A DNA stretch of 64,000 nucleotides, from the NCBI GenBank assembly GCA_016787045.1, contig JAEUVA010000002.1, positions 62,001 to 126,000 of the forward strand. Direction: 5' to 3'. The DNA is from Chitinophagales bacterium (GTDB taxonomy: Bacteria; Bacteroidota; Bacteroidia; Chitinophagales; LD1). The translations under genes were made by a program, and so were the position numbers. The notes under the pieces were generated by a model, which was not told where the DNA came from, searched no databases, and worked only from the letters and a program-made list of their open reading frames with translations. Positions 1 through 64,000 of this stretch are shown in pieces; within the stretch, counting starts at the first letter, position 1, and each line of letters begins with the position of its first letter.

Positions 1-849
1 ATTGCGGATGGTAAACCGGTCTAACCAAACGTACTGCTCACTATTTAGTTTGGTAATTTTGTTAATGTGCGATAAGTTGTTGTGCTCCGTATCTTTAAGA
101 TATTGAATAGCAGCACCGGCAGCTATGATGCTGGTTTGTTCGTCTTCTATACCAAATCCTTTAAGCGAGTTGGTGCCAAATAGTTTGAGAAGAGTTTCTA
201 ACCCATAGTCGTAGGTGTACACCCAGTCCTCTAACTTAAATGCATAATACTTTGAGCCAAACTGCTGAACAAAATCCTTCTGTTTGTTTTTCGGGTACAA
301 CACTTCAGAAGGAGCAAAGCTCTGCAACATTTTTTCAGCGTATGCCGCATTACCTTCTGCAATAAAAAACTCACCGGTACTAATATCAATAAAAGCAAGA
401 CCATACATATCGCGGTCTATGTGTACAGAGGCCAAGAAGTTGTTGCTCTTAGCTTGTAAGATGTTATCGCCCAGCGCTACTCCGGGGGTAACCATTTCGG
501 TAACTCCTCTCTTAACAATGCCTTTGGCAAATTTGGGGTCTTCTATCTGGTCGCACACGGCTACCCGGTGCCCGGCACGCACTAACTTGGGCAAGTAGGT
601 ATCTAACGCATGGTATGGAAAACCGGCCAGTTCTACTTCGCTGGCTTTGCCATTACTCCGCTTGGTTAATGTGATGCCCAAAACAGCCGATGCAGTGCGG
701 GCATCTGAGGCAAATGTTTCGTAAAAATCACCTACTCTAAACAGCAAAATGGCATCCGGATACTTGGCTTTGAAGCTATTGTATTGCTTCATAAGCGGAG
801 TTTCGGTTTCGCTGGTAGCGCTCTTAATCATGCTTCGGTGAACAGCCAT
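1..849 (-). CDS. mutS: DNA mismatch repair protein MutS, N-terminal part (cut by window edge)
   Basis: The reading frame is open from an ATG at 849 down to base 1, giving 283 codons of a protein that normally has about 850-880 residues. The visible part is mismatch-recognition domain I and the connector. The Phe-X-Glu mismatch-binding motif is in GDFYETF, followed by ELAGFPYHALDTYLPKLVRAG and DQIEDP, which are typical of MutS1. MutS binds mismatched bases in DNA and recruits MutL. A second ATG at 831 (MIKSATSE) is a possible start. A perfect TAnnTTTG promoter element lies on the minus strand at 878-885. The ATPase domain lies outside the window, so MutS1 rather than a paralogue is inferred from domain I. 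pth lies 111 bases upstream on the same strand. Confidence 0.95.
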   Translation of the reverse strand, partial: MAVHRSMIKSATSETETPLMKQYNSFKAKYPDAILLFRVGDFYETFASDARTASAVLGITLTKRSNGKASEVELAGFPYHALDTYLPKLVRAGHRVAVCDQIEDPKFAKGIVKRGVTEMVTPGVALGDNILQAKSNNFLASVHIDRDMYGLAFIDISTGEFFIAEGNAAYAEKMLQSFAPSEVLYPKNKQKDFVQQFGSKYYAFKLEDWVYTYDYGLETLLKLFGTNSLKGFGIEDEQTSIIAAGAAIQYLKDTEHNNLSHINKITKLNSEQYVWLDRFTIRN

Positions 850-877
850 TAAACAGGTAGTGTGGTTGCGTGCAGGG

Positions 878-885
878 CAAATGTA
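878..885 (-). promoter_or_regulatory. Bacteroidota-type -7 element upstream of mutS
   Basis: On the minus strand these bases read TACATTTG, a full match to the Bacteroidota housekeeping -7 consensus TAnnTTTG, 28 bases before the ATG at 849. I see no good TTG -33 element at the expected distance. The call rests on the -7 match and its position. Confidence 0.4.
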
Positions 886-960
886 TTTTTTTGCGCTATT
901 AGGTGGCATACATCTATATATGCCTAAAGTTGAAAACTATATCAGCTACCTTAAATATAC

Positions 961-1524
961 TTACCCCTTGTTGTACTTGCTCATGGCGCGTTCAATGCCT
1001 TCAAACATAAAACTGTTTACCGCTTGTGTGGCAGTCTTTACCTTTTCATTTAATGTTTGCATTTCTTCCGAACTCCATTTCCCCAGCACATAGTTCACTT
1101 GTTTGCCTTTTGCAAATTCATTGCCAATGCCAAACCGTAGCCGGGCATAGTTGTTATTACCCAGCGTAGCATCAATATCTTTTAATCCATTATGGCCTCC
1201 ATCGCTGCCCTTACCCCTAAGCCGAAGGGCGCCAAAAGGTATGGCTAAGTCATCTAACACCACTAAAATGTTTTGTTGAGGGATGTTTAACTCGTTCATC
1301 CAATACCGCACTGCTTTGCCGGAGAGATTCATGTAAGTAGTAGGTTTGATAACAAAAACTCCTTTGCCTCTGCTGCGGTACTCTGCCACAAATGCCAACC
1401 GCTGTAAACTAAATTTTGTGTTGTTGATTAACGCAAGTTCATCTGCAATACTAAAGCCGATGTTGTGGCGGGTATTATCGTATTCTTCTCCTATATTTCC
1501 TAGGCCGGCTATTAAAAAATTCAT
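961..1524 (-). CDS. pth: Peptidyl-tRNA hydrolase
   Basis: Pth cleaves the ester bond between peptide and tRNA in peptidyl-tRNAs released during stalled translation, and acts in the cytosol. The start LIAGLGN, followed by the catalytic His in DNTRHNIGF and by VVLDDL and GSDGGHNGLKDI, gives the four residues expected for the active site (Asn, His, Asp, Asn). The length of about 187 residues is normal. The frame can be extended two codons to a TTG at 1530, but the ATG at 1524 is preferred because a promoter-like element overlaps the TTG. mutS follows downstream on the same strand. Confidence 0.95.
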   Translation of the reverse strand: MNFLIAGLGNIGEEYDNTRHNIGFSIADELALINNTKFSLQRLAFVAEYRSRGKGVFVIKPTTYMNLSGKAVRYWMNELNIPQQNILVVLDDLAIPFGALRLRGKGSDGGHNGLKDIDATLGNNNYARLRFGIGNEFAKGKQVNYVLGKWSSEEMQTLNEKVKTATQAVNSFMFEGIERAMSKYNKG

Positions 1525-1527
1525 GGT

Positions 1528-1557
1528 CAAATTTGAGCAATACTACTGAGTGCACAA
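1528..1557 (-). promoter_or_regulatory. Promoter of pth (TTG-N19-CAAATTTG)
   Basis: On the minus strand TTG (1557-1555) is followed after exactly 19 bases by CAAATTTG (1535-1528), one mismatch from the Bacteroidota -7 consensus TAnnTTTG. The -7 element ends only 3 bases before the pth ATG at 1524. A transcript starting at the usual distance would therefore have almost no leader. Confidence 0.5.
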
Positions 1558-1620
1558 ATGTAATGCTGTACATTTTATTTCGGTACTTATTTTAGCATTG
1601 CCACTCACTAATTCACATCA

Positions 1621-3096
1621 ATGGCTCGCGCTTCAGGTTCAGACGAACTATTTCTACTCATAAAATCACTTACCCCAAACGAAAAGGGCTACTTTAAAAA
1701 GTATGCTCAGCGGCATGTAACCCGAAAAAGCAATTATCTGCAACTATTTACTGCATTAGATAAAATGGAAGTGTATGATGAGCCCGCACTTAAAAGCAGA
1801 TTTAAATACTTAGCGGTAGAAAAAGTTTACCTCTTTGACATGATTTTGAATTCGCTCATGGTTTCTGATGAGGGAGATACTGTGGCAATAGCTATCTACC
1901 GCGATTTGATTAAAGTTCATTTGCTGATAAAAAAAGGGTTAACACAACGTGCCGTAAAGTTGATTGATAAATCGCTTGACATGGCCGAGCAGCATTTTTT
2001 GTTCACCACCACTGCTACTTTACTCAAACTTAGGTACAACGTTACTCGCCCAACAACTCCTGTATCTCAACGCCTGGCAGAAGTACAATTAGTATCTAAA
2101 GCTATTCAACACCAGTATATGCTTCAAGTGCAAGAAGATGAAGTGCACTGGCAGCAGCACATTATTTTGGCTTTGCAACACGCAGAACAACATCAGTTGC
2201 CTGTAGAGAAGAACACTAAGTTGTTGAACAAAAAAATGTTGTTGGGTGAGGTTAATACACAGCAGCCAATTTCTACTCAGCTCAAGCACATGGAAGCGCT
2301 TCGTTTTTACTACGAGTGGATGGATGTGAAGCCGGAGAAGAAAATTCAGTTAGCTAAAAAGATAGAACAGTTGTGTAAGCGAATGTGGGAGCAGAGTAAG
2401 AACTCGGAGAGCTTGCTTCACTATTTACGGAGTATCAATAACCTGATTAATGTACTTTTTCATAATGATTTGATAGCTGAAGCAGAAGAATACGTAGAGC
2501 GAATTTTATTGTTGGCTCCAAATATCCATCTGAGTATTCGTCAGGAAGTGTTAACCACTTATACCGATCAAAAACAGGCAGTGATGTGGTGCAAAGGCGA
2601 ACACACGGAGGCCTTAAAATTTACGAACGAAAAGTTGCGGCAGTTAAAAACTCTGGAAAAATTTCCATTCCAATGGTCGCGGGTGATGTATATTATGTAT
2701 CGTAAGGTATTGTTAGAAATTTCTACTGGCGATTATGGTAAAGCTGTACGCACTTTACAGTTTTTCTTTGGCACGGAGCAAAAAAAGCTATCTCCCAGCG
2801 CTTTGCTGGCTGCTGAGTTGCTGTACCTGCTTTGCCAGTTTGAAATGGGTAATTTTGATACGATGTCTAAAGCGGCACGCTCTGTGTTGAAACGTTATCC
2901 TAAATTGGATGCCAAGCAGTTGAAGTTTATACAGGCGTTTGCAAAAGCGCGAACAACACCACAAGAAGTTATTGACCATTTGAATACGCACTGCTACGAT
3001 TTAGTGTTGTTTCGTTTGTTTATGCTCAGTGAGTGGCTACAGCATAAAAACAAAAACATACCCTGGGCAGATGTGGTGAAAGGGCTTTTTATGTAA
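1621..3096 (+). CDS. Conserved helical protein of unknown function
   Basis: The 491-residue protein has no signal peptide or membrane segment and is rich in Leu, Lys, Gln and Glu, with long amphipathic helices throughout. The middle and C-terminal parts, for example around residues 230-450, have the helix-turn-helix spacing of TPR-like solenoids, but I see no clean TPR consensus. It opens with MARASGSDELFLLIKSL and then SLTPNEKGYFKKYA. A cytosolic scaffold or adaptor role is only a guess. It starts at the ATG at 1621 and is divergent from pth, with about 96 bases between them. DedA follows on the same strand. Confidence 0.8.
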   Translation: MARASGSDELFLLIKSLTPNEKGYFKKYAQRHVTRKSNYLQLFTALDKMEVYDEPALKSRFKYLAVEKVYLFDMILNSLMVSDEGDTVAIAIYRDLIKVHLLIKKGLTQRAVKLIDKSLDMAEQHFLFTTTATLLKLRYNVTRPTTPVSQRLAEVQLVSKAIQHQYMLQVQEDEVHWQQHIILALQHAEQHQLPVEKNTKLLNKKMLLGEVNTQQPISTQLKHMEALRFYYEWMDVKPEKKIQLAKKIEQLCKRMWEQSKNSESLLHYLRSINNLINVLFHNDLIAEAEEYVERILLLAPNIHLSIRQEVLTTYTDQKQAVMWCKGEHTEALKFTNEKLRQLKTLEKFPFQWSRVMYIMYRKVLLEISTGDYGKAVRTLQFFFGTEQKKLSPSALLAAELLYLLCQFEMGNFDTMSKAARSVLKRYPKLDAKQLKFIQAFAKARTTPQEVIDHLNTHCYDLVLFRLFMLSEWLQHKNKNIPWADVVKGLFM

Positions 3097-3181
3097 AGCA
3101 CATCAGCTGGGTTTAGTTATGCGCCCCTATTGGCAAATTTAGTATCACAACTTTGTTTTATTTGCCGCCACAAAAAATAGC

Positions 3182-3829
3182 ATGGAATACATTCACTTTT
3201 TTATTGAACTGCTCACACACACTAAAGATGTGCTATTGATGCTTTTTCAACAGTATGGCACCCTAATATATGGCATTCTTTTTCTCATCATATTTGTTGA
3301 AACCGGGTTAGTCATTTTTCCGCTGCTCCCCGGAGATTCGCTATTATTTACAGCAGGTTTGCTTTGTGCGCAGCCAAGTGGGTTAAACATCTGGATACTA
3401 ATTCCGCTCTTGATAGTTGCTGCGGTTTTGGGTGATAATGTCAATTATTTTGTCGGTAAATTTTTTAGCCAGAAAGTTTTATCGTGGAGGTTCAACGGTA
3501 AACCTTTAGTAAAGCAGCAATGGTTAGATCAGACGCACGAGTTTTTTGAAAAGAACGGAACCAAAACCATCATCCTTGCCCGCTTTGTGCCCATTGTGCG
3601 CACGGTTACTCCGTTTGTATCGGGCGTAGGCCGTATGAACTACAGCACTTTTTTACCATACGATATTTTAGGTGGTGTAATATGGGTAGGTGGAGTTACT
3701 ATTGTTGGATATTTCTTAGGTCAAGTACCTTTTGTAGAGAAGAACTTAGAAAAATTTATTCTTGGCATTGTGTTTCTATCTGTATTGCCTATTTTTTGGC
3801 AAATGATAAAAGCGAGAGCTGCTAAGTAA
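3182..3829 (+). CDS. DedA-family (SNARE-associated/VTT domain) inner-membrane protein
   Basis: This 215-residue polytopic membrane protein has the DedA hallmarks. These are an acidic residue in a hydrophobic helix followed by a Pro-Gly pair (FVETGLVIFPLLPGDSLLF, residues about 38-57), and a RFVPIVRTVTPFVSG stretch near residue 140 with the conserved basic residues. DedA proteins act in undecaprenyl-phosphate or phospholipid flipping and membrane homeostasis. The substrate of this member cannot be read from sequence. It ends 28 bases from the convergent giant surface-protein gene. Confidence 0.9.
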   Translation: MEYIHFFIELLTHTKDVLLMLFQQYGTLIYGILFLIIFVETGLVIFPLLPGDSLLFTAGLLCAQPSGLNIWILIPLLIVAAVLGDNVNYFVGKFFSQKVLSWRFNGKPLVKQQWLDQTHEFFEKNGTKTIILARFVPIVRTVTPFVSGVGRMNYSTFLPYDILGGVIWVGGVTIVGYFLGQVPFVEKNLEKFILGIVFLSVLPIFWQMIKARAAK

Positions 3830-3834
3830 TCAAA

Positions 3835-3852
3835 CAAGTGTCAATCCACTTG
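3835..3852. terminator. Possible bidirectional hairpin between convergent genes
   Basis: CAAGTG, a 6-base loop and CACTTG form a perfect 6-bp stem between the DedA stop and the end of the convergent surface-protein gene. An outer AAGTAA/TTACTT pairing could extend it. No T-run follows on either strand, so termination is only a suggestion from position. Confidence 0.3.
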
Positions 3853-3857
3853 CTTAG

Positions 3858-6800
3858 TTACTTCATCAATGTTAAGCTGCCTTTATACAATTCTTTAGCA
3901 TGGTTGTTGGCAAAAACTATTTGCATAGTGTAAACCAACACCTGCGGTTCTAGGGGGGCTCCTTTGTAACTGCCATTCCATTTAAAGTAGATGTCGTTAC
4001 TCTCAAATACTTTTTCACCGGTGCGGTTAAAAATCATCACCTCTATGTACTTTACCGCTGCTTTGTTACCGTAGTATTCAAAATAATCGTTTTGCCCATC
4101 GTTGTTTGGCGAAAACACATTAGGAATAAAAATATCATAATTGGGGGTAACAGTAACTGCGTAAACAGTACCAGCCTCACAAAGGTTGCCATTGATATCT
4201 ACCACTGCTTGTACAATATATTGCATGGTGTAGTTGTAAGCGAAAATGGGTGCAGGGCAGTTGTAACAACTTAGCCCCAATGCTGGAGTCCAGTAAAACT
4301 GCGCATTGGAGTAGTTACTGCTGGCGTTAAGGGGCAGTTCTTCGCCTAATTGCACAAGTGCCGGAGCAGGATTCACAGACAAAGTAACTTCATTTGGCTC
4401 CGAAATCTGAACAGAAGCTCCATCTGTACAGCCGTTGGCATCGGTTACGGTGTATGAATAGTTGCCTGCCGATAACCCACTAAATACACCATTGTTGTTG
4501 TTTGAAGCATTGCTAAACTGATAGGTATATGGAGCCACGCCACCATTTGAAGTTACAGTTACTTGGCCATCTGATAATCCGTAGCAACTCACCATTTCTA
4601 AACTGAAAGATGAAACGAGCAAACTGGGCTCATTGATAGTTGCGTTTGCGGTATTGCTGCATCCAAAAGCATCAGTAGCACTAATAGTATATGCCCCGGC
4701 AGAGAGGTTAGCAAATTGCCCTGTAGTATTTGCGGCTATCGGGCTACTGCCTTGCAGCAAAGAGTATGCATAAGGGGCAAGTCCACCTGTTGCGTTGGCT
4801 TGTATTGCACCGGTATTATCTCCATTGCACAATACATCAGTTATACTTGAAGTTAGCACCGGGTTTAAAACTGTTAGTTGAGTTTGAATGGTGCTATCAC
4901 ATCCATTAACTGTAGAAAGTACCACAGTATAACTGCCGCTATTACTTACAATGTTTCCATCGGGTAGAGTATAAGTTGACCCATTACAAATGGTATCTAA
5001 AACGGTTACAGTATAAACTGGATGCACTGTTAAGTAAGTTACCACTATGCTGTCGCAACCTAAAGAAGTAGCAAGTGTATCGGTATAAACTCCTGTAGTA
5101 TTTACACTGCTTCCATCGGGTAGGGTGTAAGTTTGGTTGGCGCAAACAGTATCATACACATTGGTGATGGGCGAAGGATTTACCGTTAAGTGTGTAACCA
5201 CCACACTATCGCAGCCCAAAAATGTTTGTAAAAGTGCAGTATCGCTAATGTTTACAGTAGAGGTATTTCCTCCGGGAAATGTATAGGTATTACCCTGGCA
5301 AATAGCGGTATCAATTACGGTATGATACACCGGGCTTACTGTTACAACAACTGTGTCGGTAACATTACATAGACCCACAAACGAAACATCATCTATTGCA
5401 AAATCATTGCCGCCACCTGTGGTATTTTGGTTCACAATACAAATGTTGGCGGTGGTATTACTCCCTGAGTTCCAAACCGTGTAAAACTGTTGCCATTGGC
5501 AAACTGTAGGAGTAAGATTAAATGGAGACCCAAGCAAACCACCATTGATAGAAAATTGTAGAATAGCAGGACTGCCACCGGTTACACTAATTCCCCAGCA
5601 ACTAAAGGCATAGTCGGTATTGGGCACTACACTAATGCTTTGGCACCAAACACTGGTATTGGCAGTACCCGCCCCATTTACAATCATCATATTGCCGGTG
5701 CCGGTAGTATGGTCCGGGCAAGGCGAAAAGCTGCTATGGTAAGTATTTGGATTATTACCAATATAATAGTTGCCGGCTGGTAACAAATTGGCATCATAAG
5801 TGTAACTGCTGCTGAAGCCCGCATTTCCTGATTCAAAATCACCATTAACAATTAAATCTGAAGAGGCAGTTTGTGAGGTTACTACATAAGTGGTGGTAGA
5901 TGCCGGGTAGGCAATAGGATTGGCAACAGATGTATCGCTTAATCCTGCAGAAGGTGTCCAACTGTAGGTAAATAAACCTCCACTGGCTTGTAGTGGAGTT
6001 GAATCGCCTAGGCAAATAGCCACATCGCTGCCAGCGTTTATTGTTGGATTTACAATGGTTAGGTTTATGGTGTAGCTGCTGTCGCAACCCGTAGAACTGG
6101 TCAAATTAACTTGATAAGTACCACCTACACTTACGTTATTACCATCAGGTAGTTGATAGAGGTCATTTGGGCATATAGTAGGGTTATTGGTAAATTGATA
6201 AGTGGGATTAATAGCTACTGATATGCTTTGCGCTGCGGTGCAGTTATTCTCGGTTACAGTAACTGTGTATGTGCCAGATGCCAATGTGGTGCTATTTTGT
6301 AAAGTGGCATTTTGCTGAACCGAAGCAAACCCGTTTGGCCCAGACCAACTGAAAGTACTGCCCGGCAAGTAGCTTCCGGAGGCGTTCAATTGCAAGGTAG
6401 CAGCTGCACAAATAGGAGCGTTGCTACTAAGTAGTGGGGTGTCTATCGGATTAAATGGCGTACTGCTTTCGGGAACAGATAACCCTTGTAGTGTAATGCC
6501 ATTTTGCCCTGCACTTGCACCGTAGCTATTGCCATAGCTGGTAGCAATACCCGGCTGTCCTCCGGTGTTGATTACGGTTACGTTTGCCGGCAGAGCATTG
6601 GTGCTCCAAACCACACCACCGCCACCACCACCGCCCGGGCCATGTCCGTTGTTTCCACCGCCATTACCGCCATGCACGTCTATAGTTAAGTTGCCTATAA
6701 AATTATTTGCACTTAATAAAACCGTACCCGCTCCACCGGCTCCACCAGAGCCATCGGTGCTGGAGGCAATAGCGTTTTGAGTAAATGCCTTTATAGCTCC

Positions 6801-9023
6801 ACCGTTAGTGGCTATCTGCGCAGATTTGATAAATACAATTCCAGCCCCGTTAGTACCGGGTGTTGCAGTAGCATCGTTTTGATGGCCACCACCGGCACCA
6901 CCACCCAAAAAGATTTTATTGTTGGCATTGCTGTAAACCAAGTTTAGCCCACCATCGCCACCAATAGGTATAGAGGGGCAGCCGCCCCATTGATTGCCGC
7001 CTCGGCCACCGGTGCCGCCATTTCCACCACCCGCACCGCCTGAATTAGTATCGTTTCCACCACCGCCACCATTGGCATTTTTCCCCCTTCCATTAATAAT
7101 ATTGGTAGGCAACTCAAAAATACCTTCCCCTTTCCGGCCACCATATTGTGAGGTAATATCGTAGAAATAATCTTGCTGATTGCAGGTGTAAGCCATGTTA
7201 AGCGATACCACACCGGCTCTAAATCCGAGATTACTCGCATCTACATCGGCATTGAGTGTTACTGTACCGCTGGCTTCCATAGCTATTATTCCGCCTATGC
7301 TACCATTCCAAGCAGGGCAGGTGATAGGGGAGGTAACCAACACATCAGTGTATTGTGGCACTCGTACCAACTGCACTGCTCCACTTATGGTGTAGCTACG
7401 TAGTATGGTGTTCAAAAACTGAATATTGTTGCCATTTATGGATGCCACAGTAGCCATTTCGTAATTGCCGGCATTGTTGTAGTTGGTTACATGGCCAAAT
7501 GCCGCTGTGTTGGTTTGGTCAATACTTGCGCCTTTCATTTGTATGAGCAATACCCTGTCGCCAACGCCAAATCCCGCAGCACTACCTACAGTTATAGAAT
7601 TGGTGCACGGGTCTATGGCTGTAACGGGAGTATAGATATTTATGACTCCGCCTACAGGCGTACCCGGGCAACTGATAATGGTAATGGGCTGCACGGTAGT
7701 GTCGCTTACGCAACCTACAAACCGAATAAGTTGCACATTGTAAGTGCCCGCATTAGCGTAAGTGTGCGTAGGGTTGATTAGCGATGAATAATTAGCTGCA
7801 CCCGATGCGGCATCACCAAAATTCCATTTTACAGAATCAAGTATGGCGGCATTGCTGCTAATGGTAAACGGTAGGGGTGTACCCGAGCAACTATCGGTAC
7901 CAAACGAAATGGTTTCGGTAGTATTGAAATAATTTTGAATAAATGGAGGAAGACCCAGTATGGCATTTCGCCCTTGCAAGTCTATGGCATTAGGTTGGTA
8001 GCCACATCCGGCTCCAATAACATTTGGATTATTTATAGCTGCCAAAAACGGCTGGGCATAGTGGGGCATGTATATTTTACCATCGGGGCCTAATTGTAAA
8101 GCACCTCCACGGTAGGGCGTTCCTGTGCCTGGTGCAGTACCCACATTTTGTGCTGAGGCAATAATGGCAGCCGGGGTTCCGGCTTGCAAATTCCATTGGT
8201 AAATATTACCGGTAGATATTTGCAAGCCATACAGCACCTGATTGTTGGGCGAAAACGAAATACCATAACAATCGGTGGCCTGACCCAGATTTATTGGATT
8301 GGAAACAACACCGGTGGCATTGTTGAAGTCAAGCACTTCAAACCCCACAGCCCGCATAGCTGAGCCCAACTTTAACCCGTCAGAAGAAGGGGTTAGGTAG
8401 CCCCAGCCCGGCCAACCTTCTACACTGCCTACATCGGTAATTACCGGATTTTGTACACCATTACAATCTATCAGGTACGCATAGTAACGGTTGTTGTTAA
8501 ACCCGTGTCCAATAGCCCAATAGTACAATCCGTTAGCATGCCTAACTGCCGCGCACTTTTCTACCGATGGCGTAAAAAGTTGCGTGTTTTTATTTACCGC
8601 CAATACGTCTCCAAAACCTGCATTGAGCGTCATATCTACCTCTGAGTAGCAAAAGCCGCCCGGATTGCCTTGTGCAGCTACTGTGAAAATATAGAACCGA
8701 TTTGGATTGCCTGGGCGAGGCACAATAATGGCTGATTGCGCAGAGGAGGGATCGCCCAATAGCCCAATACCATTGGGCATTTGGTTGTGGTTTCTATCCC
8801 ACACTCTTATGCCATCTGTATAAAAAAGTAGGTTGCCGTTTTTATCGCTAATGGTGGCGCTGCCTTCGGCTGTGTTAAGCGCACCATTGGTGAGCGCCAC
8901 AGGTGTTCCGCTATTGAACGTAACACCAGCCAAAGAGCCAAAATACCAGTTGTTGGCTTCGCCTTGTGAGTAAACAGATAAATAAAAACCGGCCAATGCC
9001 AGCAGGAGTAAAATTTTATTCAT
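3858..9023 (-). CDS. Giant exported surface protein with PKD, Gly-rich, SprB-type repeats and T9SS-type C-terminal sorting domain
   Basis: The protein has 1721 residues. A signal peptide covers about residues 1-20. Residues 25-365 form a beta-rich domain (NWYFGS, LLFYTDGIRVWD) seen in Bacteroidota surface proteins. A PKD-like domain lies at about 375-450 (WNFGD, HTYANAGTYNVQL). A very glycine-rich region spans about 628-805. Four related Cys-containing modules of about 52 residues (pattern YTLPDG ... GCDS ... LTV) sit near 941-993, 1231-1283, 1284-1335 and 1336-1388. Two SprB-type repeats follow at about 1392-1466 and 1467-1543. Residues 1629-1721 (FIPNVFSPNNDGQNDYFE to the end) are a gliding-motility-associated C-terminal domain of the CHU_C type, expected to route the protein through type IX secretion. 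An adhesin or matrix role is inferred; the ligand is unknown. Confidence 0.92.
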   Translation of the reverse strand: MNKILLLLALAGFYLSVYSQGEANNWYFGSLAGVTFNSGTPVALTNGALNTAEGSATISDKNGNLLFYTDGIRVWDRNHNQMPNGIGLLGDPSSAQSAIIVPRPGNPNRFYIFTVAAQGNPGGFCYSEVDMTLNAGFGDVLAVNKNTQLFTPSVEKCAAVRHANGLYYWAIGHGFNNNRYYAYLIDCNGVQNPVITDVGSVEGWPGWGYLTPSSDGLKLGSAMRAVGFEVLDFNNATGVVSNPINLGQATDCYGISFSPNNQVLYGLQISTGNIYQWNLQAGTPAAIIASAQNVGTAPGTGTPYRGGALQLGPDGKIYMPHYAQPFLAAINNPNVIGAGCGYQPNAIDLQGRNAILGLPPFIQNYFNTTETISFGTDSCSGTPLPFTISSNAAILDSVKWNFGDAASGAANYSSLINPTHTYANAGTYNVQLIRFVGCVSDTTVQPITIISCPGTPVGGVINIYTPVTAIDPCTNSITVGSAAGFGVGDRVLLIQMKGASIDQTNTAAFGHVTNYNNAGNYEMATVASINGNNIQFLNTILRSYTISGAVQLVRVPQYTDVLVTSPITCPAWNGSIGGIIAMEASGTVTLNADVDASNLGFRAGVVSLNMAYTCNQQDYFYDITSQYGGRKGEGIFELPTNIINGRGKNANGGGGGNDTNSGGAGGGNGGTGGRGGNQWGGCPSIPIGGDGGLNLVYSNANNKIFLGGGAGGGHQNDATATPGTNGAGIVFIKSAQIATNGGAIKAFTQNAIASSTDGSGGAGGAGTVLLSANNFIGNLTIDVHGGNGGGNNGHGPGGGGGGGVVWSTNALPANVTVINTGGQPGIATSYGNSYGASAGQNGITLQGLSVPESSTPFNPIDTPLLSSNAPICAAATLQLNASGSYLPGSTFSWSGPNGFASVQQNATLQNSTTLASGTYTVTVTENNCTAAQSISVAINPTYQFTNNPTICPNDLYQLPDGNNVSVGGTYQVNLTSSTGCDSSYTINLTIVNPTINAGSDVAICLGDSTPLQASGGLFTYSWTPSAGLSDTSVANPIAYPASTTTYVVTSQTASSDLIVNGDFESGNAGFSSSYTYDANLLPAGNYYIGNNPNTYHSSFSPCPDHTTGTGNMMIVNGAGTANTSVWCQSISVVPNTDYAFSCWGISVTGGSPAILQFSINGGLLGSPFNLTPTVCQWQQFYTVWNSGSNTTANICIVNQNTTGGGNDFAIDDVSFVGLCNVTDTVVVTVSPVYHTVIDTAICQGNTYTFPGGNTSTVNISDTALLQTFLGCDSVVVTHLTVNPSPITNVYDTVCANQTYTLPDGSSVNTTGVYTDTLATSLGCDSIVVTYLTVHPVYTVTVLDTICNGSTYTLPDGNIVSNSGSYTVVLSTVNGCDSTIQTQLTVLNPVLTSSITDVLCNGDNTGAIQANATGGLAPYAYSLLQGSSPIAANTTGQFANLSAGAYTISATDAFGCSNTANATINEPSLLVSSFSLEMVSCYGLSDGQVTVTSNGGVAPYTYQFSNASNNNNGVFSGLSAGNYSYTVTDANGCTDGASVQISEPNEVTLSVNPAPALVQLGEELPLNASSNYSNAQFYWTPALGLSCYNCPAPIFAYNYTMQYIVQAVVDINGNLCEAGTVYAVTVTPNYDIFIPNVFSPNNDGQNDYFEYYGNKAAVKYIEVMIFNRTGEKVFESNDIYFKWNGSYKGAPLEPQVLVYTMQIVFANNHAKELYKGSLTLMK

Positions 9024-9062
9024 GCTAATGGGGTAGTAACTGCGTAAAGATATAAGAATGAG

Positions 9063-9078
9063 TGATGCAGTTGCATCA
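9063..9078. promoter_or_regulatory. Perfect palindrome between divergent genes, operator-like
   Basis: TGATGCA-GT-TGCATCA is an inverted repeat with 7-bp arms and a 2-bp spacer. It lies between the start of the surface-protein gene (9023, minus) and the fadJ-like gene (9177, plus). Such a site could bind a dimeric regulator of either gene. I see no second copy nearby and no regulator gene next to it. Confidence 0.3.
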
Positions 9079-9130
9079 AATCAAACACTAAGATGCGCAC
9101 CTTAATTGTGTATTTATTTCAAACACTTGT

Positions 9131-9160
9131 TTGAATTTTCGGCAATCACTTCTATTCTTG
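9131..9160 (+). promoter_or_regulatory. Promoter of the fadJ-like gene (TTG-N19-TATTCTTG)
   Basis: TTG at 9131-9133, a spacer of exactly 19 bases, and TATTCTTG at 9153-9160 match the Bacteroidota -33/-7 pattern TTG-N19-TAnnTTTG with one mismatch. The ATG at 9177 lies 16 bases after the -7 element. Confidence 0.55.
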
Positions 9161-9176
9161 CACAAAAGCAACACCC

Positions 9177-11348
9177 ATGATTGATTTTAGCAAAGATAGC
9201 AACAATGTAGTTACGCTTACGCTCAATAACCCTGACAAATCGGCCAATGTTATCAACAAAAAATTTGGCGAAGCTCTCAAAGATATTTTAGCAAAACTTC
9301 AGGCAGAGAAAGAAAGCATACGTGGTATCATTATCACCTCTGCCAAAGAAACTTTTATGGCCGGTGCCGATATTGATGAAATGTTTGCAGAAAGCAGTGC
9401 TCAGAATTTTTTTGATCGCAGCTTAGAGTTTAAAGCTGTGTTGCGCTATTTCGAAACACAAGGTAAACCCGTTGTGGCCGCCATTAACGGCACTGCACTA
9501 GGCGGTGGATTTGAGATTACACTCGCCTGCCATCGTAGAATTTGCATCAATAATGATAAGATTCAACTGGGTTTACCCGAAGTTACCTTGGGTCTGCTGC
9601 CCGGTGGTGGCGGTGTTACCCGCATGGTGCGTTTACTTGGGCTGCAAAATGCTTTTGCGTATTTAACCGAAGGTAAAAAAGTTAGCCCCAAGCAAGCGCT
9701 TTCAGACGGGTTGATACACGAGTTGGTAAGTGCTAAAGAAGAGTTATTGGCCCGCGCTAATGCTTGGATATTGGAAAATGCTTCCGCAAAACAGCCATGG
9801 GATACCGATGGATTTAAAATACCCGGTGGCTCACCCACCACACCCAAAGTAGCACAAATGCTGCCTGTGGCACCGGCTATGTTGGCTAAAAAAACATATA
9901 ATAATTATCCTGCACCATTAGCAATAATGAGTGCAGCGGTAGAGGGCGGAATGGTAGATTTTGAAACTGCCTCGCGCATAGAAAGTCGCTACTTTGCTCA
10001 GTTAGCCACCGGCAATGTGGCCAAAAACATGATTAAGATTTTTTGGCAACAACTCAATGCCATTAATGCAGGCAACAGCCGCCCTAAAACCAGCTTAAAG
10101 GGCGAGTTTAAAAAAGTAGGTGTGTTGGGAGCAGGCATGATGGGCAGCGGCATTGCATACTGTGTGGCCATCAGCGGAATGACATGCGTGCTGAAAGATG
10201 TAACCGAAGAAGCCGCAGCAAAAGGCAAAGCATACTCCGAAAATTTATTAAAAAAGAGAGTGAGCAAAGGTAAGACAACACAAGAAAAAGCCAACGAAGT
10301 ATTGTCACACATTATTGCTACTGCTAACCCCAATGATTTAGCGGGTTGCGATTTAGTGATAGAGGCAGTGTTTGAAAACCGCGAGCTAAAAGCCCGTGTA
10401 ACTAAAGAGAGCGAAGCTGTAATGAATCCTGAAGGTATTTTTGCTTCTAACACCTCCACTCTCCCTATCACAGGTTTGGCTGCTGCATCTGCCCGACCTC
10501 AAAACTTTATTGGGCTACACTTTTTCTCACCGGCCGATAAAATGCCTTTGGTAGAAATTATTGTTGGCAAAGACACTACCGATGAAACACTGGCCCGTAG
10601 TTTTGATTTTGTAAAAGCCATTAAGAAAACTCCCATAGTGGTTAATGACTCTCGTGGCTTTTACACATCAAGAGTTTTTGCTACGTATGTTTTAGAGGGC
10701 TTGGCGCTTTTGCATGAAGGCAATAACGCCCGCAGTATTGAAGCAGCCGGTATGCAGGCCGGTATGCCGGTAGGTCCATTAGCATTAACCGATGAAGTAT
10801 CCCTCGGGCTGCTTTCGCATATCCGCAAACAAACCATTGAAGATTTGAAAGCCGAAGGCAAAGAAATACCTCAGCATAGCGCTTATGAGGTGGTAGAAAA
10901 AATGCTGGCGCTTGACCGTGCAGGTAAAGCTAAGGGTGCAGGGTTTTATGAGTACCCGCAAGGAGGCAAAAAGCATTTGTGGAGCGGGTTAGGAGAGTTG
11001 TTTGGAAGAAAACAAACGGCTTCTGCGGGAGGAGTGGCGATTGCGGTATCTGCTTCATCTGATTTACCATTACAAGATATGATTGACCGTATGTTGTTTA
11101 TTCAGTGCATAGAAACCGTACGTTGCCTGCAAGAAAACGTACTGCGTAATGTGCCCGATGCCAATATCGGTTCTATTTTTGGTTGGGGTTTTGCACCATT
11201 CAAAGGAGGTACTTTGCAGTTTATTAATGATTACGGTTTGCAAAAATTTGTAACCCGTGCCAAAGAACTTCAAAGTAAGTTTGGCGATCGCTTTGCGGTG
11301 CCGGATTTACTTTCGCAAATGGCTCAGCAAGGGAAAGAGTTTAACTAG
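9177..11348 (+). CDS. fadJ: Bifunctional enoyl-CoA hydratase / 3-hydroxyacyl-CoA dehydrogenase (fatty-acid oxidation alpha subunit)
   Basis: The enzyme hydrates 2-enoyl-CoA and then oxidises L-3-hydroxyacyl-CoA with NAD+ in fatty-acid beta-oxidation. Residues 1 to about 190 are a crotonase domain carrying both catalytic glutamates (ALGGGFEITLAC and LGLPEVTLGLLPGGGG). Residues about 310-490 are the NAD-binding dehydrogenase domain (KVGVLGAGMMGSGIAY), with the catalytic His in GLHFFSPADKMPLVEII. Two C-terminal dehydrogenase domains follow, to residue 723. The length is typical of FadB/FadJ. Choosing FadJ over FadB is uncertain. A FadI-like thiolase, the expected partner, is encoded separately at 25048-26331 rather than next door. 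Confidence 0.95.
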   Translation: MIDFSKDSNNVVTLTLNNPDKSANVINKKFGEALKDILAKLQAEKESIRGIIITSAKETFMAGADIDEMFAESSAQNFFDRSLEFKAVLRYFETQGKPVVAAINGTALGGGFEITLACHRRICINNDKIQLGLPEVTLGLLPGGGGVTRMVRLLGLQNAFAYLTEGKKVSPKQALSDGLIHELVSAKEELLARANAWILENASAKQPWDTDGFKIPGGSPTTPKVAQMLPVAPAMLAKKTYNNYPAPLAIMSAAVEGGMVDFETASRIESRYFAQLATGNVAKNMIKIFWQQLNAINAGNSRPKTSLKGEFKKVGVLGAGMMGSGIAYCVAISGMTCVLKDVTEEAAAKGKAYSENLLKKRVSKGKTTQEKANEVLSHIIATANPNDLAGCDLVIEAVFENRELKARVTKESEAVMNPEGIFASNTSTLPITGLAAASARPQNFIGLHFFSPADKMPLVEIIVGKDTTDETLARSFDFVKAIKKTPIVVNDSRGFYTSRVFATYVLEGLALLHEGNNARSIEAAGMQAGMPVGPLALTDEVSLGLLSHIRKQTIEDLKAEGKEIPQHSAYEVVEKMLALDRAGKAKGAGFYEYPQGGKKHLWSGLGELFGRKQTASAGGVAIAVSASSDLPLQDMIDRMLFIQCIETVRCLQENVLRNVPDANIGSIFGWGFAPFKGGTLQFINDYGLQKFVTRAKELQSKFGDRFAVPDLLSQMAQQGKEFN

Positions 11349-11372
11349 CCGATTAGGGCAACTAAATCTGTA

Positions 11373-11398
11373 CACACTTTTTTGAAGTTAAAAGTGTG
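11373..11398 (+). terminator. Hairpin downstream of the fadJ-like gene
   Basis: CACACTTTT and AAAAGTGTG form a perfect 9-bp stem around an 8-base loop, 24 bases after the fadJ stop. No T-run follows, so it is a weak terminator candidate. It overlaps the -33 region proposed for the next gene, so it could instead be regulatory. Confidence 0.35.
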
Positions 11399-11410
11399 CT
11401 GCTATATTTA
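11382..11410 (+). promoter_or_regulatory. Possible promoter of the zinc-ribbon gene (TTG-N18-TATATTTA)
   Basis: TTG at 11382-11384, 18 bases, and TATATTTA at 11403-11410 give seven of eight matches to the Bacteroidota -7 consensus. The ATG at 11443 follows 32 bases later. The -33 element sits in the loop of the hairpin at 11373-11398. Confidence 0.4.
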
Positions 11411-11442
11411 TTCCATTAACCCATACTTAAACTAACACCCAC

Positions 11443-12051
11443 ATGATTATTTACGGCCACCGCGCTACACACATCGACACTAAAGAAATTCCACTTAAAT
11501 GCAGCAGTTGCGGAAGCGAAAATACCTTACGTATCAGCGTTTTTTCTCGCTACGCACATATTTTTTGGATTCCTATTTTCCCGTTCGGTAAAACCGGTGC
11601 ATCAGAGTGTAGTAACTGCAAACAGGTGCTGCAGCTTAACGAAATGCCACCAGAGTACAAGGCATCATACAATGCCATTAAAGAGCATACGGCTACCCCT
11701 AAGTGGACTTTTGCCGGCCTAGTTATCATAGCTGTGCTAATTGCTTTTGCGGTGTACTCTTCTAAACAATCCGATAAAGAAAATATGGCCCGAATCAATG
11801 CTCCCAAAGCTGGAGATGTGTATGAAATTAAAACTTCTGAAACTGCCTATACCATTTACAAAGTAAACAGCATTACAGACGATACGGTTTACGTTTACAT
11901 GAATGAATACGAAACCAACAAACCCTCCGGCCTTAGCGATATAAAAGCCAAAGGAGACGAAGCATTTTTACAAGTACCTATTGGCTACACCAAGGCAGAA
12001 TTGCTTCAAATGTTAGAGAAAGGGGAAATACGCGATGTAGAGCGCGATTAG
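11443..12051 (+). CDS. Zinc-ribbon single-pass membrane protein, function unknown
   Basis: The 202-residue protein begins with a zinc-ribbon-like region holding two Cys pairs (CSSCGSEN near residue 20 and CSNCKQVLQL near residue 60), so a structural metal is likely. A membrane helix follows at about residues 84-105 (WTFAGLVIIAVLIAFAVY). The C-terminal 90 residues (GDVYEIKTSETAYTIYKV) form a small beta-rich domain. It resembles small Bacteroidota zinc-ribbon membrane proteins of unknown role. The next gene starts 6 bases after its stop, so the two are probably co-transcribed. Confidence 0.75.
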   Translation: MIIYGHRATHIDTKEIPLKCSSCGSENTLRISVFSRYAHIFWIPIFPFGKTGASECSNCKQVLQLNEMPPEYKASYNAIKEHTATPKWTFAGLVIIAVLIAFAVYSSKQSDKENMARINAPKAGDVYEIKTSETAYTIYKVNSITDDTVYVYMNEYETNKPSGLSDIKAKGDEAFLQVPIGYTKAELLQMLEKGEIRDVERD

Positions 12052-12057
12052 CAGTAT

Positions 12058-12936
12058 ATGTTACTCATCATCAAAGTATTTTTCGCCTCTATTTTATTTA
12101 CGCAGCATCCATCGGTGCAAGTAGATTCAGCACCTACACTGCGCATACTCACTTGGAACATTAAAATGCTTCCGCGTGCGTTAGCGCATCTAAAACATTA
12201 TCCCATTAAGAGAGCTAAACACATACCCGCTCAGGTGCTTGCAGATTCTGTAGATGTAGTGTGTTTTCAAGAGGCATTTGACCCCAAGGCACGCAGAATA
12301 ATCCGCAAAAAATTGAAACAGGATTTTCCATACATGGCAGGCCCGGCCAACAATTGGAAACCGAGTTTTAAAGTGAACAGTGGGGTAATGATGTTTAGCA
12401 AATACCCGATGCGGCAATTGGGCCAAACTAAATTTAGCACCTGCGATAAAGAGGACTGCATGGCCCGCAAAGGCGGCTTGCTTTGCGAGGTTCGTAAAGA
12501 CAATCGCACCTATCAATTGTTGGGTACGCACTGCGAGGCAGGCGGCACCCGCGAAATGAAGATTTCGCAATTTTATGAGTTAAAGAATTTAGCTGATCAA
12601 CACTACTCAGATACGGTAGTGCAGTTTTTTTGTGGTGATTTTAACTGCAAAAAAAACGATACCATTCTCTACCCTAAATTGGTAGAAGCCATAGATGCCG
12701 AAGATGGAGAAATAACCGGTGAATGGCAATGCACTACAGACCATCGCTATTGCGATATGAACGATATGAAACCAAACGGCAAGCAAAATGTGATTGACTT
12801 TGTGTTTGTGCGCAAAAAGCAAAATCATCAGTACACTTCGCAGCGCTATGTGCGCAAATACACACAGCTATGGGATAAAAAACACAAAGATTTATCTGAC
12901 CATTATGCTGTTTATATGGTTTATACCTGCAAGTAA
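12058..12936 (+). CDS. Exported endonuclease/exonuclease/phosphatase-family phosphodiesterase (neutral sphingomyelinase-like)
   Basis: The 292-residue protein starts with a hydrophobic export signal (about residues 1-17). The catalytic domain has all the metal and active-site motifs of the family: Asn in LTWNIK, Glu in VCFQEAF, His in LLGTHCEAG, Asp-Asn in CGDFNCKK, and the final Asp-His in LSDHYAVY. Enzymes of this fold hydrolyse phosphodiesters. The spacing and the exported state suggest a sphingomyelinase- or phospholipase-C-like activity rather than DNA repair, but the substrate is not settled. Eight or more cysteines, several near the active site, suggest disulfides. It ends just before a strong hairpin terminator. 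Confidence 0.85.
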   Translation: MLLIIKVFFASILFTQHPSVQVDSAPTLRILTWNIKMLPRALAHLKHYPIKRAKHIPAQVLADSVDVVCFQEAFDPKARRIIRKKLKQDFPYMAGPANNWKPSFKVNSGVMMFSKYPMRQLGQTKFSTCDKEDCMARKGGLLCEVRKDNRTYQLLGTHCEAGGTREMKISQFYELKNLADQHYSDTVVQFFCGDFNCKKNDTILYPKLVEAIDAEDGEITGEWQCTTDHRYCDMNDMKPNGKQNVIDFVFVRKKQNHQYTSQRYVRKYTQLWDKKHKDLSDHYAVYMVYTCK

Positions 12937-12945
12937 GTACATAAA

Positions 12946-12976
12946 AAAAGTTCATCGTTGTATTTGATGAACTTTT
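12946..12976 (-). terminator. Rho-independent terminator of tRNA-Arg (also serves the plus strand)
   Basis: AAAAGTTCATC, a 9-base loop and GATGAACTTTT form a perfect 11-bp stem. On the minus strand the stem runs into a run of seven T, directly after the 3' end of the tRNA gene. On the plus strand it ends the phosphodiesterase transcript, with TTTT inside the stem. Confidence 0.75.
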
Positions 12977-12977
12977 G

Positions 12978-13051
12978 TGACCCCGAAGGGATTCGAACCC
13001 CTGACCCACAGCTTAGAAGGCTGTTGCTCTATCCAACTGAGCTACGAGGCC
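12978..13051 (-). tRNA. tRNA-Arg, anticodon TCT
   Basis: Read on the minus strand, the 74 bases fold as a full cloverleaf. The acceptor stem is GGCCTCG paired with CGGGGTC (with wobble pairs). The D arm is GCTC...GAGC. The anticodon stem is ACAGC/GCTGT around the loop CTTCTAA, giving anticodon TCT (codon AGA). The T arm contains TTCGAAT. The discriminator base is A and the CCA tail is not encoded. It is transcribed away from the unknown gene at 13147 and ends in the hairpin at 12946-12976. Confidence 0.95.
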
Positions 13052-13134
13052 AAATGCGGGGCGAAAAAAACAAAAATTACCCAATAATGTATAACAACTG
13101 TTGTCAACTGTACGTTACAAGTACACTACTTTAC

Positions 13135-13142
13135 TAATTTCG
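13135..13142 (+). promoter_or_regulatory. TAnnTTCG element 4 bases before the start of the unknown gene at 13147
   Basis: TAATTTCG differs from the Bacteroidota -7 consensus TAnnTTTG at one base and ends 4 bases before the ATG at 13147. I find no TTG at the ideal -33 spacing. It matches the pattern seen before guaA, pth and nadK. Confidence 0.3.
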
Positions 13143-13146
13143 TTAT

Positions 13147-14571
13147 ATGGAACGTGAAATCATATCCATCAAGCGCAAGGCATTGCGCATTAACCTTGAT
13201 GAAAACATATACGGCACATTTGCCGAGATAGGAGCCGGGCAAGAAGTGGTCAGAAATTTTTTTCAGGTGGGCGGTGCATCAGGCACTATTGCCAAAGCCA
13301 TGAGCGCTTACGACATGACTTTTTCAGATGCCATATACGGTAGCGATGGAGCCGGGCGGTATGTAAGCGAACAGCGTTTGCATAAAATGCTGGATCATGA
13401 GTATAATCTACTCCACGAGCGGCTTACCGATGAGAAGTATGCGCGCAAAAAGTTTTTTGTTTTCTCCAATACCTGCACCACACTTAATTTTTACAAGAAC
13501 AACGATCCACATGGCTGGATGGGTGTGAAATTTCAATCGGAGCCGGGTGGCGAGCCAAACGAAGTGGTGATACACGTTCGACTCAAAGGTACCGACTCTC
13601 TTTACCAGCAACGCACCATAGGCGGCATAGGCACCAACTTGCTTTTTGCTTGCTACTGGTACTACGACCAAATGGACGATTTTATTGACTCGTTGCTTGA
13701 TAACTTAGATACCGACCAGGCAGAGATAGATATGATACGGGTAAAAGGTCCCGTTTTTCAGCAGGTAGATAATCGTTTATTGGCGCTCAAGTTAGTGCGC
13801 AGGGGCTTTACCGATGGAACCATTTTTGGCCCGGATAAAGAAGTTTATCAGCCCAAAGATATGTTGTATAAAAAAGACATCTTATGCCTGCGCGGCAGGT
13901 TTAGACCGGTTACATTAGTCAATGAGGATATGATGAAGTGTGGTTTAGAGAGTTTTAAAAAACACGTACAGAATCATGATAACATCATAGTACTATCCGA
14001 AATTACACTGAACAATCTGGCTGATGGCGATGATTTTGACAACAAAGATTTTTTAGACAGAGCCGATATTCTGTGCAGCTTAGGGCATACAGTGATGATT
14101 TCCAATTGCCACAAGCATGATGTACTCATCAATTATTTAGACCGGTGCAAGCCCAAGAGTATAGGTATTATATTGGGTATATTAAACATTGTAGAGTTGT
14201 TTAATGAGAAATATTACAAAAATGCCGCTGGAGAATTGCTGCACTATTTTGGAGAAATATTTATGCGCAATACACACATGTATGTGTATCCCTACCAGCC
14301 CGAGCCCAATGGTAAAATGATAACTACAGACAATTTGGATGTGCCAGAATCACTACAGTTATTGTTTCAACACCTAAAAGTCAATTCATTTTTAACCGAT
14401 GTACAAGGGGTAGATAAAAGCGTGATGCAGATATTTTCGCCACGAGTGATACAAATGATTAAGAGTGGTGAACCCGGTTGGGAACAAATGGTGCCCGAAA
14501 CTGTGGCTGATATTGTAAAGGATAACTGCTTGTTTGACTATCCCTGCGAAGTTCAGTTCGATAAGGCGTAA
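13147..14571 (+). CDS. Conserved protein of unknown function (474 aa)
   Basis: I recognise this as the kind of highly conserved soluble protein found widely in bacteria, but I cannot assign a function. It opens with REIISIKRKALRINLDENI and then YGTFAEIGAGQEVVRNFF and GGASGTIAKAMSAYD, a pattern with GxG-type glycine turns that suggests nucleotide binding. Residues 120-180 contain KLNFYKNNDPHGW-like and GIGTNLLFACYWY stretches. There is no signal peptide or membrane segment, so it is probably cytosolic. It lies between a divergent tRNA gene and guaA, with 39 bases to guaA. Automatic function names given to such proteins should be treated with caution. Confidence 0.8.
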   Translation: MEREIISIKRKALRINLDENIYGTFAEIGAGQEVVRNFFQVGGASGTIAKAMSAYDMTFSDAIYGSDGAGRYVSEQRLHKMLDHEYNLLHERLTDEKYARKKFFVFSNTCTTLNFYKNNDPHGWMGVKFQSEPGGEPNEVVIHVRLKGTDSLYQQRTIGGIGTNLLFACYWYYDQMDDFIDSLLDNLDTDQAEIDMIRVKGPVFQQVDNRLLALKLVRRGFTDGTIFGPDKEVYQPKDMLYKKDILCLRGRFRPVTLVNEDMMKCGLESFKKHVQNHDNIIVLSEITLNNLADGDDFDNKDFLDRADILCSLGHTVMISNCHKHDVLINYLDRCKPKSIGIILGILNIVELFNEKYYKNAAGELLHYFGEIFMRNTHMYVYPYQPEPNGKMITTDNLDVPESLQLLFQHLKVNSFLTDVQGVDKSVMQIFSPRVIQMIKSGEPGWEQMVPETVADIVKDNCLFDYPCEVQFDKA

Positions 14572-14598
14572 CAAGCGTTTACCATTCGTGGCTATTGT

Positions 14599-14606
14599 TA
14601 TCTTCG
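14599..14606 (+). promoter_or_regulatory. TAnnTTCG element 4 bases before guaA
   Basis: TATCTTCG is one base from TAnnTTTG and ends 4 bases before the guaA ATG. A TTT lies 18 bases upstream, in place of the usual TTG. If it is functional, the guaA transcript would have almost no leader. Confidence 0.3.
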
Positions 14607-14610
14607 CGGC

Positions 14611-16152
14611 ATGGTAGAAAAAATTCTGATTCTTGATTTTGGCTCTCAGTACACACAGTTAATAGCCCGCAGAGTACGCGAAAGTGAAGTGTATTGCGAA
14701 ATACACCCCTACAATAAAATTCCTGAACTCACCAACGACATTAAAGGCATCATCCTTTCCGGCTCTCCGAGCAGCGTGCGCGATAAAGATGCACCTAATG
14801 TGGATGTAGAAAAATTGATTGCATTTAGGCCGGTACTGGGTGTTTGTTATGGTGCTCAGTTAATGGCTCAACATTATGGAGGAAGTGTAGAAAAAAGTAC
14901 TGTACGCGAGTATGGTAGAGCGCAATTGCATATTCAAGAGGAAAATGATGTGTTGTTTAACGAGGTAGCCAACCACTGCCAGGTTTGGATGAGCCATGGC
15001 GATACTATAAAGTCTGCTGGAGACAAGTTTGAAGTTATAGCTACATCCGAGAATATACCCGTAGCAGCTTACCGTTCTAAAGCAAATGAGTTTGCAAACC
15101 CGGTGTATGCCCTTCAATTTCATCCGGAGGTGTACCACAGCACAGAAGGACACAAAGTGCTCAATAACTTTTTGTTTTCGGTGTGCGGATGCACACATAC
15201 ATGGACTGCCGGTTCGTTTGTTGAGGAAACTATAAAAAGCTTAAAGGCACAAATTGGTGACGATAAAGTAATACTGGCATTGAGTGGCGGGGTGGACTCA
15301 TCAGTAGCAGCTCTACTGCTGGAAGAAGCCATTGGCAATAATCTGCTTTGTGTATTTGTAGATAATGGTTTACTGCGAAAAGATGAGTATGAAAATGTGA
15401 TGCACAAGTACGAAGAGATGGGGCTTCATGTGGTTGGTGTGCGTGCGGCTAATCGCTTTTTACAAGAGCTGAAAGGAGTAGAAGACCCAGAGCAAAAGCG
15501 GAAGATTATTGGCCGGGTATTTATTGAAGTTTTTGAGCACGAAGCACACAAGCACCCCGAGGTAAAATGGCTGGCACAAGGCACCATTTACCCGGATGTA
15601 ATTGAGAGTGTATCCGTTAAAGGCCCTTCGGCTACTATCAAGTCACACCATAACGTAGGTGGATTACCCGATAGATTAAAGCTGAAAATCGTAGAGCCAC
15701 TTCGCAATCTGTTTAAAGACGAAGTGCGTAGAGCCGGAAAAGAGTTGGGCTTAGTGCCCGAGATTCTTTATCGCCATCCGTTCCCCGGGCCTGGTTTGGC
15801 AGTTAGGATTTTAGGCGACATTACAGCCGAAAAAGTAAAAGTGCTGCAAGAAGCCGATCATATTTACATAGAGAACTTAAAAAAGTTTGGGCTATATAAT
15901 CAGGTGTGGCAGGCAGGTGCCATACTTACACCCATCCGAAGTGTGGGTGTGATGGGCGATGAACGTACGTACGAAAACGTGGTGGCACTGCGCGCAGTAA
16001 ATTCTACCGATGGTATGACAGCTGACTGGAGCCATTTACCCTATGAGTTTTTAGCTAAAACCTCCAATGAAATCATTAACCATGTAAAGGGAGTAAACCG
16101 CGTAGTGTACGATATAAGTAGTAAACCCCCTGCCACTATTGAGTGGGAATAA
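14611..16152 (+). CDS. guaA: GMP synthase (glutamine-hydrolysing)
   Basis: GuaA converts XMP, ATP and glutamine into GMP in the cytosol. The N-terminal class I glutamine amidotransferase has its nucleophile Cys79 in GVCYGAQ and the His-Glu pair in [10 protein letters not shown]. The ATP-pyrophosphatase domain has the PP-loop [13 protein letters not shown], and the C-terminal dimerisation domain ends in the conserved KPPATIEWE. The length of 513 residues is normal. Starting at the ATG at 14611 gives the standard N-terminus ([18 protein letters not shown]). A gene for a periplasmic-binding-like protein follows after 32 bases. Confidence 0.97.
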
Positions 16153-16184
16153 TTTGGCCGACTTTTTGAATACGATTGTAGTGC

Positions 16185-17384
16185 ATGAAAAAAATAGCTG
16201 TTATTCTGTTAATGCTTACCGGTGTTTCCTTGCAAGCACAAACAGATTCTCTCTATCATGTGGCGTTTATCTTGCCGTTTAATGCAGAGCATACTTATTT
16301 TAGGTTAGAAGAGTTTTTGGATGCTACCGATGTTACTACCGCCAACAAAGTAAGAATAAGCGAAGAAAGTACGCTTGCACTGGAGTTCTACAGAGGAGCA
16401 AAAATTGCAATAGAGCAACACCAGAATGACAAAAAAATGCAGTGGCATTTTTTTGATAACAGCAGTTCAGACTCTTTAACAGCCGCACTTTTGCTAAACC
16501 CAGTATTTAAAAAAATGCATGTTATTGTTGGTTCAGCAGGTAGTGCAGATGCCGCAAAGGTGGCAGAGTTTTGTCGGGTAAATAAAATTATCAATATACA
16601 GCCGTTTGTACCGCGCAAAAGTTTAGGGCACTACAACAATTACCACTTGAAATTAGTGCCCACTATTGAAACACACGTAGATAACATGTTTTTATCCATA
16701 GTAGATTCATTTGCCGGTGCAAACGTAATAATATACACTCCTAGTTCAGATATTAACTTGAGCATCGCTCAGCGTTTTGACTCGCTATTTACCAATTACA
16801 ACAAATCTGCTGCAAAAAAATTTAATGTAGTTTTTATTAATACCAAAGATATGCTGGTGAACGGAAAAAAAACTACCGCAGCAGAGCAATTGAAAACCGG
16901 GCAAAAAAATGTTTGGATACTTACTTCGTTTGACGAAAACAGCGTAAGCGGAAGTTTTAGGGTAATGTATGAAAATCGCAACAAATATGATATAGCCGTT
17001 TATGGCATGCCCAATTGGCTAAATTTAGAAAATATGCGGCTGGATTATTTGAATCACTTTAATGTGCGCATATCTGATGCATATTACTTTGATTCCACCG
17101 CTGTGCTATCACGTACTTTTGCAGAAAATTTTGCTGCCAGCTATAAGCTTCCTGTAAATAGAAACTCATGCATGGGCTACGATGTAGTCAACTTTATTTC
17201 AACCGCTTTGCAACAGCACGGAAATGAAATGTTAGACAAATTGCCTTCCTCGCGATACAAAGGTGCAGGATATATTTTTGATATTCATCAAAATAAATCG
17301 GTAGATGGTATAATAAACTATTATGAGGCCAAACATGCTAATGTGTTTATGTTGCGTGATTATACATTACAAAAAATTTGGTAG
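16185..17384 (+). CDS. Exported periplasmic-binding-protein-like protein
   Basis: The 399-residue protein has a signal peptide (residues 1-19, ending LQAQ). Its body resembles the type I periplasmic-binding fold used by amino-acid ABC transporters and envelope regulators: an ALEFYRGAKIAIEQ helix near residue 65, a VIVGSAGSADAAKVAEFC stretch near residue 110, and a VNFISTALQQHG helix near the C-terminus. No permease or ATPase genes lie nearby. The next gene, an L,D-transpeptidase, starts 2 bases after the stop codon. A cell-wall role like that of LpoA-type proteins is therefore as plausible as nutrient binding. Confidence 0.75.
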   Translation: MKKIAVILLMLTGVSLQAQTDSLYHVAFILPFNAEHTYFRLEEFLDATDVTTANKVRISEESTLALEFYRGAKIAIEQHQNDKKMQWHFFDNSSSDSLTAALLLNPVFKKMHVIVGSAGSADAAKVAEFCRVNKIINIQPFVPRKSLGHYNNYHLKLVPTIETHVDNMFLSIVDSFAGANVIIYTPSSDINLSIAQRFDSLFTNYNKSAAKKFNVVFINTKDMLVNGKKTTAAEQLKTGQKNVWILTSFDENSVSGSFRVMYENRNKYDIAVYGMPNWLNLENMRLDYLNHFNVRISDAYYFDSTAVLSRTFAENFAASYKLPVNRNSCMGYDVVNFISTALQQHGNEMLDKLPSSRYKGAGYIFDIHQNKSVDGIINYYEAKHANVFMLRDYTLQKIW

Positions 17385-17386
17385 TT

Positions 17387-19000
17387 ATGAAAGGAAAGGG
17401 ATGGCGCTATTGGTTAGCCGTAGCAGCAATGCTTGCTATAGTTGCGGGTGTAGTGATATACAGAAATGCAATAGTAAATGCGGCAAAAGACAAGTTTAAT
17501 GACCTGCTCAATACTAATCAAAAAGTGGTAGTAAAAGGAGATACTGAAGTGGTCAGTAACGCTGACCTCCTTAAGAAGTATTATGAAAAATACGGCTACG
17601 ATAATTTGTGGAGCGATACTACCTCTAGCAAAGGATACCGACACATGTTGCTGAGCATGTTAAATTATGCCGATAGTTTAGGACTAAACCGAGATGATTA
17701 CCATGCAGCGTACTTAATGAAGTATGACTCACTAATAAGAAGTAGTAGCTTTAACATGGATAGTTTTGTAACCGAAAACGAAATTATTTTTAGTGATGCT
17801 GCTATAACGTTTTTGTTTCATGTGGCTTATGGCCGGGATATAAAAAGCGAGTTCAATGGCGTAAATTTTAAAGTAGATTCTGCCTTAATCTTAACTTCTT
17901 ACAGCCAGTTAATTAAATATCGAAACTGGCGGCAGATATTGGATTCATTAGAACCTCAGGTTCCCCAATATGTTCAGTTGAAAAAATACTTGAATTACAG
18001 CAGTACCTTTCTAAGTGATTTTCCTGAAGCTGATACGCTTCAAGTAAATAGCTCAGAGTCTGGCAGGATAATGGCAGCTATTAAATTAAAGTTTTATGGA
18101 TTTATTGCCGATACTTTAGTAGGAGATAGCAGCGATGCGCTACGTATGAAGTCCGCACTAACCGGTTTTCAGCGCATGCATAGCATTGACACTACCGGTT
18201 TGTTAGACGCTAAAACAATGAGTTTACTCAACCAACCGCTTACACAAAGTATTGCTCGCATCAAAGAGAGTTTAAACTATTGGCGATGGACGGGCAGGTT
18301 GGCTGAGCAAGAATTTATATTAGTGAATCTACCTGCTGCTCGGCTTCAAATAGTAAATAATGATAGCGCTGTAAATTACAGTATGCGAGTTATTGTGGGT
18401 AAAACCGGCACTAAAACACCTCAATTTACTGCTTACATAACGGGTGTTATTGCATATCCATATTGGACGGTTCCTTACAGTATAGCAACCAAAGACATAC
18501 TGCCAAAAGTGAAAAAGAACCCCGCATATTTAGAGCAAAACAACTACCAAGTTCTTGACTTAAAAGGTAGAGTGGTAGATGAATCTACTATTAACTGGGC
18601 TTCACTTTCATCCAATAAATTTCCGTACAAATTTAGGCAAGGTACCGGATGCGATAATGCTTTAGGAGTAATGAAATTTGATCTGAACTCACCTTTTAGC
18701 ATTTATCTGCACGATACTAATAGACGAGATTTATTTAGTAAAAAAGATCGTTTTATGAGTCACGGTTGTGTGCGGTTAGAAAAACCAATGGAACTGGCCA
18801 ACTATGTGTTAGATAATGGTCTAGATTCGGCAACTACGAGCAAACTCAATCAGTGCCTCAAAGACGAAAAGCCAACTACATTTAAGTTATCGCGCAAAAT
18901 ACCGGTACTTATTTTTTACATGACGGCAGATGTAGATGAAACAGGTATGCTTCGCTTTTACAAAGATGTTTACGATTTAGAAGTAAAGTTGCCATCCTAA
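17387..19000 (+). CDS. L,D-transpeptidase of the YcbB type
   Basis: The enzyme makes 3-3 crosslinks in peptidoglycan in the periplasm. An N-terminal membrane anchor (about residues 5-25) is followed by a scaffold region, a peptidoglycan-binding motif near residues 250-285 (SALTGFQRMHSIDTTGLLDA), and the YkuD catalytic domain. The catalytic His and Cys are in RFMSHGCVRLEKP, with Cys at about residue 461. The frame reaches a TTG at 17378, but the ATG at 17387, just after the upstream stop, gives the natural start (MKGKGWRYW). At 537 residues it is close to YcbB-family length. It is coupled to the preceding binding-protein gene. Confidence 0.9.
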   Translation: MKGKGWRYWLAVAAMLAIVAGVVIYRNAIVNAAKDKFNDLLNTNQKVVVKGDTEVVSNADLLKKYYEKYGYDNLWSDTTSSKGYRHMLLSMLNYADSLGLNRDDYHAAYLMKYDSLIRSSSFNMDSFVTENEIIFSDAAITFLFHVAYGRDIKSEFNGVNFKVDSALILTSYSQLIKYRNWRQILDSLEPQVPQYVQLKKYLNYSSTFLSDFPEADTLQVNSSESGRIMAAIKLKFYGFIADTLVGDSSDALRMKSALTGFQRMHSIDTTGLLDAKTMSLLNQPLTQSIARIKESLNYWRWTGRLAEQEFILVNLPAARLQIVNNDSAVNYSMRVIVGKTGTKTPQFTAYITGVIAYPYWTVPYSIATKDILPKVKKNPAYLEQNNYQVLDLKGRVVDESTINWASLSSNKFPYKFRQGTGCDNALGVMKFDLNSPFSIYLHDTNRRDLFSKKDRFMSHGCVRLEKPMELANYVLDNGLDSATTSKLNQCLKDEKPTTFKLSRKIPVLIFYMTADVDETGMLRFYKDVYDLEVKLPS

Positions 19001-19111
19001 CTCTTTTCCTCAATATCCTACACTTTTTTTGCAGCTGTTCATAATGCTTAACATCAATTACACTTGGCAAGTGAGAGGTAAAACTATTTTTGAACAAGTA
19101 CCATAGTAATA

Positions 19112-19873
19112 ATGTCGTATCCGATAATTGCAGAAAATAGGTTTAAGTATTGTGAGCAAGGCAGCGGTGAACCCATTGTACTGCTGCATGGCTTGTTTGG
19201 TGCGCTTAGTAATTTTAATCCGCTCATTGCCCATTTTTCTTCTCAATATACGGTTTCAATCCCCTTGCTTCCGTTGTTTGATTTAGAGTTAGATGATACT
19301 AACATAGAGGGCATGTTGCGGTACATTCACGATTTTGTGAATTATAGAAAGTTTGAAAAAGTGCATTTAGTAGGAAATTCGCTTGGAGGTCATGTAGCGC
19401 AGTTGTATGCCTTACAAAATCCACACAAGGTTAAAACTATGACACTTACAGGCAGCTCCGGTTTGTTTGAAAACTCATTGGGCGATACTTACCCGCGCAA
19501 AGGCGATTATGAGTACGTGAAGAAAAAAACAGAAGGTACTTTCTATAATCCGTCAATGGCTTCTAAAGAGTTGATTGATGAAGTTTTTGAAATTGTAAAT
19601 AATCGGCAAAAGGCCATCCGCATTGTGCTGATGGCCAAAAGTGCTTTGCGCCATAACCTGCGTGAAGAAGTGCCTAACATGAATTTTCCGGTTTGTTTAA
19701 TCTGGGGAAAAAACGACAACATCACTCCGGCATTTGTAGGAGAGGAGTTTCATAAGTTGTTGCCACAATCGGAGTTACATTTTGTTAATGAATGTGGTCA
19801 CGCGCCAATGATGGAGCATCCGGAGTACTTTAACTCTATTTTGGAACAATTCTTGAACAAATTCGGTAGATAA
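19112..19873 (+). CDS. Alpha/beta hydrolase
   Basis: This 253-residue enzyme has the alpha/beta-hydrolase fold. The oxyanion motif is LLHGLFG near residue 24, the nucleophile elbow is VGNSLGGHVAQ (Ser90), the acidic residue is in WGKNDNITP near residue 200, and the His is in ECGHAPMMEHPE near the C-terminus. The triad is complete, so it should be an active hydrolase, probably an esterase or C-C bond hydrolase. The substrate cannot be named. There is no signal peptide. It is followed after about 70 bases by a CBS-domain protein. Confidence 0.88.
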   Translation: MSYPIIAENRFKYCEQGSGEPIVLLHGLFGALSNFNPLIAHFSSQYTVSIPLLPLFDLELDDTNIEGMLRYIHDFVNYRKFEKVHLVGNSLGGHVAQLYALQNPHKVKTMTLTGSSGLFENSLGDTYPRKGDYEYVKKKTEGTFYNPSMASKELIDEVFEIVNNRQKAIRIVLMAKSALRHNLREEVPNMNFPVCLIWGKNDNITPAFVGEEFHKLLPQSELHFVNECGHAPMMEHPEYFNSILEQFLNKFGR

Positions 19874-19945
19874 CTATTATTACAAAAACATGACAATGCT
19901 TCACGAACTTTTTTTGTGAATTGTTCGTCTAATCGTAAAGATAAT

Positions 19946-20608
19946 ATGATAGCGCCCAACCTCATATCAGATGCCATACAACCTCTACACACCGATGATA
20001 GTGGAGAAGATGCGCTATTAAAAATGCGTGAATACAACTTAAACCAGTTGCCGGTTGTTACTGGCCGTGCTTATACCGGAATTGTAACGCTGGAAGAAAT
20101 TGTGCACTCTAAACAACTTCAGCGCCCCCTTTTAGAAATCATAAAGAAATTTCGTCAGCCGCAAGTGCTTACTACGGCACACATATTTGACGTAATGAAA
20201 GCAGCCGTAGAATATAACGTACGAATAGTACCTGTGGTGAATGAGGAGCAAACATACATTGGTTTGGTTACCGCTGAAAGTTGCCTTCGTTCGTTTGCAG
20301 TGCTCAATTCATTAACCGAACCTGGCGGAACCATTGAATTAGAAATTGAAAAGAAAGACTATAGGGTAAGTGAATTGGCGCGCATTGTTGAAGAAAACGA
20401 AGCAGAGATTTTGTGCCTCTACTCGCACCGCAATCCGGAGACCCACCTGATGGAGATTACCATAAAAGTAAATACCACCGATATATCTGCCATTGTCTCC
20501 TCTTTTGAGCGCTACAATTACGAGGTAAAAAGCGTTTACAACGAAGTAGAGTACTCCGAAGACCTTAAAGATAGGTATGATGCGCTGATGCGCTACCTCA
20601 ATGTATAG
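19946..20608 (+). CDS. CBS-domain protein
   Basis: This 220-residue protein has a pair of CBS domains at about residues 5-125 (ISDAIQPLHTDDSGEDALLKM and NQLPVVTG; then VRIVPVVNEEQTYIGLVT) that usually bind adenine nucleotides. The C-terminal part at about 130-215 (GTIELEIEKKDYRVSELARI, then ETHLMEITIKVNTTD) looks like an ACT-type small-molecule domain. CBS-plus-ACT proteins act as metabolic sensors; the target is not visible. A GTG at 19916 extends the frame, but the ATG at 19946 (MIAPNLISDAIQPL) places the start at the first CBS helix and is preferred. Confidence 0.85.
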   Translation: MIAPNLISDAIQPLHTDDSGEDALLKMREYNLNQLPVVTGRAYTGIVTLEEIVHSKQLQRPLLEIIKKFRQPQVLTTAHIFDVMKAAVEYNVRIVPVVNEEQTYIGLVTAESCLRSFAVLNSLTEPGGTIELEIEKKDYRVSELARIVEENEAEILCLYSHRNPETHLMEITIKVNTTDISAIVSSFERYNYEVKSVYNEVEYSEDLKDRYDALMRYLNV

Positions 20609-20612
20609 ATGG

Positions 20613-20673
20613 TAAGATTTTGCTATTTGTAAATTGTGGCATTGATATTGCCTCATACACCCGTAAAATCTTA
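20613..20673. repeat. Spaced inverted repeat upstream of the DUF5686 gene
   Basis: TAAGATTTT (20613-20621) and AAAATCTTA (20665-20673) are perfect 9-bp inverted copies separated by 43 bases. The right copy abuts TACATTCG (20674-20681), a -7-like element. It could be a paired operator or an RNA stem; chance is not excluded. Confidence 0.25.
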
Positions 20674-20681
20674 TACATTCG
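20674..20681 (+). promoter_or_regulatory. -7-like element (TACATTCG) of the DUF5686 gene
   Basis: TACATTCG has one mismatch from the Bacteroidota consensus TAnnTTTG and lies 18 bases before the ATG at 20700. No TTG occurs at the usual -33 distance. Confidence 0.3.
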
Positions 20682-20699
20682 CGCGTTTTTTACTTTATC

Positions 20700-23225
20700 A
20701 TGCGGTTCTACTTTTATATTTTATTGCACTTGTTTTTTGTGCTTACTGCACATGCTCAGACAAACACTGAGGTGTATGGAAAAGTAATTGACGCCAATAC
20801 CAAAGAACCTATTGATTATGTAACCGTGCAATACAAAGGTACTGTACGCGCCACATTAACAGACCCTAAAGGCGAGTATCGCTTACGGGCTATAGAGAAA
20901 GTAGATACCCTTGTTTTTTCATACCTCGGGTACAAAACCCGCTATGTACCCATCAAGCGCGGAGTAGTACAGGAACTGAATATTGAAATGGGTTCTGAAG
21001 GGCTACAGTTGAAAGAAATAACCATTGATGCCGGCAAGAAAAAACGCAAGCGCGAGATTGACACCACCGCCAATTATGTTTTTTATCAAGTCATCAAAAA
21101 TAAAGACAAAAACCGTGAAGGAGCCATCAACAGCTATAGATATGATGCTTACGAAAAGCTGAGTATATCATTGCTAAATCCTGCGCAGAAGTTGCTGAAC
21201 ATAAAAATACTTCGCCCGTTCAGTTTTGCATTTAAAAATACAGATACTACTGAAGAAGGCAGCGTGTTTATCCCTGGGGTTATGCGCGAAACAGTGAGTG
21301 AAGTGTATTACCGCAGAAAGCCACGGTCACTCAAAAAGTTCGTCAAAGCCGATGTAATGACCGGTATTGATGAGCCAAGTATAGTGGAAATGGCCAGTTA
21401 CCAGTTTGATGAGCAAGAAGTGTATGATAACGTATTGAATTTGGCTAACACACCATTCACATCACCATTTGCAAACACTGGTACGCTTACCTATTTCTAT
21501 TACTTAACAGATACAGCTGTTTTAAATGGGCGAATCTCCTACAAACTACATTTTGTAGGGAGAGTAAAAGAGGATGTTGCGCTCAAGGGCTTTGCCTGGA
21601 TAGATTCGGCTACATGGGCAATACGAAGTATTTACTACCGGCCTAATGAAAAAGCAAACCTTAATTTTGTGGCCGACTATTCAATTAAGCAAGAATTTGA
21701 ATATGTACAGAATAAGCACTGGATACTTCAACGCGATGAAATGTACAGTGTAGGTTCACTCTTTAAAAAGAGTAAACGCAAAATGAGCATCCTGGTCAAT
21801 AAACTGATGACTCGTCAGAATATTGATATTGATGTGCAAATTCCTGATTCAATTTTTAAAGGAGCTAACGAAAAAATTTTGTTAGACACGCTGCGCATTA
21901 ACCGAAAACCCTATTTTGATAGCACTCGGTTTGAGCCACTTACTCCACAGGAGCACGAAGTGTGGCACATATCAGATACCATAAAATTAGTGCCGGCATG
22001 GAAAGCTTTTGAGTGGACTGGGCGTTTTTTTACCAATGCTTATGCTGATGCCGGCCCCATTAGCATTGGTAAAGTGCTCAACTTTGCAAGTAGAAATAAC
22101 GTAGAAGGTTGGCGGTTTAGGTTTGGTTTTGAAACCAATCCGCGGTACAAGTATTTTGGGTGGAAAGACCGTGATAACTTTTTGCGTAAATTTTACTTTG
22201 CCACTTATTTAGCATATGGAACTAAGGACAAAGATTTCAAATATCTTTTCTTGACCAGAATTAACTTGCCTCGTAAAAACAACCTCTGGCAATCTTTAGA
22301 GGCCATGTATCGATATGATATGGTGGTACCGGGTCAAGACCCCAACAATACACTACTCACTTTTGACAATGTAGTTACACTCATCAGCGGCCAAACGTTG
22401 AGCAAAGTGATGAAAGTGAGCAATTTTCAAATTAGCTACGAGAAAGAATTTACGCGTGGATTTTCGGGCATTCTGGGCTTTAGCGAAAAAGTGTTTCATG
22501 ATATTCCAGGAGTATTGGACTTTGCAGTTAAGAGAGGAGAGGAGTGGAAGCCCATCAGCAAGTTTAATATCAGTGAGTTTTTTATTGATACCCGTTATAG
22601 TTATCGCGATCAATATTTCGTGGGCACTTTCTACCGTTATTTTCAAAACTCTAGATGGCCGGTGTTTATGTTGCGCTACACAGCCGGGTTAGTTAACATG
22701 GATAACACAAATTTTAACTACCATAATCTGCATTTCACCATTCGTCAAAAAATTTCTACACGTGTGGGGTACACACAATACATTATTCGTGCAGCTAAAA
22801 TTTTTGGAAGAGTACCCTATACAGCAGCTTATCTCACCCAAGGTAACTTGGGAATACTCTTAGATAAATTCAATTACAATTTACTTCGGCAGTTTGAGTT
22901 TGTGAGCGACCAGTATGCATCAGTATGGGTAGAGCACCATTTCAACGGTTTCTTCTTCAACAAAATTCCGGGTATCAAAAAGTTGCGCTTGCGCGAGTTA
23001 GTATTGGTTCGCTCAATTATTGGTAATTTTTCAGATAAAAACGGCTCCGTACTTCGCACCCCAACTGAGTTAACCAGCCCCGGCCCTATACCCTATGTGG
23101 AAATGGGTTTCGGTATAGAAAATATTGCCTATATCTTAAGAGTTGATTTTTTGTGGCGCGTTACCTACCGCAATATGGGCGGGCCTAATTGGGGCATAAA
23201 ACTTGGATTGAACCCGAGGTTTTAA
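20700..23225 (+). CDS. DUF5686 outer-membrane-associated protein with CarboxypepD_reg-like N-terminal domain
   Basis: The 841-residue protein has a signal peptide (residues 1-19, ending AHAQ). A carboxypeptidase-regulatory-like beta-sandwich covers about residues 24-105 (GKVIDANTKEPIDYVTVQYKG, then FSYLGYKTRYVPI). The rest matches the Bacteroidota DUF5686 pattern, with many aromatic-rich alternating strands that look like an outer-membrane beta-barrel (for example RVDFLWRVTYRN near the C-terminus, ending in LGLNPRF with a terminal Phe). The function is not established. It probably sits in the outer membrane. It is monocistronic and convergent with the dehydrogenase gene 10 bases downstream. 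Confidence 0.88.
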   Translation: MRFYFYILLHLFFVLTAHAQTNTEVYGKVIDANTKEPIDYVTVQYKGTVRATLTDPKGEYRLRAIEKVDTLVFSYLGYKTRYVPIKRGVVQELNIEMGSEGLQLKEITIDAGKKKRKREIDTTANYVFYQVIKNKDKNREGAINSYRYDAYEKLSISLLNPAQKLLNIKILRPFSFAFKNTDTTEEGSVFIPGVMRETVSEVYYRRKPRSLKKFVKADVMTGIDEPSIVEMASYQFDEQEVYDNVLNLANTPFTSPFANTGTLTYFYYLTDTAVLNGRISYKLHFVGRVKEDVALKGFAWIDSATWAIRSIYYRPNEKANLNFVADYSIKQEFEYVQNKHWILQRDEMYSVGSLFKKSKRKMSILVNKLMTRQNIDIDVQIPDSIFKGANEKILLDTLRINRKPYFDSTRFEPLTPQEHEVWHISDTIKLVPAWKAFEWTGRFFTNAYADAGPISIGKVLNFASRNNVEGWRFRFGFETNPRYKYFGWKDRDNFLRKFYFATYLAYGTKDKDFKYLFLTRINLPRKNNLWQSLEAMYRYDMVVPGQDPNNTLLTFDNVVTLISGQTLSKVMKVSNFQISYEKEFTRGFSGILGFSEKVFHDIPGVLDFAVKRGEEWKPISKFNISEFFIDTRYSYRDQYFVGTFYRYFQNSRWPVFMLRYTAGLVNMDNTNFNYHNLHFTIRQKISTRVGYTQYIIRAAKIFGRVPYTAAYLTQGNLGILLDKFNYNLLRQFEFVSDQYASVWVEHHFNGFFFNKIPGIKKLRLRELVLVRSIIGNFSDKNGSVLRTPTELTSPGPIPYVEMGFGIENIAYILRVDFLWRVTYRNMGGPNWGIKLGLNPRF

Positions 23226-23235
23226 AGCTATCGAT

Positions 23236-24525
23236 CTAGTTTACTACATTTTCTTTGAATATTACCCCGTAGCTTTTTAACTCGTTCAATACGGGCTCAT
23301 ATACCTCTGCATGCTTAGGCATTAGCACACCGCGTTTTTTGATTTGATTGTTGAGTATGAGTTTTACTACCATGCCAACAGGTAGGCCAACTGTAGCTGC
23401 CATGGCAGTGTGGTGGGCATCTTTGCCGGTGTACACCATGCTGCTTTGCAGCGTATATTTTTTTCGTTTCAGTTTGTAATCAATTTCATGGAGCATTACC
23501 ACTCTGTCTTTATCGTGCTCGTGGAGTTTCCAAGATTGCTCCAGCACACTCTGCAAAAACTCAAATGGAATAATAATCTTAGCGCGATGCTTATTCAATA
23601 ATGGGAGGATTGCAATTTCTTGAAGTAAATGTAGGGTTGATTTATCGGCAATGATGTTTTTATCTTTGGCACGGTGAGTAACAAAATTTAAAAACTCAAC
23701 AGTAGGCATTTCTTTTCTGGAAGTAAAACCCAATTGTATTAGCGTGTTCCATCCTTTGCAAAATGGAGGTACACGCAGCGTGCCGCGATACATCGTTTTT
23801 ACTTGATGCAAGCCATACTCTTTTACATATTTCAAAGAATCGCGGTTAGGGTAGCTTTCAAACTTTCCGTGCCCTTTGATTTTTACTTCAGAGGTATGAG
23901 TAAACAATTCTCCATAGGTAAGCAGCACTTTTTTTCCATTTTTCAAATATTGTATATGCCCTTCACCTTGCCCGGCCAGTATAACATTGCGGGGGTTCCA
24001 AGTAAATTTATAGTGCCATTTGTTGGTGTCACTCTCCGTAGCCACCAAACCACCGCAGTGCGATTTATAACCTATAATTTCAGCACCTTCTGCTTTTAGC
24101 TTATCCAGTATTTGCATGGTACTCATGTGGTCTATGCCCGGGTCTAAACCCACTTCGTTCATAAAAACGAGTTGTTGCCTTTTTACGTCAGTATTCAACT
24201 TTTTCATGGCATCGCTGATGTATGAAGGTGTAACTAAATGCTTCTTCAACTGCAAGCATTCTTCGGCAATTACCGTATGCATAGCAGCGGGCAACATACT
24301 TACTACAATATCGGTTTTACCAATGAGTTGTTCTCGTTTTATTTCATTGTAAAAATCAAAACCAATGGCTGTAGTAGATGCTCTTCCTTTTGTTTTTTGT
24401 AAAGCAAGTTCACGTGAAATGTCTGCAACAGAGATATGCCAATCTTGTGTAGCAGCATGTTCAACCAAGTAATCTATCAAAACTCCTGATGATTTACCGG
24501 CACCGAGTATCAAAATCTGACGCAT
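23236..24525 (-). CDS. Saccharopine dehydrogenase-family oxidoreductase
   Basis: The 429-residue protein begins with a Rossmann dinucleotide-binding motif (ILILGAGKSSGVLIDYL). It carries saccharopine-reductase-like signatures: VSMLPAAMHTVIAEECL, FMNEVGLDPGIDHM and YKSHCGGLVATE. Family members interconvert saccharopine with aminoadipate semialdehyde and glutamate in lysine metabolism. This one most resembles the glutamate-forming type, but a role on another imino-acid substrate is possible. It is the last gene of a minus-strand run with the pterin synthase (40 bases upstream) and thiolase. Confidence 0.88.
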   Translation of the reverse strand: MRQILILGAGKSSGVLIDYLVEHAATQDWHISVADISRELALQKTKGRASTTAIGFDFYNEIKREQLIGKTDIVVSMLPAAMHTVIAEECLQLKKHLVTPSYISDAMKKLNTDVKRQQLVFMNEVGLDPGIDHMSTMQILDKLKAEGAEIIGYKSHCGGLVATESDTNKWHYKFTWNPRNVILAGQGEGHIQYLKNGKKVLLTYGELFTHTSEVKIKGHGKFESYPNRDSLKYVKEYGLHQVKTMYRGTLRVPPFCKGWNTLIQLGFTSRKEMPTVEFLNFVTHRAKDKNIIADKSTLHLLQEIAILPLLNKHRAKIIIPFEFLQSVLEQSWKLHEHDKDRVVMLHEIDYKLKRKKYTLQSSMVYTGKDAHHTAMAATVGLPVGMVVKLILNNQIKKRGVLMPKHAEVYEPVLNELKSYGVIFKENVVN

Positions 24526-24565
24526 ACAAATGAGGTTTGGTATAAATGTACAAGTGCCTGAAAAA

Positions 24566-24973
24566 TTACTCTCCGTAGTATTCTACATAAATGTTTTCGG
24601 TCTCTATCAACTTAATACAATGCAGTTGGCAACCGTTTAGGTGTGGAGTAATCCAGCGCCATATCAACATAACTATATTTTCAATGCTGGGTAAAACACC
24701 CTGTAACTCCGGCACATCTAAGTTGAAATTCTTGTGGTCTAATTTATCTACCACTTCGCGTTTTAGCAAGCGGCTAAGGTCATGCGCATTTATCACAAAA
24801 CCGGTGTCCGGATTGGGGGTGCCTTTAACGGTAACAAACAACTCAAAGTTGTGTCCATGCCAATGCGCATTAGCACATTTGCCAAACACTTGAACGTTTT
24901 GCTCTGTGGTCCAAGCGGGGTTGTACAAGCGGTGCGCTCCGTTAAAATGTTCGCGCCTTGTAAGATAAACCAT
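24566..24973 (-). CDS. 6-pyruvoyl-tetrahydropterin synthase-family enzyme (PTPS-II-like motif)
   Basis: This 135-residue enzyme has the family's zinc ligands, His14 in FNGAHRL and His39 and His41 in HWHGHNF, with the catalytic Cys33 in GKCANAHWHGH. The Cys-to-His spacing is C-x5-HGH, as in the animal-type PTPS that makes 6-pyruvoyl-tetrahydropterin. The usual bacterial QueD spacing is C-x3-HGH. The enzyme may therefore work in a tetrahydropterin pathway rather than in queuosine synthesis, although the family is known for mixed activities. No other queuosine or pterin gene lies nearby. Confidence 0.88.
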   Translation of the reverse strand: MVYLTRREHFNGAHRLYNPAWTTEQNVQVFGKCANAHWHGHNFELFVTVKGTPNPDTGFVINAHDLSRLLKREVVDKLDHKNFNLDVPELQGVLPSIENIVMLIWRWITPHLNGCQLHCIKLIETENIYVEYYGE

Positions 24974-25047
24974 TTATATGGATGATTGAATATGGATGAT
25001 TAAATAGCAAATGCACTTGCGTTATTTATCAGTTAGTTAACTATCAA

Positions 25048-26331
25048 CTACTGGCATCTTTCCAGAATCATGGCATGGCCGTGTGCACCGGCAGCACAAG
25101 CAGCAATCAAAGCATACTTACCGTTTTCTTTGATTAACCTATTGCTAGCTGTGGTTACTAATCTTGCGCCTGTAGCGCCAAACGGATGCCCCAGCGATAG
25201 TGAGCCACCCCATAGATTAAATTTATCCATAGGCACAGTGCCCACGGCTTTATCGCGACCAAGTTTTTGTTTTGCAAAATCGTCACTGGCTAAGCATTTT
25301 ATGTTTGCTAAAATTTGGCCGGCAAACGCCTCATGAAATTCAAACACATCAAAATCGCTGAGTTGCATGCCGGTTTGCTTTAATAGTTTGCTAACTGCAT
25401 AGGTGGGCCCAAGCAGCAATTCTTCTTGCAGATCGCAGCCGGCAAAGGTATAGGAGTGAATGTACGCTTTGGGTTGGAGGCCGAGTTGTTGCGCTTTTTC
25501 TTCTGTCATTAAAAGACAAACAGCAGCTCCATCGGTTAAAAATGAGGCGTTGGCTGCGGTTATAGTGCCACCTTCTTTTACAAAAGCCGGTTTTAGTTTA
25601 GACACTTTTTCAAGTGTAGTGTCTCCTCTGAACCCGTTATCTTTTTTAATTGGTTTGAATGTAGGCGCGGATTCAACTGTTGTAATTTCATTGGCTAACA
25701 AACCTTCGGCATCTGCTTTGGCAGCTAGCTGGTGCGAACGCACAGCAAACTCATCTTGCTCTTTACGGCCAACGCCATAGCGACCGGCCAAAATATCGCA
25801 ATCTAAGCCCATGGTACGGTTGGTCAAAAACTCAGCTACGGCAGGTGCTTCGGGCACAAAATCAGACGGGCGAAGTCCCAAAATAAATTTTAGCGTGTCG
25901 CCTATCCCTTTTAGTTTCTGTGCTTTGAAGAGTTTTTTGCGCATTTTTTTGTTGAACATAATTGGCGCATCGCTTACGGTATCGGTACCACCGGCTATGG
26001 CCACATCGGCTTCGCCATTGCGCAAAATATTAGCTGCGCTGGCAATGGCCTGATTGGCAGAAATACAAGCCATGGTTACGGTATGGCAAGGGGCGCTATA
26101 CGGGATGCCCGCAGTAATAGCCGCCTCGCGAGCCACATTGCCCGTTTTTACATTGCTGATGGTGGTGCCCATTACTACATAGCCCACTTCTTTTGAGTCT
26201 ATGCCGGTTTTGTTCAATAATCCTTTTATGGCAAACTGGCCTAATTGATAACTCATTAAATCCATATAATCGGTTCCGGAACGTAAAAACGGAGTACGGC
26301 AGCCGTCTATCACTACTATTTTTTTGCTCAT
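25048..26331 (-). CDS. fadI: Acetyl-CoA C-acyltransferase (3-ketoacyl-CoA thiolase, FadI-like)
   Basis: The enzyme cleaves 3-ketoacyl-CoA with CoA at the end of each beta-oxidation cycle. The thiolase nucleophile is at about Cys89 (TVTMACISANQAIA), the His is in LGHPFGATGAR, and the second Cys is in AACAAGAHGHAMILE; the CAAG form matches FadI. The length of 427 residues fits. The frame extends to an ATG at 26367, but the ATG at 26331 (MSKKIVVIDGCRTP) gives the family start. A -7-like element TATTTTAG (26361-26354) lies inside the longer version. It pairs functionally with the fadJ-like enzyme at 9177. Confidence 0.93.
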   Translation of the reverse strand: MSKKIVVIDGCRTPFLRSGTDYMDLMSYQLGQFAIKGLLNKTGIDSKEVGYVVMGTTISNVKTGNVAREAAITAGIPYSAPCHTVTMACISANQAIASAANILRNGEADVAIAGGTDTVSDAPIMFNKKMRKKLFKAQKLKGIGDTLKFILGLRPSDFVPEAPAVAEFLTNRTMGLDCDILAGRYGVGRKEQDEFAVRSHQLAAKADAEGLLANEITTVESAPTFKPIKKDNGFRGDTTLEKVSKLKPAFVKEGGTITAANASFLTDGAAVCLLMTEEKAQQLGLQPKAYIHSYTFAGCDLQEELLLGPTYAVSKLLKQTGMQLSDFDVFEFHEAFAGQILANIKCLASDDFAKQKLGRDKAVGTVPMDKFNLWGGSLSLGHPFGATGARLVTTASNRLIKENGKYALIAACAAGAHGHAMILERCQ

Positions 26332-26493
26332 GGTTTTGGTTAATTTGGGTGTGCTAAAATAACCCAATCCATTAACTGCGAAACAGGATTGGTTCTAGTG
26401 CTTTAGTGTAATGTTTTCAACTAATTCATCTGTTTTCTTACTGTTTGTACTAAGATTAACAATTCTGCCTTACAAAAACATTAAGTTTATACG

Positions 26494-29400
26494 GTGAAAT
26501 ACATCTGCCTTACATGGTTTTGTATTTGTAGTGGGTTGCTTTCTGCGCAAACCACCGAGCGTGGTGCTGTGGTAACCAACACATCTACCACAGCCACTGG
26601 CAAAGTGTATGCTTTGATAGTTGGGGTATCTAAATATACCGAAGTAACTCCCTTAAAGTTTGCCGACCGCGATGCCTTGGCTTTTGCAGATTTTTTGAAA
26701 TCAAAAGCAGGTGGCAATGTGCCCACAGATAACATTCGTGTTTACACCAACGAGGATGCTAACCGCGCAAATATTATTGATGAGTTATATAACCTCAAAT
26801 CTACTGTGCAGAGTGGTGACTTGCTCTATTTTTATTTTGCCGGACACGGAGATATTGAACAAGAACTTTCGGAAGGAGAAGATGCCCTGTTGCTACTCTC
26901 TAAATCGCTGAACAGAAACTATTTGAAAGGAAGCGAGTTTATTGAATTGGACAAACTGCGTGGTTATATCAGCAATTTTGCCAAGAAGGGAGTTAATGTA
27001 GTGTTTGTGGCTGATGCCTGCCACAGTGGTGCCATGCTCAGTGGTGGCAGCAGTGGCAAAGAGCGTACTCTTTCTGCATTGCAAGAGGCATGGAGCAATG
27101 AAGTAAAATTGCTCTCCTGCCAACCCAACGAGGTATCAGAAGAAAGCCCAAAGTGGGGTGGGGGGCGTGGCGTGTTTAGCTACGTGCTGGAAGACGCACT
27201 TAAGGGAATGGCAGATGCCAACAATGATAGTGTAGTTACCGTTGGAGAGCTAAAAAGATATATTGAAAATGAAGTAGCCCGCCAAACAGGCGATGCGCAA
27301 AACCCGCACATTACCGGTGATCCAAAGCGAAGAATCAATGTAGTAGATATGCCAACACTACTGGCACTAAAGGAGCAGAAGAAGCAGACCCTGCCTGAAA
27401 TGATAGCCATGAATGCCGGCAGAAGTTTAGAAGATAATATGTTGGCCACTGCTACACCAGATGTAAAAGAGAAGTACGCAAAGTTTAAAGATGCACTTGA
27501 AAAAGGTAATCTACTACAACCCAAAGGCAAATCAGCTTACGATATTTATACATGGCTAAGCGCATCTGATGCCAGCGCGGAAGTGAAAAGAATTACCAAG
27601 CGTAATCTTGTTTCTGCACTACAAGATGGTGCTATGGTGTTTATCCAAGAGCAGTTGGGTGGCAAAAAAGATGCAGACAATTACAACGAGAAAGTGGTGC
27701 GGGAACAATTGGCGAAATGGCAAAATAGTATTGATAATTTAGATACTGCCATAGCCATTTTAGGAGAGGAGCACTACCTAACATCTTCTTACAAGGCGCG
27801 CAAACATTATTTGCAAGCATCGGTTTTGTATTACAAAATTACCAACTATACCCGTGAATACACGGTAAGTAATCGCGATTCATGTATCAACCATCTTAAA
27901 CTGGCTATTTCCTTAGAGAATAATGCCAGCTATGCGCACTATCTGTTGGGTAGTTTATATTCATTTTGCCATCGTAACGATTCTGCTCGTATAGAATTTG
28001 AAAAGTATATGAAGTTAAACCCCAGAGATGGGTACGCCTTTGCAGATATAGCTGTGCTGGAGAGCCGTAAAGGCAACAAGGATATAGCCGATAGCTTATT
28101 GGCAGTAGCAATAAAAGTAGGATCAAATCAGATGGATGAATTTATGAACCACATAGCAAGCTATTACTATGTGCGCGATGAGTACGAGCAAGCCAAAAAA
28201 TATTTTTTTAAAGCATTAGAGTATAACCCTGATTTTAGTTCGGCACACCTCAACCTGGGTGTTTTGTTTAAAATACAAAAAGACTACGATAAGGCACTTT
28301 ACCATTATGGCAAAGTGCTGAAGTATGATTCGGCTTACGCATGGGCTTACAACAATATGGCTAACATCTATTTGATTCAAAAAAAATACGATATAGCCAA
28401 AGAGTATTTTGGAATGGCAATAAAGTTTGATAGTACCTACCATACGGCATACACTAATTTGGGTATTTTGTATGAAGATAGGAACGATTACAATACAGCT
28501 TTTAGGTTATATCATTTGTCTAAATCTATTGAGCCGTACTATGAAAATAACTACTACGGTATTGGAAACGTACACTACAATCAACAGCGATACGATAGCG
28601 CAGAACTGTATTACTACTACTGCATACAATTAGATTCAAACTATTACAGTGCCACAAATCAGTTAGCTAATACCTACCGAAAAACCAACGAAACCGATTT
28701 GGCAGAGTATTACTACAAAAAGGCCGCACTAATTGATACCACTAAAGCCGGACCTTATGTTGGTTTAGGTCATTTAAAGTTTGATGCCAAACTATACAAT
28801 GAAGCAGCTACTTACTACAGTTGGGCATTATTGAAAGATACTACAGATGCAGATTATTGGTACAACTTAGGCAGGGCATGGCAATATGCAGATAGTACAG
28901 ATTTGGCAATCAAAGTATATCGTAAAAAAGTACTAAAAATTGATAGTGCGTATTCTGCGGCTTACAACAACATTGGTATTATTAATTACAGGAAAGGCAT
29001 ATACGATACTGCTCTTTGTTATTATCGCTCAGCATTAAAATTTGATACTTGTTACACTAGTAGTTTGTACAATTGCGCATTGATATATGAAAAGAAAAAT
29101 GAAATAGATAGCACCCTGTACTACTACAAAAAGTGCATTCAATGCGATTCTACATATTCATCGGCTTACAGTGCATTAGCCACTTTTTACAACGATAGCT
29201 ACCGCCCCGATAGTGCAATTAAGTACTACGCTCTGTATATTAAGCACGCAATGGAGTATGACTACGATGCCACTTACAGTTTGGCTTATCTATACCTAAC
29301 TAAAGATGATTCTTTAAATGTGTTTAAGTATTGCAGTTTAATCTTGCAGAATGATTCAGCGAATGTAGCTGCCCGCTATTTGATGGCCTCTGCTTGTCAA

Positions 29401-29967
29401 AACAAAGGCAATTACAACGCGGCTCGCAAGTACTACAAACAAATAGAGAGCGATGAAGGATTTGGTAAATATGTACTATATCAGTATGGTGCTATTGCAG
29501 AAACTATTGAGCAGTACGATTCTGCACTTTATTACTACAAGTTAGCGCTTGCGTTAGATTCTCTCAATCCTGACTACTTAAACAGGGTTGGGCAAACTTT
29601 GGGCTACCGGCTTAAAAAGTACGATGAAGCATTTACGTATCATGCTGCCGCTTTAGATTATGACTCCTTTAATCAAAAATATACCTACTCATATATTGCC
29701 TACAATTATTTCTTAAAAGGCGATATGTCACAAGCCATTGAATGGTATAAAAAAGCAATAGAGTTAACGCCACTGCAAGATATGGCCTACTACAACTTAG
29801 CTTGTATATACTCTCTCCAAAAAAACGACAAGGATGCACTATTGTTTTTAGCCGGAGCGCTTAAAAATGGATACCGCGACTTTGAACACATGAAAAAGGA
29901 CACGGATTTAGACCACATACGTTCGCTGCCCGATTACAAAAAGTTGTTGCAGCAATACGCCAAGTAA
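26494..29967 (+). CDS. Exported caspase-family peptidase with a long TPR array
   Basis: The 1157-residue protein starts at a GTG with a signal peptide (residues 1-19, ending LLSAQ). Residues about 36-285 are a caspase/metacaspase (peptidase C14) domain with the catalytic dyad His118 in YFYFAGHGD and Cys176 in FVADACHSG, so it should be active with a preference for basic or acidic P1 residues that cannot be told here. Residues about 464-1148 are a continuous array of roughly 20 Tyr-rich TPR repeats. The signal peptide implies action in the periplasm or outside the cell. A role in stress response or regulated proteolysis is inferred. A histidine-kinase gene starts 97 bases downstream. Confidence 0.92.
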   Translation: MKYICLTWFCICSGLLSAQTTERGAVVTNTSTTATGKVYALIVGVSKYTEVTPLKFADRDALAFADFLKSKAGGNVPTDNIRVYTNEDANRANIIDELYNLKSTVQSGDLLYFYFAGHGDIEQELSEGEDALLLLSKSLNRNYLKGSEFIELDKLRGYISNFAKKGVNVVFVADACHSGAMLSGGSSGKERTLSALQEAWSNEVKLLSCQPNEVSEESPKWGGGRGVFSYVLEDALKGMADANNDSVVTVGELKRYIENEVARQTGDAQNPHITGDPKRRINVVDMPTLLALKEQKKQTLPEMIAMNAGRSLEDNMLATATPDVKEKYAKFKDALEKGNLLQPKGKSAYDIYTWLSASDASAEVKRITKRNLVSALQDGAMVFIQEQLGGKKDADNYNEKVVREQLAKWQNSIDNLDTAIAILGEEHYLTSSYKARKHYLQASVLYYKITNYTREYTVSNRDSCINHLKLAISLENNASYAHYLLGSLYSFCHRNDSARIEFEKYMKLNPRDGYAFADIAVLESRKGNKDIADSLLAVAIKVGSNQMDEFMNHIASYYYVRDEYEQAKKYFFKALEYNPDFSSAHLNLGVLFKIQKDYDKALYHYGKVLKYDSAYAWAYNNMANIYLIQKKYDIAKEYFGMAIKFDSTYHTAYTNLGILYEDRNDYNTAFRLYHLSKSIEPYYENNYYGIGNVHYNQQRYDSAELYYYYCIQLDSNYYSATNQLANTYRKTNETDLAEYYYKKAALIDTTKAGPYVGLGHLKFDAKLYNEAATYYSWALLKDTTDADYWYNLGRAWQYADSTDLAIKVYRKKVLKIDSAYSAAYNNIGIINYRKGIYDTALCYYRSALKFDTCYTSSLYNCALIYEKKNEIDSTLYYYKKCIQCDSTYSSAYSALATFYNDSYRPDSAIKYYALYIKHAMEYDYDATYSLAYLYLTKDDSLNVFKYCSLILQNDSANVAARYLMASACQNKGNYNAARKYYKQIESDEGFGKYVLYQYGAIAETIEQYDSALYYYKLALALDSLNPDYLNRVGQTLGYRLKKYDEAFTYHAAALDYDSFNQKYTYSYIAYNYFLKGDMSQAIEWYKKAIELTPLQDMAYYNLACIYSLQKNDKDALLFLAGALKNGYRDFEHMKKDTDLDHIRSLPDYKKLLQQYAK

Positions 29968-30031
29968 AAGAGGTAATCTTTCATTTTTTGTTATCATTAT
30001 CATATTTCCATAATTGTTGTTAGTATTAACA

Positions 30032-30049
30032 TACGAAAAAGGTTTCGTA
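30032..30049. promoter_or_regulatory. Perfect inverted repeat upstream of the histidine kinase
   Basis: TACGAAA, loop AAGG, TTTCGTA: 7-bp arms in the 97-base gap between the caspase-TPR gene and the kinase. No T-run follows, so an operator is more likely than a terminator. It lies 15 bases before the kinase ATG. Confidence 0.35.
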
Positions 30050-30064
30050 CAGTAGATAATTGTA

Positions 30065-31504
30065 ATGGCAGTGCAGCAACAAATACCCAACCTTGTACTT
30101 CAGTTTTTTGACACCTATGCAGAGGCCGTGCTAGTAGCAAATGCCTCTGCCGATATTGTATATGTAAATAAAACTTTTTGCCGGCTCACGCAGTTTGATT
30201 CCAAAGAAGTTTTAGGTCTCAAGGAGAAACACATATTCAAAGTGAAGATTAACTATCACTTAGTTGAATCGCTCAAAGTTACCCACTGGGAATCTGGTGT
30301 AGCTACCAAAAGCGGAGACCAGTTATGGGTAAAGGTTTCATCATCTCCGCTCATTTACAACAATGAAGAACTAACGGTTTTTACCTTAGTGGAAAACCCA
30401 AGTATTGAGCAACTTAAAGGGTTGCTGAAAGAAAGCGAAAATAGGTTTGCTTCATTAGCTGACGCTTCACCGGTAATGATTTGGATGACCGATCAGGATA
30501 ATCTCTGCTACTACTTCAATAAATCTTGGTTAGATTTTACCGGCCAAAAGTTTGAAGATGAGGTGGGTACCGGCTGGTTGCAAAGGGTACATGAGAAAGA
30601 TTTAGCCAACTTTAACTCAGTTACCGAACAGTTAAATAACCACGAGGGATATTCATTAGAATACCGTTTGCGGAGAAGAGATGGTGCGTACCGAAATATT
30701 TTAGAAATAGGAACCCCACGCCTTTTGCCCGATGGCACTTTTGCCGGATATATGGGAAGTTGTTTGGATATTACCGAGTTTAAGGCAGTACAAAATGAAT
30801 TAGCAAACTACACCGAAGAATTAAAGCGCTCCAACGAAGAGTTGGAGCAGTTTGCTTATGTGGCTTCGCACGATATGCAGGAACCACTGAGAATGATAGC
30901 GAGTTATGTGCAACTTATTAAAAGAAGCATAGAATCTGGCAAACCAACCGATGAACTTTTCGATTTCATGAAATTTGTGTTAGACGGAGTTTCGCGCATG
31001 CAATTACTGATAAATGACTTGCTTCAATTTTCTCGGCTAAATAAAAAGGGAATTCCATTTACGGAAGTTGATTTAAATGAAGTGGTAAAAGTGGCTATAA
31101 CCAATCTCACCAATCGCATAGCAGATAACAATGCTGTAGTTACTTACACTCCAATGCCGATTGTTAATGGTGATGTAAGCCAGTTAACCCGCCTTATTCA
31201 AAATTTAGTAGATAATGCCATAAAATTTAAGAGTGCGGAACGAACCCCGGAGATAAGTATTTCCGTAAAAGAGCGGGAAATCGATTATGTAATATCAGTT
31301 CGTGATAATGGAATAGGCATAGAAAATAAATTTTACAATCGCATTTTTGTGATATTTCAACGGTTGCATACCCGCAATGAGTATGAAGGAACAGGAATAG
31401 GTTTAGCAGTTTGCAGAAAAATTGTAGAGCGCCATGGAGGTGAAATCTGGGTAGAAAGTGAGTTTGGAAAAGGCAGTTGTTTTAATTTTAGTATTAAAAA
31501 ATAA
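30065..31504 (+). CDS. Soluble PAS-domain sensor histidine kinase
   Basis: The 479-residue kinase has no membrane segment, so it senses a cytosolic signal. Two PAS domains cover about residues 8-115 and 125-245 (second: FASLADASPVMIWMTDQDN, then EYRLRRRDGAYR). A short coiled coil leads to the HisKA domain with phospho-acceptor His269 in YVASHDMQEPLRM. The ATPase domain has the N box QNLVDNAIKF, G1 DNGIGIE and G2 YEGTGIGLAVCRKIVE. The DMQEPLR type and the linked Rcp1-like regulator resemble the cyanobacterial phytochrome pair, but no chromophore domain is present. Two regulator genes follow at 18 and 15 bases. Confidence 0.92.
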   Translation: MAVQQQIPNLVLQFFDTYAEAVLVANASADIVYVNKTFCRLTQFDSKEVLGLKEKHIFKVKINYHLVESLKVTHWESGVATKSGDQLWVKVSSSPLIYNNEELTVFTLVENPSIEQLKGLLKESENRFASLADASPVMIWMTDQDNLCYYFNKSWLDFTGQKFEDEVGTGWLQRVHEKDLANFNSVTEQLNNHEGYSLEYRLRRRDGAYRNILEIGTPRLLPDGTFAGYMGSCLDITEFKAVQNELANYTEELKRSNEELEQFAYVASHDMQEPLRMIASYVQLIKRSIESGKPTDELFDFMKFVLDGVSRMQLLINDLLQFSRLNKKGIPFTEVDLNEVVKVAITNLTNRIADNNAVVTYTPMPIVNGDVSQLTRLIQNLVDNAIKFKSAERTPEISISVKEREIDYVISVRDNGIGIENKFYNRIFVIFQRLHTRNEYEGTGIGLAVCRKIVERHGGEIWVESEFGKGSCFNFSIKK

Positions 31505-31522
31505 ATAACCAAATTTGTTACT

Positions 31523-31972
31523 ATGAATATACTGAAGAACAGTAACGATAAGCCCAGAATTTTGCTGGTTGAAGATAACCCCGGTGACATTCGGCTTACA
31601 CAAGAGGCACTAAAAGAAAGTAATCTGGATATTCACTTAGATGTAGTATCAGATGGTGAACAAGCAGTAGATTTTTTAACCCACAAAGGCAAGTATGCTG
31701 ATGCTGTTCGGCCGAGTATCATACTTCTTGACCTCAATTTACCTAAAAAGAACGGCATAGAAGTGTTACGGGAAATTAAGTTCAATGACGTACTCAAAAA
31801 AATTCCTGTAATAGTATTAACCACTTCAGATGCCGACCACGACATCAGCAAAGCGTACGGCCTGCACGCTAATTGCTATATTCTTAAGCCGGTAGATTTT
31901 GATGACTTTGCCAAAGTGATAAAGTTAGTTGAAGTGTATTGGTTCAATACAGTTAAATTGCCTAACGATTAA
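31523..31972 (+). CDS. Single-domain response regulator, Rcp1-like
   Basis: This 149-residue protein is a receiver domain with no output domain. It has the acidic pair in LVEDNPGD, the phospho-acceptor Asp in ILLDLNLPKKNGIEVL, the Thr in VLTTSDAD and the Lys in YILKPVDFDD. The sequence pattern is that of Rcp1, the partner of the cyanobacterial phytochrome kinase. Being a stand-alone receiver, it would act by protein binding or phosphorelay. It sits directly between the kinase and a second receiver protein in one operon. Confidence 0.92.
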   Translation: MNILKNSNDKPRILLVEDNPGDIRLTQEALKESNLDIHLDVVSDGEQAVDFLTHKGKYADAVRPSIILLDLNLPKKNGIEVLREIKFNDVLKKIPVIVLTTSDADHDISKAYGLHANCYILKPVDFDDFAKVIKLVEVYWFNTVKLPND

Positions 31973-31987
31973 AAACATATACCCACC

Positions 31988-32656
31988 ATGTCTGCACCCA
32001 CACAAGAGCTTAAAGTATTGTTGATAGAGGATAACCCTGGCGATGCTTTTTTAATGAAATTTTACCTTGGTGAGTCCTCATCGCCAATGTTTCATGTTTC
32101 GCATGCCGAAAACCTGAAATCTGCTCTTGATCTGCTTTCCGAAAACAAGTTTGATATCATACTCAGTGATATGAACATGCCGGATAGCTATGGAGTAGAT
32201 ACTATTAAAACATTAATGGGCAATCATCCCGGAAATTTAGTAGTAGTACTTACCGGCCTAACCGATGAAGAAGTAGGTCTGGAAACAGTTAGATATGGGG
32301 CACAAGATTTTTTGGTTAAAGGGAAATTTGATGGCAAAGTATTGGTATCATCGGTGATGTTTGCTTTTGAGCGTTTTAAACTTAATAAACAATTGGATGA
32401 AGAAAATTCACGGCTCAGCACACTCCAGCAATTGGCCGGTGTAGGATATTTTGAAGTAGATGCTACGTCACAAAAACACTTCTATACAAAAACAGTTGTT
32501 AGTTTAGTAGGAAGCGATGAAGAAGTAAAAGTCATGGCTGAAAAGGCCGTAGATAATGCCCCAGCGTATAATCACGAAACAGCATCTGGCAAGAAGTTTA
32601 GTATAAAATGCAGCACGCAAGGCAATAAGTTATGCGCTGTAGTGATACCGGTTTGA
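31988..32656 (+). CDS. Response regulator with a receiver domain and a degenerate C-terminal tail
   Basis: Of the 222 residues, about 1-135 form a receiver domain: LLIEDNPGDAFLM, phospho-acceptor Asp in IILSDMNMPDSYGVD, Thr in VVLTGLTDEEVG and Lys in FLVKGKFDG. The last 80 residues, from QLAGVGYFEVDATSQKHFY onward, are too short for a standard output domain and faintly resemble the first strands of a PAS domain. The output partner is unknown. It starts 15 bases after the first regulator and 9 bases before tsaE, so all four genes may share a transcript. Confidence 0.88.
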   Translation: MSAPTQELKVLLIEDNPGDAFLMKFYLGESSSPMFHVSHAENLKSALDLLSENKFDIILSDMNMPDSYGVDTIKTLMGNHPGNLVVVLTGLTDEEVGLETVRYGAQDFLVKGKFDGKVLVSSVMFAFERFKLNKQLDEENSRLSTLQQLAGVGYFEVDATSQKHFYTKTVVSLVGSDEEVKVMAEKAVDNAPAYNHETASGKKFSIKCSTQGNKLCAVVIPV

Positions 32657-32665
32657 GTAGCACTG

Positions 32666-33103
32666 ATGGGTACCATGTACAAGCAACTGGAGATTTCTTA
32701 CTACGGTATAGATGAGTTGACCGATGTGGCTAAAGAGATATTGAACTTTACTACAAATTACCGGGTTTTTGCCATAGATGGAGAAATGGGAGCCGGAAAA
32801 ACAACACTAATAAAAGAGTTGTGTACACAGTTAGGGGTTTCTTCTACGCTTAGCAGCCCCACATACAGTATAGTGAACGAATACAGCACAGCAAGCGATC
32901 AAAAAGTTTTTCATATGGACTTGTATCGTTTGCAAACCATAGAAGAAGCCGTTTCTATCGGAATTGAGGAATATCTATATAGCGGAAACTACTGCTTTAT
33001 AGAGTGGCCGTCTATCATAGCACACATTTTGCCGAACGATGTAGTAAAGATTGACATTCGGGTGGCTGATGGTTTTCGCAATCTCTCTATCTTTACGCGG
33101 TAG
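32666..33103 (+). CDS. tsaE: tRNA threonylcarbamoyladenosine biosynthesis ATPase TsaE
   Basis: TsaE is the small ATPase that, with TsaB, TsaC/Sua5 and TsaD, makes the t6A modification at position 37 of ANN-decoding tRNAs. The 145-residue protein has the Walker A motif GEMGAGKTTLIKEL, the SPTYSIVNEY stretch and the HMDLYRL motif, all family signatures. The first ATG (MGTMYKQLEI) is used; a second Met lies three codons in. It follows the second response regulator by 9 bases and precedes an alanine-dehydrogenase-family gene by 43 bases. Confidence 0.93.
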   Translation: MGTMYKQLEISYYGIDELTDVAKEILNFTTNYRVFAIDGEMGAGKTTLIKELCTQLGVSSTLSSPTYSIVNEYSTASDQKVFHMDLYRLQTIEEAVSIGIEEYLYSGNYCFIEWPSIIAHILPNDVVKIDIRVADGFRNLSIFTR

Positions 33104-33146
33104 CATTCATTGTGTTGCTGAAAGTATACCCCTAACACTGTTTTCT

Positions 33147-34370
33147 ATGACCGACAAGAAAAAAGATTTCTCAGGTATTGTAACTAAGCTTGGCCTACAG
33201 CCCATGGAAAGCCCGACCATGGTTGCCAACCGAAAGGCAAAACTGTACATTGGAATACCTAAAGAACAAAGTTTTCAGGAACACCGCATTGGGCTTACAC
33301 CCGAGAGTGTGCGCACACTTATTGCAAACGGACATCGCATAATTATAGAACGCAACGCAGGAGCCGATTCGCATTTTCATGATACAGATTTTAGTGAAGC
33401 CGGAGCAGAAATTGCCGAATCAGCAGAAGAAGTTTTTAAAGCGGATATCATCATCAAAATTGCTCCGCCACAAGAAAATGAGTTAGAGTTGATGCAAATG
33501 AACCAAACGCTCATTTCACCCCTTCATTTACCTACACTCAATGAAGAGTACATCAAGAAATTGATGAAGAAAAAAGTAACCGCTTTGGCTTTTGAATATA
33601 CTAACGATGAGTCCGGTCGGTTTCCATTTGTTCGTGCCATGAGCGAGATAGCGGGTAACAGTGTTATTCTTTTAGCTGCAGAGTTTTTAAGCAACGCCAA
33701 CGAGGGAAAGGGAATATTGCTTGGGGGTATTTCGGGTGTGCCACCTGCCAAGGTGGTGATACTTGGCGCGGGTGTAGTAGGTACCTTTGCGGCTCGTGCT
33801 GCCATGGGCTTGGGAGCGGTGGTTTCTGTGTTTGATAATAACGTGTATAAGTTGCAACGATTGCAAGAAAAAATAGGCGCACGCATTTTTACTTCTACCA
33901 TTTCTCCGGCCATTTTAGAGCAAGAACTACAAACAGCCGATGTGGCCATAGGCGCCATACACAGCAAGCAGGGGCGCACACCTATTATTGTTACTGAAGA
34001 TATGGTATCTACCATGAAAGCGGGTAGTGTGGTGATAGATGTGAGTGTAGATCAGGGGGGATGTTTTGAGACTTCACACATTACCTCTCATGCCGACCCT
34101 ACATTTAAAAAGTACGATGTAATACATTATTGTGTGCCCAACATTACATCTCGTGTTTCACGTACTGCCTCTTATGCATTTTCTAATATTCTTACCCCTA
34201 TACTACTTAAATGTGGCGAGCTGAACGGTATTAAACCACTACTATATACCGATGCCGGTATCCGCAGTGGTATTTACATGTACAGAGGCAACCTGACCAA
34301 TCAAAATTTGGCCAGTATGTTTGGCCTTAAGAGCAGCAATCTTGAATTATTGTTTGCTACAAATCTATAG
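33147..34370 (+). CDS. ald: Alanine dehydrogenase / NAD(P) transhydrogenase alpha-like enzyme
   Basis: The 407-residue enzyme has both halves of the AlaDH/PNT fold. The substrate domain starts with IGIPKEQSFQEHRIGLTPE, and the NAD-binding domain has VVILGAGVVGTFAARAAMG. It would interconvert alanine and pyruvate with NAD+. It has an N-terminal extension of about 34 residues compared with typical Ald. The frame continues upstream into tsaE, but the ATG at 33147 (MTDKKKDFSG) is the sensible start. No transhydrogenase beta subunit is nearby, which favours Ald. The gene is convergent with the GH27 gene. Confidence 0.88.
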   Translation: MTDKKKDFSGIVTKLGLQPMESPTMVANRKAKLYIGIPKEQSFQEHRIGLTPESVRTLIANGHRIIIERNAGADSHFHDTDFSEAGAEIAESAEEVFKADIIIKIAPPQENELELMQMNQTLISPLHLPTLNEEYIKKLMKKKVTALAFEYTNDESGRFPFVRAMSEIAGNSVILLAAEFLSNANEGKGILLGGISGVPPAKVVILGAGVVGTFAARAAMGLGAVVSVFDNNVYKLQRLQEKIGARIFTSTISPAILEQELQTADVAIGAIHSKQGRTPIIVTEDMVSTMKAGSVVIDVSVDQGGCFETSHITSHADPTFKKYDVIHYCVPNITSRVSRTASYAFSNILTPILLKCGELNGIKPLLYTDAGIRSGIYMYRGNLTNQNLASMFGLKSSNLELLFATNL

Positions 34371-34382
34371 TAGTTTTTTGGA

Positions 34383-35804
34383 TTAACGCACAAACACCAC
34401 TGACTGATGTGGTTTTAACACGGTTGCAGTAGTATCCTTTTTAGGAGCAGCGTTTTTGTCGGCATTTAGATTGGTAAGCGTTTTGGGTTTACTAGAAACG
34501 TTAACTGCCAAATATGCCACTTTGTGGTTTGATAACTTTTTTTCGTAATACCATATGCCATTCTTTTTTAGTGTAAGCACTGCATTTGCCGCTAAACTAT
34601 CTTGATTGATAGCCAAGAGTTCAGCATTCATCAAAATATTTTTTGTTGGTTCATTCATCTTTCGCAAATCGCAACTGGAAAGCAGTGGAGCATTGGTAAA
34701 CGCCCACAAGGCCATGTGGCTTTGATATTCTAAATCGCTAAGCCCTTTGTACTTTCCTTTACCACCTGTAGCTTTTCCATTCCCGTAATTACCTACTATT
34801 AGCATATCGGGGTCGTTCCAGTGGCCTTGTTGCTGGTATTTCAAAACTTTATTTTGCCGCCTCATTATACTCATCACACTGCCGTACCAAATAGGGTTGG
34901 TTTTCCAGCTATCAATAATATCGGGTGTAGTGCGCCAGTAGTTTCCACCGGCTTTTGGCGCCCATTTCCACGGAGCAAATAAGCCCCAGTTGCACACGCT
35001 GTAGGTGATGCTGCGCGAAGAATTTTTGAGTGCTTCACCCATTTTAGTGTATCGTTCTACGGCTTGCTTTTTCTTCCACGGCACAAAACAGAAATCATAC
35101 TTCAGTAAGTCAACACCCCACTCTGCGTATGTTTTGGCATCTATTTCTTCGTATTGATAGCTTCCAAAACATTTGCCACAAGTTTTGGTGCCGGCATCGG
35201 AGTATATACCAAGTTTTAAACCTTTTGAGTGTACATAATCTGCCAGCCATTTAATGCCATGCGGAAATTTTATGGGGTCTGCCTGTGGTTTACCATCTGC
35301 TGCTCTTGCAGTATCATGCCAATAATCATCCATGTTGATGTATTGGTAGCCGAGGTCGCGCATACCGGTACTTACCATGGCATCGGCCATTTCTATTACC
35401 ATTTTTTCGTCTAAGGTGTTGGTGAAAACATTCCAACTGTTCCAGCCCATTGGCGGTGTAAGGCAAAGTTTATCACCAATCACCAACTGAATGTTTTGTG
35501 AAGTTTCTCCAATGCTGTTTTTGGCAGTTACACGAATAGTATAATTGCCTCTTTCGTTTACAGTGCCACGTATAATTCCGGTACTTGCTTCTAAGTTTAA
35601 TCCGGCAGGTAGGTTGATAGTTGTAAATGTAATTGGTCGTTTACCGGTAGCTGGCACCGTAAAGATGAGTTCGGTATGGGGTCGGTTGCCCACTACTTTG
35701 GCTCCATGAAAAACCGGTGGGCCTTCGTACAAAATTTGGTCAATGGTTTGAGCATTTAGAGAGCTAATAATTGCACTTAAAAAGGTTACCGCAAAAATTT
35801 TCAT
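34383..35804 (-). CDS. Exported GH27 alpha-galactosidase-family glycosidase
   Basis: The 473-residue protein has a signal peptide (residues 1-18, ending LNAQ), an Ig-like N-terminal module at about residues 20-108 (RPITFTTINLPAGLNLEASTG-like putative Ig fold), then a GH27 barrel starting at TPPMGWNSWN. The nucleophile is Asp237 in LLKYDF and the acid/base is Asp333 in WNDPDML, so it should be active on alpha-galactosides (or alpha-N-acetylgalactosaminides). It is the last gene of a minus-strand set with the cytochrome, peptidase and ftcD. No SusC/SusD pair or other glycosidase is near. Confidence 0.92.
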   Translation of the reverse strand: MKIFAVTFLSAIISSLNAQTIDQILYEGPPVFHGAKVVGNRPHTELIFTVPATGKRPITFTTINLPAGLNLEASTGIIRGTVNERGNYTIRVTAKNSIGETSQNIQLVIGDKLCLTPPMGWNSWNVFTNTLDEKMVIEMADAMVSTGMRDLGYQYINMDDYWHDTARAADGKPQADPIKFPHGIKWLADYVHSKGLKLGIYSDAGTKTCGKCFGSYQYEEIDAKTYAEWGVDLLKYDFCFVPWKKKQAVERYTKMGEALKNSSRSITYSVCNWGLFAPWKWAPKAGGNYWRTTPDIIDSWKTNPIWYGSVMSIMRRQNKVLKYQQQGHWNDPDMLIVGNYGNGKATGGKGKYKGLSDLEYQSHMALWAFTNAPLLSSCDLRKMNEPTKNILMNAELLAINQDSLAANAVLTLKKNGIWYYEKKLSNHKVAYLAVNVSSKPKTLTNLNADKNAAPKKDTTATVLKPHQSVVFVR

Positions 35805-35810
35805 ATAAAA

Positions 35811-36194
35811 TTACTTAATGATGTTTTGTTCAATGGTTTGAATAGGCCCCGGGCATTCGCGTTGGTGGCAGTTGATACAAGTATTTACTACTTTGTTGAA
35901 TTGCTCTTTGCGGTTTACCTCTTTGTTGTAATAGGTGCTTAACTCTGTTTGAAAGTTTTGAATGTATTGCGCATGGTCTGTGCTCAGCTTTTTTCCGGGG
36001 GTTACTTTTGCTGTTTTGATGAGGGCAAATTGTTTAGGAAACTTCTGACGGGGGGCATTTTTTTCAATGAGCAGTTTTTCTGTTTTTACAAAAGTGAGCA
36101 TCTGCCGCATGAGTTTGGCTAATGGACTGCTATCAGAAGAGGAGAGTATTGTTGCAAAACTGATGATTAAGATGCCGTAAACCACACTTTTCAT
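35811..36194 (-). CDS. Small exported mono-haem c-type cytochrome-like protein
   Basis: The 127-residue protein has a hydrophobic N-terminal signal (about residues 1-18) and one haem-binding motif, CINCH at residues 106-110, near the C-terminus. The C-terminal placement after helical sequence is the pattern of cytochrome c'-type four-helix proteins rather than class I cytochromes. The expected axial ligand would be His110. It starts 9 bases after the peptidase and stops 6 bases before the glycosidase. Its redox partner is unknown. Confidence 0.8.
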   Translation of the reverse strand: MKSVVYGILIISFATILSSSDSSPLAKLMRQMLTFVKTEKLLIEKNAPRQKFPKQFALIKTAKVTPGKKLSTDHAQYIQNFQTELSTYYNKEVNRKEQFNKVVNTCINCHQRECPGPIQTIEQNIIK

Positions 36195-36203
36195 ATCCTT
36201 TTT

Positions 36204-37367
36204 TTATTTCTTGGCATCCCAATTTTTTACGAATTGTACCAATCCGTTAAGCGTATTTTTTAAAGCCACAGGGTTCAAATTTTCTATCGTGTCTCTACGG
36301 GTGTGGTAGGTGGGGTCTAGTTTTTTCATGCTCAGCCCAATGATGGAAACAGCGGGAATACCTGCCCGGTTAAAAGGCACACCATCGGTACCTCCTATGG
36401 GTGTTTTGCCGGTTTTTAGTGGTATGTTTTTCTCTTTAAATGATTGTTGAATGCGGCTTATCAAATCAGTAGAGTAGTTGGTGCCACTCATCATTTCTTG
36501 CTCTATCACAATTACTTCTTCGGGCAGTCGGATGCTATCAATATTGATGAGGTGAGCATTCTCTTTTTTTAGTATTTCTTTTCGTTGTTCAACATAGTTA
36601 AATGAACCAATTAGCCCTGTTTCTTCGCAGCCAAAGCTGACAAACTTTAAGCGGGTATTTTGCAGCACCGACTTGCCTCTATTTTTTTCATCGGCAAAAT
36701 TTTTAAAAATTTCATAAGCAATAGCAACCCCCGAAAGGTTATCGCAAGCGCCATCTACCGGGTTGGAGCCATGCATGTCAAAATATACCACCAGTGCCGG
36801 AGAAAGTGCCGCATAACCCAATACAAAAAACTGAAACAAATCCTCTTGCGGAAAAATAGCTGCGATCAGAAGTGTAATCGGAAATGTAACCAATAGTACT
36901 CCTGCAATTACGGTTAGCGTAGCACCACTTTGCCCCAGTTTGTACCACCATTTAAACTCGTACACACTATCAATGTGCCCGCTAAAAATAAGTGTAGAGG
37001 TAGCTACGCCTTGTGGTTCTAAAGTGGCTTCTATGTTACAACTCTTTTGTTTTGGCCCCGGAAAAGAACTTAGCACAGAACGATACATCATAAAATCCAT
37101 CACAAAAACAAGTGCATTAATAAATGCAATGCCAAAAGCAGCAAATGGAATAAAGAAATAAATGGCCAATGCAACTAGATACAGGATGCAGTAGTACTTC
37201 AATTTGCCAAAGCGGGCTTGCAGATAATCTTCAAAAAAAAGAACTTGAACATTGTTTGTTAGCGCACGACATTTATCGGCAACTATTTGCTGAGCATTTT
37301 GCTCTGCAGCACTCCCCGAAGGTCTGGGGCCGCATTTTTCAATAATCTCTTGTATCAAATTTATCAT
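36204..37367 (-). CDS. M28-family metallopeptidase with internal membrane segments
   Basis: This 387-residue protein has all M28 zinc ligands: His131 and Asp133 in SGHIDSV, Asp209 in GACDNLSG, the Glu pair 248-249 in GCEETGL, Asp277 in NIDSIR and His355 in TYHTRRDT. Hydrophobic segments lie at about residues 57-95 (two), 148-172 and 176-197. The last two sit between the first and second metal ligands, which in ordinary M28 enzymes are close together. The likely role is an aminopeptidase acting at the membrane. Its start codon overlaps the stop of ftcD by 4 bases. Confidence 0.88.
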   Translation of the reverse strand: MINLIQEIIEKCGPRPSGSAAEQNAQQIVADKCRALTNNVQVLFFEDYLQARFGKLKYYCILYLVALAIYFFIPFAAFGIAFINALVFVMDFMMYRSVLSSFPGPKQKSCNIEATLEPQGVATSTLIFSGHIDSVYEFKWWYKLGQSGATLTVIAGVLLVTFPITLLIAAIFPQEDLFQFFVLGYAALSPALVVYFDMHGSNPVDGACDNLSGVAIAYEIFKNFADEKNRGKSVLQNTRLKFVSFGCEETGLIGSFNYVEQRKEILKKENAHLINIDSIRLPEEVIVIEQEMMSGTNYSTDLISRIQQSFKEKNIPLKTGKTPIGGTDGVPFNRAGIPAVSIIGLSMKKLDPTYHTRRDTIENLNPVALKNTLNGLVQFVKNWDAKK

Positions 37368-39022
37368 CCATTTATTTTTTGTTCTACGGTTTGCAGTACT
37401 TCATTCTCTAAAACAATAGCTTTTTGTAAAAGCGAATTAGCATGAACCAGCGTTTGCTGCACATAAGCTGTATCTTTGTAACCCGATGCATTGATTTTTA
37501 CATTCAAATAAGCACCATATACTGCACTGCGGGCACACAATGCGCCAACTCCGGCATCACTTACCGAATTGGGGTTGCCAATTTCAGCCATGGGTTTTAT
37601 CACATCAAAACTTTGCAACGAAAGCTCCATTACTTTTAGTGGCACTTCTATGGCGTATTTTGTAGCTGCTTGTATAGTTGCAGTGCGCGCAGCTTTTTCG
37701 GCATCGGTGGTTTTGGGCAGCGAAAATGCATCCATTATTTTGTTGAAAGCACGGGTATCTTCATCCACTAACTTAAGTAGTTCATCTTTAATACGCTGCC
37801 CCTTTTCGGCATAATCGGAAAACTCTTTCCAGCGCTCATCCCATCCTTTTTTGTGTGAAGAAAGATTGGCTACCATAGTACCGAGTGAAACACCCAATGC
37901 GCCAATGTATGCCGCAATAGAGCCGCCACCCGGTGCAGGGCTTTCGCTGGCGGTTTCATTGGCAAATGCCCAAAGGTTCATATTTACCAATGTGTAATCG
38001 GCTGCATCTTCAAGCAAATATTCAATAATTCGTTTGCGGGGTTCAAAGGGGGCTAACTCATCTAACCCCATGCTCTTAATGGCAAGGTGAATAAGGTCAT
38101 CTTGGCTTACACCGGTGCTGCGCTGCTGTTTTTCTAAAAAATATTTACCGGCATCCAGCATAGCTTGCAGCGGAATCAGGCCAATCAACTCGCTGCCGGT
38201 TACTCTCATGCCGCGTTGGTGGGCACTTTTTACACATTCATCAAAGGCAATGTGCACCGGTGTGGTATTGATGTTGGTGAGGTTCATACTCACTTGCGCA
38301 ATTTTATATTCGGGGATGTACCAGCCAATTCCTTTAACCGATTTACAACTGCCCGGTTGTACCACTTCTTCGCCTTTATCGTTTTTGATTTTTCGGCCTT
38401 GTTCACGTACATCAAAAGCCACTGAGTTTGCTCTGCGCGTAGAGGTGGTGTTGAGGTTAACGTTGTAGGCAATCAAAAAATCGCGGGCGCCAATGGCAAT
38501 ATTGCCGCTTAGTTCGTTGAATTTTGCAGGTCCATAATCGGGTTGCCAATCGGGCGTAGAAATTTTCTGTGCTATACCTTCATACTCACCGGCACGAACA
38601 TTCGCTAAGTTTTTGCGATGCGCTGCACTAGCTGCGTATTCATACAAATAAACCGGAATGTTTAACTCCTTGCCTACACGCTCCCCCAGTTTTTTGGCGC
38701 AGGCAATACAATCTTCCATAGTGGCATTAGCTATGGGGATAAACGGGCATACATCTGTTGCACCAAAACGCGGATGAGCACCTGTATGCTTACGCATATC
38801 AATTAACTCTGCTGCTTTTTTGATGGCTTGAAAAGCGGCTTCTACCACTTGCTCTTCGTTGCCAACAAAGGTAACCACAGTTCGGTTGGTGCCTTTGCCG
38901 GGGTCCACGTTTAGTAGTTTTGCCCCTTCTACACTTTCAATGGCAGAGGTTATCTGTTGAATAATGCTCATATCGCGCCCTTCGCTAAAGTTGGGTACGC
39001 ATTCAATTATTTTATTGCTCAT
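37364..39022 (-). CDS. ftcD: Fused glutamate formimidoyltransferase / formimidotetrahydrofolate cyclodeaminase
   Basis: The enzyme transfers the formimino group of formiminoglutamate to tetrahydrofolate and then deaminates it, the last steps of one histidine-degradation route. Residues 1 to about 330 are the transferase (IIECVPNFSEGRD, HTGAHPRFGATDVCPF). Residues about 345-550 are the helical cyclodeaminase (FANETASESPAPGGGSIAAY). The fused layout is the one found in animals and several Bacteroidota. The frame extends to 39040, but the ATG at 39022 (MSNKIIECVPNF) is the family start. No other hut gene is in the window. It leads the four-gene minus-strand set. Confidence 0.94.
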   Translation of the reverse strand: MSNKIIECVPNFSEGRDMSIIQQITSAIESVEGAKLLNVDPGKGTNRTVVTFVGNEEQVVEAAFQAIKKAAELIDMRKHTGAHPRFGATDVCPFIPIANATMEDCIACAKKLGERVGKELNIPVYLYEYAASAAHRKNLANVRAGEYEGIAQKISTPDWQPDYGPAKFNELSGNIAIGARDFLIAYNVNLNTTSTRRANSVAFDVREQGRKIKNDKGEEVVQPGSCKSVKGIGWYIPEYKIAQVSMNLTNINTTPVHIAFDECVKSAHQRGMRVTGSELIGLIPLQAMLDAGKYFLEKQQRSTGVSQDDLIHLAIKSMGLDELAPFEPRKRIIEYLLEDAADYTLVNMNLWAFANETASESPAPGGGSIAAYIGALGVSLGTMVANLSSHKKGWDERWKEFSDYAEKGQRIKDELLKLVDEDTRAFNKIMDAFSLPKTTDAEKAARTATIQAATKYAIEVPLKVMELSLQSFDVIKPMAEIGNPNSVSDAGVGALCARSAVYGAYLNVKINASGYKDTAYVQQTLVHANSLLQKAIVLENEVLQTVEQKING

Positions 39023-39142
39023 AGTATTGTTGTAAAGCATGGCGAGGATAGGAAAACAAATTTACACCTGCGGCCTACAGAATCCAAAATGTTAGGCGCT
39101 TTCGTTCGTTTATCTACTTTAGTATCATTAAAGCCGCTTACC

Positions 39143-39694
39143 GTGGAGTTCAAAGTTATCGTTTACATCATAATTGGGGTTTTGTATTTTCTATATTCCT
39201 TGGGTAAAAAAGCTCAGGAAAAAGAAAAAGCATCACCCAAGAAACCAGCCGCCCCCGCCTCGCCCAATGCGCCTAATCCATTAGATGAAATTTTACAGGA
39301 AATTAAACGCAAGCAAGCAGAGTTAGAGCGCCAACAAAACTTACCTAAAAAACCACCGGTAACTCCACAAAAACCTAAGCCACAGCCACTTCAAAAGCCC
39401 AAACCCAAACCTGCTCAGGCAATAAAAACCGGAAAGGATGTTTTGTTGCACGAAAAGCGCGCCTCCTTTTATGAAGAAGGGGTAACAAATGCTTTTAGCA
39501 GTTATGAAAGAGAGTTGACTGCCGAAGAAAAAATTGAACGAGGTACTTTGTATTTAGAAAATGAGGGGGCTTACAAAACAGAGAGCATTATGGAGATGGA
39601 AGCCCGCGAAAAGCAAGAGATGGAGGACTCTAAATTTATTTTTGAACCACGCGATGCAATTATCAGCTCAATTGTTTTGGAGCGAAAGTTTTAA
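39143..39694 (+). CDS. Single-pass membrane protein with a Pro/Lys-rich tail, unknown function
   Basis: From a GTG at 39143 the protein has about 183 residues. It has an N-terminal membrane helix (KVIVYIIIGVLYFLYSLGKK), a Lys/Pro/Ala-rich linker with many PKP and PQKP steps at about residues 25-85, and a charged C-terminal region rich in Glu. An ATG at 39089 would add 18 residues. The GTG is preferred because it places the membrane helix at the very N-terminus, and TACTTTAG, a -7-like element, lies at about 39115 just after the ATG. The function is unknown. It is divergent from ftcD. Confidence 0.65.
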   Translation: MEFKVIVYIIIGVLYFLYSLGKKAQEKEKASPKKPAAPASPNAPNPLDEILQEIKRKQAELERQQNLPKKPPVTPQKPKPQPLQKPKPKPAQAIKTGKDVLLHEKRASFYEEGVTNAFSSYERELTAEEKIERGTLYLENEGAYKTESIMEMEAREKQEMEDSKFIFEPRDAIISSIVLERKF

Positions 39695-39742
39695 TTTCTA
39701 TCCCTAAGTAGGAGTATCCCACATCTTTTTAGTACTGTCCAA

Positions 39743-39764
39743 AATGCTTCTGCGGTGAAGCGTT
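39743..39764 (+). other. Hairpin in the leader region of thrS
   Basis: AATGCTTC and GAAGCGTT can pair over 8 bp (one G-T) around TGCGGT, between the membrane-protein gene and thrS. There is no T-run. It may be the end of the upstream transcript or a leader structure; the evidence is weak. Confidence 0.25.
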
Positions 39765-39856
39765 AACTCATTGTGGCTTTTATACACACGCTACAAACGT
39801 AAAACACTAAACCTCTCACATCTGCTATTATATTCGCCCCTCAAAATTGAAGCGAT

Positions 39857-41785
39857 ATGATAAAAATAACTCTGCCCGATGGCAGTGTTCGCGAGTATGA
39901 AGCAGGAGTTACCGCCCACCAGGTAGCGGCCAGCATCAGCAGCGGATTGGCAAAAGCAGTGGTGAGTGCAGAAGTGAATGGTGAAGTGTGGGATTTAATG
40001 CGCCCCATCCAAAATGATTCCTCTATTAAACTCTTAAAGTTTGATGATGAAGGCGGCAAAAGCACCTTTTGGCATTCATCGGCTCACCTTATGGCTGAAG
40101 CGGTTGAGTTTTATTATCCGGGAGCAAAATTTTGGGTTGGGCCGGCCGTTGAACACGGCTTTTACTATGATATAGATTTGGGGGGCACAAAACTCAGCGC
40201 AGAAGACTTAGAAAAGTTAGAGCAAAAAATGAAAGAACTGGCCGCGCAAGACAATAAATTTGTGCGTACAGAAAAACCTAAAGCCGAAGCAGTAAGTTAC
40301 TTTACCGAAAAAGGAGATGAGTATAAACTGGATTTGCTGCAAGGGTTAAACGATGGAGAAATCACCTTTTACACACAAGGTAAATTTACCGACCTGTGTC
40401 GTGGCCCACACATTCCCAGCACCGGACTCATCAAAGCCATAAAGCTAACCAGTTTGGCCGGTGCCTATTGGAAAGGCGATGAGCGCAATAAACAACTTAC
40501 ACGCATTTACGGCATTACATTTCCTAAGCAACAGCAGTTAGATGATCACCTCAAAATGTTGGAAGAAGCCAAACTGCGCGACCACCGCCAGTTGGGTAAA
40601 GATTTAGAAATTTTTGCATTTGATGATGACGTAGGCCCCGGCTTGCCCTTGTGGTTACCCAAAGGTGCTGCGCTGATTGAGAAGTTGGAAGAGTTAGCCA
40701 AAAAAAATGAAAAACAACAAGGATATGTGCGCGTAAAATCGCCACACATTGCCAAAGAAAGCATGTACATCCGCAGCGGGCACCTACCATATTATGCCGA
40801 TAGTATGTTTCCGCCCATGGAGTTAGATGGCACCAAGTACTACCTCAAGGCCATGAACTGTCCGCACCACCACAAAATTTTTGCCGCCACCCCTAAGTCA
40901 TACCGCGATTTGCCTTTGCGATTGGCCGAGTATGGCACCTGCTACCGCTATGAGCAAAGTGGTGAATTGTTTGGGTTGATGCGTGTACGTAGTTTGCAAA
41001 TGAACGATGCACACATCTACTGCACTAAGAGTCAGTTTGAAGAAGAGTTCATGAAAGTGAACGAACTCTACGTGAAATACTTCAAGATTTTTGGAATAGA
41101 AAAATATGTGATGCGTTTTAGCAAGCACGAGCCAAGTAAACTGGGGCAAAAGTATATTGACAATGCACAACTCTGGTTAGAAACCGAAGAAATGGTGCGC
41201 AACGTGCTTATCAAGAGTGGTCTGCCGTTTAAAGAAGTAGCCGATGAAGCGGCATTCTATGGCCCTAAAATTGATATACAAATCTGGAGTGCCATAGGCC
41301 GTGAGTTTACCATAGCTACCAACCAGGTGGACTTTGCACAAGCCGAGCGTTTTGATTTGAGTTTTACGAACGAGAACAATGAAAAAGAGCGCCCCATCAT
41401 TATTCACCGTGCGCCACTTTCAACCCACGAGCGGTTTATAGGATTTTTGCTGGAACACTATGCCGGAAAGTTTCCGGTGTGGTTAGCGCCCGAGCAAGTA
41501 GCCATATTACCCATCAGTGAAAAATTTACCGATTTCGGAAAAAAAGTTTTAGCCCAACTTAAAGATGCAGGTGTAGAAGCAACTTTAGATGAACGCCCCG
41601 AAAAGATTGGTCGTAAAATTCGCGATACAGAGCTACGCAAAGTACCCTACATGCTGGTGATTGGAGAAAAAGAGATGAACGAAAACGCTGTGGCCGTTCG
41701 CAGGCAGGGGCAAGGCGACCAAGGCGTGAAACCGGTGAACGATTTTATAGAACAGTTGTTGAGTGAAATAGCAGAATACAGATAA
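39857..41785 (+). CDS. thrS: Threonyl-tRNA synthetase
   Basis: ThrS charges tRNA-Thr with threonine. The 642-residue enzyme has an N-terminal TGS domain (residues 1-62, ITLPDGSVREYEAGVTAHQ). The editing domain has the HSSAHLMAEAV metal motif and CRGPHIPSTG. A class II catalytic core and a C-terminal anticodon-binding domain (EQVAILPISEKFTDFGKKVL) follow. A -7-like element TATATTCG lies 20 bases before the ATG. In many Bacteroidota thrS precedes infC-rpmI-rplT; here it precedes nuoG by 66 bases. Confidence 0.97.
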   Translation: MIKITLPDGSVREYEAGVTAHQVAASISSGLAKAVVSAEVNGEVWDLMRPIQNDSSIKLLKFDDEGGKSTFWHSSAHLMAEAVEFYYPGAKFWVGPAVEHGFYYDIDLGGTKLSAEDLEKLEQKMKELAAQDNKFVRTEKPKAEAVSYFTEKGDEYKLDLLQGLNDGEITFYTQGKFTDLCRGPHIPSTGLIKAIKLTSLAGAYWKGDERNKQLTRIYGITFPKQQQLDDHLKMLEEAKLRDHRQLGKDLEIFAFDDDVGPGLPLWLPKGAALIEKLEELAKKNEKQQGYVRVKSPHIAKESMYIRSGHLPYYADSMFPPMELDGTKYYLKAMNCPHHHKIFAATPKSYRDLPLRLAEYGTCYRYEQSGELFGLMRVRSLQMNDAHIYCTKSQFEEEFMKVNELYVKYFKIFGIEKYVMRFSKHEPSKLGQKYIDNAQLWLETEEMVRNVLIKSGLPFKEVADEAAFYGPKIDIQIWSAIGREFTIATNQVDFAQAERFDLSFTNENNEKERPIIIHRAPLSTHERFIGFLLEHYAGKFPVWLAPEQVAILPISEKFTDFGKKVLAQLKDAGVEATLDERPEKIGRKIRDTELRKVPYMLVIGEKEMNENAVAVRRQGQGDQGVKPVNDFIEQLLSEIAEYR

Positions 41786-41851
41786 TGTTTGTTGAAAATC
41801 TGATTTGTTAACTCTTGCAGAAAACCTTTTTATTGCCTTTAATTAAGCAAC

Positions 41852-42907
41852 ATGCCTAAAGTTACCATAGACGGTATTACCGTAGAAGTAGAACCGGGAA
41901 CAACTATACTTAATGCAGCCCGCAAAATTGGTGGCGATGTAGTGCCACCGGCCATGTGCTACTACAGCAAATTAAAAGGGAGCGGAGGCAAATGCAGAGT
42001 TTGCTTGGTAGAAATATCAAAAGGCAGCGATGCCAACCCCAACCCCATGCCCAAATTGCAGGCCAGTTGCTGCACTCCCATCATGGATGGTATGGAAGTA
42101 AAAAACATGACCAGCCCCAAAGTGCAAGACATGCGCAAAGGAGTGGTAGAGTTTTTATTGATTAACCACCCCTTAGATTGCCCTATTTGCGACCAGGCCG
42201 GTGAGTGCGATTTACAAAACCTAGGTTACAATTACGGAGTAGGTACTACCCGTTACCAAGAAGAGCGCAGAACTTACGAGCGCATTGATATTGGTGAAAA
42301 GATTCAACTGCACATGAACCGCTGCATATTGTGCTATCGCTGTACATACGTAGCAGACCAGTTAACGGATAAACGCTGCCACGGCATTATCAACCGGGGC
42401 GATGCGGCAGAAATTTCTACCTACATTCAAAATGCCGTAACCAACGAAATGAGCGGCAACATGATAGACGTATGCCCGGTAGGTGCTTTAACCGACAAAA
42501 CCTTCCGCTTCAAAAGCCGCGTATGGTTTTTGAAGCCATACAACGCACACCGCAACTGTGATAAATGCTGTGGCAAAACCACCGTATGGCAATTTGGTAA
42601 CGAAATTTATAGAGTTACAGCTCGCAAAGATGAATTTCACGAGGTAGAGAGCGATGAAAGTGGAAACCCCATGTGGATTTGCAACGATTGCCGGTATGAA
42701 AAAAAGAGTTTGAGCGATTGGATCATTGAGGGCTTACGAAAACACGAAGGTTGGAGCGTACTCAACCAAGGCAAGTACATGAAAGCCACCGAAAAAGTAG
42801 TACTGGATGGAGACATTCGCTTGCAAATTGGGCGTGCCGAAGACCGCAAGAAGATAAGTATGAATGGCACCAATACTTTGGAGCAAACATTAAGTGACGG
42901 TAACTAA
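41852..42907 (+). CDS. nuoG: NADH-quinone oxidoreductase subunit G (short form)
   Basis: This 351-residue subunit carries the iron-sulfur clusters that pass electrons from the NADH module through complex I. It has ligands for the 2Fe-2S cluster N1b (Cys36, 48, 51 and 73 or 74), the His-Cys3 cluster N3 (His106, Cys110, 113, 119) and N4 (Cys158, 161, 164, 208). The large molybdopterin-like C-terminal domain of E. coli NuoG is absent. An extra set of cysteines (236, 239, 240, 277, 280) occupies the region of the optional N7 cluster with different spacing. It is the first nuo gene of this cluster, followed by nuoH after 6 bases. Confidence 0.93.
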   Translation: MPKVTIDGITVEVEPGTTILNAARKIGGDVVPPAMCYYSKLKGSGGKCRVCLVEISKGSDANPNPMPKLQASCCTPIMDGMEVKNMTSPKVQDMRKGVVEFLLINHPLDCPICDQAGECDLQNLGYNYGVGTTRYQEERRTYERIDIGEKIQLHMNRCILCYRCTYVADQLTDKRCHGIINRGDAAEISTYIQNAVTNEMSGNMIDVCPVGALTDKTFRFKSRVWFLKPYNAHRNCDKCCGKTTVWQFGNEIYRVTARKDEFHEVESDESGNPMWICNDCRYEKKSLSDWIIEGLRKHEGWSVLNQGKYMKATEKVVLDGDIRLQIGRAEDRKKISMNGTNTLEQTLSDGN

Positions 42908-42913
42908 TAAATC

Positions 42914-43996
42914 ATGGACATCCTATTCATCCTAGAAAAATCTGTCATCATCCTAGTAGTGTTTGCCATTACTATGCTCATTGCGCTATACTCTACATTT
43001 GGTGAGCGGGTTTTTGCCGCCTATTTTCAAGACCGGTTAGGGCCAAACCGTGCAGGGCCTCTGGGGCTATTGCAGCCATTGGCCGATGGGGTAAAAATGT
43101 TTACTAAGGAAGATTTTATACCTGATACCCCCAATAAGTTTCTGTTCATTTTTGGGCCTTTTATGTTTATGACAACCGCCCTTATTTCCAGTTCGGTAAT
43201 ACCATGGGGCGATAAGTTGGTGATTATGGGGCGCACTATACAATTGCAGGCAGCCGACATTAATGTGGCTATCTTGTTTGTGTTTGGTGTAGTAAGTATT
43301 GGTGTATATGGCATTATGATTGGCGGATGGGCCAGCAACAACAAGTTCAGTTTACTGGGTGCAGTGCGCGCTTCATCGCAAATGATTTCGTACGAAGTGG
43401 CCATGGGGCTATCTATTATAGCCGTACTTATGGTTTCTGAGACATTGAGTTTGCGTGGTATTGTAGAAAAACAACACGGGTTTATAGATTGGACGGCCAT
43501 TAAAATTGGCAACACCTATTTGCCCTGGTTTTCGTGGTATGTTTTTAAACAACCATTAGCATTTTTAATATTTCTGATTTGCGCCTTTGCAGAAACTAAC
43601 CGCACACCGTTTGATTTACCGGAGTGCGAAAGCGAATTGGTAGGTGGTTACCATACCGAATATTCATCTATGAAACTCGGTTTCTACCTTTTTGCAGAAT
43701 ACATCAACATGTTTATTTCTTCTGCACTTATTGCCCTTCTGTTTTTTGGTGGATTTAACTACCCGGGCATGGATTGGGTAAGCAATAATATAGGAGTGAA
43801 TGCCGCTACCTTGCTTGGGGTTGGTGCTATGTTTGCCAAAACACTGTTCGGTATCTTTTTTTACATGTGGGTACGTTGGACAGTAGCTCGTTTTCGTTAT
43901 GACCAATTGATGAACCTGGGCTGGAAAATTTTGATACCATTAGCTATTGTAAATATTGTAGTAACCGGTGCTGTGGTATTATTCACCACCAATTGA
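42914..43996 (+). CDS. nuoH: NADH-quinone oxidoreductase subunit H
   Basis: NuoH is the membrane subunit that forms the quinone-access channel at the join of the peripheral and membrane arms. The 360-residue protein has about eight to nine membrane helices and the conserved ERVFAAYFQDRLGPNRAGPLG loop near residue 35, the QPLADGVKMFTKED loop, and AETNRTPFDLPECESELVGGYHTEYS with its conserved acidic residues. It follows nuoG closely and precedes nuoI by 70 bases. Confidence 0.96.
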   Translation: MDILFILEKSVIILVVFAITMLIALYSTFGERVFAAYFQDRLGPNRAGPLGLLQPLADGVKMFTKEDFIPDTPNKFLFIFGPFMFMTTALISSSVIPWGDKLVIMGRTIQLQAADINVAILFVFGVVSIGVYGIMIGGWASNNKFSLLGAVRASSQMISYEVAMGLSIIAVLMVSETLSLRGIVEKQHGFIDWTAIKIGNTYLPWFSWYVFKQPLAFLIFLICAFAETNRTPFDLPECESELVGGYHTEYSSMKLGFYLFAEYINMFISSALIALLFFGGFNYPGMDWVSNNIGVNAATLLGVGAMFAKTLFGIFFYMWVRWTVARFRYDQLMNLGWKILIPLAIVNIVVTGAVVLFTTN

Positions 43997-44066
43997 TTGT
44001 TGAAAATTGAATGTGTTACACTAACTAAATTTAGTAGAGAACTTATATCATTGCCCCGCCTTACAA

Positions 44067-44585
44067 ATGACTGATTACAAATCCATATCACTTTCCGGTA
44101 GAAAAAAAGATGTTTCTGAACGAGACATGACTTTTATGGAAAAGCTCTACCTGCCGGCTATTATGAAAGGTATGGGCATTACACTTCGCCACTTTTTTAG
44201 ACCCAAAGCCACTATTCAATACCCGGAGCAAAAGCGAGAGTTCAGTCCAGTATTTCGTGGGCGTCACATTTTGATGCGCGATGAAAATGGAGCTGAGCGC
44301 TGCACTGCTTGTGGATTGTGTGCACTCAGTTGCCCGGCAGAAGCTATTACCATGACCTCGGCAGAACGCGAGAAAGGGGAGGAGAACTTGTATCGCGAAG
44401 AAAAGTATGCTTCTACTTACGAAATAAATATGCTGCGTTGTATTTTTTGCGGATTGTGCGAAGAGGCGTGTCCTAAAGAGGCCATTTTCTTAACTCAAGA
44501 CATGGCCCCTGCCGATTATAGACGCGAGGGATTTATCTATGGCAAAGAGAAATTGGTAATGAAGATAGAAGACCCCAAAAAATAG
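44067..44585 (+). CDS. nuoI: NADH-quinone oxidoreductase subunit I
   Basis: NuoI carries the two 4Fe-4S clusters (N6a and N6b) that deliver electrons toward cluster N2. Both motifs are intact: CTACGLCALSCPAEAI and CIFCGLCEEACPKEAI. The protein is 172 residues with an amphipathic N-terminus (PAIMKGMGITLRHFFRPKAT) that docks to the membrane arm. It starts at the ATG at 44067 and ends 7 bases before nuoJ. Confidence 0.95.
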   Translation: MTDYKSISLSGRKKDVSERDMTFMEKLYLPAIMKGMGITLRHFFRPKATIQYPEQKREFSPVFRGRHILMRDENGAERCTACGLCALSCPAEAITMTSAEREKGEENLYREEKYASTYEINMLRCIFCGLCEEACPKEAIFLTQDMAPADYRREGFIYGKEKLVMKIEDPKK

Positions 44586-44592
44586 AGATAGA

Positions 44593-45111
44593 GTGAGTTT
44601 GACCCTGATACTTTTTTTGTTTCTGTCGTTTGCGGCTGTTTTCTGCGGCTTAATGACTGTTTTTTCTCGCAATCCTATTCACTCTGTGTTGTATCTCATC
44701 GGTTGTTTTTTTGCTATAGCCGGGCATTATTTATTGCTCAATGCACAGTTTTTGGCGGTAGTACACATCATTGTTTACGCAGGAGCCATAATGGTGTTGT
44801 TTCTGTTTACGATAATGCTCATGAACCTTAACGAAGAAACTGAGCAGCACAAACCGGCTTTAGCCCGAATGGGCGCGGTGATTAGTGCCGGCCTGCTCAT
44901 GTTTGTGCTGTTGGCCATCTTCAAAAAAGTAGATGATATGGCAGTGCCTGGTTTTCAAAACTCTACCTTAGGCACTATTGAAAATTTAGGCAAAGTACTG
45001 ATGAACGAGTATTTGTTTCCATTTGAATTTGCCAGTGTACTCTTACTTACTGCTATGATCGGAGCGGTGTTGTTGGCAAAAAAGGATTCCCCTAAAACTG
45101 TAAATCAATAA
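44593..45111 (+). CDS. nuoJ: NADH-quinone oxidoreductase subunit J
   Basis: NuoJ is a small membrane-arm subunit of five helices. The 172-residue protein has the family sequence [20 protein letters not shown] and the [20 protein letters not shown] helix with its conserved Tyr. It starts at a GTG at 44593, 7 bases after the nuoI stop, since no ATG precedes the first helix. nuoK begins 2 bases after its stop. Confidence 0.93.
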
Positions 45112-45113
45112 TC

Positions 45114-45437
45114 GTGTTGCTCAATATATTTAATACAATCCCCATTCAATATTACATCATGGTTAGTGCCGTGTTGTTTAGCATTGGTGTAATGGGTGTA
45201 TTATTCAGGCGCAACGCTATTATCATTTTTATGAGCATAGAGTTAATGCTCAATGCCGTTAATTTATTGTTGGTAGCTTTTAGCAGCTACCATAACGATG
45301 CCAGCGGGCAAGTATTTGTATTTTTTGTAATGGCTGTAGCTGCGGCAGAAGTTGCCGTGGGCTTAGCCATTTTGGTAACGATATTCAGAAACGTGCATAG
45401 TGTAGATATTGACGAACTGAAAAACTTGAAATGGTAA
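45114..45437 (+). CDS. nuoK: NADH-quinone oxidoreductase subunit K
   Basis: NuoK is a three-helix membrane subunit of the proton-pumping arm. The 107-residue protein has the conserved buried glutamates in [20 protein letters not shown] and [17 protein letters not shown]. It starts at a GTG at 45114; an in-frame ATG about 14 codons later would cut into the first helix. Its end overlaps the start of nuoL by 7 bases, which points to translational coupling. Confidence 0.95.
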
Positions 45438-47329
45438 ACCTATTACTCATCATCTTACTACCGCTACTTGGCTTTTTTGTCAATGCTCTGGTGGGCAAAA
45501 AGTTGCCCAAATCTGTTTCGGGGGGCTTTGCTTCGCTGATGATATTTATTCCGTTTGTAATTTCCACTTCTTATTTTGTTGGATTTGTAAATGGTTCACA
45601 ACAAAAATTAGATATTGACATCTACAACTGGATTGCTTTCGGAGATTTTAAAATCACTTTTGGTTTGTTGTTAGATCAGCTATCGGCCACTTGGTTGATG
45701 GTAGTTACAGGTATCGGATTTCTGATACACCTCTACAGCATCAGTTACATGCACGATGACGAAAAGTTTCACAACTTCTTTTCTTACCTTAACTTGTTTA
45801 TTTTCTTTATGCTATTGTTGGTATTGGGCAACAACTTCCTCATTACATTTATTGGTTGGGAAGGAGTGGGACTTTGTTCATACCTATTGATAGGTTTCTG
45901 GTTCAAAAATCAGGATTACAACAATGCTGCCAAGAAGGCCTTTGTAATGAACCGTGTAGGTGATTTGGGTTTTTTATTGGGCATCTTTTTTATTCTCTAC
46001 TATCTTAAAACACTCAACTTTACTCAACTACAAGCAGTTAACTTAGAACTACTGCCACACGGGTTGATAGTGGCTATCACTATGTTGTTGTTTGTTGGTG
46101 CCATTGGCAAAAGTGCTCAGATACCGCTATATACTTGGCTGCCCGATGCTATGGCTGGCCCTACTCCGGTTTCTGCTTTAATACATGCAGCAACTATGGT
46201 AACTGCCGGTATATACATGTTGGTTCGTGCCAACTTCTTATTTATACATGCCCCCGAAACCATGATGATTGTGGCGGCTATTGGTGCTGCTACCGCCATT
46301 TTTGCGGCCACCGTTGGAGTACTGCAAAACGACATTAAGAAAGTACTGGCTTACTCAACCGTATCGCAACTTGGCCTTATGTTTTTAGCATTAGGCGTAG
46401 GTGCATTTACTTCGGGAGTTTTTCATGTGGTTACGCACGCATTTTTCAAAGCATGCTTATTCCTCGGCTCTGGTTCAGTAATACATGCATTGCATGGTGA
46501 GCAAGATATTCGCAATATGGGTGGTTTGAAAAAATGGATGCCCATTACATTTTGGACTTTCTTAATATCTTCTTTGGCTATTTCAGGGATTTTTCCGTTC
46601 AGCGGTTTTTTTAGTAAAGACGAAATTTTGGCGTCAGCATTTGAGCACAACAAAGTGTTGTGGGTGGTAGCTTCTTTAGCTTCATTGCTCACTGCTTTTT
46701 ACATGTTCCGTTTGGTGTTTCTCACCTTTACCGGAAACTTTAGAGGTATCGAAGAGCAGAAACATCATTTACACGAATCGCCAGCGCTCATTACAATTCC
46801 GCTTATTATTTTAGCAGTGCTTGCAGCGGTTGGTGGGGCAATGGGTTTGCCTGAGTTTTTGGGCTTTCATCATTGGTTGAAAGGATTTTTATCTCCGGTA
46901 TTAGCAACCAACCCACATGCTGAGGCACACGGCCTATCGCACAGTACCGAACTGATGTTGATGGGTGGTGCCTTTGCCGGAGCAGTGGCTTCTATTGCTT
47001 ATGCTTACATCAAATATGTAAAAGGCGGTGCCTTGCCTGCCAACGATGGTGAAGAGAGTGGAGTAGGGAAGCTGGTGTACAACAAGTATTATATAGACGA
47101 AATTTACAATGCACTATTTGTAAAACCAAGTCTGCTTTTGAGTGACTTTGGCCATTCGGTAATAGATAATAAAGTGGTAGATGGTATAGTGAATTTTACC
47201 GGAAAAGCATCACTGATTATTGGCTCGCAGGTACGCAAAATACAAAGTGGCTATATAGGATTTTATTTGCTGGCTATGGTGTTGAGCATGGTGGCCATAT
47301 TTGTTTATTCATTTATGATAACAGGATAA
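45431..47329 (+). CDS. nuoL: NADH-quinone oxidoreductase subunit L
   Basis: NuoL is the distal antiporter-like subunit with the long lateral helix. The 632-residue protein has the family core [15 protein letters not shown], the lysine helix [41 protein letters not shown] and the [16 protein letters not shown] segment. The C-terminal region continues through a hydrophilic stretch into more hydrophobic segments, as expected for the lateral helix and its anchor. It overlaps nuoK and is followed after 1 base by nuoM. Confidence 0.96.
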
Positions 47330-47330
47330 G

Positions 47331-48782
47331 ATGTTGCTCTTAATAACTCTCTTTTTGCCATTGCTTTTTGCTCTGCTCACATATTTGAGTGGCAATAGAT
47401 ACGCTAAGTATGTAGCGCTACTTGGTGGGCTTTTGGCGTTTGTGGGCTGCAATTTGCTCAAGCAATCTTTAGTATCTAACCAGTTAGAGCCACTTGGTTA
47501 TACACACGATTGGATAGCCAATCCGTTAATTGCATTTTCACTTACAGTTGATGGGCTTGCCCTTTCTCTGATAGCGCTAACTACCTTTCTGATTCCACTT
47601 ATTGTTTTCACCACATACAGCAAAACGATAGAAAATGCCAAAGCATTTTACTCACTTATTTTGCTGATGGAGTTTGGTTTGTTAGGTGTTTTTATGGCAG
47701 CCGATGGCTTTTTGTATTATGTATTTTGGGAATTGGCGCTTATCCCCATCTATTTCATCGCTTTGCTTTGGGGAGAAAACCGCGATAAGGCATTTCGTAA
47801 CCGTGCTATATTCAAGTTCTTTGTTTACACCCTGGCTGGTTCTTTGTTTATGCTGATTGGGTTTATTTATCTCTATCAATATTCCGGAAGTTTTAGTATT
47901 CAATCACTTTACACACTTAATCTAAGCAATACAGAACAGGTAGTTTTGTTTTGGGCCTTTTTCATTGCCTTTGCTATTAAGATTCCGGTATTCCCCTTTC
48001 ATACTTGGCAGCCGGATACTTACAAAGAAGCCCCTACCGCTGGTACCATGTTGTTATCGGGCATTATGCTCAAAATGGGCTTATACAGTTTGTTGCGTTG
48101 GTTGCTGCCTGTGTTACCGCATGGGGTTGAGTTCTGGACTCCTTATGTGATTGTGTTGGCTACTATTGGTGTATTGTACGGGTCTATTATCGCGATTAAA
48201 CAAGATGATTTAAAAAAGCTTTTGGCCTATTCATCGTTTGCGCACGTTGGGTTGATTACTGCGGGCATTTTTACTTTAACACGCGAAGGTATGCAAGGTG
48301 CCATAGTTCAAATGTTTGCTCACGGTTTTAATGTGGTGGGTTTGTTTTATGCTGCCGAAATAATTTTGCAGCGCACCGGCACTTTAAGCATTTCTCAATT
48401 GGGCGGAATAAGGAGTGTGGCTCCAAAGTTTGCTACTGTGTTTATGATTGTTGTACTCGCAAGCGTTGCTCTACCTACAACTAACGCCTTTATTGGTGAG
48501 TTTTTGTTGCTGTTCGCTTCTTTTCAGTACAATACTTGGTTGGCAGTAGCAGCAGGATTTACCATCATTTTTAGTGCTGTGTATATGCTGCGCATGTATC
48601 AGTTGAGCATGTTGGGCGAAACCAATGAGAAAACAGCCGGTTTTCAAGACTTGAATTGGCAAGAGATGTTAGTGTTCGTGCTAATTATTATGGGTATTTT
48701 TCAGATTGGCTTAGTTCCTTCTTCTTTTCTTGGAATGATGGAAAACAGTATTGATCAGATTTTGAGTTTTAGTTTACGGTAA
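47331..48782 (+). CDS. nuoM: NADH-quinone oxidoreductase subunit M
   Basis: NuoM is an antiporter-like proton-pumping subunit. The 483-residue protein has the conserved acidic helix FWELALIPIYFIALLWG, the AIKIPVFPFHTWQPDTYKEAP segment with its key lysine, LLSGIMLKMGLYSLLRW and KKLLAYSSFAHVGLI. The ATG at 47331 lies 1 base after the nuoL stop. Confidence 0.96.
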   Translation: MLLLITLFLPLLFALLTYLSGNRYAKYVALLGGLLAFVGCNLLKQSLVSNQLEPLGYTHDWIANPLIAFSLTVDGLALSLIALTTFLIPLIVFTTYSKTIENAKAFYSLILLMEFGLLGVFMAADGFLYYVFWELALIPIYFIALLWGENRDKAFRNRAIFKFFVYTLAGSLFMLIGFIYLYQYSGSFSIQSLYTLNLSNTEQVVLFWAFFIAFAIKIPVFPFHTWQPDTYKEAPTAGTMLLSGIMLKMGLYSLLRWLLPVLPHGVEFWTPYVIVLATIGVLYGSIIAIKQDDLKKLLAYSSFAHVGLITAGIFTLTREGMQGAIVQMFAHGFNVVGLFYAAEIILQRTGTLSISQLGGIRSVAPKFATVFMIVVLASVALPTTNAFIGEFLLLFASFQYNTWLAVAAGFTIIFSAVYMLRMYQLSMLGETNEKTAGFQDLNWQEMLVFVLIIMGIFQIGLVPSSFLGMMENSIDQILSFSLR

Positions 48783-48796
48783 TTCAATAAATAGTA

Positions 48797-50164
48797 ATGA
48801 AAACCCTTCTATATACTTCGGCACTGGCATTCATCTGTATGATTACAGAAATGCTCAATCTGCGCAAATTTATTTTGCCGGTAGCTATAGTTGGGCTATG
48901 TGTAGTTTTTGGTATTAACTTTTGGGAATGGGGAAACGCACAGAGCTACTACTACAACATGGTTGTTACAGATGATTTTTCTGTAGCTTTTTCGGGACTT
49001 TTTTTGTTTTTAGGTATTCTTATCTTGTTGCTTAGTGGTAATTTTTACAAAAACGAAGAGAGCAAACTCAGCGATTATTTAGCCATTACACTTTTTACAA
49101 TTGTTGGAGCTATAGCCCTGGTTTCATTTGGCAATATGGCCATGTTCTTTTTGGGTATAGAGGTTTTATCTATATCTCTGTATGTGTTGGCCGGCAGTAA
49201 AAAGAAAGAATTGCGCAGCAATGAGGCCGGTATGAAATACTTTTTGATGGGTAGTTTTGCATCGGGTATTTTGCTTTTTGGCATTGCATTAATTTATGGT
49301 GAAACCGGCTCGTTTGATTTGCAGCAAATTGCAGAGTTTGCCACTAACAACCAACTGAGTTCATTATTCTACGTAGGTGCAGGTATGATTTTGATTGCTA
49401 TGCTGTTTAAAGTATCTGCCGCTCCTTTTCACTTTTGGGCGCCCGATGTGTACGAGGGCTCGCCCACATTAACTACTGCAACAATGGCTACACTGGCCAA
49501 GGTGGCTGCGTTTGCCGCTTTTTACCGATTGTTTAGCAGTTCCTTAGTAAATGCCATTCCTGCCTTTGCTTGGGTGCTTTCCGGAGTAGCTGCTCTTACT
49601 TTAACTATTGGTAATTTTTCTGCGTTACAGCAAGATTCATTTAAACGAATGCTGGCTTACTCAGGCATTTCTCATGCCGGGTATTTGTTGCTTGGTATCT
49701 TGTCGCTTTATGGCAAAACCGACAATGCTATTTTCTTCTACTCTGTGGCTTACGGTATTTCCTCAATGGCTGCTTTTGCCGTAGCTATAGTGGTAGCGGC
49801 TAACGCAGGTTCAGAAAAGATAGAAGCATTTAACGGGTTGGGTAAACGCAAACCCTTTTTGGCTGCAGCACTTACCATAGCCATACTTAGCATGGCGGGC
49901 ATTCCACCCTTTGCCGGTTTCTTTGGTAAGTACTATATCTTTAGCGAGGCTATTCGCAATGGGCATTTATACATTACACTTTTTGCCGTGGTAGCATCTA
50001 TTGTTTCGGTGTATTATTACTTTAAAGTAATTATTGCTATGTACACCGAAGAGAGTAGCGAGGTGGTATTTTCAATTAAACCGGCATATACAGTGGTTAT
50101 AGGCATTTGCATAGCACTCACGTTAGCTTTGGGATTGTTTCCCGGAATACTACAGTTGCTTTAA
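48797..50164 (+). CDS. nuoN: NADH-quinone oxidoreductase subunit N
   Basis: NuoN is the antiporter-like subunit nearest the quinone site. The 455-residue protein has the IEVLSISLYVLAGSKKKELRSN stretch, KVSAAPFHFWAPDVYEGSP, FKRMLAYSGISHAGYLLLG and the AGIPPFAGFFGKYYIF loop. It is the last gene of the nuo run. The 95 bases to nadK hold no hairpin that I can see. Confidence 0.95.
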   Translation: MKTLLYTSALAFICMITEMLNLRKFILPVAIVGLCVVFGINFWEWGNAQSYYYNMVVTDDFSVAFSGLFLFLGILILLLSGNFYKNEESKLSDYLAITLFTIVGAIALVSFGNMAMFFLGIEVLSISLYVLAGSKKKELRSNEAGMKYFLMGSFASGILLFGIALIYGETGSFDLQQIAEFATNNQLSSLFYVGAGMILIAMLFKVSAAPFHFWAPDVYEGSPTLTTATMATLAKVAAFAAFYRLFSSSLVNAIPAFAWVLSGVAALTLTIGNFSALQQDSFKRMLAYSGISHAGYLLLGILSLYGKTDNAIFFYSVAYGISSMAAFAVAIVVAANAGSEKIEAFNGLGKRKPFLAAALTIAILSMAGIPPFAGFFGKYYIFSEAIRNGHLYITLFAVVASIVSVYYYFKVIIAMYTEESSEVVFSIKPAYTVVIGICIALTLALGLFPGILQLL

Positions 50165-50247
50165 TTGCCTTTTGCTGTAGTTCTCATCTTTTTTACATGT
50201 TGAATTTTTAAGGTTAGTCATCTGTAAGCTGAAATAGTTACAAATAC

Positions 50248-50255
50248 TACATTAG
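50248..50255 (+). promoter_or_regulatory. -7-like element (TACATTAG) 4 bases before nadK
   Basis: TACATTAG is one mismatch from TAnnTTTG and ends 4 bases before the nadK ATG at 50260. I see no matching TTG at the usual -33 distance. Listed because several genes in the window show the same placement. Confidence 0.25.
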
Positions 50256-50259
50256 CTGT

Positions 50260-51132
50260 ATGATAGCTATTTACGGTAAGTCAGTAAACGAAAAAACTGC
50301 CCCTCAGGCACAAGAACTGTTTAACTGCCTCAATAAGCGCAGCATGAGTTATGTAGTGGAAGATGGTTATGCGCAAATGCTAAACCAGTTTATTCAATTT
50401 GATTCAGCACTTCCTACATTTAATATGTACAGCGATGTAGTGAGTAACATAGATGTGGTACTTAGCTTGGGCGGAGATGGTACCATTTTGGATGCTGTTG
50501 TAATGATAAATAATCATGAAACACCAATACTAGGGGTAAATTTTGGCCGCTTAGGATTTTTAGCCAGTTTAGGTAAAGAACAAATTAGTGCAGCAGTAGA
50601 TGCCATAGACCGCGGTACTTATATGATAGATAAACGTAGTTTGTTGGAGTTGGAATCTAATAAACCGCTCTTTACCGATAATTTTGCCCTGAATGATATG
50701 ACCATTCAGCGCCAAAATCAAAGTAGCATGATTACGGTAAATGCTTACCTCAATGGCGAGTTACTCAATACCTATTGGGCAGACGGTTTGATAATAGCTA
50801 CACCCACCGGTAGCACGGGCTACTCGCTAAGTTGTGGTGGCCCTATTATTTATCCCACATCAGGTAATTTTGTAATTACCCCTGTAGCTCCTCATAACCT
50901 TAATGTGCGCCCTATGGTGGTGAGCGATGAGGTGGTGCTTTCTTTTGAAGTTACCGGTCGTGGAGATAGTTTTTTATGCACCTTAGATACCCGTGCAAAA
51001 GCTATTGATTCTACCTACCAGTTGGCGGTTAAAAAGGCAGCGTTTAGCGCCAACATCATTCGCTTAACCGATCAAAGTTTTTTGACTGCGCTGAAAACAA
51101 AACTTAACTGGGGTAGCGATCAGCGCAATTAG
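50260..51132 (+). CDS. nadK: NAD kinase
   Basis: NadK phosphorylates NAD+ to NADP+. The 290-residue enzyme has the diagnostic LGGDGTILDAV motif (residues about 71-80), the GVNFGRLGFLAS substrate motif near residue 95, and the ADGLIIATPTGSTGYSLSCGGPI region near residue 180. The last 4 bases overlap the end of the convergent TonB-dependent receptor gene. Confidence 0.96.
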   Translation: MIAIYGKSVNEKTAPQAQELFNCLNKRSMSYVVEDGYAQMLNQFIQFDSALPTFNMYSDVVSNIDVVLSLGGDGTILDAVVMINNHETPILGVNFGRLGFLASLGKEQISAAVDAIDRGTYMIDKRSLLELESNKPLFTDNFALNDMTIQRQNQSSMITVNAYLNGELLNTYWADGLIIATPTGSTGYSLSCGGPIIYPTSGNFVITPVAPHNLNVRPMVVSDEVVLSFEVTGRGDSFLCTLDTRAKAIDSTYQLAVKKAAFSANIIRLTDQSFLTALKTKLNWGSDQRN

Positions 51133-53576
51133 CCCATTTGCTTTTTACCAATGCCAAAATCAAGGCGGTAATAAAATATGGGTAAAAATCCTAATTGATA
51201 AACTTCGCGTGCCGGCTCTTGAGGACTCACATACTGTATGCGCAGAATATTTTTATACATGGCTACGTTCACTAAATCTATACCTACCTCGTGTGTAAAT
51301 CGCTTGGTATTGCAACTGTAATTCAGCTTTACATCAAACCTAAAATAGGGCTTAAATTGTTTGCTGTTTCGCAGCGAATCTATCACTACGGCATCTTCTC
51401 TTAATTGCGAGAGCGTGGTATCATAAGGGGTGTAGCGCTGCCCTCCACCAAAAGTAATTTTACCGCCAATGCCAATGGTATTCAGGCGCTTTTTGCCCCA
51501 CTTGAACTCTTTAGTACCCAGTGCATTCAATATATATTGTCCATTGAAATCGCTGTTGTACCATTTGCCGTTGCTGGCCCGCAGACGAGAGTCATACAAT
51601 GAAGCGCTGAACATAAAAAACCAATTGTGGGTAAAGAATTTTTCTAAAGTAAACTCAATGCCCATATTTCTGCCCAAACCTTTGTTAACCAATTTGCCTG
51701 GGAAAAAACGATCAAAACCACTGCCTTCGTTAAGAATATTGTAAGCAGTAGCAAACGTATCTACCGGTATGCCCCACAGGTATTGAAAGTAGGCCTCTGC
51801 TTTTATTCGTATATCTTTTTTGAAAAATACATCGTATCCTGCTACAGCGTGCATACTCCGTATAAAATCTAATTTGCTGTTGTAACGCTCACCGGCATTG
51901 CTTTGTACAAAGTATTGGTACACGGGCAACATTTGTGAATGTAGCCCATACCCAAATGCCAACGATTGGTTTTGTTTAAACTGCCATTTAAGCGACATGC
52001 GCGGTTCTACGTTTACAGAGTTGCTGAGCGTAAGGTACTGCCCATGCACTCCAAGTACAGCCGTAAGTTTTTCGTTGATGGCGTACTTCCACTGTATATA
52101 TGGTTGCAGCAACAAATGTATGCCGGTTGTGGTGTTTAACCTCTTTATCCAAGTAAAATTGCTGACCGTAGTTTCAAATTGCGGTTCTAACAGATTGCTA
52201 TCTGTAAAAAAGGGTTGAAACATTTCGGCAGTAACACCATAGCGGATGCTAGAACGGGCACTTATTTTATTGTTGCGGGTATAGGCCAGCGTATAGCGAG
52301 TGTTAATGAAAAAGTATGCCAGTTTTGGGTAAATGCTATCCACCACAAAGTTTTCTGTAAGCGAGTCCACATGGCGGATAATGCGGTTAAAGTTATTGCG
52401 GTTATACTGTGTACTGATAGCAAATGAAGTTTTAGAGTATTCGTGGCTGTTTACCTGATGGGTATAGGTAACTCCCATCATTCCTACACCTGCCCTAAAA
52501 TACTCGTCTTGATCTTTAGAGGCATAGATATCGCGTTTTTCAGGCCTAAGTTTGTTGCTGGTAATAAAGTTGATATAACTGTAGCCGCCAATACCAAACA
52601 CAGAGAGATTGTCACCGTTTTTCATCGGAAAATTGAGTTTAAACTGTAAGTCTTGATAATACGGTATGGCCTCTGTGCCAATATCAATTCCAAGTTTCAC
52701 CAATGCTTCTAATGTGGCATATCGGTAGTTAAAAATGTAAGATGACTTACCTTTTTTGCTCAATGGCCCTTCGCCAAAGGCCTCTAAGCCAAACAAGCCC
52801 ACCTGAGCCGTATATTCATGCTGGCGGTTGTTGCCGTTTTTCATACGAATGTCAAATACTCCGGCAATGGCATTGCCATATTCAGCCGGAAAAGCTGCGG
52901 TCATAAAATCGCTATTACTCAGCATACGGCTGGTAAGTATGTTCACGCTGCCACCGGTAGCTCCGGCCACAGCAAAGTGGTTAGGGTTGGGCACCACCAC
53001 ATTATCTATTCGGTATAAAACACCAAAAGGAGAATTGCCGCGCACCACCAAATCATTTCGCGAATCATCAGTACCGCTTACTCCTGCAAAATTAGAAGCC
53101 ATACGGGCCGGGTCGCCACGGCTGCCGGCATACCGTTGGGTTTCCTCCACCGAAAATGCCCGAGCACTCAGTACAGCCATTTCATTAATTGCTTCGCCCT
53201 TTCTCGCTCCGGAAATCAGCACCTCTTTCATGGTTTCTACACTGCTTTCCACTTCTATGGTCATTACCACTTCTTTAGCGGCTGTGAGTTGTACATTAGG
53301 AATATACACCCGCTTGTAACCCACAAAAGAAACCGCCACATCTACCCGCCCCACCGGTATTGAACTAATGGCAAATGCACCTGATCCATCTGTTATAGCC
53401 CCGCTCAGTACTGTAGAATCTTTTATCACGGCTACGCTAACGCCTTCTAAAGGCAAGTTGGATTCTTTATCTATAACGGTTCCCCGAATGGTTTGTGAGA
53501 CTTGCTGTGCTGTACTGCCGTAAAGAAAGCAGATGAGCAAAAGTATGATGCAAATGATACGCTTACGAGCAACCAT
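51129..53576 (-). CDS. TonB-dependent outer-membrane receptor
   Basis: The 815-residue protein has a signal peptide (about residues 1-23), then a carboxypeptidase-regulatory-like domain (residues about 28-110, IRGTVIDKESNLPLEGVSVAV). A plug domain follows (VVRGNSPFGVLYRIDNVVV), then a 22-strand-type beta-barrel full of aromatic alternating strands. It imports a ligand across the outer membrane using TonB energy. There is no SusD partner next to it, so a siderophore, vitamin or other small ligand is as likely as a glycan. A TonB protein is encoded about 700 bases away on the other strand. Confidence 0.9.
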   Translation of the reverse strand: MVARKRIICIILLLICFLYGSTAQQVSQTIRGTVIDKESNLPLEGVSVAVIKDSTVLSGAITDGSGAFAISSIPVGRVDVAVSFVGYKRVYIPNVQLTAAKEVVMTIEVESSVETMKEVLISGARKGEAINEMAVLSARAFSVEETQRYAGSRGDPARMASNFAGVSGTDDSRNDLVVRGNSPFGVLYRIDNVVVPNPNHFAVAGATGGSVNILTSRMLSNSDFMTAAFPAEYGNAIAGVFDIRMKNGNNRQHEYTAQVGLFGLEAFGEGPLSKKGKSSYIFNYRYATLEALVKLGIDIGTEAIPYYQDLQFKLNFPMKNGDNLSVFGIGGYSYINFITSNKLRPEKRDIYASKDQDEYFRAGVGMMGVTYTHQVNSHEYSKTSFAISTQYNRNNFNRIIRHVDSLTENFVVDSIYPKLAYFFINTRYTLAYTRNNKISARSSIRYGVTAEMFQPFFTDSNLLEPQFETTVSNFTWIKRLNTTTGIHLLLQPYIQWKYAINEKLTAVLGVHGQYLTLSNSVNVEPRMSLKWQFKQNQSLAFGYGLHSQMLPVYQYFVQSNAGERYNSKLDFIRSMHAVAGYDVFFKKDIRIKAEAYFQYLWGIPVDTFATAYNILNEGSGFDRFFPGKLVNKGLGRNMGIEFTLEKFFTHNWFFMFSASLYDSRLRASNGKWYNSDFNGQYILNALGTKEFKWGKKRLNTIGIGGKITFGGGQRYTPYDTTLSQLREDAVVIDSLRNSKQFKPYFRFDVKLNYSCNTKRFTHEVGIDLVNVAMYKNILRIQYVSPQEPAREVYQLGFLPIFYYRLDFGIGKKQMG

Positions 53577-53581
53577 ACCTA

Positions 53582-53611
53582 CAAATGAAGTAGTTTATAG
53601 CGCAATTTCAA
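53582..53611 (-). promoter_or_regulatory. Promoter of the TonB-dependent receptor (TTG-N19-TTCATTTG)
   Basis: On the minus strand TTG (53611-53609), exactly 19 bases, and TTCATTTG (53589-53582) match the Bacteroidota -33/-7 pattern with one mismatch. The -7 element ends 5 bases before the ATG at 53576, so the transcript would have little or no leader. Confidence 0.45.
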
Positions 53612-53828
53612 TTTTTTATTGTATAGGCAATGGAGAACAATAGATTCAAAAAGTCAATTTATACTTTGGCTTTTTATTAAAATAAGTAGAGTTTTGATAA
53701 GTGTAATTATGGATTTTAATGAAATACTTTGAAGAGCAGAAGTATTTATTCACACCTGTGAAAAATACGGCATCATAATACAAAGTATATTTTGTGTTTT
53801 TGAGGTACACACTAACACACTTCCTAGA

Positions 53829-54176
53829 ATGTTTCAACTCAACTTAAAACGCATTTTTAAAGCGCGGGGAATAGAGCAGCCCTACCGGTACTTGGTTCAA
53901 AACGGCTTTGTTCCTTTTAGCGCTCATAAGTACAAAAACAACAAAGTGGAGCATATCCGACTTGACCACATAGAGCGTCTATGTATTCTGCTAAACTGTA
54001 CACCCAACGATTTGTTTGAATGGGTACCCGATAATCTGCTGGATGATAAGCCCAACCATCCTCTCCAAAAAATTCGCAGACGGGAAAAGAAGATAGACAT
54101 CAATAAATTGCTCTCTACCCTTAGCTTAGACAAGTTAGAGCAAGTGGAGCAACTGCTGAGTGAGCAGGCGCATTAG
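53829..54176 (+). CDS. Small helix-turn-helix (XRE/Cro-type) DNA-binding protein
   Basis: The 115-residue protein has an N-terminal HTH_26-like Cro/C1 domain (residues 3-67: LKRIFKARGIEQPYRYLVQ, then IRLDHIERLCILLNCTPNDL). It is followed by a basic linker (KIRRREKKID) and a short helical tail (TLSLDKLEQVEQLLSEQ) that may mediate dimerisation. It is probably a transcription regulator. It is preceded by about 250 AT-rich bases shared with the divergent receptor gene, which may contain its operator. Confidence 0.85.
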   Translation: MFQLNLKRIFKARGIEQPYRYLVQNGFVPFSAHKYKNNKVEHIRLDHIERLCILLNCTPNDLFEWVPDNLLDDKPNHPLQKIRRREKKIDINKLLSTLSLDKLEQVEQLLSEQAH

Positions 54177-54293
54177 CAACAGTCGCTGGTTTTTTACACA
54201 CCATGAGTTGCCCAAATCTTACAAATGACAAAACTATGACAGTTCATTTGTATGGATTTTCTGGATTGGCGCATTATAGTGCTAAACACTATT

Positions 54294-55112
54294 ATGAACA
54301 CCAATTATCAAAACACTCCGCTCTTAGACATTATCTTTGAAAACCGCAACAAGCAGTATGGAGCTTATGTACTGCGCAATGAGTACGACCGCTCCCTTCG
54401 GTTTTCGCTGTTAGTTTCGCTTTCGTTGGTGGCCTCGCTTTTAATGGGGCATTTCTTGCATCAAAAATTTAACGATAAGCCATCCCTTAAACTAGCGGGG
54501 CCGCTAACACTTACCGATGTTGACATAACTCAATTGCAAAAGATAATTACTCCTCCGGTAGAAACGTCCAAACCACAGGCGCTGGGCAAACAAACCATCA
54601 AAAACCCAGAGCTAAGGGTGGTGGCAACCGCCAATGCAAACCAAGATTCCATACCGCCTAAGGATTTGCTGGCACAAGTGGACCCTGGGCTTACTACAAA
54701 TTTAGACCCCAATCTGGGTACTAAACTGGGTACCGAAGGCGGTGTTAAAGATGGTGATGTAATGGAGGTGAAGCAAGTAACACCCCCTGCTCCAGTTATC
54801 CATGATGTAGTTACCGAAATGCCCAAATTTCCGGGTGGAGATGAAGCGCTATTTCGCGTTTTGCGCGACCGCACCCGCTACCCCGAAATGGAAATGAATG
54901 CAGATATGGAAGGCAAAGCGTTTATCCGATTTGTGGTCAATGAAGATGGGTCTATATCTAATGCCACTGTGTTACGTACTGATAGTCGTGGTTTTGGACA
55001 AGAGGGGGTAAGGGTAGTTAGCAGTTTGCCCAAGTTTAGGCCCGGCAAGCAAAATGGAGAGCCGGTGAAAGTATATTTTGTATTGCCCTTTACATTTAGG
55101 TTAAGCAAGTAA
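54294..55112 (+). CDS. TonB-family energy transducer
   Basis: The 272-residue protein has a Bacteroidota-type cytoplasmic start (TPLLDIIFENRNKQYGAYVLR), one membrane helix at about residues 38-56, a flexible periplasmic linker, and a C-terminal TonB domain (MPKFPGGDEALFRVLRD, then GKAFIRFVVNEDGSI and LPKFRPGKQNGEPVKV). It links the inner-membrane proton-motive force to outer-membrane receptors such as the one at 51129. The ATG at 54294 is chosen over 54252 because it gives the standard start. No ExbB/ExbD genes are near. It ends in a strong terminator. Confidence 0.92.
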   Translation: MNTNYQNTPLLDIIFENRNKQYGAYVLRNEYDRSLRFSLLVSLSLVASLLMGHFLHQKFNDKPSLKLAGPLTLTDVDITQLQKIITPPVETSKPQALGKQTIKNPELRVVATANANQDSIPPKDLLAQVDPGLTTNLDPNLGTKLGTEGGVKDGDVMEVKQVTPPAPVIHDVVTEMPKFPGGDEALFRVLRDRTRYPEMEMNADMEGKAFIRFVVNEDGSISNATVLRTDSRGFGQEGVRVVSSLPKFRPGKQNGEPVKVYFVLPFTFRLSK

Positions 55113-55140
55113 GTTTTTGGTAGTTTTTAGTTTTTCTGGA

Positions 55141-55172
55141 GGTCGTACTTTGCAAAAAGTACGGCCTTTTTT
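55141..55172 (+). terminator. Rho-independent terminator of the TonB gene
   Basis: GGTCGTACTTT and AAAGTACGGCC pair over 11 bp (one G-T) around the loop GCAA and are followed by six T. It lies 28 bases after the stop. Confidence 0.85.
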
Positions 55173-55209
55173 GTGAGATGGCAAAGTGGGTTTGATAAAA
55201 CATTCGCAC

Positions 55210-55236
55210 AAAAAAACCTCGCCAATTTGGCGAGGT
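55210..55236 (-). terminator. Rho-independent terminator of the FeoA-like gene
   Basis: On the minus strand ACCTCGCC, a 5-base loop and GGCGAGGT form an 8-bp GC-rich stem followed by seven T. It lies about 30 bases after the stop of the FeoA-like gene and back to back with the TonB terminator. Confidence 0.85.
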
Positions 55237-55267
55237 CTCTTGCTTTTCCATAGTGCGAGGGGTAGTG

Positions 55268-55513
55268 TTAGTTTAAACTCACTTCAAAACTGACCACGTT
55301 GGTAATAATGGTTTCGGCAGCAGGTTTATAGAGGTTAAATGTTTTGTTGTTGACTACAATTACCAAGGAGTTGCTCTCCTCACAGTTTTGCTTCATTAAT
55401 ACCAAATCACCGGGAAAAACACCATGCTCAAACAGTTTTTCACATATCCGGTTGTTTTGCATATCTACAATGTATGCCTGCTCACCGGGTTTTAGATGAT
55501 GTAAGGGTTTCAT
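55268..55513 (-). CDS. FeoA-like small protein
   Basis: From the ATG at 55513 the protein has 81 residues and a FeoA-type SH3-like beta-barrel pattern (LHHLKPGEQAYIVDM, then KLFEHGVFPGDLVLM). FeoA supports the FeoB ferrous-iron transporter, but no feoB is in the window, so the role may differ. The frame extends to an ATG at 55561, but the shorter start matches the family. It lies 52 bases after the unknown acyltransferase-like gene on the same strand and may be co-transcribed with it. Confidence 0.8.
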   Translation of the reverse strand: MKPLHHLKPGEQAYIVDMQNNRICEKLFEHGVFPGDLVLMKQNCEESNSLVIVVNNKTFNLYKPAAETIITNVVSFEVSLN

Positions 55514-55565
55514 GCTGAGTTTTGTTGCAGATAAAATAATGTGCTGTTTGTATTTTGTCAATACC

Positions 55566-56864
55566 CTAAAGCATGGGGGTATCTATAAAAATGCGCACGT
55601 TACCTTTTTCGTCTTTGCTGCGCTCTTTCATGCGCTCAAACATTTCGGGTCTGTCATATATGGCAAAGTACACAAATGGGTCATAAATCACACTCTTTTT
55701 TATATCAAAGTGCGGGTCACCTTCGTGGGCGTTGAGTAAAGTAAGTTGAATGCCGTGTTCCTTACGAAACCTGTAAGCTGCGCCTTTGATAAGTTGGCGA
55801 ACGCGCTGTTGTTCACCGGTAAATAGAGTAGCGTAAAGCAACTTGTCGGTAATGCGCAGCGAATCTATCACCTTAAAAAAACCTTTCGGGTTTTGGAGTT
55901 TTACATGCAGGTAATCAGCCCAGCACACAAAAAAACCGGCTGCATCTATTTGATTATTGCCGTTAAGTAATGCATAAAGCCGAGAGTTAGGAGAGGAGTT
56001 GGTGATGCGCTTCACCATATTAAAAAACTTTTCCTCGTTGTGCAGTTGATTAAAAACATATTTATCGCGCGAGTTAATAATGTGAGCGTAGTACTCGCTT
56101 AAGCGTTTTTCGTCTTTAGAAATATCTACTAACCGGGTTGCTGCGCGGCTACTGCCTATCAGCAGGTTTACGTGCGTATTATTGCGCATCGGAAACGTTT
56201 CGTACAATTTTCCGGTTCGCTCACTATTCATTTTCAACGCATCTAAAATGCCCTGGTTTTCGCGACCCATATTGGCATATACAAAGTGAATGTCATTGAC
56301 CACAACCAGGTCAAGCAATACACTGAAAACGGTTGTAAAAATTCTTTTTCTGCGGTAAATGGCTTCGCCTTCAACGGTGGCTTCGCTCATACGCAATACA
56401 TTGTAGTAGTAGCCCTCTTTTACCTGCCCATCTGCATCAGTAAAATGAATGATGTTGGCATGTATGTAGCCAATCATGTTGTAATCCTGTAAGCCCTGTT
56501 CGTTAAACTTGCCATGCGGATGTAGTACTACTACTACTATTGCATCGTCAAAAAAGTGCGCTACCGAATCCGGAAATTTGTGGAAATAACTTTGAAAAGT
56601 GAGTTTGCCCTCGCCTTTTTCGTTTACATGCTTCTCGGGCACGCTTACTACTTCGCGGCTCTCACTGTAGAAAAATTCGGCATCATCGCGCAGTTTAAAG
56701 TTTTTCAGCACGCTGCTAATGTCTTTCATCATAGCAATGGGGAAAGCCAGCATCACCAAGTCTTGCTCAAACTTATCATCACATTCAATTAGACGTTTAG
56801 TGTATTCAATAGCGCCTGAATTATTTCTGCCGGTAATATTGTAATAGTGTCGTTGTTTACTCAT
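55566..56864 (-). CDS. Unknown protein with two possible GNAT-like halves
   Basis: The 432-residue soluble protein is not one I can name. Residues about 130-230 (IGYIHANIIHF, YRRKRIFTTVFSVLLDLVV, ANMGRENQGILDALKMNSER) follow the strand-helix order of a GNAT acetyltransferase. A second stretch at about residues 300-400 (AAGFFVCWADYLHVKL, QQRVRQLIKGAAYRF, LTLLNAHEGD) has a similar order. The tandem-GNAT reading is inference. It is divergent from another acyltransferase-like gene, with 126 bases between the start codons. Confidence 0.75.
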   Translation of the reverse strand: MSKQRHYYNITGRNNSGAIEYTKRLIECDDKFEQDLVMLAFPIAMMKDISSVLKNFKLRDDAEFFYSESREVVSVPEKHVNEKGEGKLTFQSYFHKFPDSVAHFFDDAIVVVVLHPHGKFNEQGLQDYNMIGYIHANIIHFTDADGQVKEGYYYNVLRMSEATVEGEAIYRRKRIFTTVFSVLLDLVVVNDIHFVYANMGRENQGILDALKMNSERTGKLYETFPMRNNTHVNLLIGSSRAATRLVDISKDEKRLSEYYAHIINSRDKYVFNQLHNEEKFFNMVKRITNSSPNSRLYALLNGNNQIDAAGFFVCWADYLHVKLQNPKGFFKVIDSLRITDKLLYATLFTGEQQRVRQLIKGAAYRFRKEHGIQLTLLNAHEGDPHFDIKKSVIYDPFVYFAIYDRPEMFERMKERSKDEKGNVRIFIDTPML

Positions 56865-56990
56865 TCGTTTTGTTTTGGGGTATAGCGAAAGTATAATTTT
56901 TGACTTTTGGAACCCGTAGCAGCAATTAGGCAGTTAATTTTCTGCCGAACAGTTTACAATCATTTTTACTTTCGCTCGTCAGCTACAAAT

Positions 56991-58196
56991 ATGCAAATGG
57001 CTACTATCTGTGTTTGCCCCACCGGGGCCGAAGTTCAATCGTTTTCAAATATTCAATTTTCAACATACTCTACCGTATCAGGCATTAATGAGTACCAATG
57101 GAACAACATGGTGCCTGCCGGAAACTTGTTAATGCAAACTCCCAATTTGCGCTTGCTGGAGAGTTTGCATGCCGGCACTTTAGATTTTAGATATGTAGTT
57201 GCTAAAGAAAATGATACTACTTTGGGCGTATTGTACTTTCAGGTTGTTAAGTTTGAGGCCGCGCAGTTGCTCAATTATTTTCCGGAAGATAAATACCAAT
57301 GGCTTAAAGGAATTTCGACAACAATCTTAAAAAGAATCAATGCCCGTTTATTAGTTAGTGGTAATGTGTTTATGACCGGAGAGAATGGATATTACTTCCA
57401 TAACGGAGTGGATGAAGCCAAGAAAGCTGCTGTACTTCGTTTGGCGGTAAGGCAAATAATGAGAGAGGATAATTCTATCAATGCTGTGCTGATTAGCGAT
57501 TTGTATGCGCCTAAAACTGCTTTTGATGATAAATTTCTTATGCACGGCTATCATCAAATTACGGTGGAAAGTGATATGAGTTTGCATATCCGCCCCGAAT
57601 GGAAAACGATGGATGATTACTTGAATAGTTTTTCGTCAAAATACCGGGTGCGCGCAAAAAAAGTATTTGCGCTCTGTCAGGATGCCGGGGTAGTAGTACG
57701 CGAACTAAGTGCTACGGAAATTTCTATTTATCAAAACACGCTTTACGATTTGTATAACAACGTAATGGCTAATGCAGATTTTAAACTGGCTACACTTTCG
57801 CCCGATTTTTTTGCGCAGCAAAAGCAACTGATGCCACAAAACTACCGACTCTTTGCCTACTTTAAAGCCGATGAAATGATTGGCTTTATTTCAGCATTTA
57901 ACTTTGGCAAGCGCATGGAGGTTCACTACACCGGCATGAAACATGAAGTTTCGCGCCCCATTCACCTGTATCAACACATGATGTACGACATGGTAAAAGC
58001 AGGTATAGATTGCGGAGCGGAGCGCCTGCACTTTGGCCGTACTGCACCCGAAATAAAAAGTACCATTGGTGCGTCTCCTTCGCCCATGTATGGTTACCTC
58101 AAACACCGAAATCCGGTATTCAATTTTATGTTAGTAAAACCTTACACCGCCAATCTTAGACCCAAAGAATACGTTTTCCGCAATCCGTTTAAGTAA
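56991..58196 (+). CDS. FemAB/GNAT-type acyltransferase-like protein
   Basis: From the ATG at 56991 the protein has 401 residues. Its C-terminal half has the GNAT/FemAB order: LFAYFKADEMIGFISAFNFG, then HYTGMKHEVSRPIHLYQHMM, then GAERLHFGRTAPEIKSTIG, a pattern seen in proteins of the peptidoglycan-biosynthesis/GNAT group. The N-terminal half looks like a second, diverged acyltransferase domain. It may transfer an aminoacyl or acyl group to a lipid or envelope component; the substrate is unknown. An upstream TTG at 56907 extends the frame but has no support. The giant alpha-2-macroglobulin gene follows. Confidence 0.75.
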   Translation: MQMATICVCPTGAEVQSFSNIQFSTYSTVSGINEYQWNNMVPAGNLLMQTPNLRLLESLHAGTLDFRYVVAKENDTTLGVLYFQVVKFEAAQLLNYFPEDKYQWLKGISTTILKRINARLLVSGNVFMTGENGYYFHNGVDEAKKAAVLRLAVRQIMREDNSINAVLISDLYAPKTAFDDKFLMHGYHQITVESDMSLHIRPEWKTMDDYLNSFSSKYRVRAKKVFALCQDAGVVVRELSATEISIYQNTLYDLYNNVMANADFKLATLSPDFFAQQKQLMPQNYRLFAYFKADEMIGFISAFNFGKRMEVHYTGMKHEVSRPIHLYQHMMYDMVKAGIDCGAERLHFGRTAPEIKSTIGASPSPMYGYLKHRNPVFNFMLVKPYTANLRPKEYVFRNPFK

Positions 58197-58240
58197 ATAA
58201 TATTTTGTATGGATTTGCGTTTTGTTTGCATCTTACGCTT

Positions 58241-61200
58241 GTGAAATTTTTCTACGCCACCCTATTTGTAGTGCTTTCTTGCTTCTTGTTTGCACAAAAA
58301 GGCGACTTGCGTAAAGAACTTCGGCACAGTCAATACACCTACATTTACAAAGTCCCCGCTGCACATGCTGCTCAGTTTTTAAAGCGAAGTATTAAGCAGC
58401 CGGAGCATATTTTATCTTACTTGTGTGTAGATTCTTTTAATACAGACTCATCGTACCAAAAAACATTGCCGGCCGGTCATTATTTATTTGTGAAAGCAAC
58501 TGGTAAAATGCTAGATGTACAATACAAGCACGTAACTAACTTGTGGGTAAATGCACTACCGGATGTGAAGCGAGTAAAGTTTTTGGTGCATGATTTCAAC
58601 CAAGTACCCGTCATCAATGCGGAAGTAAAACTGGGTTTGCGTAAAACAACTTACAATACCCTTGATCAAGCGTACTTGTTGCCTTACCACGGAAAGAAAA
58701 GGTGGCTAAACATTGCTGTGCCGGGCGATACCACTTTTTTCTGGTTAAATAAGAAAGAGGACGATTACTATAGTAAACCCACGGCATTAGATATACTGCG
58801 AAGAGCATTTGTATATCCGTTTCAGCGCTTAAAGTATAAGCTAACACATCTTGCAAATAAGAGAAGTGAGTACGATGGTTATATAGTGTTTAACAAACCC
58901 AAGTACATGCCGGGCGATACAGTAAAGTTCAAAGCATACATTACTCAGCACAACGGCAAGCCATACACAGAAAATGCGATGGTGAAGGTAGGTGAACGGT
59001 GGTATGGTAAAGAAAAGATACTAATGAATGAACTAAAGCCCGTATCTGATGGGGCTTACTTTTCTGAATTTGTGTTGAACGATTCTTTTCAGATAGATAA
59101 AACATATCAACTTAAGTTATTCAACAGCAAAGAGAGATTACTCATAGAGGGTTATTTTAAAACAGAGCAATATTTGTTAGACGCTAACTCGTACACTGCA
59201 GCTGCCGATAAAGAAAACTACTATCCATCAGACTCTATACAAATTACCATTAATGCCACCGATTTTAACGGGCTACCTGTTATGGATGGAACTGCAAGAT
59301 TGGTGGCAAAAACTTACCGTATAGAAAAGTACTATAGTAAGCAAGTTTACACTCCCGACACACTTTTTAAAGCTGAAAAGAGGTTAGATAATTCCGGCAA
59401 AACAAATTGGAGTTTTTCTACCACACACTTCCCCAAAGCAGACCTGCAAATACAGTTTAAAGTAAGTTGCGTAAACAGCAACAACGAGTTGTGGGATACT
59501 ACATTTACCGTTAACTATAAATACAGCAAGCGCGAAGTAAAAGTTGTACAAAAGAATGATTCAATTGTTGCCAACTATTGGGTAAATGGGAAAGAAACCC
59601 TTGCCACAGGCCGTTTGTGCATTGCCGGAAACTGCAAAGTAATTTCGTACCCGTATGCACAAAAGACAAACCCTTTGCATAGCATATATGAGTTTTATGC
59701 GCAAAACGATTCGGTAACGTATGATTTTTCTCCAAACTATGCCGATGCAATGAGTTGTATGGTGCTGCGCACAGATACCACCGCTTCTTTTATCGTCATA
59801 AATCCTGAAAGAATTGGTTTCCACTATCAGATTTTTAAAGGAGGCAAGAGCATAGAGCAGGGTATAGCAGATACACTGCGAAGACACTTTGTTGATGCTA
59901 CAGATGCAGCTTATGTTTTAGTGGTAAAATATATATGGAGAGGAAACGCAGAGCGAAAAGTTTGGCAGGCGGACAAAAACAAGAGCCAACTGATTATAGA
60001 AACTGTTCATGATGGGGAGGTTTTCCCCGGCCAACTAGATACCATTACCATTAAAGTAACAAAGCACGATAACCAACCCGCTCCATCCGTCAATCTTACG
60101 GCTTGGGCTATCAACGCTCAGTTCGCTAAAGATATTACAACGCCAGAGCTACCCAACTACTACCATCCTAAAAAATTCAACAAACTATTTGTACAGTCGC
60201 AGTTAGCTAAGCCCGATTTTTCTGCAAAATTTATTTTGCACAAGTTCTTAAATTGGCGCTACCGATTGCAATTGCAGCAACTTCCGTATTATCAAATGGT
60301 TTATCCTGCCGCTTCTGCCACTATCTATTTAGACTCTACTTCTTTCGCATCTCCTCAGTATGCGCCCTACATTTATCAAAATGGAAAACAGGTAAAAATT
60401 TATGGTATAACAATAGATGGCAGGTTAGTGTATTCTTGGTTGAATCAACTTTCTGCCCCCTACAGTTTTGTATTAAGTCCGGGGTTTCACCGGGTTCAAA
60501 TTCGTACTCAAAAGCACTTGTTTTTGTTAGATAGCGTGATGGCGCCTATAGGCAAAAAAATGGAAGTGAGTTACCGGTATGATTCACTCCTTGCACAGCA
60601 GTCGTTTATTTCTTGTAAAAAGCAATTGAGTACCTCAGAAGTTAATGTACAGCGCAATGCACTCCTGGTATTAGATGCAAAAAAAATGTATTGGTATGAT
60701 TTGTGGCTATCACAAGGCAATAGGGTTTTTCATAAAAAAAGCAGCGACAATAACTACGAAACCGCATTAGTTGGTCCGTTTGGTTACGATTCAATAACTG
60801 TGTTTAAGGAAAATCACTATTCAAACAGTAAGCCATTTGAATTTTCGTTTGTGCCGGAGCGGGGCTATGCCTATAGTTTTGAAAGCAATAAACAGCGATT
60901 GGTTGAGCATCAATTGTTTGAAAAGAAAGTAAAGTTGAAAGAACTTTACAATGTTTCCGATATGTTGTTTGGAGAAATTGCACTGCCGGCACCCCACTTA
61001 CCGCCTGCACAGAAACCAAAGCAGAAATACTTCTTAGATAATTCAGTGTCGTCAACTACTTCACGCACTGGTAAGTTAGAGGTGCGTATTGTTACTGATT
61101 CTACTTTTGCTTATCTCCATCTGCTCAAGTTAGATACCTGTAATTATAGTAAGTTGCTCAGCGGTACATGGCGAACTTTTCATGCTTTAGATTCCGGCAG

Positions 61201-63928
61201 ATACATTCTACGTTACTATACTGAAAGTGGCAGTTATTTTGAAACACCACCAGTTACAGTACTTCCTTTTGGTACCAATTTTTATGAATGGAAACCCGAT
61301 TCGCTCAGCCAAAAACTTGACTTGAAAGCGTTGTTGGGTAGCAAGCGCACAGATTCATCGGCCATTGGCGGGGTTTACCATCAGCCACAGATATTTACAG
61401 GAGATGCATCACTCACCGGCTTAGTAACCGATGAAGCGGGTGAGCCGGTAGCTTTTGCCTCGGTGGTTTTACGAAAAAACAATGAAGTGATAAAAGGCGG
61501 CACCACTGATTTTGATGGGCGTTACAGCATAGCACAGGTGCCCGATGGAGTGTACGAACTTCGCGTGAGTTTTGTGGGGTACAAAAATATTGAACGAAAA
61601 GTTGTTTTGAAAAACGATCAACTTTTAGAGCAGAATGTAACTCTCATTCCTTCTCAAAATGAATTGAAAGAAGTGATGATAGTAACCGATAGGTACATGG
61701 CACCATTGAAGGAGCAAAGTGTTTCTTTAGCCACGTATGCAGTTTCCGGGGTTTCTATAAAAGGAGCCAGAATGGCTAATGGCAATGTGCGCTTTGCACC
61801 ATCAGAGTTGGAGAGCGTTGCCTCTTATGGCTATAGTGATGTTCGTAAGCCAAGTAAAGGCACCTACACTTATTCGCTAAATCCAACTACATTGGAGGAA
61901 GGTGAAGAGGATAAGCAATATCGTATGGTTACCGATAGTAGTGGTAACACATACGCCTGGTTGGGCGCAGATGGAAAAAAGAAATTTGAAGAAGATAAAT
62001 ACAAAGGTGCCAAGTCATTACGCAATGCCTTTAGCGATTATGCTTATTGGCAACCTAACTTGATTACAGATGCTACCGGCAAGGCGAGCTTTGCTGTGCA
62101 ATACCCGGATAATCTAACGGCTTGGCAGGCATACATACTTGCTATGGATGGCAAAAAACACAGCGGGCAATCATCGTTGTATGTACGTTCTTACAAAGAT
62201 ATGAGTGCCTCACTGAGTGTGCCACAGTTTTTGATAGAAGGCGATAGCGGCAGTATAGTTTGCCGCATCAATAATTACACGGCAGATACACTTACCCCCA
62301 CTGCCTCCTACAAGTTGAATGGAGAGTTGCTGATGAGTAATGCCGTAAAGGTGAAGGGCGCTCTTTCAGAAATTATTGCCATTAAAGCCCCCCTTTTGTT
62401 GTCAGAAACAGATACATTAAAACCGCAGTTTGGCATTTCGTTACCGGGTGGCTTTGCCGATGCAGAAGAGAGGAGTATCCCCGTTTTGAAACAAGGTACT
62501 GAGGAAGCAGATGGTGTGTTTATGGTTTTGCGAGCCGATACTTCATTTACCTTTACCCCAAGTGGTGGCAAAGGCAATGTAACCTTACATGCCGAGAGCG
62601 ATGTGCTGCAACTGATGCTGCGCGATTTAGAACAACTGAAAAATTATCCGCATTGGTGTACCGAGCAAACGGCATCTAAGTTGATTGGGCTGTGCCTGCA
62701 ACAGCGCATTGACTCGCTGCTGGGCAAAAAATCTGTTCTGGTAAAAGAAAAAGCTAAACTTCTAAAAAAACTGCAAAGCATGCAATTGTTTAGTGGTGGT
62801 TTTGGCTGGTGGGAAAACGCGCCTTTTAACGCTTACCTTACCAATCATGCGCTAAAAGCCATGTACATGGCTGGCGAAAAAGAAAGCAGTAGTTATGCCC
62901 TGCGCACCGCTAAAAAAATGATTCAGGATAACTTGCAAAGTTTGAGTGTAGGCGAAAAATTGGCAGCGCTGCAAACCATATCTGTTTATACCAATGAAAA
63001 AGAATGGGTGGCTTTTCATTTGAGGCAGTTTCAGTTTGATTCGCTGAGTACCATTGACCAACTGCAATTGGTGCACACTCAATTACTTTGCGGCATTGAT
63101 AGTGCAGCTTACCAACAAAAAGTATTGAGCAAACAAAAAACAACAGCGTTTGGTGGCGTGTACTTTGGTGATGATACCTATTCGTTTACCACCAATTCTG
63201 CCGCAGCAACAGTTTGCGCTTACAAAATTGCTGAGTTGCTCGGCAACCAATCTCTACAAGATGCTACTTTAAGCTATTTAATAACTACCCGCAACCATAG
63301 CGGTTGGAGAAATACTTTTGAAACAGCAGAAATTCTTAGCGCAGTGCTACCACAAGTGATAAAAACAAGAGGGGGAAAAATGACTTCACCGAAGTTGAAC
63401 ATCAATGGTGATGCCGTGGTGGCCTTTCCTTACACAAAAAAATACGAACCCAACCAAGAACTGCGCATTAGCAAAACCGGTGATGGCCTGTTGTTTTTTA
63501 CTGCGTATCAAAAATGGTGGAATACAAAGCCACAACAGAAAGCTGATGTGTATGAAATACAAACCTCTTTAGCTCAAAACGGTAACCCGCTCACCAACCT
63601 CAAAGCCGGTGAGCCGGCAGAGCTAAAAGTAAAGATTACCGCCAAGAACTTTGCAGAGTATATTAGTATAGAGGTGCCTATTCCGGCCGGTTGTACTTAC
63701 TACAAAAAAGATTTCCCTAAAATGCAAGGAGAGATTCATCGGGAGTACCACAAAAACAAGGTGATGATTTTTTGCGATAAACTAAATGCAGGTACACACG
63801 AGTACCGAATTTGGATAGAGCCGCGATTTTCGGGGGGCTATACACTAAACCCAGCTCGTTGCGAGTTAATGTACTTTCCTACAATTTATGGCCGAAACGA
63901 AATCAAAAAGATTAACATCGCACCCTAA
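58241..63928 (+). CDS. Alpha-2-macroglobulin-family protease trap with an inserted CarboxypepD_reg-like domain
   Basis: The protein has 1895 residues from the GTG at 58241, with a signal peptide (KFFYATLFVVLSCFLFAQ). An MG2-type domain starts near residue 215 (YIVFNKPKYMPGDTVKFKAY). A carboxypeptidase-regulatory-like domain lies at about residues 1057-1135 (TGLVTDEAGEPVAFASVVL). The A2M domain follows (YWQPNLITDATGKASFAVQY), then the thioester domain with Cys1473-Thr-Glu-Gln1476 in HWCTEQTASKL. The intact CxEQ motif means it could trap proteases covalently. Bacterial relatives protect the envelope. An upstream ATG at 58205 would bury the signal peptide. A lipoprotein gene starts 11 bases after it. 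Confidence 0.93.
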   Translation: MKFFYATLFVVLSCFLFAQKGDLRKELRHSQYTYIYKVPAAHAAQFLKRSIKQPEHILSYLCVDSFNTDSSYQKTLPAGHYLFVKATGKMLDVQYKHVTNLWVNALPDVKRVKFLVHDFNQVPVINAEVKLGLRKTTYNTLDQAYLLPYHGKKRWLNIAVPGDTTFFWLNKKEDDYYSKPTALDILRRAFVYPFQRLKYKLTHLANKRSEYDGYIVFNKPKYMPGDTVKFKAYITQHNGKPYTENAMVKVGERWYGKEKILMNELKPVSDGAYFSEFVLNDSFQIDKTYQLKLFNSKERLLIEGYFKTEQYLLDANSYTAAADKENYYPSDSIQITINATDFNGLPVMDGTARLVAKTYRIEKYYSKQVYTPDTLFKAEKRLDNSGKTNWSFSTTHFPKADLQIQFKVSCVNSNNELWDTTFTVNYKYSKREVKVVQKNDSIVANYWVNGKETLATGRLCIAGNCKVISYPYAQKTNPLHSIYEFYAQNDSVTYDFSPNYADAMSCMVLRTDTTASFIVINPERIGFHYQIFKGGKSIEQGIADTLRRHFVDATDAAYVLVVKYIWRGNAERKVWQADKNKSQLIIETVHDGEVFPGQLDTITIKVTKHDNQPAPSVNLTAWAINAQFAKDITTPELPNYYHPKKFNKLFVQSQLAKPDFSAKFILHKFLNWRYRLQLQQLPYYQMVYPAASATIYLDSTSFASPQYAPYIYQNGKQVKIYGITIDGRLVYSWLNQLSAPYSFVLSPGFHRVQIRTQKHLFLLDSVMAPIGKKMEVSYRYDSLLAQQSFISCKKQLSTSEVNVQRNALLVLDAKKMYWYDLWLSQGNRVFHKKSSDNNYETALVGPFGYDSITVFKENHYSNSKPFEFSFVPERGYAYSFESNKQRLVEHQLFEKKVKLKELYNVSDMLFGEIALPAPHLPPAQKPKQKYFLDNSVSSTTSRTGKLEVRIVTDSTFAYLHLLKLDTCNYSKLLSGTWRTFHALDSGRYILRYYTESGSYFETPPVTVLPFGTNFYEWKPDSLSQKLDLKALLGSKRTDSSAIGGVYHQPQIFTGDASLTGLVTDEAGEPVAFASVVLRKNNEVIKGGTTDFDGRYSIAQVPDGVYELRVSFVGYKNIERKVVLKNDQLLEQNVTLIPSQNELKEVMIVTDRYMAPLKEQSVSLATYAVSGVSIKGARMANGNVRFAPSELESVASYGYSDVRKPSKGTYTYSLNPTTLEEGEEDKQYRMVTDSSGNTYAWLGADGKKKFEEDKYKGAKSLRNAFSDYAYWQPNLITDATGKASFAVQYPDNLTAWQAYILAMDGKKHSGQSSLYVRSYKDMSASLSVPQFLIEGDSGSIVCRINNYTADTLTPTASYKLNGELLMSNAVKVKGALSEIIAIKAPLLLSETDTLKPQFGISLPGGFADAEERSIPVLKQGTEEADGVFMVLRADTSFTFTPSGGKGNVTLHAESDVLQLMLRDLEQLKNYPHWCTEQTASKLIGLCLQQRIDSLLGKKSVLVKEKAKLLKKLQSMQLFSGGFGWWENAPFNAYLTNHALKAMYMAGEKESSSYALRTAKKMIQDNLQSLSVGEKLAALQTISVYTNEKEWVAFHLRQFQFDSLSTIDQLQLVHTQLLCGIDSAAYQQKVLSKQKTTAFGGVYFGDDTYSFTTNSAAATVCAYKIAELLGNQSLQDATLSYLITTRNHSGWRNTFETAEILSAVLPQVIKTRGGKMTSPKLNINGDAVVAFPYTKKYEPNQELRISKTGDGLLFFTAYQKWWNTKPQQKADVYEIQTSLAQNGNPLTNLKAGEPAELKVKITAKNFAEYISIEVPIPAGCTYYKKDFPKMQGEIHREYHKNKVMIFCDKLNAGTHEYRIWIEPRFSGGYTLNPARCELMYFPTIYGRNEIKKINIAP

Positions 63929-63939
63929 TTCAAAAAATA

Positions 63940-64000
63940 ATGAAAAAAATTATTGCAGTAATTGCCGTGTTGTTTGTGTTTGCTCAGTGCAACACCAAAA
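63940..64000 (+). CDS. Lipoprotein, N-terminal part (cut by window edge)
   Basis: Only the first 20 residues are visible: a Lys-rich start, a hydrophobic core (IIAVIAVLFVF) and the lipobox FAQC with the lipidated Cys at about residue 17. It begins 11 bases after the alpha-2-macroglobulin stop and is probably in the same operon. In enterobacteria a penicillin-binding protein 1C gene follows the homologue; here the lipobox indicates a different protein or a lipidated one. Confidence 0.7.
   Translation, partial: MKKIIAVIAVLFVFAQCNTK

Follow-up and report, generated by a model that had tools for sequence, protein, structure and literature searches.

Bacterial caspase homologues are mostly discussed as proteins of the cytosol that act in stress, death or defence, and as such a gene that appears to place a caspase outside the cytosol, joined to a long helical scaffold, raises the question of what an enzyme of this kind would do there and whether it is an exception. 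The gene lies in a 64,000-nucleotide stretch of DNA from a Chitinophagales bacterium, the whole of which is referred to here as the window. A preliminary description made from the sequence had read it as an exported caspase with an intact catalytic dyad and about 20 TPR repeats, possibly associated with a neighbouring kinase. The architecture is real, and it belongs to a large recurring Bacteroidota family.

Gene structure and features

The open reading frame at 26494-29967 (+ strand) was verified exactly, and encodes a product of 1157 aa from a GTG start. Inspection of the frame places an in-frame TAA at 26482, and GTG 26494 is therefore the first start. Among the candidate starts in frame it is also the only one from which a signal peptide is obtained, and the orthologues begin at an equivalent place, which together uphold the start codon originally proposed. 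A promoter scan gave a score no better than those of shuffled sequences. The features are as follows.

26494..29967, + strand: coding sequence of the predicted exported caspase-TPR protein, 1157 aa; GTG start; same layout in orthologues of two related genomes
26494..26547, + strand: predicted signal peptide, residues 1-18, MKYICLTWFCICSGLLSA followed by Q, without lipobox; from the sequence, the strict rule described below and the orthologues
26560..26565, + strand: Arg23-Gly24, [RK]G motif, candidate self-processing site; [RK]G in 42/77 homologues
26605..27354, + strand: caspase domain, residues 38-287; PF00656 E=1.4e-18; AlphaFold metacaspase fold, Z 23
26671..26673, + strand: Asp60, predicted S1-pocket acid; invariant in 65 homologues; aligned with a yeast Mca1 Asp
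26845..26847, + strand: His118, predicted catalytic residue; invariant in 65 homologues
27013..27015, + strand: Asp174, predicted S1-pocket acid; invariant in 65 homologues; aligned with a yeast Mca1 Asp
27019..27021, + strand: Cys176, predicted catalytic residue; invariant in 65 homologues
27355..27927, + strand: helical linker, residues 288-478; from the models; no Pfam match in the stretch tested
27928..29880, + strand: 19 TPR units, residues 479-1129; repeat scan, Pfam TPR_1 and full-length model
29785..29952, + strand: TPR end-of-group domain, residues 1098-1153; NF047558 E=5.9e-18, 64.6 bits, cut-off 32

The caspase domain

His118 sits in a GHGD motif and Cys176 in DACHSG, and as both are present and invariant in 65 of 65 homologues, the intact dyad of the preliminary description stands. 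Asp60, Asp174 and Glu217 are likewise invariant in these homologues, which are 25-67% identical. Searched in isolation, the domain matches PF00656 with 67.9 bits (E=1.4e-18, cut-off 21.4), and so belongs to caspase family C14. The full-length Pfam scan misses PF00656 and a whole-genome PF00656 search misses the gene too, while a protein search recovers it; the likely cause is presumed to be the HMMER composition filter acting on a Tyr-rich repeat protein. Given that a domain of 68 bits is missed in the full-length protein, counts of bacterial caspases that rely on scans of full-length sequences may be too low where the proteins are rich in repeats. The best NCBIfam match for the protease domain is to the EACC1-associated caspases (NF047832), membership of which was rejected at 69.3 bits against a curated cut-off of 140; those proteins also differ in being members of conflict systems, whereas the window protein is predicted to be exported and is without an associated NTPase system. 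Membership of the CHAT proteases (PF12770) was rejected at 19.6 bits against a cut-off of 24.

An AlphaFold model of residues 19-460, built from the 65-sequence alignment, returns a caspase fold with confidence (mean pLDDT 87.9). The domain matches metacaspase 4 with a Z of 23.0 (rmsd 2.7 over 218 residues), which identifies the caspase-hemoglobinase fold, and among solved structures metacaspases and the bacterial protein GSU0716 match best, followed by MALT1, caspase zymogens and legumain (Z 19-23). Furthermore, the model aligns with metacaspases and procaspases past p20, through 269 of its 442 residues, which suggests a p10-like part beyond p20.

In alignment, Asp60 and Asp174 each fall opposite an Asp of yeast Mca1, and we take these two positions to be acids of the S1 pocket, as in metacaspases. 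The specificity-pocket Cys of metacaspases (TbMC2 Cys92) is not kept; judged by its spacing to Asp60, the equivalent residue appears to be Ala57, found in 64/65 sequences. This Cys has been named as a pocket residue, and every characterised member of C14 apart from the caspases cleaves at Arg or Lys in P1, owing to an acidic pocket (PMC5756287). Considering the invariant dyad and pocket acids together with the C14 precedent, the best prediction from the sequence, despite Ala57, is that the domain is probably an active protease that would cut after Arg or Lys, and not after Asp.

Export signal and N-terminal motif

The N-terminus, MKYICLTWFCICSGLLSAQTTERG, comprises Lys, a hydrophobic run and a Leu-Ser-Ala|Gln junction with the lipobox absent, and such an arrangement of Lys, hydrophobic run and junction is typical of Bacteroidota signal peptides. 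Two close orthologues carry signal peptides of diverged sequence at the equivalent position (MKRLYFIIFALGLLATAMAQ... and MQRIVLLLFIIASLWVSAQ...), and because these start at an equivalent place, both the GTG start and the function as a signal peptide are supported. Under a strict signal-peptide rule, to which the window protein conforms, 64 of 77 homologues are positive as against 33% of other ORFs on the same contigs; this rule supersedes an earlier permissive one that was weak, being satisfied by 69 of 77 homologues and by 55% of control ORFs. The signal peptide first noted from the sequence is thus retained, and we infer export across the inner membrane from it.

An [RK]G pair lies between the signal peptide and the first strand in 42 of the 77 homologues, and several tandem arrays have it in the form Q-x-[RK]-G. 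In an enzyme with a predicted basic P1, Arg23-Gly24 could be a site of self-processing, and this stays a lead only, because the modelled segment has low confidence. No conserved basic residue that could serve for autoprocessing was found in the loop that follows the catalytic Cys, where K or R occurs at positions 186-191 in 2-25%. The N-terminal motif, in the form [RK]GA, also precedes internal caspase domains that follow other domains (L048:2773-4500 and L042:345-3554).

The TPR scaffold and linker

The scaffold of about 20 repeats and some 685 residues in the preliminary description is real, its dimensions being slightly revised here: a repeat scan resolves 19 TPR units at residues 479-1129, in a scaffold of about 680 residues. 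Pfam TPR_1 matches with E=4e-41 in the full-length scan, and regular TPR helix pairs are seen in a full-length AlphaFold model built from 10 sequences (pLDDT 82.2); as the pTM of this model is 0.47, it is no reliable guide to where the caspase lies with respect to the solenoid. The best rows of a Foldseek search with the full-length model hold only helical-repeat proteins, with no protease-plus-TPR chain among them. The motif LGE.HY was considered as a universal signature of the linker and rejected, being present in close relatives only. The TPRs may recruit substrates or regulators, as had been proposed, and the pattern of divergence in the tandem paralogues described below fits such a role.

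Distribution of the family

Export of the caspase had been presented as an exception, and this is not borne out. All eight caspase-domain proteins found in the source genome have export-type N-termini (judged by eye), and so look exported in a class of protein otherwise mostly placed in the cytosol; their partners are TPRs (three), a WD40 propeller (two), DUF4384 (one) and a glucodextranase-type domain (one), the eighth protein having no other match. A first scan of genome contigs with a single-protein query gave no matches. A profile search found a homologue in 153 of 398 sampled genomes of the order, and a phylum-wide sample, searched with another profile at a stricter threshold, gave a match in 39 of 395 genomes, both counts resting on the caspase-plus-linker part and not on the TPRs. 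Homologues also occur in Cytophagales and Flavobacteriales; those that could be named belong to Chitinophagaceae, Saprospiraceae, Runella, Winogradskyella, Bizionia, other Flavobacteriales and a Kapaibacterium MAG. Where the frame ends inside the contig, at least three TPRs were counted in 45 of 68 homologues as against 13 of 214 controls, with a count model tuned to the window protein. Within the genus itself, 3 of 18 species yielded an orthologue, some of the rest being incomplete assemblies.

Parts of this picture are on record. A 2012 survey of 671 bacterial metacaspases lists TPR among the most frequent partner domains, describes N-terminal helices as probable signal peptides, and gives a record copy number of 28, in a Bacteroidota genome (PMC3501461). 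In view of this survey, of the eight proteins of the source genome and of the distribution of homologues, what first appeared surprising is a family trait that was partly known. No experimental work on the exported caspase-TPR family was found in the literature searched. As a separate observation, another exported caspase-TPR gene overlaps a DUF6531/RHS-repeat gene by 4 bases in a pair kept in two species (L046:2477-7218 in G000:C49 and L052:3032-7776 in G008:C9).

Tandem arrays

In other families of the order, genes of this type stand in tandem, with nine consecutive same-strand exported caspase-TPR genes on contig 19 of one genome (G173) and five on contig 2 of another (G350). Arrays with a conserved caspase and diverged TPRs are found at the following loci.

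G173:C19:105000-132000: L172 and L173
Further loci: L175, L176/L177 and L174

Across four sets of neighbouring paralogues, the caspase has a mean identity of 61-82% as against 27-34% after the linker, a contrast that we have not found on record for tandem paralogues; for the orthologues of the window gene the corresponding values are 71% and 51%, with a TPR range of 46-58%. We read the tandem pattern as fitting an envelope system in which the protease is kept constant and its recognition arms vary, as far as comparison of the paralogues can suggest. Faster neutral drift of the TPRs, and the lower identity that results when unequal numbers of repeats are aligned, could account for part of the contrast; as TPRs in any case change more quickly than enzymes do, divergence alone is no proof of recognition. 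The Saprospiraceae-like caspase islands share neighbours in two genomes (L174:6098-10050 and L177:907-7711), namely a membrane protein, with a class III nucleotide cyclase domain in L174, and small exported Cys-containing proteins.

Discussion

The protein described here resembles several known systems in part. The closest solved folds are those of Arabidopsis MC4 and MC9 and yeast Mca1 (Z 19-23), in which both acidic pocket positions are aligned; these eukaryotic metacaspases differ in being 18-22% identical, intracellular and without TPRs, and their pocket Cys is not kept in the window protein. The TPR-CHAT protein of Craspase and separase also join a caspase-clan protease to a TPR or helical solenoid. 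In these cytosolic proteins the solenoid precedes the protease, whereas the window protein has the protease first, the solenoid after it, and an export signal. Gingipains (MEROPS C25) are exported caspase-clan cysteine proteases of Bacteroidota with a basic P1, of a different family and secreted by the type IX system via a C-terminal sorting domain. Such a domain was not found in the window protein, whose C-terminus consists of TPRs and the TPR-end domain with no CHU_C or sorting-domain match, and it was rejected as a type IX cargo. Prokaryotic caspase homologues (metacaspases and orthocaspases; PF00656, MEROPS C14) have in common with it the fold, the His-Cys dyad and the acidic pocket, and also combine with TPRs and possible signal-peptide helices (PMC3501461). 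Those described or tested are mostly cyanobacterial and p20-only (PMC5756287), unlike the window protein with its signal peptide, p20 and putative p10-like region, linker and 19 C-terminal TPRs, and with Ala in place of the pocket Cys.

The gene, its modelled fold, the invariant dyad and pocket acids, the TPR solenoid and the recurrence of this architecture are established, and the best explanation that we can offer for them, to which we give an even chance, is a soluble, Sec-exported caspase-fold protease of the envelope with its specificity set by the TPRs. The protein would be exported through Sec as a soluble protein of the cell envelope, most likely periplasmic. There its caspase-fold domain would act as a catalytically competent cysteine protease, for which cleavage after Arg or Lys is predicted. 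The solenoid of 19 TPRs at the C-terminus would bind partners or substrates, and in so doing would set the specificity of an otherwise conserved protease by selecting either the proteins to be cut or the position of the enzyme. The replacement of the metacaspase pocket Cys by Ala57 counts against this explanation. The distribution points to an accessory role more than to an essential one, and the arrays in which the TPRs have diverged point to recognition; neither is decisive. An extension of the same explanation, which we consider quite unlikely, is that in the envelope of Bacteroidota conserved caspases with fast-diverging TPR arms form a repertoire, expanded in tandem in related families, that would survey the periplasm for particular proteins and, having recognised them, would cleave them or send a signal. 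Knowing the targets would clarify the role of caspases outside the cytosol, and whether the tandem copies form such a repertoire.

This explanation has two main rivals, in which the protein serves the envelope either as a housekeeping protease or in defence. The former, a somewhat doubtful reading, posits a housekeeping or stress-responsive enzyme whose TPRs dock on an envelope complex such as secretion, gliding or assembly machinery, with no recognition repertoire, and which matures or removes envelope proteins. It would be in keeping with the match of the TPR part to general TPR models, including those of envelope TPR proteins, and with a gene that is single in the source genome and whose orthologues keep all parts. 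However, the patchy occurrence of the gene in the genus counts against such a reading, tandem expansion as seen in the other families is atypical of housekeeping genes, and no conserved envelope gene adjoins the three orthologues.

It is unlikely that the protein serves in defence or conflict at the envelope, with TPRs that would recognise incoming phage or toxin proteins and a caspase that would cleave them or trigger damage. Such a role would suit the patchy distribution and the tandem arrays of genes whose TPRs have diverged; conflict systems proposed for bacteria repeatedly contain caspases and TPRs (PMC7159879), and the PADLOC caspase model matches (65.5 bits, E=1.3e-18). This match is to the bare domain, however; beside the caspase in the window neither an NTPase switch nor a nuclease nor any other gene of defence was seen, and the caspases of the conflict systems described so far are for the most part linked to cytosolic NTPases. 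That the caspase fold serves for binding only, as a pseudo-enzyme scaffold, is very improbable, for although bacteria are well known to have inactive homologues of caspases (PMC5756287), the dyad and pocket acids are invariant in every one of the 65 homologues.

The suggestion that the caspase forms one signalling unit with the adjacent PAS histidine kinase and response regulators is the hardest to credit, and we consider it extremely unlikely: the kinase lies on the same strand at a gap of 97 bp, but its orthologues (57-60% identity) are on other contigs in both related caspase-carrying genomes, no kinase adjoins the caspase orthologues there, and of the 77 loci with a homologue just 2 have a kinase or regulator match. 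Judged by conservation, the proximity is due to chance. To the earlier question whether exported caspase-TPR fusions recur next to kinases in other Bacteroidota, the answer is that the fusions recur and that the adjacency is not conserved.

Two further genes of the window may be recorded. The one at 58205-63928 encodes a large protein of alpha-2-macroglobulin type, a class able to trap proteases, that carries a CarboxypepD_reg domain, and a SprB-repeat/PKD protein of 1721 aa with a type IX secretion domain is encoded at 3858-9023.
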